Counted from the stretch's first letter, positions 1-64,000 are shown. The stretch: DNA of 64,000 nucleotides from Conexibacter sp. DBS9H8 (GCF_023330685.1 NZ_CP097128.1:2852001-2916000); one strand, 5' to 3'. Made by a program: numbers and translations. Notes: a model not told the origin generated them from the letters alone.

Positions 1-3
1 GAC

Positions 4-909
4 GTGAGCGCTCAGAGTTCCTCCGCGGCGCTTGCCGTCGCGCCTCAGTCACGCCTGCGCCAGCTGCTGTCGGACTACCTGGAGCTGACCAAGCCGAAGG
101 TCCAGTCGCTGCTGCTGCTGACGACGATCACGACGATGGAGGTCGCCGGCAACCCCCCGGCGAGCAAGATCGCCCTCGCCTGCCTCGGTGGCTACCTGTC
201 CGCCGGCGGCGCGGGCGCGGTCAACCACTACTGGGACCGCGACATCGACGCGCAGATGGCCCGGACCGCGTCACGCCCGGTCCCCAGCGGCCGGGTCTCC
301 CCACGGGCGGCCCTCACCTTCGGGCTCAGCCTCGCGGCGCTCAGCTTCCTGCTGATGAGCCTCACCCTCAACGTGCTCGCCGCCTCACTCGCCCTCGCCG
401 GGTTCGTCGGCTACGTCGGGGTCTACACGATCTGGCTGAAGCGGCGCAGCCCCCAGAACATCGTCATCGGCGGCGCCGCGGGGGCGATTCCACCGCTCGT
501 CGGCTGGGCGGCCGTGCACAACTCGCTGTCGTGGACGGCGGTCTACCTGTTCGCGATCGTCTTCTACTGGACGCCCCCCCACTTCTGGGCGCTCAGCCTG
601 CTGATGAAGGACGAGTACGCGAAGGTGAAGATCCCGATGCTTCCGGTCGTCCGCGGCGAAGCCGAGACGCGCCGTCAGATCCTCCTGTACTCCCTGCTCC
701 TGTACGCGCTCACCCAGCTGCCCGCGTGCACGGGGATGTTCGGCATCATCTATGAGGCATGCTCGATCGTTCTCGGCCTCGTCTTCGTGATCGGCGCCGT
801 GATCCTGTACCGGCGTGCGGACCGCCGCTCCGCACTGCGCCTATATCTGTACTCGCTTGCCTACCTGGCGCTGCTGTTCTGCGCGATGGTCGTCGACGTC
901 AAGCTCTGA
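4..909 (+). CDS. ctaB: Protoheme IX farnesyltransferase (haem O synthase)
   Basis: Adds a farnesyl group to haem B in the membrane to give haem O, the precursor of haem A for aa3-type cytochrome oxidase. The 301-residue protein has the UbiA prenyltransferase layout with about nine hydrophobic helices. The first Asp-rich motif, NHYWDRDID, lies at residues 74-82, and the second conserved loop, KDEYAKVKIPMLPV, lies near residue 200. Length is normal for the family. The GTG start sits four bases from the window edge, so a start further upstream is possible. Two small membrane-protein genes follow closely, fitting an oxidase-biogenesis operon. Confidence 0.95.
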   Translation: MSAQSSSAALAVAPQSRLRQLLSDYLELTKPKVQSLLLLTTITTMEVAGNPPASKIALACLGGYLSAGGAGAVNHYWDRDIDAQMARTASRPVPSGRVSPRAALTFGLSLAALSFLLMSLTLNVLAASLALAGFVGYVGVYTIWLKRRSPQNIVIGGAAGAIPPLVGWAAVHNSLSWTAVYLFAIVFYWTPPHFWALSLLMKDEYAKVKIPMLPVVRGEAETRRQILLYSLLLYALTQLPACTGMFGIIYEACSIVLGLVFVIGAVILYRRADRRSALRLYLYSLAYLALLFCAMVVDVKL

Positions 910-931
910 CTGAAAGAGGTACATTTCCCCC

Positions 932-1045
932 ATGGATAAGAAGCTGGCCCAGAAGAACCTCCGCACCGGCCTGATCGCCGGCGCGATCTGCTTCTTCATG
1001 TTCGGCGCGACCTTCATCGTCGCCGCGATCTACCTGCACTCGTGA
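932..1045 (+). CDS. Small single-span membrane protein, possible oxidase accessory subunit
   Basis: A 37-residue protein with a lysine-rich start (MDKKLAQKN) and one hydrophobic helix at about residues 13-33, so it should be a small bitopic membrane protein with a cytoplasmic N terminus. A good ribosome-binding site (AAAGAGGT) lies 12 bases before the ATG. It starts 22 bases after ctaB, and its stop overlaps the GTG of the next gene by four bases, so the three are probably translated together. Small one-helix subunits are common in cytochrome oxidases. That role here is inferred from position only. Confidence 0.7.
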   Translation: MDKKLAQKNLRTGLIAGAICFFMFGATFIVAAIYLHS

Positions 1046-1341
1046 GCGACGCGCAGACAGGCTCACGCTCGGGCGCGACCGGGACCACGACGTCATCGGT
1101 GATCTCCGACGATCAGTTCGTCCCGGCGGCCGGTGAGGAGATTCACCTCCCTCCGGGGACGCCGCTCCCGCTCATCCTCGCGATCGGCATCACCCTCGTC
1201 CTCGTCGGCCTCACCGAGGGCCTGTGGTGGATCGGCATCGGCGCCGTCCTCTTTGTCGTCTCCCTCGTCATCTGGATCCGGGACACCCGCAATGAGATCG
1301 CCCATCTCCCGGATGAACACGGCACCCCCGCCCACCACTAG
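1042..1341 (+). CDS. Two-helix membrane protein, cytochrome c oxidase subunit IV-like
   Basis: 99 residues with a polar N-terminal third, the segment EEIHLPPGTPLPLI at about 31-44, and two hydrophobic helices at about 42-62 and 64-81, followed by a charged tail. Size, topology and the HLPP stretch before the first helix resemble the small actinobacterial oxidase subunit IV (CtaF) group. The similarity is by eye and not firm. The GTG start overlaps the preceding stop (GTGA), and the gene lies two genes after ctaB, both of which support a role in the terminal oxidase. Confidence 0.65.
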   Translation: MSDAQTGSRSGATGTTTSSVISDDQFVPAAGEEIHLPPGTPLPLILAIGITLVLVGLTEGLWWIGIGAVLFVVSLVIWIRDTRNEIAHLPDEHGTPAHH

Positions 1342-1353
1342 ACCGGAGACGGC

Positions 1354-1617
1354 ATGAGGATCAAGGACAAGTACCGCTTCCGCGCCCCGTCGGGCCGTGA
1401 GGTGATCATCGAGGCCGAGCCCGATGTGCGCTACGTCGACCACGAGTCCGGCGAGCTGCTCGTCCCCGTCTCCCGGCTCACCCCGGTCGCACCGACGGGT
1501 TCAGAGCTGCCCTGGGCGGTGGACAACCTGCGCTTCTGCAACCACTGCGACCAGCTCTGCCAGAAGGACCTGACGATCTGCCCGACCTGCAGCGGGCAGC
1601 TCGAACCGATGCTCTGA
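1354..1617 (+). CDS. Small zinc-ribbon protein of unknown function
   Basis: 87 residues. The first half is a beta-rich, charged segment. The C-terminal quarter carries a CNHC - x4-C - CPTC arrangement (residues about 62-79), a likely zinc ribbon. The family is not recognised. The ATG follows the previous stop by 12 bases, and the stop overlaps the next ATG by one base (TGATG), so it probably belongs to the same transcript. An RNA- or protein-binding role is possible, but nothing in the sequence identifies a partner. Confidence 0.7.
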   Translation: MRIKDKYRFRAPSGREVIIEAEPDVRYVDHESGELLVPVSRLTPVAPTGSELPWAVDNLRFCNHCDQLCQKDLTICPTCSGQLEPML

Positions 1618-2057
1618 TGCGCCCCGCCGGCGTCCTGCTGCCGGTCGCCGCGGTCCTCACCGTGGTCACTCTCAGCGCCTGCGGCGGAGGCGGTGGTAAC
1701 GCGGCGGACACCTCCGGGGCGCCGCCGCTGACGGTGCCGGCAAGCTCACAGCCGGTCGCCCCGCAGACGACGGCGACGACGTCCACGACCGGTTCAACGT
1801 CGACCCCGGCAACGAGCGGGGCCTCGTCCACCGGTGGCGGGTCGGCGGCGAGCAGCGGCGGAGCCGCCGTCAGTTCGGGCGGTTCGGCGGGGCCATCCGG
1901 ATCGACCGCCGGTGCCGCCACCGGCGGCGGTTCGGCCACCAGTGGCGCGACGAGCGGGGGCGGGACCGCGGGGGCCGGTGCGGGCGCCGCCACCACCAGC
2001 GCCGGAACCGGAGGGTCAGGCGCGGTGACCTCCACGACCGGCGGCGCCGGCTTCTGA
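1617..2057 (+). CDS. Ser/Thr/Gly-rich lipoprotein
   Basis: 146 residues. A short positive start and a hydrophobic stretch end in the lipobox LSAC (Cys at residue 22), so the mature protein should be lipid-anchored on the outside of the membrane. A poly-Gly stretch follows the Cys, and almost all of the remainder is low-complexity Ser, Thr, Gly and Ala with no recognisable domain. It may be a spacer or surface-coat protein. The gene overlaps the preceding stop by one base and ends convergent to the next minus-strand gene. Confidence 0.65.
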   Translation: MRPAGVLLPVAAVLTVVTLSACGGGGGNAADTSGAPPLTVPASSQPVAPQTTATTSTTGSTSTPATSGASSTGGGSAASSGGAAVSSGGSAGPSGSTAGAATGGGSATSGATSGGGTAGAGAGAATTSAGTGGSGAVTSTTGGAGF

Positions 2058-2081
2058 GACCACCGACACCCCCGGGCGACG

Positions 2082-2903
2082 TCAGCGCCGACGGAACCGG
2101 CGGTGCGCGCGAACCCGAGTGGAGGCCGGGTTCACCCGGTGGGGCCGGGCGTGACGTCCGCTCAGCCGGCGGGCGAGGTCGGCGGCGGCGATCGGTGTCG
2201 GCGTCGTGATCTCCGTCGCGCTGTACTCGATGCGGGTGCCGGTGTAGCTGCAGCCATAGGTTGACTGATCGCCGATAGTGAGCGGCGTCGCGAGCGTCGG
2301 CGCCGCCCCCGTGCAGGTCGCCGCGCCACCGGCCGCCGGGGCGGTGGGAACCCGCGGCTGGCGGTAGGCGAAGCTCGACTTGGCGAGGTCGATCGACAGC
2401 ACGGGCGCCCACGTCGCGGTGCTGAGGGCGATCACCTCTCCCGGCACGACGGGAAGGGCCTGGCCGAGCGGAAACTCAAACAGCCCGCCCTGGTAGGAGG
2501 CGAGCTCCTGGGGGGCGCTCTGGGCGACCACCTCCCACCGGTTGCGCCCCGGAGCGCCGGTGCTGCGCAGCACCGTCAGCTGCGCCTGAGGCGGCCCGCC
2601 GTAGCTCTTGTCCAGCCCCGACACGTAGCTCTTGGCGGCTGAGGAGACACCGACGGTCATGGCGGTGAGGACCCCGTCCTGCTTGACCCGGGTCGGCATG
2701 AAGATTCCGTCGCTGACGGTCTCCAACCCGGTCATCTGGGTGAGCAGGATCGTGCAGTTCGCCGCGGTCGTGCCCGCCGGGCAGGTCGGAGCAGCCAGTG
2801 GCGTCGTCGTCTGCCCGAGCTGCACCTCTCCGGCGGCAGCCGCCGCAGGGACGCCGAGGGCGAGCAGGGAGGTGGCCACAGCGGCCAACGGGAAGCGTCT
2901 CAT
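2082..2903 (-). CDS. Secreted protein of unknown function
   Basis: 273 residues from the ATG at 2903, which begins a clear signal peptide (MRRFPLAAVATSLLALG, then an AAAAAG cleavage region). An open frame continues upstream, but it runs through the cold-shock gene and has no signal peptide, so this start is preferred. The mature part is beta-rich, with four cysteines spaced as two likely disulfides (CPAGTTAANC near residue 38; one pair near 210-235), and it ends in an Arg/His-rich tail. I associate similar secreted proteins with Thermoleophilia but cannot name a function. Confidence 0.75.
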   Translation of the reverse strand: MRRFPLAAVATSLLALGVPAAAAAGEVQLGQTTTPLAAPTCPAGTTAANCTILLTQMTGLETVSDGIFMPTRVKQDGVLTAMTVGVSSAAKSYVSGLDKSYGGPPQAQLTVLRSTGAPGRNRWEVVAQSAPQELASYQGGLFEFPLGQALPVVPGEVIALSTATWAPVLSIDLAKSSFAYRQPRVPTAPAAGGAATCTGAAPTLATPLTIGDQSTYGCSYTGTRIEYSATEITTPTPIAAADLARRLSGRHARPHRVNPASTRVRAHRRFRRR

Positions 2904-2994
2904 CAGCTCATTAAACCGACGCTCCGCGTCGATGTTGCGCGTTTGCTTGCAGGGCCCGGGCGGCGCGGGAAGCACCGACCCGGGCCTGCACCGC

Positions 2995-3198
2995 TCACAG
3001 CTTGGCGACGTTGACCGCCTTGGGACCCTTGGGCCCCGCCTCCTCCTCATAGCTGACCTTCGCGCCCTCCGGCAGTGACCGGTAGCCGTCCCCGGTGATG
3101 CCGCTGAAGTGGACGAACAGGTCACGTCCCCCGTCGTCGGGGGTGATGAAACCGAACCCCTTGTCGTCGCTGAACCATTTGACGGTTCCCGTTGCCAT
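2995..3198 (-). CDS. cspA: Cold-shock protein (CspA family)
   Basis: A 67-residue single OB-fold domain with both RNA-binding motifs: KGFGFI at residues 13-18 and DLFVHF at 26-31. It binds single-stranded RNA/DNA as an RNA chaperone. Length is exactly that of the family. A purine-rich AAAGGGG stands about 13 bases before the ATG, and a TACGGT box around 3271-3276 could be the promoter, giving a leader of about 65 bases. Such leaders are usual for cold-shock genes. Confidence 0.97.
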
Positions 3199-3270
3199 GT
3201 TGTTGCCTGACCCCTTTGCTGCTCTCTCGCCTCGTCCCGCCCCGGTTGCCGGCCCCGCGGAATCGCGCCT

Positions 3271-3276
3271 ACCGTA
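3271..3276 (-). promoter_or_regulatory. Possible -10 element for cspA
   Basis: On the minus strand the hexamer reads TACGGT, matching TAnnnT. It would place transcription about 65 bases before the cspA ATG. No clear -35 box is seen, so this is a weak call. Confidence 0.3.
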
Positions 3277-3299
3277 TCAGCCCGCCGTCACGAACCGGG

Positions 3300-3707
3300 T
3301 CAGCGGAGCCGCTCGGCGAGAGCGGCGATCTCCGTCGGTTCGCCCGGCTCGGGGACCCACGGGAGGCGTAGCGGATCACCGGCGTAGCGGGGAATGACGT
3401 GGAAGTGGAGGTGAAAGACCGTCTGCCAGCCCGCGGCGCCGCAGGAGTTGATCAGGTTGACGCCATCGGCGCCGAGCCGCTCGCTCACCCGCCGGGCCAT
3501 CCGCTGGGCGCTGAGCACGACCGCGCCGAGATCGCCCTCACCGATCTCAAGGACATCACGGGCGTGTGCCTTGGGGATGACGAGGAGGTGGCCGGGGGTG
3601 CCCGGGGCGATGTCCATGAACGCGAGCGTGCGCTCATCCTCGTGGACACGGTGGGCCGGCAGCGCCCCCGCGACGATCTGGCAGAAGATGCAGTCGGGAT
3701 CGCTCAC
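3300..3707 (-). CDS. HIT-family nucleotide hydrolase
   Basis: 135 residues of histidine-triad type. The N terminus has CIFCQIVAGALPAH with a CxxC zinc-ligand pair, and the active site is HLHFHV (H-x-H-x-H) near residues 98-103. HIT proteins hydrolyse nucleoside phosphoramidates or dinucleotides such as AMP conjugates. The exact substrate cannot be told from sequence. The GTG start at 3707 is supported by a TAGCCT -10 box ending six bases upstream, the pattern of a leaderless mRNA. Confidence 0.93.
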   Translation of the reverse strand: MSDPDCIFCQIVAGALPAHRVHEDERTLAFMDIAPGTPGHLLVIPKAHARDVLEIGEGDLGAVVLSAQRMARRVSERLGADGVNLINSCGAAGWQTVFHLHFHVIPRYAGDPLRLPWVPEPGEPTEIAALAERLR

Positions 3708-3713
3708 GCTGCG

Positions 3714-3719
3714 AGGCTA
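3714..3719 (-). promoter_or_regulatory. -10 element, leaderless HIT gene
   Basis: TAGCCT on the minus strand, six bases before the GTG of the HIT gene. The spacing puts the transcription start at or next to the start codon, and there is no ribosome-binding site. Confidence 0.45.
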
Positions 3720-3754
3720 ATACAGGAGCGATCCGCCTGCGCCACCGCCTGAGC

Positions 3755-5236
3755 TCACCCCCCCACGCCGGGTGGCGCGGGGGTCGCGGCAGACGTCGCC
3801 GCGGGCGCGGCGAGCCAGCGCCGGGCGTGGGCGACAGCCGCTGCTCTGCCGTCGGCAAGTTCGCCGGCGTAGCGGGCGGCGGTGAGCTCGGCGAGCGTCT
3901 CGGCCAGCCACGGGCCGGGGGGCCGGCCGAGCTCAGCGGCGAGCGCGTCACCTCGGATCGGGGGCCGCGGTGGCTGCGCGCGGTAGGCGAGCACGGCGGG
4001 CCACAGCTCCCGGGCGAGGTCGAGGTGGGCGGCGATCGCCGCCTCGGCGTTGCGTCCCCGGGTGGCGAGCCGGTCGGCGATCGACAACAGCGTCACGTCG
4101 GCGCTGACTGAGTCACACGCGTTGAGATAGTCGTAGCGAGCCCGGGCGGAGAGGGGACGGTGATGGACGAGGAACCCGAGGCGGAGGTGGTGGCGGGTGA
4201 GATCGGCGACGTGGGCGCGCACCCGTTCGGAGGCCCGCAGACGCTCGAGGATCGCCCGGGACAGGTCCGCGCCGGCGAGGTCGTGGCCAAAGAAGGTGAC
4301 CCGGCCCTCCGGGCTCACCGCCCGCGTCTGGGGCTTGGCGATGTCGTGGAGCAGTGCCCCCCAGCGCAGCAGTTCGCCGCGGGTCATCCCCTCGGCGACC
4401 GGTTCGGCGAGCAGCGCGGCGACCGAAGTGGCGGGCACATCGAACACAGCGGCTGGGTCGCGGGTGAGCGTCACCGCGTAGGCGAGCGCCTCGAGCGTGT
4501 GCCCGTGCACATCCCGGTGGTGGTAGATGTTCTGCTCGACACCGTGAAGGTTGACAAGCTCTGGGAGCACGACCGCGCTCGCCCCGAGCCCCTCGGCGTA
4601 GTCGAGGCCCGTGTGGGGGTCCCGGCCGGCGAGCACCTGCCTGAGCTCGGCGAAGATCCGCTCGGCGGCGGTGCCGGCGAGCCCGGGCGCGGCCGCACGG
4701 GCGGCGCGGACGGTGTCTGGGTCGACCTCGAAACCGAGGTCGGCGCCGATCCGGGCAAGCCGCAGGACGCGCAGCGGGTCGGCGTGAAACGCCGACGGAC
4801 TGACCATCACGAGCCGCCGCGCCGCAAGGTCGGCCGCCCCGCCGAAGGGGTCGATGAGCGGCCCGCCGGCGAGCGGTCGGGCGATCGCGTTGACGGTGAG
4901 ATCACGGTTGGCGAGATCCGCCTCGAGCGTCGACGCGCTCAGCGGGGTGACGTCGACCTGCCAGGCGCGGTCTGGGGCGGTCACCCGCCAGGCGCCGAAG
5001 GCGTCCGAGAGGCCGAACGCGCTCGCGCCGGTCCGGCGGGCGAGTGCCCGCGCGAGCGAGCGGGCGTCCCCGTCGACGGTGAGGTCGACGTCGTGGCTGG
5101 CCCGGCCGAGCAGCTCGTCCCGGAGCGCCCCGCCGACGAGCCAGGCGCGGTCGGTGAGGCCGGCGAGCCCACGTAGCACGGCCTCGGGCGGCCCGGTGGG
5201 ACCGGGTGGCGGTGCGGATGGGAACGCTCCGCTCAC
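3755..5236 (-). CDS. cca: CCA tRNA nucleotidyltransferase / poly(A) polymerase family, HD domain
   Basis: Class II nucleotidyltransferase that adds CCA to tRNA 3' ends, or a close relative. The head domain has LVGGALRD (residues 33-40) and the catalytic D49-x-D51 in HDVDLTV. An RNA-binding neck region follows, then an HD phosphohydrolase motif (LLHDIAKP, around residue 290) in the C-terminal half. 493 residues is usual for the HD-containing actinobacterial form. The GTG start overlaps the alr stop by four bases (GTGA), so it is the last gene of an nnr-alr-cca run. CCA-adding and poly(A) activity cannot be separated by eye. Confidence 0.9.
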   Translation of the reverse strand: MSGAFPSAPPPGPTGPPEAVLRGLAGLTDRAWLVGGALRDELLGRASHDVDLTVDGDARSLARALARRTGASAFGLSDAFGAWRVTAPDRAWQVDVTPLSASTLEADLANRDLTVNAIARPLAGGPLIDPFGGAADLAARRLVMVSPSAFHADPLRVLRLARIGADLGFEVDPDTVRAARAAAPGLAGTAAERIFAELRQVLAGRDPHTGLDYAEGLGASAVVLPELVNLHGVEQNIYHHRDVHGHTLEALAYAVTLTRDPAAVFDVPATSVAALLAEPVAEGMTRGELLRWGALLHDIAKPQTRAVSPEGRVTFFGHDLAGADLSRAILERLRASERVRAHVADLTRHHLRLGFLVHHRPLSARARYDYLNACDSVSADVTLLSIADRLATRGRNAEAAIAAHLDLARELWPAVLAYRAQPPRPPIRGDALAAELGRPPGPWLAETLAELTAARYAGELADGRAAAVAHARRWLAAPAATSAATPAPPGVGG

Positions 5237-6336
5237 AGCCCCGCCCCGTCACGATGGTAATGGCGCGGCACGCGAGCGCCGATCGCGCAAAGCACCTCGT
5301 AGTTGATCGTGTCGAGACGGTGGGCGAGCGCCTCGACGGTCTGGCGCTCGCTGCCGTCGGCACCGATCAGGGTGACCGGGTCGCCGACGGCCACCGTCGT
5401 CGTCGCACCGAGATCGACGGTGATGTTGTCCATGCTGACGGTGCCGACGAGCGGGTGGCGCCGCCCGTTGATGAGCACGTCACAGTTGTTGGTGAGCCGG
5501 CGGCTGACCCCGTCGGCGTACCCGATCGGGACGGTCGCCAGCCACCCGTCGGCGCTGGCGATGAACCGGCGGCCATACCCGGCGCTCTCCCCGGCGCGCA
5601 CCGGCTTGACCGCCGCGACGTAGGAGCGAAGGCTGAGCACCGGCTCGAGTCCGTGCCGGGACGGATCCTCATTCAGCGGGTCGGCGCCGTAGAGGGCGAT
5701 CCCGGTACGGACCATGTCGAGGTGGCTGGCGGGGAGGCGCAGGACGGCCGCGCTGTTGGCGGCGTGGACGGTCACTCCCGGCCGGGCGAGCCCCGCGGCG
5801 ACCGGGGTGAAGGCGGCGAGCTGCGCGCGGGTGAAGTCGAGGTCACCGTCACTGGTGGCGAAGTGCGTGCAGACACCGACGAGCTCCGGGCCGGGGGTCG
5901 TCTCGATCACCGCCGCGACGGCGGCGACGGCGGCCGGGTCCCGGGTCCCGAGGCGGCCCATCCCCGAGTCGAACTTGACGTGCAGGCCGACGCGGTGGCC
6001 GGCGAGCGCGCGAACGAACCGCTCATCCCAGGCAACGAGCTCGGCGCCGGCGGCCAGTGCGACGGGGACCTCCTGTGCCGACAGTGCCCCGAGGACGATC
6101 AGGCGGCCGCCCGCCACCCCGGCCTCGCGGAGGGCGAGTGCCTCCCCGGCGGTTGCCACCGCGAGCGCGCCCGCTCCGGCCCCCAACGCCGCGCGGGCGA
6201 CCTCGACGGCGCCGTGGCCGTAGCCGTCGGCCTTGACGACCGCACACAGCACGGACGGCCCGATCCGGCCCGCCAGGGTGGCGACGTTCCGTTCGAGCGC
6301 GGCGAGGTTGATCTCCGCGACGGCACGCAGGGTCAC
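5233..6336 (-). CDS. alr: Alanine racemase
   Basis: PLP enzyme interconverting L- and D-alanine for peptidoglycan. The pyridoxal lysine is K35 in VVKADGYGHG, and the C-terminal beta domain carries GYADGVSRRL. The 367 residues match the family. It starts with GTG overlapping the upstream stop and overlaps cca downstream, so it is translationally coupled on both sides. Its place after glmS/nnr matches the usual actinobacterial cell-wall precursor cluster. Confidence 0.96.
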   Translation of the reverse strand: MTLRAVAEINLAALERNVATLAGRIGPSVLCAVVKADGYGHGAVEVARAALGAGAGALAVATAGEALALREAGVAGGRLIVLGALSAQEVPVALAAGAELVAWDERFVRALAGHRVGLHVKFDSGMGRLGTRDPAAVAAVAAVIETTPGPELVGVCTHFATSDGDLDFTRAQLAAFTPVAAGLARPGVTVHAANSAAVLRLPASHLDMVRTGIALYGADPLNEDPSRHGLEPVLSLRSYVAAVKPVRAGESAGYGRRFIASADGWLATVPIGYADGVSRRLTNNCDVLINGRRHPLVGTVSMDNITVDLGATTTVAVGDPVTLIGADGSERQTVEALAHRLDTINYEVLCAIGARVPRHYHRDGAGL

Positions 6337-7784
6337 GAGCGACCCTCCGGCTCGAAGCCGTCGACGAACACAAGCCCGAGACGCTCGATCACGTCCGAGG
6401 CGATCAGCCCCTCAGCCCCGACCGCGGCCGCGGCGAGCGCACCGGCCCGAAGGTGGGCGTAGACGCCGGCGGCGGCGGCGCAGAAGGGCTCCATGCCGCG
6501 GGCGAGGTAGGCTCCGATCACCCCGGCGAGCACGTCCCCCGTCCCGGCGGTCGCCAGCGCCGGGACGCCGCCGGGGCTGATCGCCGTCTGGACGCCGTCG
6601 GTGATGATCGTGTCGTCCCCCTTGAGCACGACGACGGCACCCGAGCGGGTCGCCGCCTCCCGAGCGCAGGCGAGCCGCCGGGCGGCGATCTCACTCGAGG
6701 GGCGGCCGAGCAGCCGCCCGAGCTCTCCGGCGTGCGGGGTGATCACGGTCGCGCCGGAACGGAAGCTGAGCGCCTCGAGGTCGGTCCCAAGCGCGTTGAG
6801 GCCGTCGGCATCGAGGACGAGCGGACCGGCGGCGCCTGCGCTCACCCTCCGCACGAGCGCGGGGATGTCATCCTCGCGGCCGAGTCCGGGGCCGAGCACG
6901 ACGACGTCGGCCCGGTCGAACCGGTCGTCGAGGTCGGTGCGGTCGGCGACCATCTCCTCCAGCAGCTTGGCCGCGAGCACGGGCAGCACCGCAGCGGGGA
7001 CCGACACGGTGACATACCCGGCCCCGGCGCGGGCGGCGGCGCGGGCGACGAGCGCAGGCGCGCCGGTGTAGCGGGCAGATCCGGCGACGGCGAGGAGGTG
7101 GCCACTGGTGAACTTCGTCGAGTCCGCCCGCCGGCGTGGGACCTCCCCGAGGACCGCTTCAGTGAGCAGTCCGGTGTCGAGCCGGACCGGCGCGCCGACC
7201 GCCGGAATGCCGATGTCGACGATCGTCACCTCCCCGGCGTGGGCCTTGCCGGGCGCGAGCCAGAGGCCGGGGGCGGCGGCGTGAAAGGTGACGGTGTGGG
7301 CGGCCCGGACCGCCTCGGCGGCGACCTCACCGCTGCTTGCGTCCACGCCCGAAGGGACGTCGGCGGCGATGATCACCGCACCGCCGTCGGCAGCCGCGTT
7401 GATTGCGGCGATCGCCGCGGCGGCCGCCGGCCGCGGGGGTCCGGAGGCGCCGGTGCCGAGCAGGGCGTCGATCACCGCGGCGGCACCGGTGATCCGGTCC
7501 AGGTCGACCGGATCAGCGTCAGTCACCTCGATCAGCGTCACCTCGCGACCGTGGGCAGCCAGCGCCCGCGCAGCGACCCGGCCGTCACCCCCGTTGTTGC
7601 CCTTGCCCGCGAGCACGGCGATGCGCCCGTTCGGGACGATCGCGCCCGTCAGCCGGGCGAGGGCGGTGCCGGCCCGCTCCATCAGCGTGTCGGCGGCGAT
7701 CCCGAGCGTGTCGATCGCCCAGCGGTCGATCGCGCGCTGGGCGGGCGCGTCGGGCAGGGGCTCGAGCCAGGCCGGGAGCGACAC
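6333..7784 (-). CDS. nnrD: Bifunctional NAD(P)H-hydrate epimerase / ADP-dependent dehydratase
   Basis: Repairs hydrated NAD(P)H. The N-terminal epimerase half (YjeF_N) shows GKGNNGGDGRVAAR near residue 60. The C-terminal kinase-like dehydratase half shows GPGLGRED, TPHAGELGRLLG, KGDDTIITDG and the ATAGTGDVLAGVIG nucleotide motif near residue 420. 483 residues is normal for the fused form. The GTG at 7784 follows a TAGACT box by seven bases, so this gene probably has its own leaderless promoter and leads the nnr-alr-cca group. Confidence 0.95.
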   Translation of the reverse strand: MSLPAWLEPLPDAPAQRAIDRWAIDTLGIAADTLMERAGTALARLTGAIVPNGRIAVLAGKGNNGGDGRVAARALAAHGREVTLIEVTDADPVDLDRITGAAAVIDALLGTGASGPPRPAAAAAIAAINAAADGGAVIIAADVPSGVDASSGEVAAEAVRAAHTVTFHAAAPGLWLAPGKAHAGEVTIVDIGIPAVGAPVRLDTGLLTEAVLGEVPRRRADSTKFTSGHLLAVAGSARYTGAPALVARAAARAGAGYVTVSVPAAVLPVLAAKLLEEMVADRTDLDDRFDRADVVVLGPGLGREDDIPALVRRVSAGAAGPLVLDADGLNALGTDLEALSFRSGATVITPHAGELGRLLGRPSSEIAARRLACAREAATRSGAVVVLKGDDTIITDGVQTAISPGGVPALATAGTGDVLAGVIGAYLARGMEPFCAAAAGVYAHLRAGALAAAAVGAEGLIASDVIERLGLVFVDGFEPEGRS

Positions 7785-7791
7785 CCGCTCG

Positions 7792-7797
7792 AGTCTA
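7792..7797 (-). promoter_or_regulatory. -10 element, leaderless nnrD
   Basis: TAGACT on the minus strand, separated by seven bases from the GTG start. There is no ribosome-binding site between them. It implies transcription begins at the start codon. Confidence 0.45.
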
Positions 7798-7814
7798 GGG
7801 TCCGTCCGGGCGGC

Positions 7815-9764
7815 TCACTCGACGGTGACCGTCTTGGCGAGGTTGCGGGGTTGGTCGACGTTGAGCCCACGGCGCCTCGCGATCCCGTAGGCGAGGACCT
7901 GGAGGGGGACCACCGCGAGCAGCGGCGCGAGCAGCGGATCGGTCTGGGGCACCCGGATGACCTCATGGGCATGTCCGCCGATGGTGAGGTTGCCCTCGCT
8001 CGCGACCGCGATCACCCGCGCACCTCGAGCCCGGACCTCCTGTACGTTGGAGATGAGCTTGGCGAGGACCGGCGAGTCGGTGGCGACGGCGACGACGGGG
8101 GTCGACTCATCGAGCAGGGCGATCGGCCCGTGCTTCATCTCCCCGGCGGCGTAGGCGTCGGTGGCGATGTAGGAGATCTCCTTCAGCTTGAGCGCCCCCT
8201 CGAGTGCCGCGGGGACGCCGGCGTGACGGCCGATGTAGAGGAAGAAGTTCGCCGGGGCGAGCTGATCGGCGATCGCTCGGATGTGCGCCTCCTCCGCCTC
8301 GAGCAGGTGGCTGATGAGATGGGGCAGGCGCCGGATCTCGGCGACGAGGCGGGTCAGCTCGGCCCGGTCGAGCGTGCCACGCTGCTCGGCGAGGGAGAGG
8401 GCGAGCAGGTACAGCGCGGTGACCTGGGCGACGAACGTCTTCGTCGCGGCGACGCCGATCTCGAGCCCGGCCCGGGTGTAGAGGACACCGTCCGCCTCCC
8501 GGGTCATCTGACTGCCCATGATGTTTGTGAGGGCGAGCACACGGGCCCCCTCGCCCCGAGCGGTGCGCATCGCCGCAAGCGTGTCGAGCGTCTCCCCCGA
8601 CTGGGAGATGCCGATGACGAGATCGTCGGGGCCGACGATCGGGGTGCGATAGCGGTATTCAGAGGCGACGTCCACCTCGACGGGCACCCGCGCCCACTGC
8701 TCGATCGCGTAGCGGCCGATCAGGCCGGCGTGGTAGGAGGTGCCACACCCGACGATGACGATCCGCCGGGCGCGGGCGATCAGCGCGGTGCTCATCTCCC
8801 CCTCGAAGTCGAGGTCGATCCCGTCCGTCCGGGTTGCCCGCTCACCGATCGTGTCGGCGACCGCGTCGGCCTGCTCGTGGATCTCCTTGAGCATGAACGT
8901 CTCATACCCCTGCTTCTCCGCCGTCTCGGGGTCCCAGTCGATCACCGAGATCTCCCGCGTGAGCGGCTCCCCGGCGACGGTCGAAAAGGCGGCGCCCTCG
9001 GCAGTGATGACGACGATCTCATCGTCGTTCATGTACTGGACGTGGCGGGTGTGGGCCATGAACGCGGGGACCGCGGAGCCGATGAAGGTCTCCCCGTCAC
9101 CGCGGCCGACGATCAGCGGGCACTCCTTGCGGACGCCGACGAGCCGGCCGGGCTCATCGACGCTCATCGCGACGAAGCTGAAGTGGCCCTCCAGTTCACG
9201 GTAGGTCGCGCGAACGGCGTCGAGGAGACCGCCGGGCCTGTAGTGGAGCGCGATCAGGTGGGCGATCACCTCCGCATCGGTCTCGGAGGTGAACCGGGCT
9301 GGGCGGATCGGATCGGCGATCAGCCGGGCCTTCAGCGCGACGTAGTTCTCGACGATTCCGTTGAGGACGATATGGATCCGGTCGGCGCTGTCGTAGTGGG
9401 GGTGCGCGTTGGCCTCGGTCACCCCGCCGTGGGTGGCCCAGCGGGTATGCCCGATGCCGGTGCCGTGCGGAGGTGCGGGCGGCTCCCCAGCGCCGGATAC
9501 GGGGTCTGCGTCCAGATCGGTGAGGGAGATCGCGGTGAAGGAGCCCGTCTCCGAGCTCGCGGTCTCCCGAGTGACGGTGCCGCGCTCCGCCAGGGCGGTC
9601 CGGAGGGCGCTGAGGTTGCCGACGGCGCGAACGGCGTCGATCCGGTCCCCGTCGATGACCGAGATCCCGGCCGAGTCATAGCCGCGGTACTCGAGCTTCT
9701 CGAGGCCGGCCATCAGCAGGGCCCGGGCCTCCTGGGGTCCGACGTATCCGACGATTCCGCACAT
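7815..9764 (-). CDS. glmS: Glutamine-fructose-6-phosphate aminotransferase
   Basis: Makes glucosamine-6-phosphate from fructose-6-phosphate and glutamine. N-terminal Ntn glutaminase with catalytic Cys2 (MCGIVGYVG), LEYRGYDSAG and HTRWATHGG, then two SIS domains (GCGTSYHAG; SQSGETLDTLAA) and the C-terminal PRNLAKTVTVE end. At 649 residues it is longer than usual: about 30-40 extra low-complexity residues (roughly 62-100) sit between the first helices and the HTRWATHG strand. A ribosome-binding site AAGGAG precedes the ATG by 11 bases. Confidence 0.97.
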   Translation of the reverse strand: MCGIVGYVGPQEARALLMAGLEKLEYRGYDSAGISVIDGDRIDAVRAVGNLSALRTALAERGTVTRETASSETGSFTAISLTDLDADPVSGAGEPPAPPHGTGIGHTRWATHGGVTEANAHPHYDSADRIHIVLNGIVENYVALKARLIADPIRPARFTSETDAEVIAHLIALHYRPGGLLDAVRATYRELEGHFSFVAMSVDEPGRLVGVRKECPLIVGRGDGETFIGSAVPAFMAHTRHVQYMNDDEIVVITAEGAAFSTVAGEPLTREISVIDWDPETAEKQGYETFMLKEIHEQADAVADTIGERATRTDGIDLDFEGEMSTALIARARRIVIVGCGTSYHAGLIGRYAIEQWARVPVEVDVASEYRYRTPIVGPDDLVIGISQSGETLDTLAAMRTARGEGARVLALTNIMGSQMTREADGVLYTRAGLEIGVAATKTFVAQVTALYLLALSLAEQRGTLDRAELTRLVAEIRRLPHLISHLLEAEEAHIRAIADQLAPANFFLYIGRHAGVPAALEGALKLKEISYIATDAYAAGEMKHGPIALLDESTPVVAVATDSPVLAKLISNVQEVRARGARVIAVASEGNLTIGGHAHEVIRVPQTDPLLAPLLAVVPLQVLAYGIARRRGLNVDQPRNLAKTVTVE

Positions 9765-9804
9765 CTGCGGGCAACTCCTTGATCTCTGAGCGGGAGGGCT
9801 GCTG

Positions 9805-9810
9805 ATGTTA
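9805..9810 (-). promoter_or_regulatory. Possible -10 element for glmS
   Basis: TAACAT on the minus strand about 40 bases before the glmS ATG, in the glmM-glmS gap. It would give a short leader that includes the AAGGAG ribosome-binding site. No glmS-type ribozyme is visible in this 96-base gap. Confidence 0.35.
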
Positions 9811-9860
9811 TCTGCGCGGCCGGGCCCGGCTTTCCCGCCTCGGCCGCGACTCGGTATCCG

Positions 9861-11210
9861 TCAGCCGGGCGGGCCGGTGAGCGCAGCCTCGACGGCGGCC
9901 GCGATCTCGGCGCAGTGGGCGTCGGTCTCACTGACCGTCGGGGCCTCGACCATCACCCGCACGAGCGGTTCGGTGCCGCTCGCCCGGACGAGCACCCGGC
10001 CACGACCGGCGAGCTCGGAGTCGGCCGCGGCGATCGCGGCGATCACCGCGGGGGCACCGAGCGCCGCGGTGAGCGCAGAGCGATCGCCGGCGCGGAGGTT
10101 GACGAGCCGCTGGGGTAGCTTCTCCATCGCATCGCGGTCGCGGAGGTCGGCCCCGCCGAGGGCCTCGAGGATGAGCAGGGCGCTGGCGATCCCGTCGCCC
10201 CCGGGGGCGAACGCGAGGTCGATGATGTGCCCGGACTGCTCGCCGCCGAGGCGCCAGCCCCGCCGGCGCAGCTCGTCGAGGACGTAGCGGTCGCCGACCG
10301 CCGTCTGGGCGACCTCGATCCCGGCGTCGGCCATCGCCGCCTGGAAGCCGTAGTTGGTCATCACCGTCACGGCGACGCCGTCCCCCCACAGCGCTCCCGC
10401 CGCCTTCAGGTGCCGGGCGGCGAGGGCGATCAGCTCGTCGCCGTCGACGGTGATCCCCGCTCCGTCGACGGCGAGGACCCGGTCGCCGTCCCCGTCGAAG
10501 GCGAAGCCGAGCGTCGAATCGCCGGTCCCGAGCGCCTCGGTGAGCCGGCCGAGATGGGTCGATCCACAACCGGCGTTGATGTTCTGCCCGTCCGGACGGT
10601 CACAGAGCACAGTCACCTCGGCCCCGAGGCGGCGGAAGATCTCCGGGGCCGCCCGGTAGGTCGCCCCGTGCGCACAGTCGAGCAGGATCCGCTGCCCGCC
10701 GAGGTCGAGCGCACCGAACCGGGTGTGCAGTTCGCGCAGGTAGTCCTCGAGGGCACCGTGAAAGGTCCGCACGCGGCCGATCCGGGCAGGGCGGCGGCCC
10801 CCGTCGGGGTGCGGGGCCATCATCACCGCCTCAATCGCGACCTCGGTGTCATCGTCGAGCTTGAAGCCGTCGGGACCGAACAGCTTGATCCCGTTGTCCT
10901 CATACGGGTTGTGGGAGGCGGAGATGACCGCCGCGAGATGGAAGTCGTGACGGCGCAGAAGCAGCGGGGCGGCCGGGGTCGGCAGCACCCCGGCGAGGTA
11001 GGCGTCCCCCCCGGCGGCGGTCACCCCGGCGGCGAGCGCCGCCTCGAGCATCTCCCCCGACTCCCGGGTGTCGCGGACGATGAGTACCCGCGGGCGCGGT
11101 TCGGGGGAGAGTCGCACCGCCGCCCGGGCGAGCGAGAGAGCGAGCTCCGCGGTGAGGAACTCGCCCGCGACACCCCGGACTCCGTCGGTACCGAACAGTT
11201 GGCGGACCAT
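9861..11210 (-). CDS. glmM: Phosphoglucosamine mutase
   Basis: Converts glucosamine-6-phosphate to glucosamine-1-phosphate for UDP-GlcNAc synthesis. It starts MVRQLFGTDGVRG. The phosphoserine loop is ISASHNPYEDNG with S99 as the expected phosphorylated residue, the metal-binding loop is FDGDGDR, and the sugar loop is GGEQSGH. The C-terminal phosphate-binding RASGTEPLVRVMVEA is complete. 449 residues is standard. It lies between rpsI and glmS, the usual actinobacterial order. Confidence 0.97.
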   Translation of the reverse strand: MVRQLFGTDGVRGVAGEFLTAELALSLARAAVRLSPEPRPRVLIVRDTRESGEMLEAALAAGVTAAGGDAYLAGVLPTPAAPLLLRRHDFHLAAVISASHNPYEDNGIKLFGPDGFKLDDDTEVAIEAVMMAPHPDGGRRPARIGRVRTFHGALEDYLRELHTRFGALDLGGQRILLDCAHGATYRAAPEIFRRLGAEVTVLCDRPDGQNINAGCGSTHLGRLTEALGTGDSTLGFAFDGDGDRVLAVDGAGITVDGDELIALAARHLKAAGALWGDGVAVTVMTNYGFQAAMADAGIEVAQTAVGDRYVLDELRRRGWRLGGEQSGHIIDLAFAPGGDGIASALLILEALGGADLRDRDAMEKLPQRLVNLRAGDRSALTAALGAPAVIAAIAAADSELAGRGRVLVRASGTEPLVRVMVEAPTVSETDAHCAEIAAAVEAALTGPPG

Positions 11211-11251
11211 CGCTGTGCTGCCGCGCTGCGGCGCCGTCGTTCCGGGACCGG

Positions 11252-12034
11252 TCAGCGCTTGGAGAACTGCGGCCGCTTACGGGCCTTCTTGAGACCGGCC
11301 TTCTTGCGTTCCTTCACGCGCGGGTCACGGGTGAGGAAACCGCGGCGCTTGAGCTCACCGCGCAGGTTCGGATCGGCCTCGAGCAGCGCCCGGGCGATGC
11401 CGTGCCGCAGTGCGCCCGCCTGGGCGGCCACCCCGCCGCCGTGCATGCGGGCGATAACGTCCATCCGGTTCTCGTACCCGACCGTCTCAAGCGGCTGGCG
11501 GATGATCCGGCCCAAGGTCGCACGCGGAAAGAACACGTCGAGCGGCTTGCCGTTGATCAGATATTCGCCCGTTCCCGGCTTGAGGATGACGCGGGCGACG
11601 GCCGTCTTGCGCTTACCGGTGGCGGTGTAGCGAGCGCCGGCGGCGAGGTCGATCGCGGCGTCGGTGATCGGCGTGGCCTCAGCGTCGATCTCGGCGGCGG
11701 CGGCGGCGCGGGCGGCGGCCTCTTCGGCCTCCGCCTCCGCGGCGGCGCGGGCCTCGGCGTCAAGGTACTGGTCACCGTCGGTGACGAGGTCCGGGATGAG
11801 ATCCATGCCCGGGATCGCCGGTTTCACCCGGGGGGTCTCGTCCTCGTCGATGTACTCGACCTCGGCGGCGGGCGCGGGGGCGGCGGGCGCGGGCGTCTCC
11901 TCGGGGGCGGCGGGCGTCTCCTCGGCGGCGGGCGCGGGGGCGTCGGCGGCGGGCGTCTCCGCGGCGGCCTCAGCCGGGGCGTCGGGCGCGGGGGACGGGG
12001 TCTCCTCGTCCGGGGTCAGGTTCTCGTCGGTCAC
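11252..12034 (-). CDS. rpsI: 30S ribosomal protein S9 with a long acidic N-terminal extension
   Basis: The S9 domain occupies residues about 134-260, from [15 protein letters not shown] to the invariant C-terminal [12 protein letters not shown] that reaches the P-site tRNA. Ahead of it are about 133 extra residues rich in Ala, Pro and Glu, including a helical Ala/Glu run at about 93-118. Normal S9 is about 130 residues, so the extension doubles the protein. The GTG start overlaps the rplM stop by four bases. The frame remains open and coding-like throughout the extension, and no better internal start with a ribosome site is seen. Confidence 0.95.
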
Positions 12035-12465
12035 GAATGAATCTCCATCGGAACGGGCTGCTGGGCGGCGTGCGGGTGCTCGGGCCCGGCGTAGATCTTC
12101 AGTTTGGTCAGCTGCTTGCGGGCGAGCCGGTTACGCGGCAGCATCCCCTTGACCGCTTTGCGGATGACCTCTTCGGGCTGGCGGTCGAGCTGCTCGGCGA
12201 GCGTGCGCGACTTCAGCCCGCCCGGGTAGCCCGAGTGGCGGTAATACAGCTTGTCCTCGAGCTTGTTTCCGGTCACCGCGATCTTCTCGGCGTTGACGAC
12301 GATGACGAAGTCGCCGGTGTCGATGTGCGGGGTGTAGGTCGGCTTGCGCTTGCCACGGAGGGCGTCAGCGATCTGCGTCGACAGGCGACCGAGCGTGAGG
12401 CCCGTCGCGTCAACCAGGAGCCAGTTGCGCTCGCGGTCGGTGGGTTTGGCTACGTAAGTCTTCAT
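12031..12465 (-). CDS. rplM: 50S ribosomal protein L13
   Basis: 144 residues with the full L13 signature: MKTYVAKP start, [31 protein letters not shown], and [22 protein letters not shown] near the end. An early-assembly large-subunit protein. The ATG at 12465 matches the family start. The frame extends upstream, but only through a hairpin-rich leader. It is coupled to rpsI by a 4-base overlap. Confidence 0.98.
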
Positions 12466-12471
12466 GGCGTG

Positions 12472-12497
12472 AAAAAGGCCGCGCGAACCGGCGCGGC
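12472..12497 (-). terminator. Terminator-like hairpin in the rplM leader
   Basis: On the minus strand a 7-bp GC stem (GCCGCGC/GCGCGGC, six-base loop) is followed by CTTTTT, ending six bases before the rplM ATG. It has the form of an intrinsic terminator but lies between a possible -10 box (12507-12512) and the start codon, so it could act as an attenuator of rplM-rpsI rather than only as the end of guaA. Confidence 0.55.
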
Positions 12498-12506
12498 AGG
12501 AGCACG

Positions 12507-12512
12507 ATGATA
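12507..12512 (-). promoter_or_regulatory. Possible -10 element for rplM-rpsI
   Basis: TATCAT on the minus strand, placed so that a transcript would start just before the hairpin in the rplM leader. No good -35 box is seen because the guaA 3' hairpin occupies the position. Confidence 0.35.
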
Positions 12513-12517
12513 GCGGG

Positions 12518-12537
12518 CCCGCGGGTGCATCCGCGGG
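12518..12537 (-). terminator. GC-rich hairpin directly after guaA
   Basis: Perfect 7-bp inverted repeat CCCGCGG / CCGCGGG with a six-base loop, beginning one base after the guaA stop. It lacks a U-tract, so termination would rely on the following hairpin or on Rho. Confidence 0.4.
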
Positions 12538-12538
12538 G

Positions 12539-14140
12539 TCATTCCCACTCGATCGTTCCGGGCGGTTTGGAGGTGATGTCAAGCACGACGCGGCCGACCG
12601 GCCGGATCTCGTTGATCAGCCGCCGTGAGATCTGTTCGAGCAGGTCATAGGGCAGGCGCGCCCAGTCGGCGGTCATCGCGTCATCGGAGGTGACGGCCCG
12701 GACAACGATCACGTTGCCGTAGGTCCGCTCATCCCCCTGGACACCGACGGTGCGGATATCCGGCAGGACGCAGAAGGACTGCCACAGGTCCCGGTAGAGG
12801 CCGGCGCCGCGGATCTCCTCCTGGAGGATGGCGTCCGCCTCACGCAGGATGTTGAGCCGTTCCCGGGTGACCTCGCCGCCGACGATGCGGATCGCCAGGC
12901 CCGGCCCGGGAAACGGCTGGCGCCAGACGAACCGCTCGGGCAGGCCGAGCTCGGCGCCGACCGCCCGTACCTCATCCTTGAACAGGGTTCGCAGCGGCTC
13001 GACGAGCTCGAAGTCGAGGTCGGCGGGCAGACCCCCGACGTTGTGATGGGACTTGATCACCGCGGTCCCGTGCCCGCCTCCGGATTCGATCACGTCCGAG
13101 TAGAGCGTGCCCTGAACGAGAAAGCGGGCGTTCTCGAGCTTGGCCGCCTCCTCCTCAAAGACACGGATGAACTCGTTGCCGATCACTTTGCGCTTGGCCT
13201 CTGGGTCGCTGATCCCGACGAGCCGGCCGAGGAAGCGCTCCTGGGCGTCGACGGCGATCAGCGGGACATGGAAGTGATCGCGGAAGGCGCTGACGACCTG
13301 CTCGCCCTCATTCTTGCGCATCAGGCCGCCGTCAACGAACACGCAGGTGAGCCGGTCGCCGATCGCCCGGTGGACGAGCAGTGCCGCGACCGTCGAGTCG
13401 ACGCCGCCCGACAGCCCGCAGATCGCGCGTCCGTTCTCGCCGATCTGCGCGCGAATCCGGGCGACCTGCTCCTCGATCACGCTCGCCGCACTCCACGACC
13501 CGTCACAGCGGCAGATGTCGGTGAGGAAGTTCTCCAGGACCTGCTGACCGTAGGGCGTGTGGACGACCTCGGGGTGGAACTGGATGCCGTAGATCTGGCG
13601 CTCGAGGGATTCGAAGGCAGCAACCGGAGAGGCGGTCGAGGAGGCGAGCGCGGTGAACCCGGGCGGAGCGGCGAAGACGGTGTCTCGGTGCGACATCCAG
13701 CAGGTCTGCTGCTCGGGGGTGTGAGCGAGCAGCCGACCGGAGACCCCGACGCTCAGCTGTGAGCGCCCGAACTCGCCGACCTCGGCGCCCTCGACGCGCC
13801 CGCCCAGCTCGAGCGCGAGCAGCTGCATGCCGTAGCAGATGCCGAGCACGGGAACCCCGAGCTCGAGCAGGGCGGGGTCGAGCACCGGCGCCCCGTCCGC
13901 GTAGACGGAGGCGGGACCACCGGAGAGGATCAGCCCACGCGGGTGGAGGGCGGCGACCTCCGCGACGTCGACGTGGTGGGGCAGCAGGGTCGAGAAGACC
14001 CCGCACTCCCGCACCCGGCGGGCGATCAGCTGCGAGTACTGGCCTCCGTAGTCGAGGACGACGACGCTGTTGGCCTCGGCCGGCTCCGCGGCCGAGGCCG
14101 CGGAGCGATCAGTCAGTGACGCCAACCGTCTGAGCTCCAC
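12539..14140 (-). CDS. guaA: GMP synthase (glutamine-hydrolysing)
   Basis: Turns XMP into GMP. N-terminal class I glutamine amidotransferase ([18 protein letters not shown]; nucleophile Cys in GICYGMQLL; His-Glu in QFHPEV), ATP pyrophosphatase domain with [12 protein letters not shown], and the C-terminal dimerisation domain ending [11 protein letters not shown]. The start is uncertain: the frame is open far into guaB3. GTG at 14140 gives 533 residues; TTG at 14125 gives 528 and has GGTGGAG nine bases upstream. Either way it overlaps guaB3 by 17-32 bases, indicating coupled translation. Confidence 0.95.
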
Positions 14141-15308
14141 CCCGCGCACCCATGCCGACCCCCTGGTCCCGTTGCAGATGCTTGCCTTCGGTCTGCAGCG
14201 CGGGCGCGACGAGCAGCTCGGCGCGGTTGAACTCGGCGATGTCCCGGTAACCGCAGGTCGCCATCGACGTGCGCAGCGCACCCATCAGGTTGAACGTGCC
14301 GTCGTTTTCGTGGGCGGGCCCGGTGAGGATCTCCTCGAGGCTTCCGTTCTGCCGGGTCGAGACCCGCGTCCCCCGGGGTAGCGTCGGGTGGAAGGTCGCC
14401 ATCCCCCAGTTGAAACCACGGCCCGGCGCCTCGTAGGCCCGGGCGAGCGCGGAGCCGAGCATCACCGCGTCCGCCCCGCAGGCGATCGCCTTGGCGATGT
14501 CACCGCCGTTGCGCATCCCGCCGTCGGCGATCACGCGCACATAGTCGCCGGTCTCGAGCATGTGCTGGGAGCGGGCGGCGGCGACGTCGGCGATCGCGGT
14601 CGCCTGAGGCACGCCGAGTCCGAGCACCCCGCGGGTCGTGCAGATCGCACCGGGGCCGACGCCGACGAGCACCCCGGCCGCGCCCGTCCGCATCAAATGG
14701 AGGCCGGCCGGGTAGGTCGCACAGCCGCCGACGACGACGGGAACGTCGAGCTCGCGAATGAACTCCTTGAGGTTGAGCGGCGGTCGGCTCTCGTCCTTGG
14801 AGACGTGCTCAGCTGAGACGACCGTCCCCTGGATGACGAGGATGTCGAGACCGGCCTCGAGCGCCACCTCGTAGTAGCGCTTGACCTTCTGCGGGGTGAG
14901 GGAGGCGGCGGCGACGACCCCCTGGGCCTTGATCTCCTTGATCCGCTGGGCGATCAACTCCGGCTGGATCGGCTCCTGGTAGATGTCCTGCAGCTCACGG
15001 GTGGCGATGTCCTTGGAGTAGGTCGAGATCCGCTCGAGAATCGCGTCGGCGTCCTCATAGCGGGTCTGGATCCCCTCGAGGTTCATCACCGCGAGCCCGC
15101 CGAGCTTGCCGATCACCCCGGCGGTCGTCGGGTTGACCACGCCGTCGAGGGCAGCCCCGAGCAGCGGCAGTTCGAACCGGTAGGGACCAAGGGTCCAGCT
15201 GATGTCGACGTCGTCGGGGTCCCGGGTCCGTCGCGACGGAACGATCGCGATGTCATCGAATCCGTAGGCCCGGCGGGCCTTCTTCCCGCGTCCGATCTCG
15301 ACTTCCAT
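14109..15308 (-). CDS. guaB3: IMP dehydrogenase-family protein, GuaB3 type
   Basis: A TIM-barrel of the IMP dehydrogenase/GMP reductase family without CBS domains, 399 residues, as in actinobacterial GuaB3. It starts [19 protein letters not shown]. The catalytic Cys loop is [13 protein letters not shown], phosphate-binding loops are GGCATYPAG and [10 protein letters not shown], and [13 protein letters not shown] follows. The ATG at 15308 is preferred over an upstream in-frame start because a TACCCT box ends six bases before it. The exact reaction of the GuaB3 subgroup is not certain. Overlap with guaA places it in GMP synthesis. Confidence 0.9.
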
Positions 15309-15314
15309 CAGCGG

Positions 15315-15320
15315 AGGGTA
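15315..15320 (-). promoter_or_regulatory. -10 element, leaderless guaB3-guaA
   Basis: TACCCT on the minus strand followed by six bases and the ATG of guaB3. It supports both the start choice and a leaderless transcript for guaB3-guaA. Confidence 0.5.
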
Positions 15321-15452
15321 GGGCAGTGGGTGGACGGCATGGAGGAACCCCTCTTTCAGCGGCGGGAGCGGCGATGCGGCGCGTGGCGGCAACCAGCGAT
15401 TGATGGCTCAATTTAGCAGCGGGAGCGGCCGGAGCCCGGGCTCCGGAGCCGC

Positions 15453-16412
15453 CTAGAAGACCCGGTCGCCGAGGGCGAGGCGGGTCACCTCAACGGCATC
15501 CGCGAGCCGCTCCACCCGGGCCGGGTCGAGCACTCCTGCGCCGACGTGCTGGGTCGATTCAGCCCCACAGGCGACCCCGTGACGGAGGCAGTCGGCGGGC
15601 TCGCGTCCGAGGTAACGGGCGGCGACGTAGCCGCCCAGGAAGGCATCGCCCGAGCCGATCGGGGAGACCGCCTCGAGCGGAGGGATCATCGCGCGGTAGA
15701 TCGCCAGCTCGTTCTCCTCGCGCACCTGGGCATAGCAGCCGTCCGGCACGGTCATGATCGCCTCCGCCGGCCCGAGGCTGACGATCTCAGCGACCGCGTG
15801 GGCGCGATCGTCGGCGTCGTTGAACTCCCGACCGACGAGCTCCTCGGCCTCCAACTCGTTCGGGGAGACGACGGTCGGCTCAGCTTTGGCGGCGTGACGG
15901 AGCTGCTCCCCGTCGGTGTCGATGATCGTCGTCACCCCGAGCTTCTTGACGTCCCGGACGAGGGTCGCGTACGCGTCCGCATCGAGCCCGCGCGGCAGGC
16001 TGCCGGCGAAGACGACGATCGAGGCGCCCGCGGCGAGGTAGATGAGCTTCTCCCGGAACAGCTCGAACTCGTGCGCCGACACCGACGGCCCACGCTCGTT
16101 GATCTCGGTATGCAGACCGGTGGTGGGGTCGAGCACGGCCGTGTTGGTGCGGGACTCCTCGCGGATGCGCAGGAACGAGGTGAGGATCGACTCGTCGTTG
16201 AGCGCTTCAACGATCCGGGTACCGGTCGCCCCGCCACAGAGCCCGCAGGCGATCACCGGCTGGCCGAGGGCTTTGAGCGCGCGCGCGACGTTGACGCCCT
16301 TGCCGCCGGGCATCGTCACCTGGCCGACGGTGCGGTGACGCCGCCCGGGGGTGAAGGTGGGTACCTCGAGCGTCCGGTCCAGGGCCAGGTTGAGAGTGAC
16401 GGTGATGATCAT
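15453..16412 (-). CDS. PfkB-family sugar kinase, 1-phosphofructokinase-like
   Basis: 319 residues of ribokinase/PfkB fold. The N terminus (MIITVTLNLALDRTLEV) and the MPGGKGVNVARALKALG sugar-binding motif at about residue 35 are typical of 1-phosphofructokinase, tagatose-6-phosphate kinase and the minor 6-phosphofructokinase. The ATP/anion-hole motif is PIGSGDAFLGGYV near residue 255 with catalytic Asp. GGAGG lies five bases before the ATG. No PTS or other sugar genes are nearby, so the sugar phosphate substrate is open. Confidence 0.88.
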   Translation of the reverse strand: MIITVTLNLALDRTLEVPTFTPGRRHRTVGQVTMPGGKGVNVARALKALGQPVIACGLCGGATGTRIVEALNDESILTSFLRIREESRTNTAVLDPTTGLHTEINERGPSVSAHEFELFREKLIYLAAGASIVVFAGSLPRGLDADAYATLVRDVKKLGVTTIIDTDGEQLRHAAKAEPTVVSPNELEAEELVGREFNDADDRAHAVAEIVSLGPAEAIMTVPDGCYAQVREENELAIYRAMIPPLEAVSPIGSGDAFLGGYVAARYLGREPADCLRHGVACGAESTQHVGAGVLDPARVERLADAVEVTRLALGDRVF

Positions 16413-16533
16413 CTCGCCTCCAGTTTCCGCTCGCGTCCGCCGGAAGGGACGGCGAGCGCGACCCAGCGTAGACGGTCCTCATCCGCCTGGCGAGCCCTCA
16501 CCACTTCCCGGGCCGACGGTGGGGCAGGGCCGC

Positions 16534-17490
16534 TCAGGCATGGTCGACGGCGAGCGACCAGGCGAGCGCGCGGACGCGTTCGGCCTCACGGGCCGCCGCG
16601 TCGGCCGGGTCCCCACCGCGCTCGGCGGACGCGTCAACGAGTGAGCGCGAGAGCGACGCGAGGCCGCCGGCCGGCCCGGGGGCGAACACCGGGGCGAGAT
16701 CCTCGATGCGGCCGCCCTGGCGCCCGATACCCGGCAGCAGGAAAGGCGTCCGCGGCATCAGCGCCCGCAGCGCGGCGATCCGGTGCGGTGCGGTGGCTCC
16801 GACGACTGCGCCGACGTCGGAGAGGCCACTGGCGCCCACTCCGCCGGCTCCGAAGCCGTCGAGTAAGCGGGCGACCCGCTCGGCGACGGTGCCCCCGGCG
16901 ATGAGCGGCAGCTCCTGGAGGTCGGCCGCCCCCGGGTTTGAGGTCCGTGCGAGGACGAACAGGCCGGCGGAGGCGGCCCGGGCGGTGCTCAGGAACGGTT
17001 CGAGCGCGTCGACGCCGAGGTACGGGTTGACCGTCAGCGCGTCCACCCCGAGGCCCGGCACCGGCCCGTATGGCGTCGGAGTCGCCCCGAAGTAGGCCTG
17101 GGCATACGCGGCGGCGCTGACGTCGATGTCGCCGCGCTTGGCGTCCGCGATCACGAGCAGACCCGCCTCCCGAGCCGCCTCGACGGTCGCCGCGAGCGCC
17201 TCCCAGCCCGGCGCTCCGAGTCGTTCGAAGCAGGCGACCTGGGGCTTGACCGCGACGCAGTGATCGGCGACGGCGGCGATCACGAGCCGACAGTGACGGG
17301 CGACCGCATCCGCCGCCTGCTGAGCCGGCGGGCCCGGACGTCCGGGCCCGCCGGTCAGCGCCACCGCACGCGGCCACAGCCGCGCCGGATCGGGATCCAG
17401 GCCGAGCACGATCTGAGACTGACGCCGCCGGACGTGCTCGGTCAAACGGTCGCCGAAGGTCGTTGTCGTCACCTCCGCGACCCTGGTCAC
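16534..17490 (-). CDS. pyrF: Orotidine 5'-phosphate decarboxylase
   Basis: Last step of UMP synthesis. The catalytic Lys-Asp array is ADAKRGDIDVSAAAYAQAYFG near residue 112, substrate loop LGLDPDPARLWPR is near 30, and the phosphate loop GIGRQGG is near 255. At 318 residues it is the longer (type 2) form found in mycobacteria and myxobacteria. The GTG start lies nine bases after the HU stop, so the two are probably cotranscribed. Confidence 0.94.
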   Translation of the reverse strand: MTRVAEVTTTTFGDRLTEHVRRRQSQIVLGLDPDPARLWPRAVALTGGPGRPGPPAQQAADAVARHCRLVIAAVADHCVAVKPQVACFERLGAPGWEALAATVEAAREAGLLVIADAKRGDIDVSAAAYAQAYFGATPTPYGPVPGLGVDALTVNPYLGVDALEPFLSTARAASAGLFVLARTSNPGAADLQELPLIAGGTVAERVARLLDGFGAGGVGASGLSDVGAVVGATAPHRIAALRALMPRTPFLLPGIGRQGGRIEDLAPVFAPGPAGGLASLSRSLVDASAERGGDPADAAAREAERVRALAWSLAVDHA

Positions 17491-17499
17491 ATGCGGTGC

Positions 17500-17772
17500 C
17501 TAGTTGACGGCCTTCTTGAGGGCCGCTCCCGCGGTGAACTTCGGCACGTTCGAGGCGGCGATCTGAATCTTCTCTCCAGTCGCCGGGTTGCGGCCCTCCC
17601 GCGCGTCGCGCTTGGAGACGCTGAACTTGCCAAAGCCCGAGAAGCTCACTTCGCTGCCGCGCTTGAGCGCCTCCTCGATCGTCTCCAGGACCGCATCGAC
17701 CGCGTCCGCCGCGTCCTTCTTCGTCAACCCTGCGCGGTCCGCAACCTGGTCGATGAACTCCGCTTTCGTCAC
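17500..17772 (-). CDS. hup: DNA-binding protein HU
   Basis: 90 residues: VTKAEFIDQVADRAGLTKKDA start, SFSGFGKFSV beta-arm base, REGRNPATGEKIQIAA DNA-binding arm with the conserved RNP, and PKFTAGAALKKAVN end. A nucleoid-associated dimer that bends DNA. It lacks the Lys/Pro-rich tail of mycobacterial and streptomycete HupB/HupS. The GTG at 17772 has GAGGAG nine bases upstream, and the longer open frame upstream is not HU-like. Confidence 0.97.
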   Translation of the reverse strand: MTKAEFIDQVADRAGLTKKDAADAVDAVLETIEEALKRGSEVSFSGFGKFSVSKRDAREGRNPATGEKIQIAASNVPKFTAGAALKKAVN

Positions 17773-17958
17773 TTGTTCTGCTCCTCTGGGATCGTAGGAA
17801 TGGCCGAAGCTAACACGGTTTCCGGATGGTCTGAGTGCTTTTGTGCCCGTGACGGGCCTCCCCGACACCCCCCGGAACGCGGGACGAGGCTCCGAGGGAG
17901 CGGCCCCGACCCGGCCCGGGCGCGACGTGACGGCGCAGCGACCGGGCTGGGGAGAACA

Positions 17959-18108
17959 ATGGTCGGCGTGAACCTCGCGCGCATCTCCTGGTCCGTCTGT
18001 GCCGCCCTGTTCTTCGCCGCCGGGCTCATCCTGCTCGCTGAAGCCTACCTCGGGTACGCGATCGTCACGCTCGTGATCGCGCTCGCGGCGGCGATCAACG
18101 CGTTTTGA
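17959..18108 (+). CDS. Small two-helix membrane protein
   Basis: 49 residues, MVGVNLARISW start, then two hydrophobic segments (about 11-29 and 31-48) separated by a short turn with one Glu, and a C-terminal AAINAF. GGGGAG stands before the ATG. It lies alone on the plus strand, and its end overlaps the 3' end of the minus-strand transporter by 14 bases. Function unknown; it could be missed by length-filtered gene calls. Confidence 0.6.
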   Translation: MVGVNLARISWSVCAALFFAAGLILLAEAYLGYAIVTLVIALAAAINAF

Positions 18109-18982
18109 GCTGCTGGCCGGGTCGGACCCGGTCGGCCGGCTCGATGTGGATGAGCACGTCGGCGCCGCCGAGGGCGGTGGTGACCTGATCCTGCAGCTCG
18201 TGGGCGACCCGGTGGGCGTCCTCGAGGGAGGTGCCGGACCGGAATTGGATGTGCACGTCCACGTAGCGGCGGGAACCGGCCGACCGGGTTCGCAGGGCGT
18301 GAAACCCGACGACGCCGCGCTCGGCGAAGCCCGCGATCTCCGCCTCCACGCGGGTGACCGCATCGGCTGGCAGGGACTGGTCGACGAGGACCTGACCCGC
18401 CCGGGCGAGCAGCCGCAGGCCGGTGATGACGATGACCGCCGCGACGATCAGCGCGGCGACCGGATCGATCCACTGGGCGCCGGTGAGATCGACGAGGACG
18501 AGGGCGGCGAGGACACCGAGCGTGCTGAGCGCATCGGTGCGCAGGTGGGCGGCGTCACCCTCGAGGGCGGGAGATCCGGTCACCCGTCCACCACGAGCGA
18601 CGAGGGTGGAGACGACGAGGTTGACGACGGCGGAGATGACGAGCACCGCGATCCCGACGCCGTAGTCGTGGTCGGAGCCGCCCCGGATCAACCGTCGCAG
18701 CGCGGCGAAGGCGATCAGCGCCGAACCGAGCAGGATCAGCACCGCCTCAATCGCCGCGGCGAGGTTCTCGACCTTGTCGTGCCCGTAGGCGTGCTCCCGG
18801 TCAGCCGGCTCCTCGGCGACGCGGATCGACAGGACGGCGACGATCGATGCGACGAGATCGACGCTTGAATGGATCGCCTCGGTGAGAATCGCGACCGAGC
18901 CGGTGAGGGTCCCAGCCACGACCTTGAGCAGGATCAGCGTCGCGTTGGAGACGACCGAGAGGACCGCCGTCCGCTGCTTCAT
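18095..18982 (-). CDS. Cation diffusion facilitator transporter
   Basis: 295 residues with six membrane helices in the first 200 and a cytoplasmic ferredoxin-like C-terminal domain. Metal-site motifs are AIHSSVDLVAS in helix 2 (His/Asp) and HLRTDALSTLG in helix 5 (His/Asp), the pattern of CDF (Zn, Fe, Mn or Co) proton antiporters. The usual family length is 290-300. The ATG overlaps the rdgB stop by four bases, so it ends the murI-rph-rdgB run. The metal is not predictable here. Confidence 0.93.
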   Translation of the reverse strand: MKQRTAVLSVVSNATLILLKVVAGTLTGSVAILTEAIHSSVDLVASIVAVLSIRVAEEPADREHAYGHDKVENLAAAIEAVLILLGSALIAFAALRRLIRGGSDHDYGVGIAVLVISAVVNLVVSTLVARGGRVTGSPALEGDAAHLRTDALSTLGVLAALVLVDLTGAQWIDPVAALIVAAVIVITGLRLLARAGQVLVDQSLPADAVTRVEAEIAGFAERGVVGFHALRTRSAGSRRYVDVHIQFRSGTSLEDAHRVAHELQDQVTTALGGADVLIHIEPADRVRPGQQLKTR

Positions 18983-19593
18983 CGCGGCGGGTCCACGCTG
19001 CGGGCGACCTGCCAGCGAGCGAAGGCGCGGACCGCCTCACCCCGGTGGCTGATCCGGTCCTTCTCAGCCTCGCTCAGTTCGGCCATCGAGCGCCCCGTGG
19101 CGTCCGCGTGCACCCCGTCCCGGTCAGGCAGGAACGCGGGGTCATAGCCGAACCCGCCCTCCCCCCGTGGGGGCACGAGCAGCGTTCCGTCGCAGACGCC
19201 GGAGAAGAGGGCCTCCTCCCCGTCCGGGGCGACCCAGGCGACCCAGCAGACGTAGCGAAGCGGACTGCCGGCGGGGACCGACCCGATCAGGAGCGCGAGA
19301 TTGTCCGCGTCCGTGGCCGTCTCACCGGCAAAGCGGGCCGAGTGCACCCCCGGGCGGCCAGCGAGCGCGGCCGCCTCGATCCCGGAGTCGTCGGCGATCA
19401 CAGCCACCCCGAGGGCGACGGCGGCCACCCTCGCCTTCCCGAGCGCGTTCGCCGCATAGGTATCGCCGTCCTCGGGGCCGAGGACGACCTCTGCCGGGAG
19501 TGCCGTCACCGCAAGGCCGTAGGGCGCGAGGATCCGCCCGACCTCCGCGAGCTTGTGGGCGTTCCGCGTCGCGAGGACAACCGGAGCGGACAT
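18979..19593 (-). CDS. rdgB: XTP/dITP diphosphatase
   Basis: HAM1/RdgB enzyme that hydrolyses non-canonical purine triphosphates and keeps them out of DNA. 204 residues; VLATRNAHKLAEVGRIL start, ADDSGIEAAALAGRPGVHSARFAG active-site region, GFGYDPAFL substrate loop, and ISHRGEAVRAF end. It starts five bases after rph, and overlaps the transporter gene downstream. Confidence 0.96.
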   Translation of the reverse strand: MSAPVVLATRNAHKLAEVGRILAPYGLAVTALPAEVVLGPEDGDTYAANALGKARVAAVALGVAVIADDSGIEAAALAGRPGVHSARFAGETATDADNLALLIGSVPAGSPLRYVCWVAWVAPDGEEALFSGVCDGTLLVPPRGEGGFGYDPAFLPDRDGVHADATGRSMAELSEAEKDRISHRGEAVRAFARWQVARSVDPPR

Positions 19594-19598
19594 CGCCG

Positions 19599-20327
19599 TC
19601 AGGCCGCCGCCGGGGCCGCCCCGTCCTGGGCCACACGCAGCCGGGCGACACCGACCTCGGCGAGGGCGAGCAGGTCGTCGAGGTGGGTCCGCGACAGCGG
19701 GGTCCCTTCGGCGGTCGCCTGCACCTCGACGAGCCCACCGTCTGCGGTCATCACGACGTTGGCGTCGACCTCGGCCCGGGAGTCCTCGCTGTAGTCGAGG
19801 TCGAGCAGCGGCACCCCGTCGACGACGCCGGCGGAGATCGCCGCCACCGAGCCGATGAGCGGGCTGTGCTCGAGCAGGCCCCGGCCGAGCAGGTCGGCGA
19901 CCGCGAGACGGAGGGCGACCATACCGCCGGTGATCGCGGCACAGCGCGTACCGCCGTCGGCCTGGAGGACATCACAGTCGATGTAGATCGTGCGTTCCCC
20001 GAGCCGGCCGAAGTCGACGACACCCCGCAGGGAACGTCCGATCAGGCGCTGGATCTCCACCCCGCGCCCGTCCGCCCGTCCGCGGGTGATCTCACGCGGT
20101 TTGCGCTCGCCCGTCGACGCGGGCAGCATCCCGTATTCCGCGGTGACCCAGCCGCGGCCACGCCCGCGCATCCAGCCGGGCACGCTCTCCTGCACCGAGG
20201 CGGTGCAGATCACCCGCGTCTCCCCGACGCTGATCAGGGCCGAGCCGGTGGCCGTGCGCACAAAGCCCGGTTCGATGCTGATCGGACGGGGTTGGTCGGC
20301 GGCGCGGCCGTCACGGCGAGCGGTCAT
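19599..20327 (-). CDS. rph: Ribonuclease PH
   Basis: Phosphorolytic 3' exoribonuclease that trims tRNA precursors. 242 residues from the ATG at 20327: [55 protein letters not shown] and [19 protein letters not shown] with phosphate and metal site residues. The ATG overlaps the murI stop by four bases. The upstream open frame has no RNase PH character, so the ATG is preferred. Confidence 0.97.
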
Positions 20328-21166
20328 GGCGCCACCATATCCACCGGTGCCACGTTGACGAGCTCGACCGCACCGAAGGGGAGCTGGAGGAAGCGGACCC
20401 CAACCTCCCGGAAGCGGTCGGGCGCGGCGGTGCACTGGAAGCGGTAGCTGCCCTCTCCGGGGCGCGGATTGAGTCGCTGACGGGCGGCGAGGGCGCGTTC
20501 GACCGACCGCGCGACCCCGGCTCCGGAGCTGACGAGGCTGACACCCCGGCCGAGCGCGCGCTGAAGCATCGGGGCGACGAGCGGGTAGTGGGTGCAGCCG
20601 AGGATCACGGTGTCGACCTCCGCCTCGGTCAGCGGGGCGCAGTAGCCGCGGATCATCTCGACGAGCGCCTCATCGAAGGGAAAGCCGCTCTGGATCGCCG
20701 GGGCGAGGTCGGGGCAGGCGACGCTCTCAAGGTGGACGTGAGGGTCCGCGGCGGCGACCGCGGTCGCATACGCGCCGGAGAGGACGGTCGCCCGCGTGGC
20801 GAGCACGCCGATCCGGCCGCTCCGGGAGCCGGCGACGGCGAGCTGTGTGGCCGGGGCGATCACCCCGATCACGTCGACGTCGCTGCCGATGCTCTGCAGG
20901 TGGTTCTGGAGCGAGTGCAGCGCCGCCGAGCTCGCGGCGTTGCAGGCGATCACGAGCAGCTTCGCGCCCGCGGCGAGCAGATGGTCGGCGATCTGCGCCG
21001 CGAACACCTTCAGCTCGGCCTGAGTCCGCTCTCCGTAGGGGAAACGGGCGGTGTCTCCGAGGTAGACGTAGTCCTCACTCGGCAGACTGACGAGCAGCTC
21101 ATGGAGGACGGTGAGGCCACCGACGCCGGAGTCGAACACGCCGATGGGACTGGTGGGACTGACCAT
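20324..21166 (-). CDS. murI: Glutamate racemase
   Basis: Supplies D-glutamate for peptidoglycan. [16 protein letters not shown] start, [11 protein letters not shown], catalytic Cys in VIACNAASS (residue about 74) and second catalytic Cys in LGCTHYPLV (about 185). 280 residues is normal. First gene of a murI-rph-rdgB-CDF run, the order also seen in mycobacteria, and divergent from a glycosyltransferase with only 19 bases between them. Confidence 0.97.
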
Positions 21167-21185
21167 GCTGGTTTGATGGTGTCAG

Positions 21186-22178
21186 GTGTCCCCGCCGTCC
21201 CCGCTCAACGCCCTCGTGGTGACGAACATGTTTCCGAGCCCCGCCCGGCCCGCGTTCGGGCGCTTCGTCGCCGACCAGGTCGATGCGCTCGCCCGTCTCG
21301 ATGATGTCGACGTCGAGGTGTTCGCCTTTCCGGGCGGCTCCCCGAGCCGCTACCTGCGGGCCGCCGCCGTTGCCCGCCGCCGCTTCCACGCGCGCCGGTT
21401 TGACGTCGTCCACGCCCACTTCGGCCTGTCGGCGTGGCCGGCGCTCGCGGTGCCCGCCCGGGTTCGGGCGGTGACGCTGCACGGCAGCGACCTCGCCCAC
21501 CCCCGCTCGGCGGCGATCACCCGGGCGGCGCTGCCGTGGCTCGATCTCGTCGGGGTCGTGTCGGCCGAGCTGGGAGGTCAGGTGCCGCCGTGGGCGGCCC
21601 GCGGCGGCGTCCAGGTTCTCCCCTGCGGCGTCGACCTCACACGGTTTGGGCCGCTGGCGCGGGCCGAGGCCCGGCATGCACTCGGGCTTGCGCCCGAGGT
21701 GCCGTGTGTCCTGTTTCCCGCCGCCCCGGCACGCCCCGAGAAGCGCTTTGACCTTGCCGAGGCGGCCCTTGCCGGGGCTCGAGCGCGCCTGCCGGCCGAG
21801 CGCGCCGCCTCCGTCCGCCTGTTGAGCCTCGGCGACGTCGCGCCCGAGCGGGTGCCGCTGTACGTCAATGCGGCCAACGTCGTCGTCATTCCCTCTGACC
21901 GAGAGGGGTTCGGCCTCGCCTGCCTGGAGGCGCTCGCCTGCGACGTGCCGGTGCTGTCGACACCCCACGGTGTCGCCCCGGCCGCGCTCCAAGGGCTGGA
22001 CGGCTGCCACTGCGGCGAGTTTGACGCCGCCGAGTGGGCGGCGGCGATCGCGGCCCATCTCGGCGAGGAGGATCCCCGCGTGCCCGGCCGGGAGCGCGCG
22101 CGGGCCTTCTCCGCCGAGGCGATGGCCGAGCGGGTCCTCACAAGTTGGCGGGGTCTGCTCGTGGGCGCGGCCCGTTGA
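21186..22178 (+). CDS. Glycosyltransferase family 4
   Basis: 330 residues, GT-B fold. The N-terminal domain has TNMFPSPARPAFGRFVADQV and the acceptor-side DVVHAHFGLSAW. The C-terminal donor domain has DREGFGLACLEALACDVPVLST with the E-x7-E motif (near 245) and a final helix with ERVL. It transfers a sugar from a nucleotide donor to an unknown acceptor. It is slightly short for the family. The GTG start has no obvious ribosome-binding site, and the gene stands divergent from murI. Confidence 0.88.
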   Translation: MSPPSPLNALVVTNMFPSPARPAFGRFVADQVDALARLDDVDVEVFAFPGGSPSRYLRAAAVARRRFHARRFDVVHAHFGLSAWPALAVPARVRAVTLHGSDLAHPRSAAITRAALPWLDLVGVVSAELGGQVPPWAARGGVQVLPCGVDLTRFGPLARAEARHALGLAPEVPCVLFPAAPARPEKRFDLAEAALAGARARLPAERAASVRLLSLGDVAPERVPLYVNAANVVVIPSDREGFGLACLEALACDVPVLSTPHGVAPAALQGLDGCHCGEFDAAEWAAAIAAHLGEEDPRVPGRERARAFSAEAMAERVLTSWRGLLVGAAR

Positions 22179-22280
22179 GCCCCTGGCCACCTCCGGCGCA
22201 CCCCTCCAGGATGGTCACAAGTAGGCTTTGGCCAGGGTGCATCGAACCTCCCCACCCATGCCCCGGAGCGTGACTGGACC

Positions 22281-23300
22281 ATGAGCATCCTCGACGAGAT
22301 CGCTCGCCGTCGGCGTGCCTCCGCGCTGCGCCGGCTCGCCCCGCCGCCGGGCGCGATGCCCGCACACTTCCCCGGTGCCCGCCCCCGCACCCCAGGCGCG
22401 CCGCCCCGGCCCGCGCCTGCGTCTGAACCGGTCCGCCCGCCTGCGTCTGAACCGGTCAGCCCACCCGAGTCAGTGACCCCCGCACCGCTCCCAGCGGCCA
22501 CCGCTCCGCTGCTCGCCGTCATTCCCGCACCGGCTCCGCCTCACGCTCCCCAGCCCGAACCGGAGCCCGAACCGGAACCCGAACCGGAACCCGAACCCGA
22601 ACCGGAACCCGAGCCCGCGCCGGAACCGGAGCCCGAACCCGAGCCCGAGCCCGAACCCGAGCCCGAGCCCGAGCCGGAACCGGAGCCGGAACCGGAACCG
22701 GAGCCGGAGTCGGCCCCCGAACCGCCGCCTGCACCGGCCCCCGCCCGGGTGCCGCCACCCACCGCGGAGCGTCCGCTGCTCGTCGACGGGCCCGCCCCGG
22801 CGCGCTACCAGGCCTGGCTGCCCCGCCCCGACCTGCTCGCGCTCACCGCCGACCCGCCGACGTCGACCGGCCTCGTCCCCGTCAGCCGGCCGGAGACGAC
22901 CCCGACCACCCCGGAGACGGCGATCCATCGCGCCCTCGCCCTCCCGGGCTTCCTCGCCCGGGCCCAGCTGCGCCGGCGGATCCGGTACCTCCGACATCTC
23001 CGGGAGCTCCAACTGCGTGACCTCGGCGGTTTCACGCTGGAGTTGCACCGGTTCGGCCGCGACCGGCCCGAGCTCGTCGAGGCCAAGCTCGCCTCGGCCG
23101 CCGAGACCGACCGCGAGCTGCGCCAACTCGAGCTCGTCCTCACCGGCCGGGTCCGGTTGGCGGAGGTCCGGGAGCCGGGGATCGGCGGGGCGTGCGCCAG
23201 CTGCGGAGCCGTGTACGGCAGTGAGGATCGCTTCTGCTCCAACTGCGGCGAGCCCCTGCCCGGCACCCCTGTCCGCCACGACGACGGGCCGTCTCGATGA
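22281..23300 (+). CDS. Pro-Glu repeat protein with C-terminal zinc ribbon
   Basis: 339 residues in four parts: a basic N terminus ([20 protein letters not shown]), a Pro/Ala/Glu-rich stretch with an almost unbroken Pro-Glu dipeptide run at residues 92-143, a charged helical region (about 200-290, coiled-coil-like), and a zinc ribbon CASCG - CSNCG at about 308-325. No signal peptide. The PE run should form a stiff extended rod holding the N terminus away from the helical part. Its stop overlaps the ATG of the next zinc-ribbon gene (ATGA), so the two are made together. Function unknown. Confidence 0.8.
22554..22709 (+). repeat. In-gene CCCGAA/CCGGAG hexamer repeat
   Basis: About 26 near-identical six-base units (mixtures of CCCGAA, CCGGAA, CCGGAG, CCCGAG) encoding the Pro-Glu run of the protein at 22281-23300. 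One Pro-Ala interrupts it. Length changes in units of six would keep the frame, so the rod length may vary between strains. Confidence 0.85.
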
Positions 23301-23884
23301 CCGACCTCGCCTCCCCCCTCGCCGACCCGCCGAGCCGGCCTGCCGCGGTCTGCACCGTCTGTGGCCGCCCACTCGCGCCCGATCAGGAGTGGTGCCTCGA
23401 ATGCGGCTCCGGGCGCACGGTGATCGCCGGTGCGCCCGACTGGCGTCTGCCCGTGCTCATCGTCGCGGTCGTCCTCGCGATCGTGCTCGGAGGTGCGGCG
23501 CTGCTGCTCGGCGCCCTCAACCGCCACGCGGGCACCCTCACCGTGATCACGACCATCGCCGCCCGGCCGTCCGGCGGCCCGGGATCGGCTCCGACCCCGG
23601 CGAACTGGCCGCCGGGGCTCGACGGGTACACGGTGATCCTCGCGCGCGCCCCCTCCCGAACGAGTGCGACCGCGACCGCCGACCATCTGCTCGGCGCCGC
23701 TCTCCCAGACGTCGGGGTGATCGACACCGCCGAACACCCGGAGATGCCCCACCCCGTCACCTGGGAGGTGTTCAGCGGGCGCTATCCGACGTACGCGGCC
23801 GCTCAGGCCGCCGCGAGGACGATCGACGCCCACGGGCACCCCGGGGCCCACCCGGCTCTCGTCCAGCGGCCCGGGCAGGGCTGA
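23297..23884 (+). CDS. Membrane protein with N-terminal zinc ribbon and SPOR-like C terminus
   Basis: 195 residues. The cytoplasmic N terminus has CTVCGRPL - CLECG (Cys 19, 22, 33, 36). One transmembrane helix lies at about 52-73, then a Pro/Ser linker, then a C-terminal domain from [12 protein letters not shown] to the [15 protein letters not shown] helix that resembles SPOR peptidoglycan-binding domains (a pattern judgement). It is coupled to the preceding PE-repeat zinc-ribbon gene by a 4-base overlap. A link between a cytoplasmic partner and the cell wall is a reasonable inference. Confidence 0.78.
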
Positions 23885-24021
23885 GCGACCACCACCCCTG
23901 CCCACAGCGGCACCACAGCACTCCGTCTCTGCCCCACGCCGTTCAAGCCCGCCCGGCTCCGGCCGATCACCCGGCTGGGTTCCGTGCGAACCCTCGCGCA
24001 CGCCGTGTCAGGAGATCCGAG

Positions 24022-24822
24022 ATGTGGTTCAACCAATCCCTCACCCACCAGTTCGCCTTTGACCACACCGTCGAGGCCTACACCGACGCGCGCCTCCGCT
24101 TCGACCTCTCCCTCGTCGAGGCGATGGCCGACGCCGCCGACCTGTTTCCCGGAGATCGGGTCTATGAGGTCGGGGCCGGGAGCGGTCAGCTCACCGACTC
24201 CCTGCTCGCCTTCGGCCTCGAGGTGACCGCGAACGAGCCCGCTCCCGGCATGCGCGGCCGGCTCCGTGCCCGCCTCGCCGATCGGGTCCGCATCGACCCC
24301 GACACGTTCGAGACCGCCGCGATCCCCGACGGGACCTTCAGCGCCGTCTTCGCCGCCAACAGCTTCCACTGGATCGATCCGGCGATCGCCTTCGAGAAGG
24401 CCCACCGGATCCTCGAGCCCGGCGGCGCACTCGGGCTCGTCTGGAACTTCTCCTTCCTCCAACCCGATGCGCAGGGCCGGCTCAACGCCTCGGCGTTCGC
24501 CAGCCACGACGAGCTCATGCACGACCCTGGCCTCGGGATCGACGCCTTCTCCGAGGTGATGGCCAGCGGCCGCGCGCTGATCGCCGCGAGCGGACGCTTC
24601 ACCCCCACCTGGTGGGACTGGCGCACCCTCACGCGGCGGCTCAGCCTCGACGAGTACGCCAACCTCACCGTCTCCTACGCGAGCACCGCCGCCGAGCCGC
24701 CCGAGGTGCGCGAGGCGCTCCGCTGCGCGATCCACGCCGACCTCGGCGGCCTCGGCCTCGAGACGGTCGAGATCACCGATCACGTGTACGCGGTCGTCGC
24801 GCGCGCCCGCACCGAGCCCTGA
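24022..24822 (+). CDS. Class I SAM-dependent methyltransferase
   Basis: 266 residues from the ATG at 24022, which has AGGAG seven bases upstream; the longer open frame before it overlaps other genes and is rejected. SAM motif I is VYEVGAGSGQLTDSLL near residue 50, motif II EP is near 74, and AVFAANSFHWIDP and LEPGGALGLVWNFSF are the later motifs. The HWID segment is seen in small-molecule methyltransferases. Substrate unknown. It stands alone, 137 bases after the zinc-ribbon pair. Confidence 0.9.
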   Translation: MWFNQSLTHQFAFDHTVEAYTDARLRFDLSLVEAMADAADLFPGDRVYEVGAGSGQLTDSLLAFGLEVTANEPAPGMRGRLRARLADRVRIDPDTFETAAIPDGTFSAVFAANSFHWIDPAIAFEKAHRILEPGGALGLVWNFSFLQPDAQGRLNASAFASHDELMHDPGLGIDAFSEVMASGRALIAASGRFTPTWWDWRTLTRRLSLDEYANLTVSYASTAAEPPEVREALRCAIHADLGGLGLETVEITDHVYAVVARARTEP

Positions 24823-24870
24823 CGGACCCGCGCCCGCTCCCCGCGCCCGCTCCCCCGTCCGCGCACCCGC

Positions 24871-25806
24871 TCAGGCCGCGGTGAGCGCCTCCATCACCGC
24901 GACGAGCGACCGGGCGAGCGCGCCGGTGTCGTAGCCTCCCTCGAGACAGACCCCGAGCGGGATCCCGAGTCCGTCCGCGAGCGCGCCGACGCGGGCGCCG
25001 AGGCCGTGAAAGCCGTCGTCGGTCACCTCACAGGCGGCGAGCGGATCATCGGCGTGGGCGTCAAAGCCGGCCGAGACGAGCAGCAGCTCGGGGGCAAAAG
25101 CGACGACCCGCTCGCTCACCTCCCCGACCAACCGGGACAGGAAAATCTCATCCCCGGCGCCCGGGGGCACCGGCAGGTTGACCGTCAGCCCGGCGCCCGG
25201 CCCCACCCCGATCTCCTCCCGGCGACCGCTGCCCGGATACAGGGGCATCTGGTGGATCGAGCAGAACAGCACCTCCGCCGAGGTCCAGAAGATCTCCTGG
25301 GTGCCGTTGCCGTGGTGAACGTCCCAGTCGACGATCGCGACACGGGACAGGCCGTGGGTCGAGAGCGCGTGACGAGCGGCGATCGCGACGTTGTTGAACA
25401 GGCAGAAGCCCATCGCACGGTCGGCGCAGGCGTGATGGCCGGGGGGCCGGTGGGCGCTCACCCCGACGCGGTGGCCGCCGCCGAGCAGCCCGTCGACGAG
25501 CGCGATCGCGCCGCCGGCGGCATGCCGCGCCGCCCGCTCCGAACCGGCGCTGAGCACGGTGTCGGCGTCAAGGGCGACCCGCCCCTCCCCCGCCGCCGCC
25601 GCCGCGGCGGCGATCGCGGCGATGTGCTCGAGCGGGTGCACGAGGGCGAGCTGGTCGTCAGAGGCCGCCGGGGCGAGGGCCCGCTCCCAGCCGAGCCAGT
25701 TCCGAGCCGCGAGGTGAGCCTCGATCGCCACGATCCGGTCGGCGCACTCGGGGTGGGCGCCGGTGTCATGATCGAGGGAGGCGGGGTGGGAGAGGTACAG
25801 ACTCAC
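24871..25806 (-). CDS. Histone deacetylase-family amidohydrolase
   Basis: 311 residues of the HDAC/acetoin-utilisation/acetylpolyamine hydrolase fold. Zinc and charge-relay residues are present: H124-H125 in RPPGHHA, D162 and H164 in DWDVHHGNGT, and D250 in AGFDAHADDP. It probably removes acyl groups from lysines or polyamines. GTG start. It is divergent from nadB, and the two share a 23-base gap with overlapping -10 boxes. Confidence 0.92.
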   Translation of the reverse strand: MSLYLSHPASLDHDTGAHPECADRIVAIEAHLAARNWLGWERALAPAASDDQLALVHPLEHIAAIAAAAAAAGEGRVALDADTVLSAGSERAARHAAGGAIALVDGLLGGGHRVGVSAHRPPGHHACADRAMGFCLFNNVAIAARHALSTHGLSRVAIVDWDVHHGNGTQEIFWTSAEVLFCSIHQMPLYPGSGRREEIGVGPGAGLTVNLPVPPGAGDEIFLSRLVGEVSERVVAFAPELLLVSAGFDAHADDPLAACEVTDDGFHGLGARVGALADGLGIPLGVCLEGGYDTGALARSLVAVMEALTAA

Positions 25807-25813
25807 CGGGCAG

Positions 25814-25820
25814 TACCGTA
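25814..25820. promoter_or_regulatory. Shared bidirectional -10 element (HDAC-like gene / nadB)
   Basis: The seven bases TACCGTA read TACCGT on the plus strand (25814-25819) and TACGGT on the minus strand (25815-25820). They lie in a larger palindrome CAGTAC-C-GTACTG at 25811-25823. The plus hexamer is 10 bases from the nadB ATG and the minus hexamer eight bases from the HDAC-like GTG, so both mRNAs would be almost leaderless. Confidence 0.5.
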
Positions 25821-25829
25821 CTGGCCACC

Positions 25830-27308
25830 ATGTCCGGCCTGCCCACCCACGGTGTGCGGGACCTGATCGTCGTCGGCGCCGGGGGCGCGGGGCTCTACAC
25901 CGCCCTGTGCGCTGCGCGCGACGGGGCTCGGGTCACGCTCATCTCCTCGCGGCCGCTCGCGGAGGCGAACAGCTACTGGGCCCAGGGCGGGCTCGCCGCC
26001 GCGGTGGCCGACGAGGACAGCCCGGCCGCCCACCTCGCCGACACGGTCGCGGCGGGGCGTGACGCCGTCAAGCTGAGCGCCGCGCGCGTGCTCACCGAGG
26101 GGGCTCCGGAGATCGTCGCCGACCTCACCCGGCTCGGGGTCACCTTCGACGCCGACCGCGAGGGGCGCCTCGCCCTCGGGCTCGAAGGCGGCCACCGGAT
26201 CCGCCGGGTCGTCCACGCCGGCGGAGCCGCGACCGGACGGCGGATCGTCCGCCAGCTGTCGGCTCTCGCCGCCGAACATCCGCTCATCGACGTCCTCGAG
26301 GGGACGCCGGTGACGGCGATCCTCACCCACGACGGCCGGGCCAGCGGGGTGGAGCTGCGCGGTGGTGAGCGCCGCCTCGGGACCGCGACGGTGCTCGCCA
26401 CCGGAGGGGCGGCCGCCCTGTGGGCCCGGACGACGAACCCGCGCCCGGCCGTCGGCAACGGGATGCTGCTCGCTTTCCGCGCCGGGGCCGCCCTCGCCGA
26501 TATCGAGCTGATGCAGTTCCATCCGACCGCGGTCGTCGGCACCAACGGAACCTCCCAGGCCGACGGGTTCCTCGTCACCGAGGCGATCCGCGGGGAGGGC
26601 GCGATCCTCTGCAACCGGGCCGGCGAGCGGTTCGTCGACGAGCTCGCCCCCCGCGACGAGGTCGCCCGGGCGATCCACGACGAGCTGCTGCGCTCCCGCG
26701 CCACCTCGGTCGCCCTCGACATGCGCGGTGTCGACCCCGGGCTGTTCCCGAACGTCGTCAGCCACCTCCGCTCGGTCGGGATCGACCCCGAGCGGGAGCT
26801 GATCCCGGTCGCCCCGGCCGCCCACTACATGATGGGCGGGATCGCCACCGACCTCACCGCGGCGAGCAGCGTGGCCGGGCTGTACGCGGTCGGCGAGTGC
26901 GCCTGCACCGGCCTGCACGGCGCCAACCGCCTCGCCTCCAACTCGCTCACCGAGTGCTTCGTCTTCGGCCGCCAGGCCGCCCACGCCGCGTTGGCGGAGC
27001 CCGCGCTCGCCGCGGCAGCGGCCGCCGCTTCCGTCTCCACCTCGACAGGCCCGCCGCCCCCGCTCACCCAGGCGAGCCGGGAGGCGTTGTGGCGTGACGC
27101 GGGGCTGCAGCGAACCGGCGAGGGTCTCGCCCGCCTGCGGGAGGACGCGCACCCGCTCGTGCGCCTGATCGCGACCGCCGCGATCACGCGGACCGAGAGC
27201 CGCGGCGCCCACAAGCGCGACGACTTTCCCGAGCGTGATCCGGCCTGGGATCACGAGCACGTCGTCCTCACCCCGGGGAGCGCCCCCGCCCGCGAGCACT
27301 GGGCCTGA
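25830..27308 (+). CDS. nadB: L-aspartate oxidase
   Basis: FAD enzyme making iminoaspartate for NAD synthesis. 492 residues: FAD-binding GAGGAGLYTALCAARDG near residue 16, ANSYWAQGGLAAAV near 48, active-site HPTAVVG and GEGAILCNRAGERFVDELAPRD, and the C-terminal fumarate-reductase-like domain with SRGAHKRDDFPE. ANRLASNSLTECFVFGRQAA is the second FAD motif. nadA and nadC are not adjacent, which is unusual since they often form an operon. Confidence 0.96.
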   Translation: MSGLPTHGVRDLIVVGAGGAGLYTALCAARDGARVTLISSRPLAEANSYWAQGGLAAAVADEDSPAAHLADTVAAGRDAVKLSAARVLTEGAPEIVADLTRLGVTFDADREGRLALGLEGGHRIRRVVHAGGAATGRRIVRQLSALAAEHPLIDVLEGTPVTAILTHDGRASGVELRGGERRLGTATVLATGGAAALWARTTNPRPAVGNGMLLAFRAGAALADIELMQFHPTAVVGTNGTSQADGFLVTEAIRGEGAILCNRAGERFVDELAPRDEVARAIHDELLRSRATSVALDMRGVDPGLFPNVVSHLRSVGIDPERELIPVAPAAHYMMGGIATDLTAASSVAGLYAVGECACTGLHGANRLASNSLTECFVFGRQAAHAALAEPALAAAAAAASVSTSTGPPPPLTQASREALWRDAGLQRTGEGLARLREDAHPLVRLIATAAITRTESRGAHKRDDFPERDPAWDHEHVVLTPGSAPAREHWA

Positions 27309-27342
27309 CCCTCAGCCGGCACGCCCGCCCCGGCGGCGGTAC

Positions 27343-27364
27343 GATCCGCTCAGTGAGCGGGATC
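27343..27364 (+). terminator. Imperfect hairpin after nadB
   Basis: GATCCGCTC - AGT - GAGCGGGATC, an inverted repeat with one bulged base, 34 bases after the nadB stop. No U-run follows. It may end the nadB transcript or belong to the regulatory region of the next gene. Confidence 0.35.
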
Positions 27365-27368
27365 ACGG

Positions 27369-27385
27369 ATTAACCCGCGGTTAAT
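27369..27385. promoter_or_regulatory. Palindromic operator candidate upstream of the CCCH protein gene
   Basis: ATTAACC - CGC - GGTTAAT, a perfect 7-bp inverted repeat around three bases, A/T-rich in a very G/C-rich region, 88 bases before the ATG of the next gene. The symmetry suits a dimeric regulator. No known motif is claimed. Confidence 0.5.
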
Positions 27386-27473
27386 AGTTGCGGTCGAGTG
27401 CAATTCACATTCGGCGGGGACAATCGCCACCGCGGAACAAGAGGCCCGGCAGGCAGCCGGAAAGGAGAGGGAC

Positions 27474-27911
27474 ATGTACCGCTTCAGCAGGGCGATCTAC
27501 CGAGAGCTCGCCGACGAGATCATCGAGAGCCCGACGGGAAACCGATACACCAACCACGAAAAGGTGTTACGGGCGTGCGAGTCGGCGGTCGAACGGCTGG
27601 CGACCGATCGCCACTACTTTGCGCGACCGACGCGCACCCTCTTCAATGACATCCGCTGCTTCTTCCCGATGGCCTCACAGCGGCGCGTGTACGCGGTCGT
27701 CGAGCGCTACCTCGCCTTCGCGGACGAGTTCCTCGCCAACCAGCCCAACAACGGCTTCGACGTGTACGGGAACCCGCTCCAGTGCCGCGCCTCGACTCGC
27801 AAGGGCACGCCCTGTCAGCGGATGCCCCTCCCCCACAACGGCTACTGCCCCTCCCACCAGCACCTCGCCGAGACCGAAGAGCTCCAGCGGACCGCGGCGG
27901 CGGCCGCCTGA
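27474..27911 (+). CDS. Conserved unknown protein with CCCH zinc-finger-like motif
   Basis: 145 residues. The first 95 are helical and rich in charged and aromatic residues, with an RAIYRELADEI start. The C-terminal part has Cys104, Cys114, Cys125 and His128 in the order C-x9-C-x10-C-x2-H, with the STRKGTPC phrase also seen in small phage and bacterial finger proteins. A very strong ribosome-binding site (AAAGGAG) precedes the ATG, and a 17-base palindrome lies upstream, suggesting high, controlled expression. Function unknown; nucleic-acid binding is likely. Confidence 0.75.
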   Translation: MYRFSRAIYRELADEIIESPTGNRYTNHEKVLRACESAVERLATDRHYFARPTRTLFNDIRCFFPMASQRRVYAVVERYLAFADEFLANQPNNGFDVYGNPLQCRASTRKGTPCQRMPLPHNGYCPSHQHLAETEELQRTAAAAA

Positions 27912-29839
27912 GCCCCGGCGCCCTGATCGGCGTCGACGTCGGCGGCACCTTCACCGACGCCGTCCTCCTCGCCGAGGGGCAGCTGCATACCGCCAAGGTA
28001 CCGAGCACCCCGGCCGACCCGTCCGCGGGGGTGCTCGCCGCGATCGACGCCGTCCTCGCCGCCGCCGGCCTCGCCCCGTCCGCGGTCGGCACCCTCGCCC
28101 ACGGGATGACGGTCGCCACGAATGCGCTGCTGGAGGGCAACAGCGCACGGGCGGCGCTGCTCGCGACCGACGGCTTCACCGACGTGGTCGAGCTCGCCCG
28201 TCAGAACCGCCCCGCCCTCTACCGCCTCCAGGAGCGCGGACCCGCCCCCCTGATCGGCCCGGAGCTGCGCTGGGGCGTGCGGGAGCGGATGACCCCGGCC
28301 GGACCGCTGCTCACGCTCTCCCGTGAGGAGGCAGAGCGGCTGGCGGTCTGTGGGACCGCCAGCCGCGTCGACGCCGTGGCCGTCGTCCTCCTGCACGCCT
28401 ACCGTCACCCCGAGCACGAGCGGGCGATCGCCGACGCCTTCACGCGCCTCGCCCCCGGCGTCTCGGTTCACCTCTCCAGCGAACTCGTCGGCACCTTCCG
28501 CGAGTACGAGCGCGCCGCGACGACCGAGCTCGACGCCGCCCTCTCCCCGCTGCTGGCCGGATACCTGCGGCGGCTCGCCGACGCCTGCGACCGCCGGGGC
28601 CTGCCCGCACCGGGGATCCTCGCATCCCAGGGCGGGCTGATCGACCTCGAGACCGCCGCCGCGCACGCCGCGCTCACCGTCCTCTCCGGTCCGGCCGGCG
28701 GTGCCGCCGGGGCCGCCCACGTCGCCCGGGGCCACGGGCTCACCGATGCGCTCTGTCTCGACATGGGCGGCACCTCGACCGACGTCTGCCTGATCGCGGA
28801 CGGGGTGGTCGCCGAGCACGCCGAGGGACGCGTCGCCGGCCGGCCCGTCGCCCTCCCGACGCTCGCCATCCACACCGTCGGAGCGGGCGGCGGCTCGATC
28901 GCCTGGGCCGATGCGGGCGGCGCCCTCCGCGTCGGCCCCCGCTCGGCCGGGGCCGACCCCGGCCCCGCCGCCTACGGGCGCGGAGGCGTGCACCCGACGG
29001 TGACCGACGCGAACGTCCTGCTCGGGCTGCTCGATCCGGCCGTCCCGCTCGCCGGGGGCATCCGCCTCGACGCCGACGCCGCACAGCGGGCGATCGCCGG
29101 GCTCGCCGGCGAGCTCGGGCTGTCGACCCGGGGCTGTGCCCGTGGCATCCGTACCGTCGTCACCAGCGAGATCGCCGGTGCGCTCAGTGCGGTCACCCTC
29201 GAGCGGGGGGTCGACCCGCGCGCGCTCACGCTGATCGCCTTCGGCGGCGCGGGCGGCCTGCATGCCGCCGAGGTCGCCGAGGCGCTCGGGATCGGGTCGG
29301 TGCTCGTCCCCGGAGAGGCCGGGGTGCTCGCCGCGCTCGGGCTCGTCGTCGCCCCGGCCCGCCGCGACCGGGCCCAGAGCGTGCTCCTGTCCGGGGCGGG
29401 GTTCACCGACGCGGCGCTGCGGGGCGTCGTCGACGAGCTCGCGGCGCAGGCGGCGGCCGGCCTCGGCGGCGTTGCGGACCGGTTCACCCTCGCCGCCGAG
29501 CTGCGCTACGTCGGCCAGAGCTTCGAGCTTCCCGTCCGCGCCGATCCGGCGGCGGTCACCGCCGCGGCCCTGACCGCCGCCTTCGTCGCCGCCCACGTGC
29601 GGCGCTACGGCTTCTCCGAGCCCGACGGGGAGGTCGAGCTCGTCACCGTCCGCGTCAGCGCCCACGGGCCCGCGCCGGAACTGCCGGGCCGCGGGCTTGC
29701 CGCCCGGGTCCGCCACCACCACGGTCCGACAGTGATCCGCCGGCCCGAGACGACGGTCGTCGTCCCGGCCGGGTGGACCGCGAGCGAGGACGCGAGCGGG
29801 ACGGTGGCGCTCGCCCACGCCAGCGGGGGCCGGCCGTGA
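27908..29839 (+). CDS. hyuA: Hydantoinase/oxoprolinase subunit A
   Basis: ATP-dependent ring-opening subunit of the HyuA / 5-oxoprolinase / acetone carboxylase family. LIGVDVGGTFTDAVLL is the actin-like phosphate loop, MTVATNALLE and LDMGGTSTDVCLI follow, and HTVGAGGGSIAW and SAGADPGPAAYGRGG are typical. About 640 residues fits the family. There is no ATG/GTG/TTG near the family N terminus. The options are CTG at 27908, which overlaps the previous stop (CTGA), CTG at 27923, or GTG at 27782, which adds about 42 Arg/Pro-rich residues inside the previous gene. I place it at 27908 with reserve. Confidence 0.88.
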   Translation: MSPGALIGVDVGGTFTDAVLLAEGQLHTAKVPSTPADPSAGVLAAIDAVLAAAGLAPSAVGTLAHGMTVATNALLEGNSARAALLATDGFTDVVELARQNRPALYRLQERGPAPLIGPELRWGVRERMTPAGPLLTLSREEAERLAVCGTASRVDAVAVVLLHAYRHPEHERAIADAFTRLAPGVSVHLSSELVGTFREYERAATTELDAALSPLLAGYLRRLADACDRRGLPAPGILASQGGLIDLETAAAHAALTVLSGPAGGAAGAAHVARGHGLTDALCLDMGGTSTDVCLIADGVVAEHAEGRVAGRPVALPTLAIHTVGAGGGSIAWADAGGALRVGPRSAGADPGPAAYGRGGVHPTVTDANVLLGLLDPAVPLAGGIRLDADAAQRAIAGLAGELGLSTRGCARGIRTVVTSEIAGALSAVTLERGVDPRALTLIAFGGAGGLHAAEVAEALGIGSVLVPGEAGVLAALGLVVAPARRDRAQSVLLSGAGFTDAALRGVVDELAAQAAAGLGGVADRFTLAAELRYVGQSFELPVRADPAAVTAAALTAAFVAAHVRRYGFSEPDGEVELVTVRVSAHGPAPELPGRGLAARVRHHHGPTVIRRPETTVVVPAGWTASEDASGTVALAHASGGRP

Positions 29840-31347
29840 TCGACGCGATCGAGCTCGCGCTGCTCACCGGCTCGCTCGCCCACGCCTGTGAGGAGATGGG
29901 GCGCGTGCTCATCCACTCAGCGCACTCACCGAACATCAAGGAGCGCCGCGACGCCTCCACCGCCCTGTTCAACGCGGACGGGGAGATGGTGATGCAGGCT
30001 GAGCACATCCCCGTCCATCTCGGCGCGATGCCCGCCGCCGTCGCGGCGGTCCGGCCGCTGCTCGACGCTCTCGGCCCGCCCGCCCGCTGGCCCGCCGGGG
30101 AGGAGCCGGCCTTCCTGCTCAACGACCCCTACGCCGGCGGGACCCACCTCCCCGACATCACCGTCGTCGTGCCCGTCCGGGCCGGGGCGCATCTGATCGG
30201 CTTCGCCGCCGCGCGGGCCCACCACGCGGACGTCGGCTCCCCGACCCCCGGGTCGATGCCCGCCGACAGCGTCACCCTCGCGGATGAGGGCGTCGTCATC
30301 TCTCCCCGGCGCCTTGACGACGCGACCGTTGAGGCGCTCGTCACGCAGATGCGGGCCCCCGCTCAGCGCCGCGCGGACCTCCGCGCCCAGCTCGCCGCCT
30401 GCCGGACCGGTGCGGCGCACCTGCGCGCGCTCAGCGACCGTCACGGGGTCAGCGGCCTCACCGACGCGCTCGCCGAGGTGCTCGACTACGCGGAACGGCG
30501 CACCCGGGCGGGGATCACCGCGCTCGGTGACGGGGTGCGCACCGCGAGCGACCACCTCGAGACCGCCACCGGCCTGCTCACCCTGCAGCTGCGCGCCACC
30601 ATCGCCGGTGACACCCTCACCCTCGACTTCAGCGGCAGCGCCCCCGAGTATGCGGGGAACCTCAACTGCCCGCTCGCGGTCACCACCTCGGCCTGCTATT
30701 TCGCCGCCAAGGTACTCACCGACCCGGACATCCCCGCCAACGCGGGGGCGTACCGTCCCGTGCGGGTGATCGCCCCGTCCGGCTGCCTGCTCAACGCCCG
30801 CCCCCCCGCCGCCGTCGCCGCCGGCAACGTCGAAACCTCCTCCCGGGTCGCCGACCTCGTCTTGGGCGCCTTCGGTCTCGCCCTCGGGCAGGGGACGATG
30901 AACAACCTCACCCTCGGGGACGCCGACCGGGTCTACTACGAGACGATCGGCGGCGGCCAGGCGGCGAGCGCCACCGCCGACGGACCCTCCGGGGTCCACG
31001 TGGCGATGTCCAACACGCTCAACACCCCGGTGGAGGCACTGGAGCTGGAATACCCGCTGCGGATGGTCCGCTATGCGCTGCGCCGGGGTTCGGGCGGCGC
31101 GGGGACCCACCGCGGCGGTGATGGCGTGATCCGCGAACTGGAGGCACTCGCCCCGCTCACCTACTCGCTGATCACAGAACGCCGGCAGCTGGCCCCGGCC
31201 GGCGCAGCCGGCGGCGGCCCCGGCGCCCGCGGGCGCAACACACTCGACGGTGTCGAACTTCCGGGCAAGTGCGTCGGCTCCCTCGCGCCCGGCCAGCGGC
31301 TGCGTATCGAGACGCCCGGCGGCGGCGGCTATGGTGCGCGGCCATGA
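29836..31347 (+). CDS. hyuB: Hydantoinase/oxoprolinase subunit B
   Basis: 503 residues from the GTG overlapping the hyuA stop (GTGA). HyuB family: EEMGRVLIHSAHSPNIKERRDAS, NADGEMVMQAEHIPVHLGAMP, NDPYAGGTHLPDITVV, a later FSGSAPEYAGNLNCPL, and GGGQAASATADGPSG. With HyuA it forms the complex that hydrolyses a lactam or imide ring (hydantoin, 5-oxoproline or similar). The substrate is not set by sequence. It is coupled to the next dehydrogenase gene by ATGA. Confidence 0.93.
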   Translation: MIDAIELALLTGSLAHACEEMGRVLIHSAHSPNIKERRDASTALFNADGEMVMQAEHIPVHLGAMPAAVAAVRPLLDALGPPARWPAGEEPAFLLNDPYAGGTHLPDITVVVPVRAGAHLIGFAAARAHHADVGSPTPGSMPADSVTLADEGVVISPRRLDDATVEALVTQMRAPAQRRADLRAQLAACRTGAAHLRALSDRHGVSGLTDALAEVLDYAERRTRAGITALGDGVRTASDHLETATGLLTLQLRATIAGDTLTLDFSGSAPEYAGNLNCPLAVTTSACYFAAKVLTDPDIPANAGAYRPVRVIAPSGCLLNARPPAAVAAGNVETSSRVADLVLGAFGLALGQGTMNNLTLGDADRVYYETIGGGQAASATADGPSGVHVAMSNTLNTPVEALELEYPLRMVRYALRRGSGGAGTHRGGDGVIRELEALAPLTYSLITERRQLAPAGAAGGGPGARGRNTLDGVELPGKCVGSLAPGQRLRIETPGGGGYGARP

Positions 31348-32222
31348 AGATCGCCTTCCTCGGGCTCGGGATCATGGGCTCTCGCATGGCCGCCAACCTC
31401 GTCGGCCACGGCCATCAGCTGACGGTCTGGAACCGCACCGCGGCGACCGCCGAGGCCTTCGCGCAGACGCACGGTGCCTCGGTGGCAGCGAGCCCGGTGG
31501 CCGCTGCCACCGCCGCCGACCTCGTGATCACGATGGTCGTCGACGGCGACCAGGTCCGCGAGCTGCTGCTCGGCCTCGACGGGGCCGCCCACGCACCGGG
31601 GGCGCGGACGTTCGTCGACTGCTCGACGATCGGGCCGGCGGCGGCGGTGGCGATCGCCGCCGACCTGGCCCGGCACGGCCACCGCTTCCTCGACGCGCCG
31701 GTCACCGGGTCGAGCCCGCGGGCGCAGGACGGCACGCTCACGTTCATGGTCGGCGGGTCCGCCGACGACGTCGCGACGGTGCGGCCGGTGCTCGAGCGGA
31801 TGGGGTCGCTGATCGTCCACGCCGGCCCGGTCGGCCAGGGTCAGGTGGTGAAGGTGATCAACAACGCGCTCGCGGCGATCAACGCGGCCGCGCTCGGCCA
31901 GGCCCTCCTCGTCGGGACCGCGGCGGGAGCGGACCTCGATGCGCTCGTGGCGGTCGCCGGGGCGGGCAGCGGCGGCTCGGTGATGCTCGACCTCAAGGCC
32001 CAGCCGATGCGGACACACGACTACCGGCCGCTGTTCAAGCTCGACCACATGCTCAAGGACGTCCGGCTCTGCCTCGAGGAGGCGGCCGGCGCCGGGATCG
32101 CCTTTCCGTTCGGATCCGAGGTCGCCGAGCTGCTCGCGGAGGCCTCGGCGATGGGGTTCGGGGACGCCGACTTCGCCGCGGTCATCGAGGCTTTGGAGTC
32201 ACGGGCAGACCTTCGTTTATAG
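31344..32222 (+). CDS. 3-hydroxyisobutyrate dehydrogenase-family protein
   Basis: 292 residues. NAD(P)-binding GLGIMGSRMAANL at the N terminus, DAPVTGSSPRAQDGTLTFMVGG substrate loop near 120, and catalytic Lys in GQGQVVKVINNAL near residue 170. The family reduces or oxidises small beta-hydroxy acids. The ATG overlaps the hyuB stop by four bases, so it is the third gene of the hyuAB operon and may act on the product of that enzyme. Confidence 0.93.
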   Translation: MKIAFLGLGIMGSRMAANLVGHGHQLTVWNRTAATAEAFAQTHGASVAASPVAAATAADLVITMVVDGDQVRELLLGLDGAAHAPGARTFVDCSTIGPAAAVAIAADLARHGHRFLDAPVTGSSPRAQDGTLTFMVGGSADDVATVRPVLERMGSLIVHAGPVGQGQVVKVINNALAAINAAALGQALLVGTAAGADLDALVAVAGAGSGGSVMLDLKAQPMRTHDYRPLFKLDHMLKDVRLCLEEAAGAGIAFPFGSEVAELLAEASAMGFGDADFAAVIEALESRADLRL

Positions 32223-32251
32223 TCGAAAAATGTGCTTCTTTGCGGGAATGT

Positions 32252-32280
32252 TTGGGGATTTGAGGAAACTCACGTAGGAT
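32252..32280 (+). promoter_or_regulatory. Promoter candidate for the DUF1802 gene
   Basis: TTGGGG at 32252-32257 and TAGGAT at 32275-32280 with 17 bases between them, in an A/T-rich stretch that stands out from its surroundings. TAGGAT is a strong actinobacterial -10 form. It would give a leader of about 65 bases before the ATG at 32355. Confidence 0.45.
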
Positions 32281-32354
32281 TAGTCGGGTTCCGGATGGTC
32301 GTCTCACCCACGATTGCCCGGGCAGTCACAACTCCATCTCTCCCACTGGATCAC

Positions 32355-32984
32355 ATGCCGATTGCTTTTAAAGAATGGGCGGTTACCGTCCGTGCGCTGG
32401 CAGAGGGCGAGCAGCTCTTGACGCTACGCAAGGGCGGCATCCGCGAGCCCGGGAAGCACTTCTCACTTGAACATGAGCGGTTCTTCCTCTACCCCACCTT
32501 CGACCATCAGAGCACCGATCTGGTGCGCGAATCCCACCGTCCCGAGCTCGCTCGCGCGCTCGAGGAGGGTGTCTGGTCCGAGGACGAGCCATCCCCGACC
32601 GCGGTTCTCCGCGGGGCGGAGATCAGCCAACCTGACCGTGTACGTATCCGGGCCTGGGCTGAGGTCGCGGCGCACTACACGATCAGCGATCGCCGAGCGG
32701 TCGATGCGCTGTCTCCCTTCTACGTCTGGAGCACCGATTACGCGGAGAAGCGGCTCGATTGGAAGCGCCGCCACCCCCTCCACGTCATCCTGCTGCGGAC
32801 CTACCGGATCCCGCGACCGGTGACGGTCAAGGTCCGAGACGAGTACGGCGGCTGCCGCTCGTGGCTGCAGATCACCCGGGACCTGCCCTTTGAGGGCACC
32901 CCGGTCCTCTCCGACGAGGAGTTCTTCCGCGCCGCCGAGGAGATCGCGGCGATCGCCGGCGACCGTCAGCCCGCTCTGGTCTGA
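32355..32984 (+). CDS. DUF1802 family protein
   Basis: 209 residues from the ATG at 32355. The segment AFKEWAVTVRALAEGEQLLTLRKGGIRE followed by HERFFLYPTFDHQ is the DUF1802 signature as I know it. Function not known. Open frame continues 41 codons upstream, with another ATG at 32295, but those residues do not look like the family. It stands alone between the hyu operon and an unrelated gene, behind its own promoter candidate. Confidence 0.82.
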   Translation: MPIAFKEWAVTVRALAEGEQLLTLRKGGIREPGKHFSLEHERFFLYPTFDHQSTDLVRESHRPELARALEEGVWSEDEPSPTAVLRGAEISQPDRVRIRAWAEVAAHYTISDRRAVDALSPFYVWSTDYAEKRLDWKRRHPLHVILLRTYRIPRPVTVKVRDEYGGCRSWLQITRDLPFEGTPVLSDEEFFRAAEEIAAIAGDRQPALV

Positions 32985-33025
32985 CGCCTCGACACGGGGC
33001 GGCCAACGCCGGCCGCCCCGTCTCT

Positions 33026-33787
33026 GTGTCGATGGCCTGGGTCGAGTCACACTCGCCGTCCTTTTCCTGCCGCCACTCGGAGGAGTGCACGGAGGATGTC
33101 GCCCGCCTGCTGGCCGGGATCGAGGACCTGCGCCTGCGCCTCGCCGGGCCCTTCCCCCGTCCCGTGGACGGGCTCACCTTCATCCTCCATGACGGGCCAC
33201 GGTCGCTCGCGGCCGCCAACCCGCTGCTCGCCGCCCTGTGGCGGCGGACCGACGTCGCCAGCCGTCCCCTCCTCACCGGCTGGGTGGGCAGCCGGGAGAT
33301 CCACCTCCTCTCTCCGCCCGCCCTGCTCGAGCGCGCGGAGGGCAACCCCGCACTCGCGGCCGTGCTCGCCCACGCCGCCTCGACCCTGTACACCCGCCGT
33401 GTGATCGTGGAGGCCAACCACGACCTGCACCGAGCCCTCGCCCCCGCCCGCACCGTCGTCTCGCTCCGCTGGGCCTGGCTGCTGGAGGGCGCCTCGCGCT
33501 GGTTCAGCGGGGAGACGGCGTCAGCCCGCCCGTCGATCGTCGCCCGCCTGCGGTCCGGCGCCCAGCCGGAGTTCCCCCCCGCGGTCCGGGATGCGCCGCT
33601 GCTCGCGGGGACGGTGATCGACCTGCTCGTCCGCGAGGAGGGCGAGTCGGCGGCGATCGAGCTCGCCGGCCGGCTCCACCCCGGCGGGGCGCGGGCGGCG
33701 CTGACCAAGGCCTTCGGTGGGCGGCCGCTCGTCCACACGGAGGGGGCGTGGCGGTCGTACCTGTCCCGGCTCGCGTCCTCGAACTGA
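33026..33787 (+). CDS. Unknown protein resembling an inactive MA-clan peptidase
   Basis: 253 residues, start GTG 33026 or ATG 33032. The layout resembles peptidase MA-like domains: a strand with LTFILHDG, GSREIHLLSP, then LAAVLAHAASTLY where an active enzyme would have HExxH, and WAWLLEGASRWFSGE where the third ligand Glu normally sits. The first His and the EG Glu remain, but the catalytic Glu and second His are missing. No signal peptide. If the assignment is right it is a non-catalytic relative. Confidence 0.6.
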   Translation: MSMAWVESHSPSFSCRHSEECTEDVARLLAGIEDLRLRLAGPFPRPVDGLTFILHDGPRSLAAANPLLAALWRRTDVASRPLLTGWVGSREIHLLSPPALLERAEGNPALAAVLAHAASTLYTRRVIVEANHDLHRALAPARTVVSLRWAWLLEGASRWFSGETASARPSIVARLRSGAQPEFPPAVRDAPLLAGTVIDLLVREEGESAAIELAGRLHPGGARAALTKAFGGRPLVHTEGAWRSYLSRLASSN

Positions 33788-33834
33788 GGCGGGGCGCGCC
33801 GGGGTGGCCGGGCGGCCGGGCGGCCGCGGCGGCC

Positions 33835-33862
33835 GGGCGCCGGGCGCCGGGCGCCGGGCGCC
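33835..33862. repeat. Tandem GGGCGCC repeat
   Basis: Four exact copies of the 7-mer GGGCGCC, directly preceded by further GGCCGGGC-like units from about 33812. It lies in the gap after the MA-like gene and just before the long inverted repeat. Confidence 0.8.
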
Positions 33863-33875
33863 GGCAGCCGGGGTG

Positions 33876-33952
33876 GCGAACGACGGCGAGGGGGGACTTT
33901 TGCGTCCTGGCGACGCAAAACTCCCCCCTCGTGCTCCGTCGTGCCCGTTCGC
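33876..33952. repeat. Long inverted repeat (possible dispersed palindromic element or terminator)
   Basis: The core arms at 33887-33906 and 33912-33931 are 20 bases each with one mismatch around a five-base loop. They include ACTTTTGCGTC against GACGCAAAACT and a run of six G/C. Flanking CGACGG (33881-33886) pairs with CCGTCG (33936-33941), and GCGAA/CGTTCGC extends the outside. It is much longer than needed for a terminator. I saw no second copy in this window. Confidence 0.75.
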
Positions 33953-33997
33953 GTCGGGAGCACCGCGCCGGAGCGCCCCGGCCCACCTACACTCCTC

Positions 33998-34336
33998 ATG
34001 GTGGCCTATGACCGGGAGCTCGCCGACCGGGTCCGGGCGCTCGTGGACTCCGAGCCGGGCCTCAGCGAGCAGCGGATGTTCGGCGGGCTCGCCTTCCTGC
34101 TTGAGGGGCGGATGGCGGTCGCCGTCTCCGGTCAGGGTGGGTTGCTGCTGCGGGTCGACCCTGCTGAGCAGGATCTGCTCGCCCGCGAGCCGCACACGAC
34201 CGCGTTCGTGATGGCCGGGCGCCCGGCCCGCGGGTGGCTGAGGGTGCTCCCCGACGGGCTCGTCGAGAACGACGATCTGCGCGCCTGGGTGGCTCGCGGC
34301 GTCAACGCCGCCCAGGCGCTCGACGAAGGCGACTGA
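33998..34336 (+). CDS. TfoX/Sxy N-terminal domain protein
   Basis: 112 residues: MVAYDRELADRVRALVDSE, EQRMFGGLAFLLEGRMAVAV, LLLRVDPAEQDLL, and VMAGRPARGWLRVLPDGL. This is the TfoX N-terminal domain alone, without the C-terminal helical domain of the Haemophilus competence regulator. Stand-alone versions are widespread and uncharacterised. The ATG at 33998 follows the inverted-repeat region. Confidence 0.85.
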   Translation: MVAYDRELADRVRALVDSEPGLSEQRMFGGLAFLLEGRMAVAVSGQGGLLLRVDPAEQDLLAREPHTTAFVMAGRPARGWLRVLPDGLVENDDLRAWVARGVNAAQALDEGD

Positions 34337-34415
34337 GGGCGGCTCATCGCCGGGCGGGCGAGCCGGGCAGGCGGGCGAGCCGGTCCGACGGGCAGGCGAG
34401 CCCCGCGAGCGCGTC

Positions 34416-34826
34416 TCAGACGGCGGCGTCGATGATCTCGAGGGCGACCTCGGTCACCTCACCGTCCCGGATCCGGTAGCCGCGGACCTCCGGGTGCTCG
34501 CGGTCCTTGACCCCGACGATCACGTAGATCGCCTCCGGGTGGGTCGCGAGGTTGATGTCGGTCTGGGAGGGATAGGGAGCGCTGCGCGTGTGGGAGTGGT
34601 AGATGATCCCGACCTCGAGGTCACGGTCGTAGATCTCGCCGAACTCGACGGCGAGCTGCTCGCGCGGGTCCATCTCGTAGCGCAGCGGGCTGTGGGCGGC
34701 GTTGCTGATCGGATAGGCGGCAACCGCCTCCCCATCGCGGGCGGCAACCATCCCGCAGCACTCGTCGGGGGCGTCGGCAAGCGCGTGGTCGATCATCTGC
34801 TGGTGGATGGCGGCGCTGATCCTCAT
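34416..34826 (-). CDS. mec: JAMM (M67) metallopeptidase, Mec-type, for the sulfur carrier CysO
   Basis: 136 residues with a complete JAMM centre: E22, H77-x-H79-x7-S87-x2-D90. In Mycobacterium the Mec enzyme cuts newly made cysteine from the C terminus of CysO. The PDECCGMV phrase at 20-27 is typical of that group. cysM, cysO and a ThiF-rhodanese gene lie within 5 kb on the same strand, which supports this role. A TAGGCT box lies 14 bases before the ATG and no ribosome site is seen. Confidence 0.9.
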   Translation of the reverse strand: MRISAAIHQQMIDHALADAPDECCGMVAARDGEAVAAYPISNAAHSPLRYEMDPREQLAVEFGEIYDRDLEVGIIYHSHTRSAPYPSQTDINLATHPEAIYVIVGVKDREHPEVRGYRIRDGEVTEVALEIIDAAV

Positions 34827-34840
34827 GATCTGAGCCAGTG

Positions 34841-34846
34841 AGCCTA
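34841..34846 (-). promoter_or_regulatory. -10 element candidate for mec
   Basis: TAGGCT on the minus strand, 14 bases before the mec ATG, giving a leader of about seven bases. Confidence 0.35.
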
Positions 34847-35086
34847 GACGATGTGGCGTGAGCCGCCCGTTGCCCGGTTGCCGCCGGGGTTGGCCGGCTG
34901 GACGCTCCCTGCGGGGATTCCCCTGACGAGAGATTCAGCCTCGGGCTGACCCCATGACATTCCGAGCGCGATATCAGCAGATGGGCGAGTGGCCCCACAG
35001 CCGGCGCCGAGCCCGCCCCGGACACCGTGGCGCGCGAGTGGCCAACGTCACTCAAGGCGAGCCGTACCGGCGTCGATAGAACCGGC

Positions 35087-35320
35087 ATGGAAAGCCACCT
35101 TCGCAATCTCCGGCGGTTGATCGAGGAGGAGATGTACGTCGTCGACGAGCCGCTCGTGGCCGAGGCGATCGTCGCCCGGGCGGCCGTGCACGCGCTCGTC
35201 GCGCGGGCGTCGTTCGCAAGCGACCTGCGACCTCCGGTGGTCCGCTCCTTCCGGCGCGACAATCACGCGCGCAGCTTCCGGCTCGAGCGGCGTGAGCGCC
35301 TGCACAAGCCCGACCGCTGA
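35087..35320 (+). CDS. Small charged protein of unknown function
   Basis: 77 residues from the ATG at 35087: MESHLRNLRRLIEEEMYVVDEPLVAEAIVARAAVHALVARA-like helical first half, then a basic tail with RSFRRDNHARSFRLERRERL. No domain recognised. It lies on the plus strand between mec and cysM, ending eight bases from the cysM stop. The helix pattern and absence of an overlapping gene suggest it is real, but the 260 bases upstream hold nothing else I can identify. Confidence 0.5.
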   Translation: MESHLRNLRRLIEEEMYVVDEPLVAEAIVARAAVHALVARASFASDLRPPVVRSFRRDNHARSFRLERRERLHKPDR

Positions 35321-35328
35321 GTCTCAGC

Positions 35329-36294
35329 TCACCACCAGACCGTCGAATCGAGGTTCTCGACCTCATCGACGGGGAGGGTGTAGATGCCGCTGGAGAGGTA
35401 CTTCCAGCCGTCGTCGCAGACGATGAAGACGACGTTCCCCTCGTCAAGCTCGCTGGCGATCCGGACGGCAACGCGGGCGATCGCGCCAGAGGACACCCCG
35501 GCGAAGATCTGCTCCTCGTCAAGCAGCCGCCGGGTCCAGATGATCGCGTCGCGGTTGGTGACGAAGATCTTGCGGTCAAGCAGATCGATGTCGATGATCG
35601 GCGGGATGAAGCCGTCGTCGAGGGAGCGCAGCCCCTGAACGGGCTCGCCCTGCATCGGCTCGGCGGCGACGATCTTCACCGCGTCCCCGAGTTCCTCCTT
35701 GAACCGCCGGCCGTTGCCCATCAGGGTCCCGCCCGTCCCGAGGCCGGCGACGAAGGCGGCGACCTGACCGTCGAGATCCTCGAGGATCTCCAGCGCCGTG
35801 CCGTTGTAGTGGGCGGCCGGATTGGCCGGGTTCCCGTACTGATAGGGCATGTACAGGCTCGGATCGGCGTCCGCCAGTTCGCGCGCCATGGCGACCGCGC
35901 CGTTGGAGCCGAGGGAACCGTCGCTGTAGACGATCTCGGCACCGTACATTCTCAGCAGCTGGGTCCGCTCAGGCGTGACGTTGTCGGGCATCACCACGCG
36001 GAGGCGGTAGCCGCGGCGGCGGGCGATCATCGCCAGGGCGATCCCGGTGTTCCCCGACGTTGGCTCGAGGATCGTCTGACCGGGACGGATCAGGCCCTTC
36101 TCCTCCGCGTCCTCGATCAGCCCCCGCGCGACGCGGTCCTTGACCGAGCCGGTCGGGTTGTGGGACTCGAGCTTGGCCCAGATCCGCACGCCCGGCTTGG
36201 GGCTGAGGTTGGCGAGCTCGACCAGCGGGGTGTGGCCGATCGACTCGACGACATCACCGTAGCGGCGCGGTGCGTTCCGGATGAAGGAGGCCAT
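35329..36294 (-). CDS. cysM: CysM-type cysteine synthase using CysO thiocarboxylate
   Basis: 321 residues, PLP fold type II. The PLP lysine is K52 in NPTGSVKDR and the phosphate loop is EPTSGNTGIALAM. The segments YQYGNPANPAAHYNGT, FVAGLGTGGTLMGNGRR and GWKYLSSGIYTLPV closely match mycobacterial CysM, which takes O-phosphoserine and thiocarboxylated CysO, rather than ordinary CysK. The ending near VENLDSTVWW also fits CysM length. A TACACT box lies nine bases before the ATG. Confidence 0.92.
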   Translation of the reverse strand: MASFIRNAPRRYGDVVESIGHTPLVELANLSPKPGVRIWAKLESHNPTGSVKDRVARGLIEDAEEKGLIRPGQTILEPTSGNTGIALAMIARRRGYRLRVVMPDNVTPERTQLLRMYGAEIVYSDGSLGSNGAVAMARELADADPSLYMPYQYGNPANPAAHYNGTALEILEDLDGQVAAFVAGLGTGGTLMGNGRRFKEELGDAVKIVAAEPMQGEPVQGLRSLDDGFIPPIIDIDLLDRKIFVTNRDAIIWTRRLLDEEQIFAGVSSGAIARVAVRIASELDEGNVVFIVCDDGWKYLSSGIYTLPVDEVENLDSTVWW

Positions 36295-36303
36295 GCTTCA
36301 GAA

Positions 36304-36309
36304 AGTGTA
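36304..36309 (-). promoter_or_regulatory. -10 element candidate for cysM
   Basis: TACACT on the minus strand, nine bases before the cysM ATG. This would give a leader of two or three bases. Confidence 0.4.
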
Positions 36310-36366
36310 GTGGGCCGGCGCACCCCGGGCGCGGGGCGGTTCCGATCGCCCGGATCCGCGGCCCGA

Positions 36367-37872
36367 TCAGCTGCTGAGGCCCTGCAGCGGCGCACAGGCG
36401 ACGGAGGCGACCGTCGGCTCGTTGAGCAGGGTCAGGCGCCAGTGCGGACCGGTGTGGGAGAAGGCGACAACGGGGAACGTGCGGTAGCTGCGCAGCGGGC
36501 GAAAGCCGACGACCCCGACGTTGACCCCGAGCTCCCAGGCCACCCCGCTCTGCCAGCCCAGCGCGGCGACGGGGGCACCGCAGTTGAGGATCTGATGCAC
36601 TCCCGCACGGCGGACGAGACGCGTGAGCCCGGCAAGCTCACGCGCGTCCAGCTGCTGGTTCTCCACGATCCCCCGGCCCCCGTCGACGCTCGTGCGCGCG
36701 AACGGGACGATACCCGCGAGAAAGATGAGGACGACGAGGAGCCCGAGCGCCGCACCGAGTCGCGCGCCGACGCGACCCTGCCGGGCCAGCAGCCGCCAGG
36801 GAAGGAGCAGCAGCTGGGCGCTGCCGACCCCGCCGATCACCGCGAGCACGCCACCGACCTCGATCAGGTAACGCTGGACGGCGGAGAACCCGTGGAGGGC
36901 GAAGCCGATCTCCACCGCCGTCCACAGCGCAGCGAGGCCGAGCAGGACGAGGACCCGCCGGTCGCGCCAGAGGAGGCTGAGCAGGAGCGACACGCCAACC
37001 TCGATCTGCACGACCGTGCCCGACAGAGTGCGGACGCGGTCGAGGACCCCGAGGAACTTGTTGCCGACCACCGCGGTCGCCAACCCGGTGTCAAACCGGC
37101 CCGGGCTGAGCGGACTGTTCGAGGCGAGCGTCGGCGGGAGAAACCAGGCGACCGGCGTGCTCAGCACCGCCGCCAGCCACCAGCCGCGCAGGCCTGGCAC
37201 CGCCCGCCACAACCACAGCCCGTATCCGCCGAGCAGCACCCACACCTCGGGGCGACCGAGTCCGGCGAGCCACAGCAGCGCGAGCGCCCAACCATACCGT
37301 CGCGCGAAGTGCGCCTCGGCGGCGCCGAGCAGGAGGGCGAGGACGAGCGGGTCCGAACTCGTGATCAGGACCTGGCGGAGCAGGCCCATCGGCAGCGGGA
37401 CAAGCTTGGAGGCGACGGTCATCGTGGCGAGGATCGTCGCGGCGACGAGGGCCGCGAGCATCGGCGGTACCCACTCGGGGATGATCCCGCTCCCGCGCGG
37501 AGCGAGCCGCCAGGCGAGCCGGCCGGCGAGCAGCGGCCCGGCCACCCCGCCCGCGCAGGCGGTGATCGTCCACAGCCACAGCTCGCCCTGGTGACCGGTG
37601 AGGGCGTAGGGAAGCAGGAACAGGAAGGCGAGCGGCTTCCAGGAGGGGGCCGCGTTGAGGTTGAGCGTGCCGTGCAGAACCTCATTGGCCCACACCATCC
37701 AGCCGTTTGCGTCATAGGCCGGCCGGGCCTGGGCGAACACGGCCAACAGCGCCCCGAGGCCGAGCACGACCACGACGAACAGCGCCCACCCGAGCCCAGA
37801 CCGCCGCACCACCGGGCGGACGCCGTGGCGGTGGGCGGGATCGAGGGGATCGCGGGCGATGGCGACGGTCAC
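36367..37872 (-). CDS. Polytopic membrane protein, GT-C glycosyltransferase-like
   Basis: 501 residues with about ten hydrophobic helices. After the first helix comes a loop with AYDANGWMVWANEVLHG and APSWKPLAFLF, the kind of acidic/aromatic loop seen in GT-C (mannosyltransferase-like) enzymes. The last 100 residues are soluble, with several cysteines. Starts with GTG. It sits between cysO and cysM but has no visible tie to sulfur metabolism. The exact family is not recognised. Confidence 0.7.
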   Translation of the reverse strand: MTVAIARDPLDPAHRHGVRPVVRRSGLGWALFVVVVLGLGALLAVFAQARPAYDANGWMVWANEVLHGTLNLNAAPSWKPLAFLFLLPYALTGHQGELWLWTITACAGGVAGPLLAGRLAWRLAPRGSGIIPEWVPPMLAALVAATILATMTVASKLVPLPMGLLRQVLITSSDPLVLALLLGAAEAHFARRYGWALALLWLAGLGRPEVWVLLGGYGLWLWRAVPGLRGWWLAAVLSTPVAWFLPPTLASNSPLSPGRFDTGLATAVVGNKFLGVLDRVRTLSGTVVQIEVGVSLLLSLLWRDRRVLVLLGLAALWTAVEIGFALHGFSAVQRYLIEVGGVLAVIGGVGSAQLLLLPWRLLARQGRVGARLGAALGLLVVLIFLAGIVPFARTSVDGGRGIVENQQLDARELAGLTRLVRRAGVHQILNCGAPVAALGWQSGVAWELGVNVGVVGFRPLRSYRTFPVVAFSHTGPHWRLTLLNEPTVASVACAPLQGLSS

Positions 37873-37926
37873 CGGAGGGCTTTCTAGCGTCCTCCGGATA
37901 ATGCCCGTGTCAGAGTGCGGCCCGGA

Positions 37927-38205
37927 TTACAGGCCCCCGCCGGCCATGGCGGGGAGGATGACGAGCGTGTCGGCGCCCGACACGGGCGTCTGCAGGCCTT
38001 CGAGTACGCGGACGTCCTCATCGTTGAGGTAAACGTTGACGTAGCGGTTGAGTTGCCCGTCGGCACCGAACAGTTGGGTTCGGGTGTCCGGATGGGCGGC
38101 GGTGATCGCCTCGAGGATCTCGCCGACGGAGGCTCCGTCGGCGGTGAGCTCACGCTCACCGCCGACCGCGGCGCGCAGAACGGGGGGAATGCGGATGGTG
38201 GCCAT
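37927..38205 (-). CDS. cysO: CysO-like ubiquitin-fold sulfur carrier protein
   Basis: 92 residues, MoaD/ThiS/CysO beta-grasp fold: MATIRIPPVLRAAVGGERE, ASVGEILEAI, YVNVYLNDEDVRVLEGLQTPVSGAD and TLVILPAMAGG-like end. Carriers of this family must end in Gly-Gly for adenylation and thiocarboxylation. Here the encoded tail is AGGGL, so at least one residue (Leu) must be removed first. Gene order moeZ-cysO with 23 bases between them links it to its activating enzyme. Confidence 0.93.
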   Translation of the reverse strand: MATIRIPPVLRAAVGGERELTADGASVGEILEAITAAHPDTRTQLFGADGQLNRYVNVYLNDEDVRVLEGLQTPVSGADTLVILPAMAGGGL

Positions 38206-38228
38206 AGCGCTGGAGGATCGTAGCGGGG

Positions 38229-39410
38229 TCAGTGCGCCCCGGCGCAGAAGGCCTCGTAGTCGGGGAACACCCCGAGCTCGTCATCGGTGATCTCCTCAGG
38301 GGCCCGCGAGCAGATCGGGCAGGCCGGGTCGCGGCGGACCTTGACCTCGGTGACGGAGGCGGCCAGAGCGTCGTACATCAGCAGCCGGCCGATCAGCGGG
38401 TTGCCGATGTCAAGGATCAGCTTGATCACCTCGGTCGCCTGGAGCAGGCCCATCGTGCCCGGGAGGACGCCGATCACGCCGTTGGCCCCACAACTGGGGG
38501 CGAGCTCGGCTGGCGGCGGGACCGGGAACAGGCATCGGTAGCACGGTCCCTCGTAGGGCTTGAACACCGACAGCTGCCCGTCAAAACCGAGGATCGCGGC
38601 GGAGACGACGGGGATCCGCAGCCGGACCGTCGCGTCGTTGAGCAGGTAGCGGGTCGGGAAGTTGTCGAGCCCATCAACGACGATGTCGTAGTCGGGCAGG
38701 ATGTCCATGATGTTGTCGGGCCCGAGCCGGAGCCGATGCTGGACGACGTTGACGTCGGGGTTGAGCGCGGCGATCGTCGCGGCGGCAGACTCGACCTTGG
38801 GGACCCCGACCCGCTCGGTGTTGTGGATCACCTGACGCTGGAGGTTGGAGACGTCGACGACGTCATCGTCGACGATTCCGAGCGTACCGACCCCGGCGGC
38901 GGCGAGATAGAGGGCGGTCGGGGAACCGAGGCCGCCCGCGCCGAGGAGGAGGACGCGCGCGTCGAGCAGCTTCTGCTGCCCCTCGAGGCCGACCTCGGGC
39001 AGCAGGATGTGGCGCGAGTAGCGGTCGCGCTGCTCGGCCGACATGAACTTCGGCACCTCAACCGGATACCCGCGGTCCTTCCACAGCGTGATCCCGCCGG
39101 TCATCGAGCTGACGTGCTCATACCCGAGATCCTCGCTGAGGCTGCGTGTCGCCCAGGCCGAGCGGTTCCCGGAGGCGCAGTAGAGGACGATCGGGACGCT
39201 GCGGTCGCCGACGGCTCCCTCGATCCGCGTCTCGAGCGAAGAGCGGGGGACGTGGACGGCACCGGGCAGGTGGCCGGCCGCCCACTCCTCAGCCTCACGG
39301 ACGTCGATGACGACCGCACCGCCGCTGAGGCGATCGCGCACCTCAGAGGGGTCAACCTCCTCGATCCGGCTCTTGATCTGGCGGAGAACTTCAGCTCCGG
39401 ACGGACTCAT
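38229..39410 (-). CDS. moeZ: Rhodanese-ThiF/MoeB sulfur-carrier activating enzyme (MoeZ-type)
   Basis: 393 residues in two parts. Rhodanese domain first (residues about 15-118), with sulfur-carrying Cys78 in YCASGNRS. Then an E1-like adenylating domain with GAGGLGSPTALYLA at 157-170, NLQRQVIH, and CxxC zinc pairs in CYRCLFP and CPICS. It should adenylate CysO and hand over sulfur. The domain order is the reverse of mycobacterial MoeZ. GAGGAG precedes the ATG by 11 bases and TATACT lies upstream. Confidence 0.93.
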   Translation of the reverse strand: MSPSGAEVLRQIKSRIEEVDPSEVRDRLSGGAVVIDVREAEEWAAGHLPGAVHVPRSSLETRIEGAVGDRSVPIVLYCASGNRSAWATRSLSEDLGYEHVSSMTGGITLWKDRGYPVEVPKFMSAEQRDRYSRHILLPEVGLEGQQKLLDARVLLLGAGGLGSPTALYLAAAGVGTLGIVDDDVVDVSNLQRQVIHNTERVGVPKVESAAATIAALNPDVNVVQHRLRLGPDNIMDILPDYDIVVDGLDNFPTRYLLNDATVRLRIPVVSAAILGFDGQLSVFKPYEGPCYRCLFPVPPPAELAPSCGANGVIGVLPGTMGLLQATEVIKLILDIGNPLIGRLLMYDALAASVTEVKVRRDPACPICSRAPEEITDDELGVFPDYEAFCAGAH

Positions 39411-39451
39411 CAGCGAAAACTCCTCAAAGGCACTCGGGTTTACGTGTTTGG

Positions 39452-39457
39452 AGTATA
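39452..39457 (-). promoter_or_regulatory. -10 element for moeZ-cysO
   Basis: TATACT on the minus strand about 42 bases before the moeZ ATG. It is close to consensus, but the -35 region is not obvious. Confidence 0.45.
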
Positions 39458-39516
39458 GCCCGCGTCACCGCAGCCCGGAACGCCTCGGGAGGTGGGCACT
39501 TGACATCCTCGCAGGG

Positions 39517-40329
39517 ATGCGCGCCCCCGATGTCGACATCTTCGCTCCCGAGTTTCCCGCACAGGCGCCCTGGATCGGCGGAAAGCGGCTGTGGCTGGCC
39601 CAGCTGCGCGGACACCCGTTCCTCTTGGAGTTCTGGGACTTCTGCCGTCCCAGCTCGCTGCGCACCCTCCCCTACCTCACCGCTTGGCAGGACCGCTATG
39701 GGGAGGCGGGACTGCGCACCGTCGGCGTCCACGCCTCCGGCTTTCCGCCCTCTGCGGATGTCGAGGCGGTCGCCGCCGCGGTCGCCCGGCTCGGGATCGC
39801 CTACCCGGTGCTCGTCGACGTCGACTTCACCCTGTGGCAGGAGTACGGCAACCTCGGCTGGCCCGCCCGTTACCTGTTCGACGCGCACGGGCGGCTGTTT
39901 GACTACCACTACGGCGAGGGAGGCTACGGGGAGACCGAGGCGGCGATCCGGGAGCTGCTCGGATTCGACCACGGCCCCGACGGCCGCCACACCGGCGTGC
40001 CCGACCATGACGGCGCCCCCGAGCCGGTCGGCTACCTGCGGGCCGAAGACGACCCCGCCGCCCTGCTCGTCATCCCCACCCCCGACGCTGAGGGCGCCAC
40101 CTCCGGCCCGTATGAGGCGGGGTCGGTGTGGGCGGTGATCGCGGGCACGGGCACGCTCGAGGTGAACGGCGAGACCCGCCGCATCGACCACCCGGGCGCC
40201 CACCAGCTGATCAGCCATTCGCGCTCGACCGCCGCCACCCTCGAGATCTGCCCTGGGCCCGGGGTCGAGGTGCTCGCGACCTGCTTCCTCCCCGGCCTCG
40301 CGCCCGACGGGTCGACGCCGACGGTGTGA
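39517..40329 (+). CDS. DipZ/TlpA-like thioredoxin-fold protein with one active-site cysteine
   Basis: 270 residues from the ATG at 39517. The N-terminal part is a thioredoxin-like domain in which FWDFCRPSSLRTLPYLTAW aligns with the WTYSCINCLRTLPYL-type active site of DipZ-like proteins, but only Cys43 is kept. TVGVHASGF and WPARYLFDAHGRL with the cis-Pro region follow. The C-terminal 100 residues form a beta-domain (GTGTLEVNG, DHPGAHQLI) like the DipZ tail. No signal peptide or membrane helix, so probably cytoplasmic. Divergent from moeZ. Confidence 0.82.
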   Translation: MRAPDVDIFAPEFPAQAPWIGGKRLWLAQLRGHPFLLEFWDFCRPSSLRTLPYLTAWQDRYGEAGLRTVGVHASGFPPSADVEAVAAAVARLGIAYPVLVDVDFTLWQEYGNLGWPARYLFDAHGRLFDYHYGEGGYGETEAAIRELLGFDHGPDGRHTGVPDHDGAPEPVGYLRAEDDPAALLVIPTPDAEGATSGPYEAGSVWAVIAGTGTLEVNGETRRIDHPGAHQLISHSRSTAATLEICPGPGVEVLATCFLPGLAPDGSTPTV

Positions 40330-40354
40330 GGGCAGCGGCCCCCGCGGGGGCCGG

Positions 40355-41455
40355 TCAGCGCCGAGCGGCGTCGAGCAGGTTGACGAGCTCGGGCGGGCCG
40401 CTGTCGCCGATCCGCACGGCGAACCCGGGGCGGTAGGCGCTCTGTGCGAGGTCGGGGCCGAGGAAGGCCTCCTCCGAGACCCAGCAGCCGGTGTTGATCA
40501 TCCGCGTGCCGGCCGTCGTTCGCCACAGCTCGGCGTCGTCGCCGGGCAACGGCCCGGCCCGATGGGTGTGGCCGTAGAGGGCCCAGTCGGCATACACGCC
40601 GAGGGTCTCGAGCACCGCAGCGTACCCGCTGACGCCGTTGCGGTAGAGCTCCTCCCCGGAGATGTCGGACTTCAACGGCCCGAGTCCGGCGGCGCTGAGC
40701 AGCCCCGTGGCGGCGCTGAGACCGCCGCTGAGGGCGAGCCGGGTGATTCCCTCCCCGTCGTTGAGCAGGCGCCAGATCCGGGCCGAGGCGTTCGTGTGGG
40801 AGGAGCCGGGCTCCCCACCGTCGGGGTCGCTGCGCAGCCCGCTCTGGGCGATCTGGAACATCCAGGCGTAGATCGGCGCGAGGACCGCCTCATAGTCCTC
40901 GGGCTGGGCGGCCCGCTTGACCGGCGCGCGCAGGTAGCGGGCCATCGCCCCGGCAGCGAGCCGCTCGAAGGCCGGCAGGGTCGAATGGCGGTCGAGGTAG
41001 TGGCCGTGCATCGCGTAGACATCCTCGCGCAGCCAGATTCCCGGATAGACGACGCGGACGTGGGCGCCGCCCGCCCCCCAGGCGTCAACGAGCCGGGCGA
41101 GCGGATCCTCTGGGCGCCAGCGCACCTCAGACTCGAGGCCGAGCGGCTCGGGGGTCCCGTGGGCGGAACGTCGCAGCAGCCATGGGGCGAGCAGCTCGCG
41201 ATCGTGGTTGCCGGCGAGGATCACCACCTCCGCGCGCGGGCCGAGCGACTCGGTGAGCGTACCGAGGACAGCGGTCGCGTGGGCGAGGGAGGTCCAGACC
41301 GGCTCCTCACGCAGCTCGACGACGTCTCCGAGCAGCACGAGCCGATCCGTGTCGCGGAGGGCGGCGGAGAGGGCCGCCCGTGTCGCGGGCTCGTGCAGGA
41401 GCGCCCGCCCGCCACGGGCCCCGAGGTGGAGATCGGAGATGACGAGGGTGTTCAC
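40355..41455 (-). CDS. Calcineurin-like metallophosphoesterase
   Basis: 366 residues with all five metal motifs: ISDLHLG, LLGDVVEL, GNHDREL, MHGHYLD and YGHTHRAG. The overall pattern recalls UDP-2,3-diacylglucosamine hydrolases, but an outer-membrane lipid role is unlikely in an actinobacterium, so the substrate is open. GTG start 20 bases after the ispH stop, probably the same transcript. Confidence 0.9.
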   Translation of the reverse strand: MNTLVISDLHLGARGGRALLHEPATRAALSAALRDTDRLVLLGDVVELREEPVWTSLAHATAVLGTLTESLGPRAEVVILAGNHDRELLAPWLLRRSAHGTPEPLGLESEVRWRPEDPLARLVDAWGAGGAHVRVVYPGIWLREDVYAMHGHYLDRHSTLPAFERLAAGAMARYLRAPVKRAAQPEDYEAVLAPIYAWMFQIAQSGLRSDPDGGEPGSSHTNASARIWRLLNDGEGITRLALSGGLSAATGLLSAAGLGPLKSDISGEELYRNGVSGYAAVLETLGVYADWALYGHTHRAGPLPGDDAELWRTTAGTRMINTGCWVSEEAFLGPDLAQSAYRPGFAVRIGDSGPPELVNLLDAARR

Positions 41456-41475
41456 GGACGTCCCGGACGCCGCAC

Positions 41476-42468
41476 TCAGGCAGGCCGGGCGGCCGCGGAG
41501 GAGATGGCAGGCTCGCCACGTTCGGCGAGGGCCTGGCGAATCGGCTTGGGCAGCATGAAACGGACGTCCTCCTGGATCACCTCAAGCTCACTCACGTCCT
41601 CGGTGCCGCGGGCACGGAAGTGGGCGACGAGGTTCTGCACGAGGGTCTCCGGGGCGGAGGCGCCGGAGGTGATCCCGAGCACGCCGACGCCGTCAAGCCA
41701 CTCCTCCTGCACCTGTGACTCGTTGTCGATCAGGTGCGCGTCGGCGCCGTGCTCCCGCGCGACCTCGACGAGCCGGTTGGAGTTGGAGGAGTTGCGCGAG
41801 CCGATCACGAGCACGAGGTCACAGGCGCGGGCGAGCTCCTTGACCGCGGCCTGACGGTTGGTCGTCGCATAACAGATGTCGTCGGTGCGGGGACCGGTGA
41901 TGTGCGGGAACCGTTCCCGCAGGCGGACGATCACCTCAGCGGTCTCATCGACAGACAGCGTCGTCTGGGAGATGTAGGCGATCCGCGTGTCGTCGGGCAC
42001 CGTCAGGGCGTCGACGTCGGCGACGCTCTCGACGAGGACGATGCTGTCGGGGGCCTCCCCCATCGTACCCTCGACCTCCTCATGGCCCTGGTGGCCGATC
42101 AGCACGATCGTGTACCCCTCCGCGGCGAACTTGATCGCCTCACGGTGCACCTTGGTGACGAGCGGACAGGTCGCGTCGATCGTGTTGAGTCCGCGGGCGC
42201 TCGCGTTGGCGTGCACCTCGGGGCTGACGCCGTGAGCGGAGAACACGGCGGTGGCGCCCTCCGGCACCTCATTCTCGGACTCGACGAACACGGCGCCACG
42301 CTCCCGCAGCTTCTCGACGACGTGCTTGTTGTGCACGATCTCCTTGCGCACGTACACGGGCGCGCCATGGATCTCGAGGGCCCGTGCGACGGTCTGGACG
42401 GCCCGATCGACGCCCGCACAGTAGCCGCGGGGAGCGGCGAGGAGGATCTTCTCTGGAGTGGACGACAC
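41476..42468 (-). CDS. ispH: 4-hydroxy-3-methylbut-2-enyl diphosphate reductase
   Basis: Last step of the MEP isoprenoid pathway, a [4Fe-4S] enzyme. Cluster cysteines are in APRGYCAGVDRAV, DATCPLVTKVHREA and DDICYATTNRQ. The motifs SAHGVSP, IGHQGHEEVEGTMGE and GSRNSSNSNRLVEVA are all present. 330 residues from the GTG at 42468; a TACACT box eight bases upstream supports this start over the longer open frame, which would enter the divergent gene. Confidence 0.96.
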   Translation of the reverse strand: MSSTPEKILLAAPRGYCAGVDRAVQTVARALEIHGAPVYVRKEIVHNKHVVEKLRERGAVFVESENEVPEGATAVFSAHGVSPEVHANASARGLNTIDATCPLVTKVHREAIKFAAEGYTIVLIGHQGHEEVEGTMGEAPDSIVLVESVADVDALTVPDDTRIAYISQTTLSVDETAEVIVRLRERFPHITGPRTDDICYATTNRQAAVKELARACDLVLVIGSRNSSNSNRLVEVAREHGADAHLIDNESQVQEEWLDGVGVLGITSGASAPETLVQNLVAHFRARGTEDVSELEVIQEDVRFMLPKPIRQALAERGEPAISSAAARPA

Positions 42469-42476
42469 TGCCGTTG

Positions 42477-42482
42477 AGTGTA
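42477..42482 (-). promoter_or_regulatory. -10 element for ispH
   Basis: TACACT on the minus strand, eight bases before the ispH GTG. Only nine bases separate it from the -10 box of the divergent gene. Confidence 0.45.
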
Positions 42483-42491
42483 CGGCGCGCG

Positions 42492-42497
42492 TACCCT
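42492..42497 (+). promoter_or_regulatory. -10 element for the WS/DGAT-like gene
   Basis: TACCCT on the plus strand, eight bases before the ATG at 42506. A leaderless or nearly leaderless start is implied. Confidence 0.45.
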
Positions 42498-42505
42498 TGG
42501 CCGCG

Positions 42506-44128
42506 ATGGGACAACTCGACCGACTGTCCGCAGTGGACGTGGCGTTCCTGGACCAGGAGCGGGGGGCCGCGCAGCGCCATATCGGCACCGTGATCGTGTG
42601 TGAGGGTCCGAGCCCGGGGCTGACCGGCTTCCGTGAGCACGTCGGCCGCCGCCTCGACGGTCTGCCTCGCTACCGCCAGCGGTTGCTACTCAGCCGTCTC
42701 GGCGCCCGGTGGGTGGATGACCCGAACTTCGACCTCACATACCACGTCCGCGGCGCGGCGCTGCCCGCGCCGGCCGGAGCGGCGGAGCTCGGCAGCTTCG
42801 TCGGTCATCTTGCCGGCCAGCGGCTCGACCGTCAGCGTCCCCTGTGGGAGGCCTGGCTCGTCGAGATGGGCGCTGAGCCGGGCCGGTTCGCCGTCGTCTG
42901 CAAGCACCACCTCGCCCTCGTCGACGGGATCACCGGCGTCGACCTGGCGACCGCGCTGCTCGACCGGGAGCCCACCCGGGCGGACCCGCGGCCGGGGGCC
43001 GAAGCCGGCTCCGAGCGCCGGCCGGCCTGGCGTCCCCGCCCGCTTCCTGCCCCCCGTGAGGTGATCGCCGCCGAGACCCGGGAGGCGCTCGGGAGTGGCC
43101 TTGGGCTCGCCGGGCGGGCCATCAGCGCGGCGGTACGGCCCGACCGCGCCCTGCGGGAGGTCGCCGAGGTCGCCCACGGGATCGGTGAGCTCGCCTGGTC
43201 GGCCCTCAATCCGCCCCCTCCGTCCCCGCTCAACGTCCCGTCCGGACCCAACCGCCGCTACGCGGTCCTGTCACACCGGCTCGCTGACTACACGGCAGTC
43301 AGCGACAGCTTCGGGGCCGGCGTCGATGAGGTCCTCCTCACCGTCCTCACCGGCGCGCTGCGGAACTGGCTGCGCAGCCGGAGCATCGATGTCGACGGTC
43401 TCGAACTGCGGGCGCTCCTGCCGGTCCTCACGTCCGGCCCGCAGCAGCCCGCCGACCCCGCCGGGCGCCTTTCCGCGATGCGGGTGTCGCTGCCGGTCGC
43501 GATCAGCGACCCGAGCGCGTGCCTCACCGTGCTCGTGGAGACGATCGCCGCGCGGAGGGCGTCCAGCCTCACCGCTGACGCGACAGCGCCGGCCCACCCT
43601 GTGCCGCAGCCGCCGACACGCACCCGTCCGAACACCGCCCCGCCCGCCCCGACGGCCCAGTTCGCCCGGGCGGCCCGCATCGGGTTCTCCCCACGGATGA
43701 TCAACCTTCTCATCACCCACGTGCCCGGGCCGGCGGAGCCGTTCTCCGCGCTCGGGCGGCGCGTCGAGGCGATTCACCCGCTCCCGTTCCTCGCGGACGG
43801 GCACGGCCTCGCGATCGGGATCAGCCGCACCGACGGCGGGCTCCACTACGGCCTGCTCGGCGACTACGACACACTCGGCGACCTCGACCGGATCAGTGCG
43901 GGGATCGAGGCGACCCTCGAGGAGCTGCTCGCGGCCGGCGCCGCCGCAAGCGCCGTGCGCGGCTCCCGGCGGCGGCGGATCGACGCCGAGGCAGCCGCGG
44001 CGCCCGCCGGTGATGTCGAGCCGGTCGCCGACATCACCGCCACCCCGCTGATGGCCTCGACGGTGAAGCGGCGTAGCGGACCCGGCTCGGACATGCGCGC
44101 CCGCCACCGGGAACGCCCGCAACCGTGA
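42506..44128 (+). CDS. Wax ester synthase/diacylglycerol acyltransferase-family protein with altered active-site motif
   Basis: 540 residues. The N-terminal half has VAFLDQERGAAQRHIGTVIV, DPNFDLTYHVRGAALP and RPLWEAWLVEG-like conserved parts. At residues 133-141 the sequence is KHHLALVDG where active enzymes have KxHHxxxDG: the first His aligns (H135) but the catalytic second His is replaced by Leu136, or the motif carries a one-residue insertion. The C-terminal WES_acyltransf domain shows MINLLITHVPGPAEPFSALG and FLADGHGLAIGI. The Ala/Arg-rich tail of about 60 residues is extra. Activity is uncertain. Confidence 0.88.
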   Translation: MGQLDRLSAVDVAFLDQERGAAQRHIGTVIVCEGPSPGLTGFREHVGRRLDGLPRYRQRLLLSRLGARWVDDPNFDLTYHVRGAALPAPAGAAELGSFVGHLAGQRLDRQRPLWEAWLVEMGAEPGRFAVVCKHHLALVDGITGVDLATALLDREPTRADPRPGAEAGSERRPAWRPRPLPAPREVIAAETREALGSGLGLAGRAISAAVRPDRALREVAEVAHGIGELAWSALNPPPPSPLNVPSGPNRRYAVLSHRLADYTAVSDSFGAGVDEVLLTVLTGALRNWLRSRSIDVDGLELRALLPVLTSGPQQPADPAGRLSAMRVSLPVAISDPSACLTVLVETIAARRASSLTADATAPAHPVPQPPTRTRPNTAPPAPTAQFARAARIGFSPRMINLLITHVPGPAEPFSALGRRVEAIHPLPFLADGHGLAIGISRTDGGLHYGLLGDYDTLGDLDRISAGIEATLEELLAAGAAASAVRGSRRRRIDAEAAAAPAGDVEPVADITATPLMASTVKRRSGPGSDMRARHRERPQP

Positions 44129-44183
44129 CCTCACGGGAGACCACCGGGCGGAGCCGACGGACGCCCGCGACGGGCGCCGGAAC

Positions 44184-44483
44184 TCAGAACCCGAGCGCGA
44201 ACTTGGCGTCGTCGCTCATCTTGTCCACCGACCACGGCGGCATGAAGGTGAGCTCGGATTCGACGGCGCTGACCCCGTCGATCTCGGAGACGAACTCAGA
44301 GATCTGCTCCTCGACCTGGGGGCCGATCGGGCAACCGGGGCTCGTCAGGGTGTAGGTCACCTTGACCGCGCCGGCACCGTCGATCTCGACGCCGTAGATC
44401 AGGCCGAGCTCGACGAAGTCGAGCCCGAGCTCGGGATCGATGACCTCGCGCAGTGCGTCGTTGACCTCGTCGACGGTGACCAT
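44184..44483 (-). CDS. sufT: SufT-type MIP18 family protein
   Basis: 99 residues of the DUF59/MIP18 domain that helps insert Fe-S clusters: DALREVIDPELGLDFVELGLIYGVEI, TYTLTSPGCPIGPQ with the conserved Cys, and LTFMPPWSVDKMSDDAKFALGF. No other suf genes are next to it. TACACT seven bases before the ATG indicates a leaderless mRNA. Confidence 0.92.
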   Translation of the reverse strand: MVTVDEVNDALREVIDPELGLDFVELGLIYGVEIDGAGAVKVTYTLTSPGCPIGPQVEEQISEFVSEIDGVSAVESELTFMPPWSVDKMSDDAKFALGF

Positions 44484-44490
44484 GGGCGGA

Positions 44491-44496
44491 AGTGTA
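44491..44496 (-). promoter_or_regulatory. -10 element, leaderless sufT
   Basis: TACACT on the minus strand, followed by seven bases and the sufT ATG. Confidence 0.45.
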
Positions 44497-44559
44497 GAGC
44501 GAGCGGGAACTTAGCAAGAGTTTATGGCCGCAGGTCCCCCCCGGCGGGTCCGTCTCAGG

Positions 44560-44565
44560 TAGGGT
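44560..44565 (+). promoter_or_regulatory. -10 element candidate for the STAS gene
   Basis: TAGGGT on the plus strand, six bases before the ATC that begins the STAS-domain frame. This is the same -10-to-start spacing seen for leaderless genes in this window. The first three bases also form an in-frame TAG stop. Confidence 0.4.
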
Positions 44566-44571
44566 GGCGCC

Positions 44572-44889
44572 ATCATCGAGTTCGCTGACAGCCCTCCGGT
44601 TCTCCGCTGCGTCGGTGATGAGGATCTCAACACCCAGAGCCTCCGGCGACGGGCGCTGATCCGGGCGATCCGGGCCGAGCGGGACGTCATCGTCGACCTC
44701 AGTGAGCTCGTGTTCGCAGACGGATCGCTGATGGCCGATCTCGCGATGGTCTCCCAGCGGCTGCGCCGCTGTGGACGGGCGCTGCTGCTGCGCGGTGCCC
44801 AGCCGCAGATCATCGCCGTGATCGAGAAGACGGGTCTGCACCGGCTCCCGGGCATTCGGATCGACGGTCCGTGGCCCGCGCTGGCATGA
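44572..44889 (+). CDS. STAS-domain protein lacking a normal start codon
   Basis: About 105 residues from ATC 44572 to TGA 44889. PPVLRCVGDEDLNTQSL, DVIVDLSELVFADGSLMADLAM, RRCGRALLLRGAQPQII and EKTGLHRLPGI form a full STAS fold (anti-sigma-antagonist-like); the usual phosphorylatable Ser lies in FADGSLM. No ATG, GTG or TTG opens the frame between the TAG at 44560 and the domain. An in-frame ATG at 44524 is cut off by that TAG. Options are a rare AUC start, a nonsense mutation, or a start inside the domain. Short and easily missed. Confidence 0.6.
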   Translation: MIEFADSPPVLRCVGDEDLNTQSLRRRALIRAIRAERDVIVDLSELVFADGSLMADLAMVSQRLRRCGRALLLRGAQPQIIAVIEKTGLHRLPGIRIDGPWPALA

Positions 44890-44896
44890 TCTCTGT

Positions 44897-45424
44897 GTGC
44901 AGCTGACCGCCGTCGCCGATCCCGCCCAGAGTACGTGGACGATGTGGGCGGACGGCTCGCCCCTGGGCCCCGAACCGGCCGCGACGGCCGCGCAGCCACC
45001 GCTGACCCTCGCCAACCTCGGCGCCGATCCGGCCGACTCCACCCGCGCGGTCGCGGTGTGGCTCGAGGAGACGGAGGAGACCTTCGTCCTCACCGCCGTG
45101 CGCCCCCGCGGCGCCCGGGGCCAGGATCGAGACACCCACACGGTGACGCTGCCGGCCTCCCGCGCCCACCTCCACTGCGGCGACGCCTACCTGTCGACCG
45201 AGTACGACGCCGCCGGGGAGCCGCGCCGGTTCGGGGTCGAGCTGTGGCTCGCCGCCGAACCGGAGGGCGAGGAGTATCCGCTGCGGATCGCCGGCGAGGC
45301 GCGTCCGGACGGAGAGGCGCTCGCGGTCACCCGAGACGGGTACCGGATCAGCGCCGTGGAGATGTCCGCCCGGATCGCCGGACGGACGGGGCTCGCCGTC
45401 TACCTGCTCGTGTGCCCCGCGTGA
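44897..45424 (+). CDS. Conserved protein of unknown function
   Basis: 175 residues from a GTG seven bases after the STAS stop. Predicted mostly beta-strand, with aromatic/acidic segments such as STWTMWADG and RFGVELWLA, no membrane helix and no signal peptide. No domain recognised. Its stop overlaps the GTG of the following HAD gene (GTGA), so STAS, this protein and the HAD enzyme may form one operon. Confidence 0.65.
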   Translation: MQLTAVADPAQSTWTMWADGSPLGPEPAATAAQPPLTLANLGADPADSTRAVAVWLEETEETFVLTAVRPRGARGQDRDTHTVTLPASRAHLHCGDAYLSTEYDAAGEPRRFGVELWLAAEPEGEEYPLRIAGEARPDGEALAVTRDGYRISAVEMSARIAGRTGLAVYLLVCPA

Positions 45425-46125
45425 TCAGCACCGTCGTCTCTGATCTCGGCGGCGTGCTCACGACGCCGCTGGCGGACGCCTTTGCCGCCTACGAGCGGGA
45501 CGCCGGCGTCCCCCTGTCGGAGTTCTGGACCGCGCTCGGGGCGATCGCCGAACGGACGGGAGCCAACCCGATGTTCGAGCTCGAGACCGCGCGGCTCACC
45601 GAGCGCGAGTTCACCGAGGCGCTGTCGGCCCAGTTGAGCGGACAGCTCGGCCGGGCCGTCGCGGTGGGCGACTTCAGCGCTCGCTGGTTCGCCCACCTCC
45701 ACGCGAACGAGCCGATGCTCAGGCTGATGCGCTCGCTCGCCCAGCGCGGATACCGGATGGGCCTGCTGACCAACAACGTCCGTGAATGGGAGCCGCTGTG
45801 GCGGCCCCGGCTCGGGATCGACGCGATCTTCAGCGTGATCGTCGACTCCGGGTTCGTCGGGATGCGCAAACCCGACCCGGCGATCTACACGCTCACCGAG
45901 CAGCGGCTCGGGGTACCCGGCGCCGAGATCCTGTTCGTCGACGACGTCGAGGCGAACGTCGAGGCGGCCCGGGCGGCCGGCTGGTCGGCGGTCCGCTTTG
46001 ACGACAACGCCCAGGCGATTCCCGAGATCGAGGCGCTCCTCGCGCGGGTGGGCCGGGCGGACCCCGACGCGCGCCGGGCGGACCCCGACGATCAGTTCTC
46101 GGACCCGAGCCGGTCCCAGCAGTAG
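45421..46125 (+). CDS. HAD-superfamily hydrolase
   Basis: 234 residues from the GTG at 45421. Motif I is VVSDLGGVLTTPL: the first Asp of DxGG is present, and the usual second Asp position is Gly, as in epoxide-hydrolase-N-like and some HAD-IA proteins. Motif II is LLTNN, motif III lies in GMRKPDPAIY, and motif IV is FVDDVEANVEAAR. Substrate unknown. The 3' end overlaps the convergent gene by 34 bases. Confidence 0.88.
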   Translation: MISTVVSDLGGVLTTPLADAFAAYERDAGVPLSEFWTALGAIAERTGANPMFELETARLTEREFTEALSAQLSGQLGRAVAVGDFSARWFAHLHANEPMLRLMRSLAQRGYRMGLLTNNVREWEPLWRPRLGIDAIFSVIVDSGFVGMRKPDPAIYTLTEQRLGVPGAEILFVDDVEANVEAARAAGWSAVRFDDNAQAIPEIEALLARVGRADPDARRADPDDQFSDPSRSQQ

Positions 46126-46550
46126 AGCTCGAGGCACTCGGCGGCGAGCTCGACACAACGCCCGTCCGAAAGCCACGGCAGCACGGTGTCGAGCGCCTCC
46201 TCCTCGCCGACCCCGGCCTCGAAGGCCTCCTCCCCGCGGAACCCGGCGGCGATCTTCAGCGCCTCACGCCGGTTCTCCCCAAGGCTTGGGAACACGTTGA
46301 CGAGGAACTCGGCGGAGGGGATCGGGTGGCCGCCGACCTCGAGCGAGGCGTGCCAGGCCGCGAGCAGGGAGAGGTCGTGCTCGTCCAGGTCCGCGACCGC
46401 CTTGGCGTAGTGGGACTGAAGGTCGGGCTCGGGGATCTCATCGACCCAGGCGCGGACGACCTCCCCGAGGATCTGGCGCCGGGTCTCACGCCCAACGGAG
46501 TCGGCGATCACGCGGATGGCGTTCTGCGGTTCGATGAAGCAGAGGGGCAT
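46092..46550 (-). CDS. Conserved protein of unknown function
   Basis: 152 residues from the ATG at 46550 (GGAGACC upstream). Mostly helical and acidic: MPLCFIEPQNAIRVIADSVG, EIPEPDLQSHYAKAVADLDEHD and CVELAAECLELYCWDRL. No domain recognised. Convergent overlap with the HAD gene. The gene upstream on the same strand is 132 bases away. Confidence 0.6.
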   Translation of the reverse strand: MPLCFIEPQNAIRVIADSVGRETRRQILGEVVRAWVDEIPEPDLQSHYAKAVADLDEHDLSLLAAWHASLEVGGHPIPSAEFLVNVFPSLGENRREALKIAAGFRGEEAFEAGVGEEEALDTVLPWLSDGRCVELAAECLELYCWDRLGSEN

Positions 46551-46682
46551 GTGGTCTCCGGCTGCGAAACGGGGCTGATGTCGGGCAACGGTAGGCCGCC
46601 TCCCGGACAGAATCGGCTCCAGTCGCCCCGGACGGCGCCCTCCTCGCACCGTCGTCCCCCAAACTGCGAAGAAAAGCCGCGC

Positions 46683-47633
46683 TCAGACCGCGAGCGCGGC
46701 ACGGGCGGCGGTGACCCGGTCAGGGTCGGGGACCATGTCGTCCTCGACGCCGCGGCCGGTCCGGGCGGTACTTCCGGCCCCCCAGTTGGCGAGCCCGAGA
46801 TCGAGCGCGGCGAGCGGCACGTGACAGGCCTCGGCGAGATCGGCGGCGCGGCGTTCGAGCAGCAGCGGATCGCCGATCCCGAAGGCCCGCTTGGCCGCCC
46901 ATGTCGTCTCATTCTCCCCGCTCGGGAACAGGCGACCGGCCTCCAGCTCGTACAGTCCGAGGCAGCCGAGGAGGACGAGCAGCTCGTAGCGCTGATCGCG
47001 ATCGAGCACCCCGAGGGCGCCGATCCGCTCGAAGATCCGCTCGAACCGCCGGGTCGCCGTCCAGTGCCCCTCCCCGGCGATCGCCGCCGCCTGGGAGCCG
47101 GCCCGCCCCGCCCAGGCGCGGTAGGGCTCAAGCCCCTCCCCCGAACTCCACGGCACCGGCGTGCCGTCCGGATCGACCGCCCACTGCACCGCCGCCCAGG
47201 TCCGCTCCTCGATGTCGCCCGCGGGGTCGACGATCGTCGCGAACCGGTCCGGGGGGTCCTGGGCGAGCCGGTCCAGGCGGGTGGCGGCAAAGGCGAGCTC
47301 GTCCGCGAGCCGGGCGGCGTCGGCGGAGGAGCGCACCCCCTGGATGAGGGTCGACACGTATCCGTCGTCGACGCCGCGTTCGAGCCGGCGCACCTTGACC
47401 GCGTTCGCGGCCGCCCGGGTCCGTTCCGCCGCCCGGCCAGTGCGCCCCTTGGCGGCCGACCGGGCGGTGCCCCCGAGCCGATCGCCTGCCGGTGAGGCGG
47501 CGGCTGCGCGCTCCCGCGGGACGGTGGAACGGGGGGCGCTCGAGCTCACCACCGGGTTCATCACGGCTCCCTGCTCGCGGGTGCAGATCGGGCAGTTCGC
47601 CAGCAGGCGATTGTGACGGCAGAAGGCGGGCAT
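46683..47633 (-). CDS. Unknown protein with N-terminal CxHNR-CPIC zinc motif
   Basis: 316 residues. The N terminus MPAFCRHNRLLANCPIC holds Cys-His-Cys-Cys ligands for a likely zinc knuckle. A basic Ala/Arg linker follows (about 28-80). The C-terminal 230 residues form a helical domain with VKVRRLERGVDDGYVSTLIQG, WAVDPDGTPVPWSSG and LLVLLGCLGLYELEAG. I recall the FCRHNR-CPIC start from uncharacterised actinobacterial proteins, but no function can be given. ATG at 47633 with AGGA upstream; GTG at 47636 is an alternative. Confidence 0.65.
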   Translation of the reverse strand: MPAFCRHNRLLANCPICTREQGAVMNPVVSSSAPRSTVPRERAAAASPAGDRLGGTARSAAKGRTGRAAERTRAAANAVKVRRLERGVDDGYVSTLIQGVRSSADAARLADELAFAATRLDRLAQDPPDRFATIVDPAGDIEERTWAAVQWAVDPDGTPVPWSSGEGLEPYRAWAGRAGSQAAAIAGEGHWTATRRFERIFERIGALGVLDRDQRYELLVLLGCLGLYELEAGRLFPSGENETTWAAKRAFGIGDPLLLERRAADLAEACHVPLAALDLGLANWGAGSTARTGRGVEDDMVPDPDRVTAARAALAV

Positions 47634-47689
47634 CACGACAATCCTGACAGGCGTGCTCCCGCGCTGCCGCGCGGCCTCGCGCGGCCGTC

Positions 47690-49255
47690 TCAGCGGCGCT
47701 CGCCAGGGCCAGCGAAAAACTCCTCACCGGGCCGGACGTTGCCGGCCGCCTCCGCCTCATGCATCAGCGTGCCGTCCGCCTCGCCGCTCCAGGCACCGAG
47801 GGCGAGGCCCTCCCGGTCCTGGTCCATCGGCGAGCCACCGAGGTACTCGTTGACCACCCGCGCGCACTTGCGCCCCTCCGAGATCGCGGTGACCACGAGC
47901 GACTGACCGATCCGGGCGTCCCCGCAGGCGAACACGCCCGACGCGCTCGTCTTGAGGGTCTGGCCGGTCGCGATGTTGCCGAACTTGTCGAGCTGGAGGG
48001 AGAGGTCGGCGACGAGCCCGTCGTGCTCGGGATGCTCGAACCCGATCGCGATCAGCACGAGGTCGGCCTCGAGCACGAACTCCGAACCGGGGACGGGGGT
48101 GAGGTCACGGGAGGAGGTGCCGGTGACCTGACGGGCGTAGACGTGGGTGACCCGCCCGTCCTTGCCGCCAAACCCGGTCACCTCGGTCCCCCAACGCCGG
48201 CGCCCGCCCTCCTCGAGGGCGTAGGTCGTCGCGGTCCGCTTCGGCGGCAGCGGCCACGGGTGGCGGGGGTCGTCCTCCGACAGGGTCTGGTAGACGTCGA
48301 GAATCGACACCGAGGCGGCGCCCTCGCGGTGGGAGTTCGAGACGCAGTCCATGCCGGTGTCACCGCCACCGATGACGATCACGTGCTTGCCCGCGGCGGT
48401 GATCTGCTCGGCTTCGGGGGTCGCACGCGCGGGACGGCCCTGGGAGGCGGCGACCCAGCGGTTGCGTTGGTAGAGGTAGTCCATCGCGACGTGAATGCCG
48501 GCGTGCTCGCGGCCGGGGACGGCCATGTCGCGGGAGACGCGGGAGCCGATTGCGATCACGACGGCGTCGTAGTCGGCGGCGAGATCGGCGATCGCGAGAT
48601 CACGGCCGACGTCGACGTTGGTGGCGAACTCGATCCCCTCCGCCTCGAGCAGGGCGACGCGGCGATCGATGATCGCCTTCTCCAGCTTCGCGTCGGGGAC
48701 GCCGAACCGCATCAGCCCGCCGGGCGCCTCGTCCCGCTCGAACACGACGACGCTGTGCCCGGACTTGTTCAGCTCGGCGGCCGCGGCGAGACCGGCGGGG
48801 CCGGAGCCGATCACCGCCACCCGGCGGCCACTGCGCCGGTCTGGCGGTTCGGCGGTCACCCACCCCTCCGTGAAGCCGCGCTCGGCGATCGCCAACTCGA
48901 TCTGCTCGATCGTCACCGCGTCGGAGTTGATCGCCAGCACGCAGGCGGACTCACACGGTGCCGGGCAGATCCGGCCGGTGAACTCAGGGAAGTTGTTCGT
49001 CGTGTGGAGGACGTCGAGGGCTGTCCGCCACTTGTCGCGGTAGACGAGGTCGTTGAAGTCGGGGATGAGGTTGCCCAGCGGGCAGCCCTCGTGGCAGAAC
49101 GGGACCCCGCAGTCCATGCACCGCGCACCCTGCCTGCGCAGGTCCTCGGTGGCCGGCAGGCTGAAGTACTGGTGGTAGTCCTTGACCCGCTCGGCCGGGT
49201 CGCGCTTGGCAAAGCCGACCCGTTCGATCTTCAGGAAGGCGCCGAGTTCACCCAT
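47690..49255 (-). CDS. gltD: Glutamate synthase (NADPH) small subunit
   Basis: 521 residues. It passes electrons from NADPH to the large subunit. N-terminal Fe-S cysteines C46, C49, C54 and C58 in CMDCGVPFCHEGCPLGN, a second set in CPAPCESAC, FAD motif IGSGPAGLAAAAELNKSGH, NADPH motif IGGGDTGMDCVSNSHREGA and C-terminal FACGDARIGQSLVVTAISEGR. Starts 24 bases after gltB and shares its operon. Confidence 0.97.
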   Translation of the reverse strand: MGELGAFLKIERVGFAKRDPAERVKDYHQYFSLPATEDLRRQGARCMDCGVPFCHEGCPLGNLIPDFNDLVYRDKWRTALDVLHTTNNFPEFTGRICPAPCESACVLAINSDAVTIEQIELAIAERGFTEGWVTAEPPDRRSGRRVAVIGSGPAGLAAAAELNKSGHSVVVFERDEAPGGLMRFGVPDAKLEKAIIDRRVALLEAEGIEFATNVDVGRDLAIADLAADYDAVVIAIGSRVSRDMAVPGREHAGIHVAMDYLYQRNRWVAASQGRPARATPEAEQITAAGKHVIVIGGGDTGMDCVSNSHREGAASVSILDVYQTLSEDDPRHPWPLPPKRTATTYALEEGGRRRWGTEVTGFGGKDGRVTHVYARQVTGTSSRDLTPVPGSEFVLEADLVLIAIGFEHPEHDGLVADLSLQLDKFGNIATGQTLKTSASGVFACGDARIGQSLVVTAISEGRKCARVVNEYLGGSPMDQDREGLALGAWSGEADGTLMHEAEAAGNVRPGEEFFAGPGERR

Positions 49256-49279
49256 GGTCTGTCGTCCTCTCTGACGGCC

Positions 49280-52200
49280 TCACGCCGCCGCCTCGGTCAC
49301 GTCCCGGTCCGCGACGGCCGCGAGCGCCGCCTTGTAGTCCCGGGGCATCACCCGTACGAAGCGCTCCCGCGCCCGGTCCCACTGGGCGAGCACGTTGCGG
49401 GCCACGAGCGAGCCGGTCCGCTGGGCGTGCTCGGTGATGAGCGCCCGCAGCGCCTCGGCGTCGGGATCCTCGGCGGCGACGGCCTCCAGTTCGACGAGCT
49501 CGAGGTTCGCGCGGCCGCTGAAGCGGCGGTCGATGTCATAGACGTAGGCGATTCCGCCGCTCATCCCGGCGGCGAAGTTGCGCCCGGTCGGGCCGAGGAT
49601 GACGACCCGCCCCCCGGTCATGTACTCGCAGCCGTGGTCGCCGACCCCCTCGACGACCGCGTGGGCCCCGGAGTTGCGCACCCCGAAGCGCTCGCCGGCG
49701 AGGCCGCGGAAGAACGCCCGGCCGGCCGTCGCGCCGTACAGCACGGTGTTGCCGACGATCTGGTTCTCCTCCGCGTGGAAGCGGGCGCCGTCGGGCGGGC
49801 GGACGACGACGATCCCGCCGGACAGGCCCTTGCCGGCGTAGTCGTTGGTCTCCCCGTGCAGGGTGAGCGACACTCCGGGCGCGAGCCACGCCCCGAAGGA
49901 CTGGCCGGCTGAGCCGGTGAGGGTGATGTCGATCGTTCCCTCGGGCAAGCCGGCGGCGCCGTGGCGGCGGGCGATCTCCCCCGACAGGATCCCCCCGACG
50001 GCTCGGTTGACGTTGCGGATCGGCAGCGGCCCGAGCCGCACCGGCTCGGCGCGCTCGAGCGCCGGCGCAGCGGCGGCGATCAGGTCCCAGTCGAGGGCGC
50101 CCTCGAGGATCGGCTCGGCCCCGCGGGTACGGTGCAGGGCGGTCCCGGCGGGCACCTCGGCGGCAGCGAGGACGAGCGACAGGTCGACCTTCTCCGCCTT
50201 CCAGTGATCGACCGCAGCGTCCATCTCGAGGTAGCGGTGGGCCCGGCCGATCAGCTCCTCGATCCGGCGCACGCCGAGCCGAGCCATCAGCGTCCTCGTC
50301 TCCTCGGCGACGTTCATCAGGAACGTGACGACGTGATCGGGGGTGCCGGCGAAGCGGGCGCGCAGCAGCGGGTCCTGGGTGGCGACCCCGACCGGGCAGG
50401 TGTTGAGGTGACAGACGCGCATCATGATGCACCCCATCGCGATCAGCGGCGCGGTCGAGAACCCGAAGGCGTCGGCGCCGAGCAGCGCCCCGACGATCAC
50501 GTCGCGGCCGGTTTTCATCTGCCCGTCCACCTCGACGGTGACCCGGCTGCGGAGATCGTTGAGCAGCAGCGTCTGCTGGGTCTCGGCGAGCCCGATCTCC
50601 CATGGCACACCGGCGCCGTGGATCGAGGACTGGGGGGAGGCGCCGGTGCCGCCGTCTCCCCCGGAGATCGTCAGATGATCGGCGTTGGCCTTGACGACCC
50701 CGGCGGCGACGGTGCCGACCCCGACCTCGGAGACGAGCTTGACCGACACGCTGGCGGTCGGGTTCGCCGCCCGCAGGTCGTAGATGAGCTGCTTGAGATC
50801 TTCGATCGAGTAGATGTCGTGGTGGGGCGGCGGGCTGATCAGCCCGACCCCGCGCGTGGAGTGGCGCAGGGTGGCGATGTAGTCGTCGACCTTCTGACCC
50901 GGCAGCTGCCCGCCCTCCCCCGGCTTGGCGCCCTGGGCCATCTTGATCTGCAGCTGGTCGGCGTTGACGAGGTAGTGGACGGTGACACCGAAGCGGCCGG
51001 AGGCGATCTGCTTGATCGCGGAACGGCGCTCGTCAGAGAAGCGGACCGGGTCCTCCCCACCCTCGCCCGTGTTCGAGCGCCCCCCGAGCCGGTTCATCGC
51101 GACCGCAAGCGTCTCGTGGGCCTCGCGGGAGAGGGCGCCCAAGGACATCGCCCCGGTCGTGAAGCGCTTGACGATCTCCGTCGCCGGCTCGACCTCATCG
51201 AGGTCGAGCGGCTCGGGGGCGAAGCGCAGGCGCATCAGCCCGCGCAGGGACGAGCTGCGCGCCGCCCGCTCGTTCACCTCCCGGGCGTAGTCGGCGTAGG
51301 AGTCCCAATGGTGGCCGCCGTGGCCGCGGACGGCGTGCTGGAGCTTGGCGATCGTCTCCGGGTTCCAGATGTGACGCTCCCCGTCCCGGCGCCACTGCAG
51401 CACCCCGCCGACGGGCAGCAGGTCCCGTTCGGTCCGCGGGTAGGCGCGGAAGTGGCGCTCCATCGCCTCAGTCGACAGCTCGCTGAGGCCGATCCCGCCG
51501 ATCCGACTCGCCGTGCCGGTGAAGTGGCGGTGAATCAGCTCGGCGTCGAGCCCGACCGCCTCGAAGATCTGGGCGCCGCAGTAGGACTGGATCGTCGAGA
51601 TCCCCATCTTCGCCATCGTCTTGAGCAGCCCCTTGCCGATCGCCTTGACGATCCCGCGTTCGGCCGTCTCGCGGTCGAGGTCGGCGGGAAGCAGGCTGCG
51701 GTCGGCGAGCTCGTCGAGTGACTCGAACATCACGTACGGGTTGATCGCCGAGGCGCCGAAGCCGATCAGGGTCGCCATGTCGTGGATCTGGCGGGGCTCG
51801 CCCGACTCGATCACGAGGCCGCAGCGCAGCCGCGTCCCGGCCCGGACGAGGTGCTGGTGAACCGCGCCGACGGCGAGCAGGGAGGGCATCGCCACCCGCT
51901 CGGGGCCGAGGTTGCGGTCCGACAGGATGAGGATCGTCGCGCCGTTCTCGACGTAGCGGCCGGCCTCCTCACAGAGCGCCTCCAGCCGGCTGGCCATCCC
52001 GTCGGGGCCCTGCTCGATCGGCCAGGTGATGTCGAGGGTCGCCGGGACGAACACCTCGTGGCTGCACTGGCGCAGCTTCTCAAGCTCGTGGTTACGGAGG
52101 ATCGGCTGGTCGAGGACGAGCTGATGGGCGTGGGCGGGGGTCTCCTCGAGGATGTTCAGCTCGGGGCCGACGGCGACCTCGAGTGACATCACGACGTTCT

Positions 52201-53776
52201 CCCGGATCGGGTCGATCGGCGGGTTCGTCACCTGCGCGAACAGCTGCTTGAAGTAGGCGAACAGCGGCGGCTGACGGTCCGACATCACCGGCAGGGCGGC
52301 GTCGTTGCCCATCGACACGACCGGCTCCTCCCCGCGCGCGGCCATCGCCGCGACGACGAGCTTGAGGTCCTCCTGGGAGTAGCCGAAGGCGAGCTGCTTG
52401 GAGCGCAGCGGCTCGATCCGCGGCGCCCGCGGATCGCGGTCGGGAAGGTCGTTGATGTGAATCGACGACTCGGCGTACCAGCGCCCGTAGGGCCGGCGGG
52501 AGGCGACGCGGCGCTTGACCGTTTCGTCGTCGACGATCTCGCCGGCCTCGAGGTCGAGCAGGAACATCCGGCCGGGGGCGAGACGGCCCTTGCGCTGGAT
52601 GTGCTCGGGGGCGATCGTCAGCACGCCGGCCTCGGAGGCGAGGACGACGTACCCCTCGGTGTCCTGCACCCAGCGGCCCGGGCGCAGGCCGTTGCGGTCC
52701 AGCAGCGCCCCGATCGTCGTGCCGTCGGTGAAGCAGAGGGCCGCCGGCCCGTCCCAGGGCTCCATCAGGCAGGAGTGGTAGTCATAGAACCCCTTGACGT
52801 CGGGGTCGATGTCCCGGCGGGTGCGGTAGGCCTCGGGGACCATCATCATCATCGCCTGCTCGATCGGCCGGCCGGCGAGGACGAGCAGCTCGAGCACGTT
52901 GTCGAACACCGCCGAGTCCGACCCCTGGGCCTGGACGACCGGGAGCGCCTTGGCCAGATCGGCCCCGAACAGCTCGGAGGCGAGCTGGGACTCCCGGGCG
53001 CGCATCCAGTTGACGTTGCCCCGCAGCGTGTTGATCTCGCCGTTGTGGGCCAGCATCCGGAACGGGTGGGCGAGCTCCCAGGAGGGGAAGGTGTTGGTCG
53101 AGAAGCGCGAGTGCACGAGCGCGAGCCGGCTCGTTACCCGCGGGTCCCGCAGGTCCGGGTAGTACTTGGGCAGCTGCGGGGCCATCAGCATGCCCTTGTA
53201 GACGATCGTTCGCGAGGACAGAGAGGGGATCTGGATCTCCCCGACGCTCTCCTTCTCGATCCGCCGCCGAATCACGTACAGGACCCGTTCGAAGGCGTTC
53301 TGGTCATCGACGCCGGCGGCCGCGCCGATCAGCAGCTGGCGGATGCGGGGGGCCGAAGCGCGGGCGATCTCCCCGACGTGCTGGTCGTTGACGGGCACGT
53401 CCCGCCAGAACAGGAGCTGCTGTCCCTCCTGGACGACGACCTGCTCGATCAGCGACTCGGCGGCGAGCCGACGCTCCGGGTCAACGGGCAGGAACAGCAT
53501 CGCGACCCCGTAGCGGCCCGGTTCGGGCAGCTCGACACCGAAGGCGACCCCACGGAAGAAGGCGTCGGGGATCTGCATGAGCACGCCGGCCCCGTCCCCG
53601 GTGTTCGGGTCCGCGCCGGTCGCCCCGCGGTGCTCGAGGTTGCGCAGGGCGTCAAGCGCCTTCTCGACGACCGCGTGGGTCGCCTCGCCCCACAGCTTCG
53701 CGACGAGCGCGACACCGCAGGCATCGTGTTCTTGGTTGGGGTCGTAGAGGCCGCTGGCCCCCTGCCTCTGCGTCAT
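49280..53776 (-). CDS. gltB: Glutamate synthase large subunit
   Basis: 1498 residues from the ATG at 53776. A short 19-residue propeptide precedes the nucleophile Cys20 in EHDACGVAL. The glutaminase domain has [18 protein letters not shown], the central domain is followed by the FMN/synthase barrel with [15 protein letters not shown] and the 3Fe-4S cluster cysteines in [18 protein letters not shown], and the C-terminal beta-helix has [22 protein letters not shown]. It converts 2-oxoglutarate and glutamine to two glutamates. The longer open frame upstream is Arg-rich and runs into ku, so it is rejected. Confidence 0.97.
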
Positions 53777-53789
53777 GCGATCAGGTGCC

Positions 53790-53801
53790 CTCTCTAGAGA
53801 G
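53790..53801. promoter_or_regulatory. Palindrome in the gltB leader
   Basis: CTCTCTAGAGAG, a perfect 12-base palindrome 14 bases before the gltB ATG and just downstream of the expected transcription start. Candidate operator for a nitrogen regulator, by position only. Confidence 0.35.
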
Positions 53802-53811
53802 TGAACGCCTG

Positions 53812-53817
53812 AGAATA
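53812..53817 (-). promoter_or_regulatory. -10 element candidate for gltBD
   Basis: TATTCT on the minus strand 35 bases before the gltB ATG. No clear -35 box. Confidence 0.35.
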
Positions 53818-53864
53818 TCGGTTCGCGCCACGGTCGTTTATGCCGGAGCGCCGAGACGGGGCGC

Positions 53865-54782
53865 TCAGGAACCGCGCTTGCGCGCCGGGGCCCGGACCGC
53901 GGGCGTCGGGGCGGCCGGCGTCGACTTCTTCGCCCTCGGCTTCGGCTTCGCCGGGCGTGGGCGGCCCGTTCCCGGCCTGCCGGGGCCGGGAACGGCATCG
54001 GCGCCGTCGCGGACTGCGGCGAGTGAGGCCTCGAGCGCGGCCATCAGGTCCGGGACGGCGGCGGCCGGCGCGGGGGCGGGGGCGGGGGCGACCGTCTCCC
54101 CGTTGGCCTTCTGCTCGATCAGGGCGAGGACCCGCTGGCGGTACTCGTCGTGGTAGTCGCCGGGGTCAAAGGGCCCGCTCTGCATCTCGATCAGCGCGCG
54201 GGCCATCTCGAGCTCCTTCGGGCTCGCCGGCTCCCCGGCGGCGTCGAACCCGTCGAGGCCGTCGGGCGCATTGACCTCATCCCCCCACAGCATCGTCGTG
54301 AGGGTGAGCACCTCCCCGACCGGCCGCAGGGCGCACAGCTGCTGGCGGGAACGCAGGACGACCCGGCCGACGGCGACCTTCCCCTCGGCTGCGAGCGCCT
54401 CGGTCAGCAGGTGGTAGGGCCGCGCCCCGCCGGGGGCGGGGGCGAGGTAATAGCTGGCGTCGTAGTAGATCGGGTCGATCTCGGCGAGGTCGACGAACGC
54501 CTCCACGTCGATCGTGTGAGTCGCCTTCGGGTCGAGCGCGTCGAGCTCCTCGGGCTCGATCGTCACCCACCGGTCCGGGCCGATCTCATACCCCTTGACG
54601 ATGTCCTCGTAGGCGACCTCCTCCCCGGTCGAGGCGTCGACGCGCTTCTGTTTGATCCGGGCTCCGGTGCGGGCGTTGAGCTGGTTGAAGCGAACCGTCT
54701 TGGGACTCGTGGCCGCATACAGCTTCACCGGCACGTTGACGAGGCCGAAGGAGATCGCGCCGCTCCAGATCGCTCGGGGCAT
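53865..54782 (-). CDS. ku: Bacterial Ku, DNA end-binding protein
   Basis: 305 residues. Core Ku domain: [56 protein letters not shown] and a central beta-barrel segment that ends near residue 210 with [22 protein letters not shown]. The last 90 residues are Ala/Pro linker and a Lys/Arg-rich tail, as in the extended Ku forms that bind DNA and recruit LigD. No ligD is within the window. AGAAGG precedes the ATG. Confidence 0.96.
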
Positions 54783-54914
54783 GCCCTTCTTCTACCCCGC
54801 CGAGGGGGTCCGCGCAACCCGCGCACGGGTTTCTGCCCGCGCCTCAGGGCCTCAGCGGTCGACGACGCGACGATCTTGGATGATTCCAGCGGTAACACCG
54901 GGGATACTCGTGTG

Positions 54915-55076
54915 ATGGCGAAGGTGATGATCTCCCTCCCCGATGACCTCCTCGCCCGCGTCGACGCGCAAGCGAGCGCACGTGGGAGCACCCGGAGCGC
55001 GACGATCCGCGAACTGGCCGACCACAGTGATCTTTCTCGACGCAAGCGTGCTGCTCACTGCCGAGGATGTCGATGA
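54915..55076 (+). CDS. Ribbon-helix-helix antitoxin, apparently truncated
   Basis: 53 residues. MAKVMISLPDDLLARVDAQASARGSTRSATIRELADH is a clean RHH (CopG/VapB-type) DNA-binding domain. After it, where a toxin-binding tail of 25-40 residues would be expected, the frame runs 50 bases into the toxin gene and gives only a basic non-homologous end. It looks as though the segment encoding the tail has been deleted. G+C is slightly lower than the surroundings. Confidence 0.65.
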   Translation: MAKVMISLPDDLLARVDAQASARGSTRSATIRELADHSDLSRRKRAAHCRGCR

Positions 55077-55428
55077 TCACGAGCACCACGCCTCCCTGGC
55101 GCTGCTGCGATCCGGCGCTGTCGCGACGCTCGAACTCGCGCTGTACGAGACGACGAATGTCGCCATCATGCGCTGGAAGGATTCCGATGCAGCGGCGCGG
55201 CTGGCGAAGCGCCTATGGATGATCGCGGAACTGGGCACTCTGGTGCCGGTTGATGCCGGGCTGGGTGATGATGTTGCGCGGCTCGCCACCGAACACGCGC
55301 TCAGCGCGTACAACGCGGGCTACGTGGCCGCTGCCCGTAAGCTCGGCGTGACGCTGGCGAGCTGCGACCGATGCGACCTTGTTCGACCTGGGCTGGCGCA
55401 GCTGCCCTCGACGCTGATCGCCGCTTGA
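55027..55428 (+). CDS. PIN-domain toxin-like protein (VapC family), probably inactive
   Basis: 133 residues from a GTG inside the antitoxin gene. VapC-type PIN fold: D5 in FLDASVLL, E41 in LYETTNV, the helix LSAYNAGYVAAARKLGVTLASCD with D114. The third acidic residue, Asp in the usual SAYDA, is Asn96 here. Four acidic residues normally hold the metal for RNA cleavage, so activity is doubtful. Together with the shortened antitoxin this suggests a decaying toxin-antitoxin pair. Confidence 0.8.
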   Translation: MIFLDASVLLTAEDVDDHEHHASLALLRSGAVATLELALYETTNVAIMRWKDSDAAARLAKRLWMIAELGTLVPVDAGLGDDVARLATEHALSAYNAGYVAAARKLGVTLASCDRCDLVRPGLAQLPSTLIAA

Positions 55429-55516
55429 CACGAGTGCCCGCCAAAACCACAGAGCTCACGTCTCCCCACACACCCCAGGCACGATTGACAGTCATGTCGC
55501 GCTGGTTCGGATCGTT

Positions 55517-56041
55517 TCAGGCGACGTCCCGGACGAGTTCGATCGTGACGTCGAGGTGGGCCTCGCCTTGGATCATCGCGATCTTGCTCCAACCGACGCC
55601 GGCCTGGGTGCGGTCGACGCTGACCTTCGTGTGAAGCCGCAGGCGGTCGGCACTGGGGTCCGTCGCGATGACCGGCGCCTTGAGCGGCAGTTCGTTGTCG
55701 CGGATCTGTAGCGTACCGTTGAAGGTCAGGGTGCCATCGGGGCCCGGGGAGATGTCTGCCGGGGTAAAGCGCACGACCGGTGAGTTGACGGCGTCGAAGA
55801 AGTCAGCGGAGCGCAGGTGCTCGTCACGTTTCCTGTTCTTGGTGTCGAGACTCGCGGCGTGGATGCGCAGCTCTCCATGTGTGCCGGCAGCGCTGACGGT
55901 GAGTTCACCCTCAAGGGTCGCAAACGTCCCGTTCACACCGACCAGGCCGAACATTCCGCGGGCGTTGAAGTTGGCTTGGGAGGCGCCCGCGTCCACGTGC
56001 CAGGTGCCGGTGGGAATGGCGGTGAGGGTTGTGCTGGTCAT
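55517..56041 (-). CDS. YceI-family lipid-binding-like protein
   Basis: 174 residues from the ATG at 56041: GTWHVDAGASQANFNARGMFGLVGVNGTF, ELRIHAASLDTKNRKRDEHLRSADFFDA and LQIRDNELPLKAPVIA. Lipocalin-like barrel thought to bind isoprenoid or amphiphilic ligands. No signal peptide, so it belongs to the cytoplasmic actinobacterial subgroup. Upstream lie a 9-bp tandem repeat and the divergent cyclase gene. Confidence 0.92.
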   Translation of the reverse strand: MTSTTLTAIPTGTWHVDAGASQANFNARGMFGLVGVNGTFATLEGELTVSAAGTHGELRIHAASLDTKNRKRDEHLRSADFFDAVNSPVVRFTPADISPGPDGTLTFNGTLQIRDNELPLKAPVIATDPSADRLRLHTKVSVDRTQAGVGWSKIAMIQGEAHLDVTIELVRDVA

Positions 56042-56114
56042 GTGGTCTCCTACTGGACCGACGTCCCTCGGACTCGAGATGGTTCCTTGCGCGGTCTGCG
56101 GCCAGGACTTTACG

Positions 56115-56168
56115 CTCGGCCGTCTCGGCCGTCTCGGCCGTCTCGGCCGTCTCGGCCGCCTCGGCCGC
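56115..56168. repeat. 9-bp tandem repeat in the YceI / cyclase intergenic region
   Basis: Six head-to-tail units: CTCGGCCGT four times, then CTCGGCCGC twice, with no spacing. It lies within the 275-base gap between two divergent genes, 73 bases before the YceI start. The rest of the gap shows no gene. Confidence 0.9.
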
Positions 56169-56316
56169 CTCCGTGCTGCCCCCCGTGATCTCAGACGTCG
56201 GCGCCTGTGCGCGCACCCGGATCCGCGGGCGGAGATGGTAGGGTCGCGCTGAGGATCGTGTTCACCTTCGCCGACGACGGCAGCATCTGCCCCGGAACCC
56301 ACGGCAGTCTGAGTCT

Positions 56317-57966
56317 GTGAGCGCGGCGGGCAAGCCGTCCCGGGGGCACGGAACCGCACCCGCCACCGGCAGGGCGCGGTGGGGGCCGGCCGTCGCAGCG
56401 CTGCGCGGCGCGGTCGCTGAGCTCTCCCGCCCCGGAGAGAGCGACCTCTCCCCCCGACGCCTGCGCACGCTGACGACGGCGGGGTTGTCGGCGGTGCTGA
56501 TCGGCACCAACCTGATCGGCTCGGTGATCGTCCTCGCCCTCCTCGCCCTCCGGCTGATCCCGCTCCCCACCCTCGCCCATCTCGGCCGCGTCCGGCTCGA
56601 CAACGGCGTGCTCGCCGCCGCCTACGTGCTCGTCGCCCTCCCGGCCGGCTGGACGCTCGGGCACCGGACCGTGTGGTCGGCCGCGGACTGGCTCCTCGCC
56701 GAGCGGCCTCCGACGCCGGCGCAGACGCGGGCGCTGCTGTCGGCTCCCCGGCGCCTGTTCGGGATCCAGATCCTCCTCTGGCTGATCGCCGCAGCCCTGT
56801 TCAGCCTGTTCAACGCCCACTTCTCCGGTCGGCTCGAGGTCCGGGTCGCGATCGTCGTCTCCCTCACCGGCTTCGTCACCGCCGCCTGCGCATATCTCGC
56901 GACCGAGCGGCTGCTACGCAGCCTCACCGCCCGTGCCCTCGCCCACGGGATCCCGGACGGCCTGCACACCCCCGGCTCGGTGACCCGGACCCTGCTCGCC
57001 TGGGGCCTCGGCAGCGTCGTCCCAGTCGGCGGGCTCACGTCGATCGGCATCCTCGCCCTCAGCAACGACGGGACGACGAACCGGGTCAGCCTCGGCGTCT
57101 CGATCATCGTCCTCTCGGGCACCGGCATCGTCGTCGGCCTGATCGCCGTGCTGCTCGCCGCCCGTACGACGGCCGAGCCGATCAGCTCGGTCTCCCGCGC
57201 CCTCGCCCGGGTCCGCCGCGGCGACTTCAGCGCGCGGGTACCCGTCTATGACGCCTCCGAGATCGGCCAGCTCCAGGTTGGCTTCAACACGATGGCGGCC
57301 GGGCTCGCCGAGCGCGAGCGGATCCGGGCGCTGTTTGGCACCTACGTCGACCCGGACGTCGCCGCCCGGATCCTCAGCGCGGGCACGCGCCTGTCCGGCG
57401 AGACCGTCGAGGTCACCTGCCTGTTCCTGGACATCCGCGGGTTCACCGGATTTGCCGAGCGCACCGCGGCGGAGACGGTGGTGGCGACGCTCAACGCCCT
57501 GTTCGACCTCGCCGTCCCGATCATCCACCGCCACGGCGGCCGGATCGACACATTCATCGGGGACGGGCTGCTCGCGGTCTTCGGTGCCCCTCGCCGGCTG
57601 CCCGATCACGCCGATCGCGGTCTCCTCGCCGCCCGGGAGATCGCCGCGGCCGTCGCCGAGGACGGCCGGCTCGGCCTGTCGGTCGGACTCGGGCTCAACT
57701 CGGGCCCGGTCGTCGCCGGCAACGTCGGTGGTGGCGGCCGGTATGAGTTCAGCGTCATCGGCGACACCGTCAACGTCGCCGCCCGGGTCGAGGCGGCGAC
57801 CCGTCAGACCGGGGACACGCTGCTCGTCTCCGAGCACACCCGTGCCCACCTCCGCGTGCCGGCCGAGCTGGTGCAGCGGCCCGGGGTCGTCCTCAAAGGC
57901 AAGGACGACCCGGTGCGCGTGTTCGGCTTGGGACCGGCGCCGGCGTCTCACACACCGGCGCCCTGA
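56317..57966 (+). CDS. Membrane-bound class III adenylate/guanylate cyclase-like protein with HAMP
   Basis: 549 residues: six hydrophobic helices (about 53-82, 97-113, 150-168, 176-195, 228-250, 260-283), a HAMP domain (about 283-337) and a class III cyclase domain (about 364-530). Metal Asp residues are D372 in FLDIRGF and D416 in FIGDGLLAVFG. The transition-state Asn and Arg are in NVAARVEAA. The Lys that selects ATP, expected just before FIGD (IDKFIGD), is Thr412 here. GTG start. A cNMP product is likely but the base specificity is doubtful. Confidence 0.9.
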   Translation: MSAAGKPSRGHGTAPATGRARWGPAVAALRGAVAELSRPGESDLSPRRLRTLTTAGLSAVLIGTNLIGSVIVLALLALRLIPLPTLAHLGRVRLDNGVLAAAYVLVALPAGWTLGHRTVWSAADWLLAERPPTPAQTRALLSAPRRLFGIQILLWLIAAALFSLFNAHFSGRLEVRVAIVVSLTGFVTAACAYLATERLLRSLTARALAHGIPDGLHTPGSVTRTLLAWGLGSVVPVGGLTSIGILALSNDGTTNRVSLGVSIIVLSGTGIVVGLIAVLLAARTTAEPISSVSRALARVRRGDFSARVPVYDASEIGQLQVGFNTMAAGLAERERIRALFGTYVDPDVAARILSAGTRLSGETVEVTCLFLDIRGFTGFAERTAAETVVATLNALFDLAVPIIHRHGGRIDTFIGDGLLAVFGAPRRLPDHADRGLLAAREIAAAVAEDGRLGLSVGLGLNSGPVVAGNVGGGGRYEFSVIGDTVNVAARVEAATRQTGDTLLVSEHTRAHLRVPAELVQRPGVVLKGKDDPVRVFGLGPAPASHTPAP

Positions 57967-57989
57967 GCCGTTGCCTGTCGGACACGCCC

Positions 57990-58511
57990 GTGGTACTCCC
58001 GCCCTTCCAGACCCTGATCGACTCACACGCGCATGACATCCATCGCTTCCTCGTCAGCCGAGTCGGGGCGCTCGACGCCGACGACTGCTATCAGGAGACG
58101 TGGGTGGCCGCCCTCGGTGCCTATCCGCGCCTGCGCAGCGACGCGAACCTGCGCGGGTGGCTGTTCACGATCGCCCACCACAAGGCCATCGACACGCTTC
58201 GGGCCCGGGCGCGCGCCCCGCTCGCCGTCGGCGCCGAACCGCCCGACCACGCGGAGACCGCCGGCGCGGGGGACCCGTCCGGCCCCGCGCGGAGCTCCGG
58301 CGGCGTACCCGATCTCACGGCGGAACCGGAGCTGTGGGGCGCGGTCGCGGCCCTGCCGCCCAAGCAGCGCACCGCCGTCGCGCTGCGCTTCGTTCTCGAC
58401 GCCGACTACTCCCGGATCGCCGTGCTGATGGGGACCTCCACCGACGCCGCCCGGGCCAACGTCCACGCCGGGCTGAGGCGGCTTGGCCGGGTGGTCGACG
58501 ATGGCCGCTGA
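57990..58511 (+). CDS. ECF-type RNA polymerase sigma factor
   Basis: 173 residues. Region 2: FQTLIDSHAHDIHRFLVSRVG, DADDCYQETWVAALGAYPRL and NLRGWLFTIAHHKAIDTLR. A Pro/Gly linker follows, then region 4: WGAVAALPPKQRTAVALRFVLDADYSRIAVLMGTSTDAARANVHAGLRRL. No anti-sigma gene is adjacent. The GTG lies 23 bases after the cyclase gene, and the end overlaps ogt by 11 bases. Confidence 0.92.
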   Translation: MVLPPFQTLIDSHAHDIHRFLVSRVGALDADDCYQETWVAALGAYPRLRSDANLRGWLFTIAHHKAIDTLRARARAPLAVGAEPPDHAETAGAGDPSGPARSSGGVPDLTAEPELWGAVAALPPKQRTAVALRFVLDADYSRIAVLMGTSTDAARANVHAGLRRLGRVVDDGR

Positions 58512-59121
58512 GCCCGGCCGGCTGCCCGACCTCACCGCCGCCTTCCATGCGGCCGGACTGATCGACGTCGCCTACACGCGGGAGCCCTCGCCGCTGGGCG
58601 ACCTCCTGCTCGCGGCAGGGCCGACGGGTCTGTTGAGCGTCGCCTACACAGCGGACGGGATGGAGGAGGCACGCTGGCTGAGCGGGCTCGCCGCCGCCGT
58701 CTCCCCACGGGTTCTGCGGGCTCCCGCCCGACTTGACAGCGCCCGCCGGGAACTCGATGAGTATTTCACCGGCCGGCGTCAGCGCTTTGGCCTCCGTCTC
58801 GACCTGCGGCTGATCCGGACCGCGTTCGCCGCCGCGGTCCTCATGCGCACCGCCGCGGTGCCCTACGGCGCGACGGCGACCTACTCCGCCGTGGCGACGG
58901 CTGCCGGTCGCCCACGGGCTCAGCGGGCGGTCGGCAGCGCCCTTGGCGCCAACCCGCTCGTCATCGTCATCCCCTGCCACCGAATCGTCCCCGCGCACGG
59001 CGGCGTCGGGGGGTACGCGGGCGGCAGCGACACGAAGGCGCTTCTCCTCGCCCACGAGCGGAGATACGCTGAGAACGTGAGGGTCTGTGATGACAGCCCC
59101 GCCGAACGGGGTATCAGCTGA
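58501..59121 (+). CDS. ogt: O6-methylguanine-DNA methyltransferase
   Basis: 206 residues from the ATG at 58501. Removes O6-alkyl groups from guanine onto its own cysteine. Active site VIPCHRIVPAHGGVGGYAGG with the acceptor Cys and the Asn/His relay; DNA-binding helix is YSAVATAAGRPRAQRAVGSAL. The N-terminal domain begins DVAYTREPSPLGDLLLAAG. It overlaps the sigma factor gene by 11 bases, so expression is tied to it. Confidence 0.95.
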   Translation: MAAEPGRLPDLTAAFHAAGLIDVAYTREPSPLGDLLLAAGPTGLLSVAYTADGMEEARWLSGLAAAVSPRVLRAPARLDSARRELDEYFTGRRQRFGLRLDLRLIRTAFAAAVLMRTAAVPYGATATYSAVATAAGRPRAQRAVGSALGANPLVIVIPCHRIVPAHGGVGGYAGGSDTKALLLAHERRYAENVRVCDDSPAERGIS

Positions 59122-59125
59122 GGTC

Positions 59126-60202
59126 ATGGACCCGCTCGGCCCGCTCAAGCACTTTGACACCTACCAGCAGCGCCGTCGGGGGCTGGCGATCCCGCTCGCG
59201 GTGGTGAAGAAGTTCGCCGACGACTCGGCGGGCAATCTGGCCGCGCTTGTCGCCTACTACGCCTTCTTCTCCCTGTTTCCGCTGCTGCTCGTGTTCGTCA
59301 CGGTGCTCGGTTTCGTCCTCCAGGGCCACCCGCACGAGATCGCTCGGGTCGAGCATTCGGTGCTCGCGAACTTCCCGGCCTTCTCGACCTTGATCAAGCT
59401 GCGCTCGATCAAGGGGAGCCTGGTCGCCCTGATCGCCGGCCTCGTGACCTCCCTGTGGTCGGGGCTCAGGGTGACCGGCGCGGCCCAGACCGCCCTCGAC
59501 ACCGTCTGGGCGGTCCCGCGCAAGGACCGACCGAACTTCCTCCAGTCCAAGCTGAGGGGCCTGTTCCTGCTGCTCAGCCTCGGGCTGCTGTTCATCGTCG
59601 CGACGCTGCTGTCGGGCATCGTCACCGGCGGCTTCGGCTCCGTTCTCACGAAGGTGGCGGGGATCCTCATCTCCCTGATCGCCAACCTGGTGCTGTTCCT
59701 CGCCGCGTTCCGGTTCATGACCGCGCCGAGCGTGCCGACCCGGGACCTGCGCAGCGGAATCGTCCTCGCCGCACTGTTCTGGACGGTGCTGCAGGTCCTC
59801 GGCGGACTCTACGTCGGGCACGTCCTGCGCAGCCTCAGCGGCACCTACGCCTCGTTCGCGGTCGTCATCGCCCTGATCGTCTGGCTCCACCTCGGCGCCC
59901 AGCTCACCCTCTATGCGGCCGAGCTCAACACCGTGCTTGAGCGCCGTCTCTACCCGCGCAGCCTGTTCGGCCCCCCGGCCGGCCCCGCCGACCAGGAGAC
60001 GCTCGCCGCGATCGCCCGGACGGAGGAGCGCAACCCGATCGAGCACGTCGCCGTCTCCTTCAGCGGGCCGGATCCCGCTCGGGTGCCCACGAATCCCACG
60101 CCCGCGCCCGCAGATCCCGCTCCCGCGCCCACACCGGACCGCTCTGAGCCGCCGGGGCCGAACCCGGACGGGCGTCATGATGCCCTCCCCCGGCCCGGTT
60201 GA
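59126..60202 (+). CDS. YihY/BrkB-family membrane protein
   Basis: 358 residues from ATG 59126 (ATG 59090 would add 12). Six hydrophobic segments; the family pattern VKKFADDSAGNLAALVAYYAFFSLFPLLLV, SLWSGLRVTGAAQTALDTVW and SGTYASFAVVIALIVWLHLGAQLTLYAAELNTVL is all present. Once called ribonuclease BN, it is now regarded as a membrane protein of unclear role. The last 65 residues are Pro-rich and cytoplasmic. It begins four bases after the ogt stop. Confidence 0.92.
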   Translation: MDPLGPLKHFDTYQQRRRGLAIPLAVVKKFADDSAGNLAALVAYYAFFSLFPLLLVFVTVLGFVLQGHPHEIARVEHSVLANFPAFSTLIKLRSIKGSLVALIAGLVTSLWSGLRVTGAAQTALDTVWAVPRKDRPNFLQSKLRGLFLLLSLGLLFIVATLLSGIVTGGFGSVLTKVAGILISLIANLVLFLAAFRFMTAPSVPTRDLRSGIVLAALFWTVLQVLGGLYVGHVLRSLSGTYASFAVVIALIVWLHLGAQLTLYAAELNTVLERRLYPRSLFGPPAGPADQETLAAIARTEERNPIEHVAVSFSGPDPARVPTNPTPAPADPAPAPTPDRSEPPGPNPDGRHDALPRPG

Positions 60203-60260
60203 CTGGAGCGTGCGACTGGTACGGGTGGTTCACTGACGGGGTTCGCTCAGACAGAGAGGT

Positions 60261-61484
60261 GTGTGCTGTGGGTGTGTGGGGGTGGCGGTGCCGCGGAAGA
60301 CAGCGGGCACCACATGCCGGGGGGGCCGCGACCTGGTAGGGACGGCATGTGTGATCGCAGCGGCGCTGTTGCTCCTCAGCGCGGGCGTATCGAAGCTGCG
60401 CCTCCACCGTGGCTCCCGGGGCGCGGCGCCGGACACCGCGTCGGCGTTCTCCGGTGGGCGGCATGCGCTTGAGGCGAGCCCCTGGTGGGCGACGGCCGAG
60501 CTGATCGCTGGACTGGTCGTCCTCCTTTCCCCTCCGCCCTTTGGCGCGGCGCTGGCGGCGTTCCTGTTTCTCACCTTCGCCGCCGTCCACGCGGGAGATC
60601 TGCGCGCCGGCGACCCTCCGTGTGCCTGCTTCGGCGCGCGTGGAGCCGCCTCCCCGGCGCGGGGCATGACCCTCTGTGGCGGGTTCGCGGGGCTGTGTGG
60701 TCTGTCCGCATGGCTGGGTTATCCCGGCCTCCCCACCCTGTCCCGGGCGGGAGGCCTCGACGTGGTGGCGGTGGTGGCGGTGGCCGGCCTGCTGTCGGCC
60801 GTGTGGCGGTGGGCCTTCAGCGCGCAGCCGGGGACTGCGGGACCGAGCCGGAGTTCTGCGGGCCCGCGCGCACGGGACCTGGTTGATCTGTCGGCGCGGT
60901 GGGTTGAGCGTCACTCCTCCCGGCGTGACTTTCTGCTCCGCCTGGCGGTGGTCGGGTCGGCCCTTGCGGTCGCGCCGTTGCGGTACCTGCTCTATCCCGG
61001 CCCGGCGCTGGCGATCCTCGCGCCGCCGGACTGTCCGGGCGGCCTCTGCGCCAACGGGTACACGGGCTTCTGTTGTGAGATCACACCCGGCCACGTCAAC
61101 ACCTGCCCGGAGGACACCTTTCCCGGCGGCTGGTGGATGTGCACCGATTACAGCGGCCGCCAGCTGTGCGCGGACGCCGGGGTCCGTTACTACGTCGACT
61201 GCAACGCGCTGCTGGGACGGCCGTTTCCCGGCGGCTGTCACTGTGGTGATGACAACTGTGATCAGTACCGGATCAACTGCAACATCTTTCGCTACGGACA
61301 GTGCAACACGGAGGTTCCGGGGGTGACGGCCGTGGTCTGCCGGATGGTCGTGTGTGAGAACCCGGCGACCATCGACGGGCTGCACTGCAGCGCCGCGCTC
61401 GCGGTGGATGACGCAACCTGTGATCAGGAGGCACCGTGCCTCGAGCCTCCGGCGGTCGCAGTGACCGGGGCCGGTGGCGTATGA
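60261..61484 (+). CDS. MauE-like membrane domain fused to a Tat-type, cysteine-rich MADH light-chain-like domain
   Basis: 407 residues in three parts. Residues about 25-188: four hydrophobic helices of the DoxX/MauE type with the CACFG motif at 121-125. Residues 215-250: a hydrophilic lead and the twin-arginine motif SSRRDFLL (R221-R222) before a hydrophobic stretch ending near PGPALA. Residues 258-393: 18 cysteines, with CPEDTFPGGWWMC, YYVDCNALLG and FRYGQCNTE, resembling the methylamine dehydrogenase light chain. Only W291-W292 match a TTQ tryptophan position; the second seems to be absent. The start is uncertain: GTG 60261, with AGAGAGG just upstream, or GTG 60276, 60282 or 60288. A TTGACT at 60199-60204 may be its -35 box. 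Confidence 0.82.
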   Translation: MCCGCVGVAVPRKTAGTTCRGGRDLVGTACVIAAALLLLSAGVSKLRLHRGSRGAAPDTASAFSGGRHALEASPWWATAELIAGLVVLLSPPPFGAALAAFLFLTFAAVHAGDLRAGDPPCACFGARGAASPARGMTLCGGFAGLCGLSAWLGYPGLPTLSRAGGLDVVAVVAVAGLLSAVWRWAFSAQPGTAGPSRSSAGPRARDLVDLSARWVERHSSRRDFLLRLAVVGSALAVAPLRYLLYPGPALAILAPPDCPGGLCANGYTGFCCEITPGHVNTCPEDTFPGGWWMCTDYSGRQLCADAGVRYYVDCNALLGRPFPGGCHCGDDNCDQYRINCNIFRYGQCNTEVPGVTAVVCRMVVCENPATIDGLHCSAALAVDDATCDQEAPCLEPPAVAVTGAGGV

Positions 61485-62236
61485 CTGTCGCGACCGTTCT
61501 CCTCACGGCCGGACTCGCGGTCGCGCTCCTGTTCATCGTCGCCCTGCTGCGGTCCCATGCCGAGATCCTGCGGCGGCTGATGAGCCTCGAAGCGGCGCTC
61601 GGCGACCCGGTCCCGGAGCGGACCTCGGCGGCGTCCCCCCGGTTCGGAGAACCATCGCCCTCTCATCGGCCGACCGGCGGATCGGCGCCGGACATCTTCG
61701 GTGAGACCCTCGCCGGTGACGCGGTGAAGCTGTCCCTCGATGCGCGACACGGCCGGACCCTGCTGGCCTTCCTCAGCAGCGGGTGTCAGGCCTGCCGGCC
61801 GCTCTGGAGTGAGCTCCCCGACGGCCGCGCGCGGACGGCGGCTACCCGGGTCGTCCTCATCACCAAGGGAACGGACCGCGAAAGCCCGGCGCGGTTGGCG
61901 GAGCTCGCCCCCGCCAACTCGGAGGTGATCATGTCAACCGCCGCGTGGCGGGACTTTGCGGTGCCCTCCAGTCCGCACTTCGTCCTCGTCGATGGCGGTG
62001 AGATCGCCGGCCGCGGGGCCGCGACGAGCTGGGAGCAGATCGCTTCGCTGCTCGCGGATGCCGGCGAGGATCACCGCGTCAGCCAAGCCCGCAACACCTC
62101 ACAGCGCGCGGCCCGGGCCGAGCACGCGCTCGCGCGGGCCGGGATCGGCGCCGACCATCCCAGCCTCTACCCCTCTCGGAAGGTGACGCCCGGGGCGGCC
62201 CCGGACACGCGGACTCAGGAGGGTGATCCGTCGTGA
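61481..62236 (+). CDS. MauD-like membrane-anchored thioredoxin
   Basis: 251 residues from the ATG that overlaps the preceding stop (ATGA). One N-terminal membrane helix (about 3-23), a short linker, then a thioredoxin fold with the pair C102-x-x-C105 in SSGCQACRPLW and the cis-Pro segment VPSSPHFVLVDGG near 161-173. The last 55 residues are a polar tail. In methylamine dehydrogenase clusters MauD, with MauE, is needed for disulfide formation in the light chain; the same pairing is seen here. Confidence 0.85.
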   Translation: MTVATVLLTAGLAVALLFIVALLRSHAEILRRLMSLEAALGDPVPERTSAASPRFGEPSPSHRPTGGSAPDIFGETLAGDAVKLSLDARHGRTLLAFLSSGCQACRPLWSELPDGRARTAATRVVLITKGTDRESPARLAELAPANSEVIMSTAAWRDFAVPSSPHFVLVDGGEIAGRGAATSWEQIASLLADAGEDHRVSQARNTSQRAARAEHALARAGIGADHPSLYPSRKVTPGAAPDTRTQEGDPS

Positions 62237-62901
62237 GCCAGACCCTGTGGATCGCCGTCGGGGTTGCGGTCGCGGTTCTCGGCGCACTGCGGGCCGCCTT
62301 CTCCCCGTGCGGGCAGTCGATGCTCGCGAGCCTGACCCCGTACGCTGAGGCCGCACGCGGCTCACGGTGGGCGGTCACCGCTGCCGCCTTCTCACTCGGC
62401 GCGGTGCTCGCCGGCGCGGGCACGGGAGCGGGATGGGGCCTCATCGGTGGGCTGCTCCCACCCGGGCAGTGGCGGCTCGTCGCTGCCGGAGTCGTGCTCC
62501 TGCTCGCGCTTGTGATCGACGCGACCCCGCTGCGCCGGCGCCTGCCGCTCGTGCGCCGGCAGGTCAATGAGGACTGGATGGTCACCTACCGGGGGTGGGT
62601 GTACGGGATCGGATTCGGAGCCCAGCTGGGCTGCGGTTTGATCACCCTGGTCGCATGCGCGGCGATTTATGCCAGCTTCGGTATCGAGCTGCTCGCCGGC
62701 CGCCCGCTCACCGGACTCGTCATCGGGGCGGCCTTCGGCGCAACGAAGGCTGCGTCACTGCTGCCCGCCGGCCGTGCGACGGACTCCCGCACCCTCATCC
62801 GCCTGCATCGCCGCCTGCTCGCGCTCGAATCCCTCAGTGTTTCCGCGGTCGTCGCCGGCGAGCTGCTTGCGGTGCTGATCCTCGCTTCCGCCCTCACCTG
62901 A
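62233..62901 (+). CDS. CcdA/DsbD- or MauF-like membrane protein
   Basis: 222 residues with about six membrane helices. Cys26 in AAFSPCGQSM in the first helix and Cys134 in GAQLGCGLITL in a later helix (plus Cys142) match the paired membrane cysteines of CcdA/DsbD, which carry electrons across the membrane. The GTG overlaps the thioredoxin stop by four bases. In this setting it would recycle the MauD-like protein. Family membership is judged from the SPC/GCG cysteines and topology and is not firm. Confidence 0.75.
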   Translation: MSQTLWIAVGVAVAVLGALRAAFSPCGQSMLASLTPYAEAARGSRWAVTAAAFSLGAVLAGAGTGAGWGLIGGLLPPGQWRLVAAGVVLLLALVIDATPLRRRLPLVRRQVNEDWMVTYRGWVYGIGFGAQLGCGLITLVACAAIYASFGIELLAGRPLTGLVIGAAFGATKAASLLPAGRATDSRTLIRLHRRLLALESLSVSAVVAGELLAVLILASALT

Positions 62902-62918
62902 GCGCTCCTGCCGCGGCG

Positions 62919-63356
62919 ATGGAACTGAGAGGCCATGGGCTCGCGATCACCCTGCCGGCCGGTTGGGAGGGCCGGATCAGCCGCCGCGGGTCGGGTCCGG
63001 TCCTGCATGCGGCCACCTTTCCCCTGCTGTCCAGTGACGGTGACTTCGGATCGGCGGCGACCGGACGGATGGCTGACGGGGACAGCTTCCTCACCCTCGT
63101 TGAGTACGTCGACCCTGACCAGATCCGCCCCGGGCGCGGCCTGTTCGCTGCGTCCCGGCCGAGAGGGGTGGCCGTCCGGGAGTTCGGCGCCATGCAACTT
63201 CAGGTCACCCGGCGCGGCCAGCTCGGCTGGCAGCGGTTCTTCACCGAGTCAGGGCGTACCTGCTGCCTGTACGCCGTCCTCCAACCGGGGCCCGTCCCGG
63301 CCGCTCAGCTCGTGGCCGTCCTCAACCGGGTGCTCGCCGCGCTCGTCATCTCCTGA
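62919..63356 (+). CDS. Conserved protein of unknown function, linked to the mau-like locus
   Basis: 145 residues from the ATG at 62919, 17 bases after the CcdA-like gene. Beta-rich: MELRGHGLAITLPAGWEGRI, VLHAATFPLLSSDGDFGSAA, FLTLVEYVDP, QRFFTESGRTCCLYAVLQPG and a C-terminal helix. No signal peptide or membrane helix, so it probably stays in the cytoplasm. I recall similar proteins beside such loci in Thermoleophilia, but no function is known. Confidence 0.7.
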   Translation: MELRGHGLAITLPAGWEGRISRRGSGPVLHAATFPLLSSDGDFGSAATGRMADGDSFLTLVEYVDPDQIRPGRGLFAASRPRGVAVREFGAMQLQVTRRGQLGWQRFFTESGRTCCLYAVLQPGPVPAAQLVAVLNRVLAALVIS

Positions 63357-63373
63357 ACCTGTTGGCTCCGCGG

Positions 63374-64000
63374 TCAGGCCCCGGGGGGAGCGTCAGCGTT
63401 CGGCGTTGTCGGCGCCGGCCCCGGCGTGGTGTTGGTTGCCGGCGGCGCTGTCGTCGTCGTCGCCGGGGAGGTTCCGGTCGGGCTTGTCAGCGTCACCGTC
63501 GTCGTCGTTGTCCCGGATGACGGCGGCGGGGCGGGAAGCGCTGAGCGCAGTGTGCCCGTATAGACACCGGCGTCGTGGCTGGGCCCGAGCGGACAGCGCG
63601 TCATGTCAGTGCGGGAGCGGTTCAGGTAGCGGGCGCCGATCGCCGTCGCGTACCGGATCGACCCGACGAACACGCTTCTGGTCACCCACAGGCTGAGCGT
63701 GTAGGGCACCCGGCTGCCGTGCCGGTCCACCCGGCCGAGACAGCGCAGCGCGACAAAGAAGCTGCCGCGCCCCTCATAGACCCCGGACCGACGCGCCGCC
63801 AGCCACACCGTCGCCTCACGGCCCGCTCCCAGTGCCCGCCGCACGCGCAGCCGCGCGCAGCCCAGTGACCCGCAGCCCGTTCCCGTGATCACCCACACCC
63901 GACGGATCCGCTCACCGGCGTGCTCGCCGCGTACGTTGACCGCGACGGTCACGCGGGCGCTCATCAGAAAGGTGCCGCTGATGACCGCCTGCCTCGTCCC
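63374..64000 (-). CDS. Secreted Thr/Pro-rich protein (5' end beyond the window)
   Basis: At least 208 residues; the frame is still open at the window edge, and the region before ATG 63964 (GTFLM-SARVTVAVNVRG) reads like the same beta-sheet domain, so the true start is probably outside. The domain has two cysteine pairs (GCGSLGC; LRCLGRV...TRCPLG) and ends in about 60 residues of Thr/Ser/Pro repeats, a cell-surface-type tail. Convergent with the mau-like operon, 17 bases away. Function unknown. Confidence 0.6.
   Translation of the reverse strand, partial: GTRQAVISGTFLMSARVTVAVNVRGEHAGERIRRVWVITGTGCGSLGCARLRVRRALGAGREATVWLAARRSGVYEGRGSFFVALRCLGRVDRHGSRVPYTLSLWVTRSVFVGSIRYATAIGARYLNRSRTDMTRCPLGPSHDAGVYTGTLRSALPAPPPSSGTTTTTVTLTSPTGTSPATTTTAPPATNTTPGPAPTTPNADAPPGA

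What the first reader, a model, noticed from the sequence alone, without database searches (positions are those of the whole stretch)
60261..63356. Compact mau-like redox locus with its own cysteine-rich client, no dehydrogenase heavy chain
Four genes in a row: MauE-like domain fused to an 18-Cys MADH-light-chain-like domain, MauD-like thioredoxin with CxxC, CcdA/MauF-like membrane protein with paired membrane Cys, and a small unknown. The first three overlap by four bases each. In known mau clusters MauD and MauE serve the disulfide-rich light chain MauA. Here MauB (heavy chain), MauG (TTQ maturation) and amicyanin are missing. The simplest reading is a self-contained machine that exports and oxidises one Cys-rich protein whose role is not amine oxidation.
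Basis: partly seen in the sequence, partly recalled or inferred. Interest (0 to 1): 0.8.

Follow-up and report, generated by a model that had tools for sequence, protein, structure and literature searches.

The report
Mau-like operon from a hidden selenoprotein family
The window holds a small set of genes that probably builds the disulfide bonds of one exported, cysteine-rich surface protein, and in most related actinobacteria the membrane enzyme of this set carries selenocysteine, encoded by a UGA codon that annotation reads as a stop, so a widespread selenoprotein appears to have been missed.

Summary
Four + strand genes (60261-63356): MauE fused to a Tat-exported 18-Cys domain; a MauD-like thioredoxin with CxxC; a MauF homologue; a small conserved gene (g4). 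The first three overlap by four bases. No mauB, mauG or amicyanin adjoins them.

New and more important: gene 3 belongs to the MauF family (profile-profile E=6e-31), and in 51 of 62 distinct homologues its invariant motif WSP-C-G is WSP-UGA-G. The UGA is almost certainly selenocysteine: always TGA, followed by a covarying bSECIS-like hairpin, frame and membrane helix continuing on both sides, and selA present in 77/86 genomes with the UGA form versus 13/30 with the Cys form. Some carriers have selB and tRNA-Sec (UCA). The window's TGC is most simply a Sec-to-Cys replacement in a genome lacking selA and selB. The Sec form spans many Actinomycetota families and Thermomicrobium roseum; no NCBIfam model or entry of a 2026 catalogue covers it.

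The Cys-rich client is a new 56-sequence family with an invariant GWW, fused in other lineages to LGFP or FG-GAP repeats. It is at most a distant MADH light-chain relative. Best reading: a dedicated, often selenium-based thiol-disulfide relay that matures a cell-surface protein.

The parts
60261..61484 (+). gene 1: MauE-like membrane domain (aa 26-151), Tat signal (aa 220-251), Cys-rich client domain
   Evidence: Pfam MauE 28.4 bits, over cut-off; TIGR01409; ORF
61026..61481 (+). Cys-rich client domain, 18 Cys, invariant GWW
   Evidence: alignment A1 and 56-sequence set; no Pfam, NCBIfam or PDB match
61131..61136 (+). invariant Trp-Trp codons (W36-W37 of the domain); best candidate for the counterpart of TTQ Trp57
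   Evidence: 56 of 56 sequences; hhalign register CPPGT..SW over CPEDT..GWW
61481..62236 (+). gene 2: MauD-like membrane-anchored thioredoxin-fold protein
   Evidence: NCBIfam MauD E=5e-7, below the equivalog cut-off
61784..61795 (+). CxxC (CQAC) of gene 2
   Evidence: sequence; GCxxC kept in homologues
62233..62901 (+). gene 3: MauF-family membrane protein, Cys form
   Evidence: hhalign to proteobacterial MauF E=6e-31, 207 columns; AF2 pLDDT 83; Foldseek rank 1 CcdA 5vkv, not significant
62308..62310 (+). TGC (Cys26) in SP-C-G: the position that is TGA (Sec) in most homologues
62311..62358 (+). position of the SECIS-like hairpin of the Sec homologues; the hairpin is lost here
   Evidence: covariation in Sec forms
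62919..63356 (+). gene 4 (g4), about 145 aa, LPxGWEGRI motif, function unknown; core member of the operon
   Evidence: found beside most loci with this client type across the phylum and in none of the loci with the second client type

Best explanation
The operon is a dedicated envelope thiol-disulfide relay plus its one client. The Cys-rich domain is exported by Tat (shown: signal; inferred: export). MauE (membrane, CxCFG) and the MauD-like thioredoxin (CxxC) introduce or reshuffle its many disulfides; MauF, a single-chalcogen CcdA-like membrane protein, carries electrons across the membrane to the relay (inferred from family and context). In most relatives MauF is a selenoprotein: UGA at WSP_G is decoded as selenocysteine through a hairpin directly downstream (strongly supported by sequence, not by experiment). 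The window's lineage replaced Sec by Cys and lost the hairpin, and its genome lacks SelA and SelB. The mature client is a cell-surface module, not an amine dehydrogenase subunit; in other actinobacteria it heads longer proteins with LGFP or FG-GAP repeats.
For: Sec: TGA at the same site in all 51 non-Cys distinct sequences, never TAA or TAG; the preceding 20 codons behave as coding and are hydrophobic only in this frame, with codon position 2 most conserved; hairpin covariation: 92.3% of cells paired vs 77.3% in shuffles, 29 double changes vs 8.3, slid controls fail; folding stronger than in synonymous shuffles for Sec forms (mean z -1.37), hardly so for Cys forms (-0.32). selA: phylum sample Sec 45/47, Cys 1/9, no MauF about 186/334; class sample Sec 32/39, Cys 13/27; together 77/86 vs 13/30, Fisher p=1e-6 (counted; test). 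selA and selB adjacent in 8 of 14 carriers; tRNA-Sec with UCA anticodon in 5. Tree: 3 Sec/Cys changes, window inside a Cys clade. MauF homology E=6e-31. Operon and client conserved; client fused to LGFP repeats, weak FG-GAP.
Against: No protein or expression data. Three MAGs of one lineage (G177, G632 and the close relative L012/G259; the first two about 80% complete) have the TGA but no selA found, and their hairpin has one broken pair. tRNA-Sec was not found in some carriers that have selAB (incomplete assemblies). Direction of electron flow, substrate relation and the client's function are inferred. The Sec system of T. roseum could not be tested (chromosome not held by name; no selB on the plasmid).
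Confidence: 0.72

Rival explanations
1. The relay works purely reductively (like ScsBCD or CcdA-TlpA) and the Cys-rich protein is a redox-active electron acceptor, for example a surface antioxidant, rather than a disulfide-maturation client.
For: MauF ranks closest to CcdA in fold (not significant); selenium favours fast thiol exchange (general knowledge); many near-invariant Cys.
Against: In mau the same three kinds of protein serve a structural Cys-rich subunit (MauE and MauD essential, van der Palen 1997 as cited in PMC7794033); structural-looking Cys pattern; client fused to repeat domains.
Confidence: 0.13
2. It is a divergent amine dehydrogenase: the client carries a Trp-derived quinone and pairs with a heavy chain encoded elsewhere.
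For: Invariant GWW; co-linear weak profile match to MauA (E=0.0011 with the T. roseum bridge); Foldseek rank 1 is MADH light chain (E=3.4).
Against: No conserved second Trp; no MauB match in 16 carriers (controls silent); no MauG or amicyanin near.
Confidence: 0.07
3. A RiPP-like biosynthetic cluster: MauE, MauD and MauF modify a Cys-rich precursor that is cleaved into a secreted peptide.
For: decRiPPter listed MauE/MauD clusters with precursors of at least 8 Cys in Streptomyces (PMC7794033).
Against: A 150-residue conserved domain with a Tat signal, fused to large repeat proteins elsewhere; no protease or peptide exporter in the operon.
Confidence: 0.06
4. The TGA codons of the relatives are true stops and their MauF is translated from the downstream Met.
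For: A Met lies a few codons after the TGA and the public annotation of T. roseum starts there.
Against: Covariation, coding signature upstream, selA association; Cys homologues read straight through, and a stop would remove the one invariant Cys.
Confidence: 0.02

Closest known systems
mau cluster (mauFBEDA, amicyanin, mauJG) of Paracoccus denitrificans
   Same: MauF, MauE, MauD and a Cys-rich substrate with a twin-arginine signal in one operon (L021)
   Different: no MauB, MauG or amicyanin; client lacks a conserved second Trp; MauF is Sec in most relatives; extra gene g4
CcdA / DsbD transmembrane domain / ScsB
   Same: membrane thiol-electron carrier type, SPCG-like motif in a helix region; fold search rank 1 is CcdA
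   Different: one conserved Cys/Sec instead of a pair; belongs to the MauF branch; no Pfam match to a CcdA family
MauE/MauD candidate RiPP clusters in Streptomyces (decRiPPter, PMC7794033)
   Same: MauE/MauD with Cys-rich products and no MADH
   Different: no MauF or selenocysteine mentioned in the passage read; client here is a large conserved domain
TsoB rhodanese/DsbD-fusion selenoprotein (NF045694; PMC13188914)
   Same: Sec in a DsbD-like protein
   Different: UxxxxU motif and rhodanese fusion; NCBIfam, which holds this model, finds no match to Sec-MauF
Thermomicrobium roseum plasmid cluster (NC_011961, about 474-490 kb)
   Same: MauE, MauD-like and MauF with TGA at the same site
   Different: one light chain passes PF02975 (36.2 bits) and both keep a second Trp (NWC) by alignment; several large secreted neighbours with weak PQQ-propeller matches

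Membership tests
MauF family | full-length profile similarity with WSPCG in register | tested here: met
   hhalign E=6e-31, 207 columns, WSPCG over WSPCG
MauE (PF07291) | score over the Pfam cut-off | tested here: met
   28.4 vs 27 bits
MauD (TIGR02661) | score over the equivalog cut-off | tested here: not met
   29.4 vs 188.6 bits; a distant relative only
MADH light chain (PF02975) | profile match | tested here: not met
   no hit for any of 12 members, none in the genome
MADH light chain (PF02975) | both TTQ tryptophans (Trp57, Trp108) | tested here: not met
   one Trp-Trp site invariant; no conserved second Trp
Methylamine dehydrogenase system | MauB heavy chain and MauG | tested here: not met
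   the controls were silent, so absence is probable, not proven
Selenoprotein (gene 3 family) | in-frame TGA aligned with Cys in homologues | tested here: met
   51 Sec vs 11 Cys distinct sites
Selenoprotein (gene 3 family) | bSECIS: G in the first two loop positions, loop 16-37 nt from UGA, MFE <= -7.5 | tested here: met
   50 of 51; 8 of 11 Cys forms also pass this loose rule, so the covariation is the stronger test
Selenoprotein (gene 3 family) | SelA, SelB and tRNA-Sec in the host | tested here: met
   missing in some MAGs
Selenoprotein (gene 3 family) | Sec shown in the protein | not testable with these tools
   needs mass spectrometry or 75Se labelling
Selenoprotein (the window's own copy) | UGA codon | tested here: not met
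   TGC; genome without selA or selB
CcdA (fold) | significant structural match | tested here: inconclusive
   rank 1, prob 0.33, E=0.83

The most novel reading that the evidence does not exclude
The invariant Trp-Trp of the client is oxidised or cross-linked into a new protein-derived cofactor, making the domain a surface redox enzyme whose maturation needs a selenocysteine MauF.
Probability: 0.1. Interest if true: 0.93.

Novelty: new variant of a known kind. Interest (0 to 1): 0.78.

Why it matters
It adds a membrane-embedded, MauF-type family to the bacterial selenoproteome, present in roughly one in eight sampled Actinomycetota genomes (47 of 396) and overlooked because its UGA looks like a stop. 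It shows that mau maturation proteins go with a whole class of Cys-rich exported proteins unrelated to methylamine, gives a natural Sec/Cys series for asking what selenium buys a transmembrane disulfide carrier, and offers a simple test of what MauD, MauE and MauF do, which is still unsettled.

Tried and rejected
PF02975, NCBIfam and PDB searches of the Cys-rich domain: no hits (the 4ntw hit is a chance Cys match, E=0.11). The AF2 model of the domain is poor (pLDDT 47), so its rank-1 match to MADH light chain is only a hint. HMMs of the client against MauA and the T. roseum light chains stay within shuffled noise. Second Thermoleophilia client type: no significant link to the first (hhalign E=0.15). 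Rfam tRNA-Sec hits of about 39-50 bits that I checked are tRNA-Ser. The loose bSECIS rule does not separate Sec from Cys forms in G+C-rich DNA. Plasmid tblastn with the domain: noise only. A structure job on the deeper client alignment was not sent, because the tool states that it accepts only certain loci.

Full report
OBSERVATION. Gene 1 is one reading frame with a MauE domain (Pfam cut-off passed), a Tat signal in the middle and a C-terminal domain with 18 Cys. Gene 2 is a distant MauD relative with CQAC. Gene 3 carries SPCG. Gene 4 has no known family. The window is G000:C1:2852001-2916000; the DNA after it holds AddAB-type helicases and housekeeping genes, not mauB or mauG.

RELATIVES. 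A scan of genome contigs gave 11 relatives of the Cys-rich domain, all from actinobacterial MAGs, several labelled Solirubrobacterales. In most of them MauE and the Cys-rich protein are separate genes, the latter with its own Tat signal. The order MauE, client, MauD, MauF, g4 is kept. Later searches widened the client set to 56 sequences (some nearly identical) in which GWW, RY, DC, FRYG and most Cys are invariant or nearly so. In other actinobacterial families the domain sits at the N terminus of roughly 450-570-residue proteins with LGFP repeats, or with weak FG-GAP matches. Gene g4 lies beside most loci of this type. A second client type in Thermoleophilia (Tat, WYRCC, DCC) goes with MauE-MauD fusions and MauF but no g4.

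THE KEY FINDING. In the other loci gene 3 looked interrupted: the reading frame has a single TGA exactly where the window has TGC, in SAW-SP-TGA-G(E/Q)SML. A profile of these proteins (A2) was run over 399 genomes of the class and 396 of the phylum: 71 and 62 genomes matched, most with exactly one internal TGA. Of 62 distinct sites read out, 51 are TGA and 11 TGC or TGT; none is TAA or TAG. The 20 codons before the TGA hold no other stop, are most conserved at codon position 2, least at position 3, and are hydrophobic only in this frame; several genes have a ribosome-binding site before a start about 23 codons upstream of the TGA.

SECIS. After the TGA lies a hairpin whose 5' arm begins 26 nt and whose apical GGN loop begins about 34 nt downstream, matching the published bSECIS model (PMC13188914). 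On 26 distinct sequences 92.3% of cells pair (77.3% in shuffles), 29 cells change on both sides (8.3), and every slid register fails. Against synonymous codon shuffles the Sec forms fold better (mean z -1.37) and the Cys forms hardly do (-0.32). Fulfilling the loose bSECIS rule alone is not informative here, since 8 of 11 Cys forms also do. T. roseum has a different hairpin and no z-score excess.

MACHINERY. Counting from the tables: in the phylum sample selA occurs in 45 of 47 genomes with the TGA form, 1 of 9 with the Cys form and about 186 of 334 without MauF; in the class sample in 32 of 39 and 13 of 27. All together 77/86 against 13/30, Fisher p=1e-6 (genomes are related, so this is indicative). 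In eight carriers selA and selB adjoin, in L002 two genes from the MauE-client gene. ARAGORN finds tRNA-Sec with anticodon UCA in five carriers. The window's genome, one contig of 3.6 Mb, has neither selA nor selB over cut-off, and its best Rfam tRNA-Sec hit is a tRNA-Ser. On a tree of MauF the Sec/Cys state needs three changes and the window lies in a Cys clade of five rows, so its Cys is most simply a replacement of Sec.

WHAT GENE 3 IS. Profile-profile comparison with six proteobacterial MauF gives E=6e-31 over 207 columns with WSPCG in register. The AF2 model is good (pLDDT 83) and its first PDB match is CcdA, without significance. Only one Cys/Sec is conserved, unlike CcdA. NCBIfam and Pfam have no model for the Sec form, and the 119-family catalogue of PMC13188914 does not list it.

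WHAT THE CLIENT IS. No profile or PDB match. Links to MADH light chain are weak: hhalign E 0.008, or 0.001 with the T. roseum light chains as a bridge, and rank 1 in a fold search of a poor model. The T. roseum light chains match MauA (E 5e-12 and 2e-8 in a test set with 20,000 shuffles; one passes PF02975) and keep both Trp positions by alignment. In the client family the Trp57 position may correspond to GWW; no second Trp is conserved. So it is not a TTQ protein of the known kind.

MECHANISM. By analogy with mau, where MauE and MauD are essential and MauE is thought to form light-chain disulfides (van der Palen 1997, as cited in PMC7794033), I propose that MauE, MauD and MauF form a closed relay for one Tat client: oxidation through MauE and MauD, and electrons for correcting wrong bonds through MauF. 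Sec in MauF would speed exchange and resist over-oxidation (general knowledge of Sec). These steps are inference; the UGA at the invariant Cys, its hairpin and the operon's conservation are shown by sequence.

LIMITS. Nothing is expressed. Three MAGs of one lineage have the TGA without a detectable selA, and their hairpin has a broken pair; incomplete bins or ongoing loss are possible. Names of the surveyed genomes are withheld, so the taxonomic spread is given by numbered families only. The paper library lacks most subscription journals, so an earlier description of this family cannot be ruled out.

Noticed in passing
L020/L026 (Thermomicrobium roseum NC_011961, 474-490 kb): Cluster with two MADH-light-chain genes (one unannotated in the table held), several large secreted proteins with weak propeller matches, MauE fused to one of them, and a MauF whose TGA is annotated away by starting at a downstream Met.
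   Followed up: partly
L061, L062, L064, L069, L072, L117: Second, unrelated-looking Tat client (GxWYRCC...DCC) with fused MauE-MauD and MauF (Sec or Cys) in Thermoleophilia.
   Followed up: partly
window 61440-61481 and L002-L009: Client C terminus ends in GG(A/V) in most close relatives; may be a processing or attachment signal.
   Followed up: no
window 63374-64000 (-), L013 7374-8123: Secreted protein with a GTFxM domain and a Thr/Pro-rich tail; relatives sit beside the operon in L004-L007.
   Followed up: no
G177, G632, G259 (L017, L012): TGA-form MauF but no selA or selB found, hairpin with a mismatch: incomplete MAGs or recent loss of Sec decoding.
   Followed up: partly
L002 2971-7090: MauE-client fusion without MauD/MauF beside it, followed by a polysaccharide deacetylase and selB-selA.
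   Followed up: partly
L009 2036-2500: Start of mauF duplicated in the contig, probably an assembly artefact.
   Followed up: no
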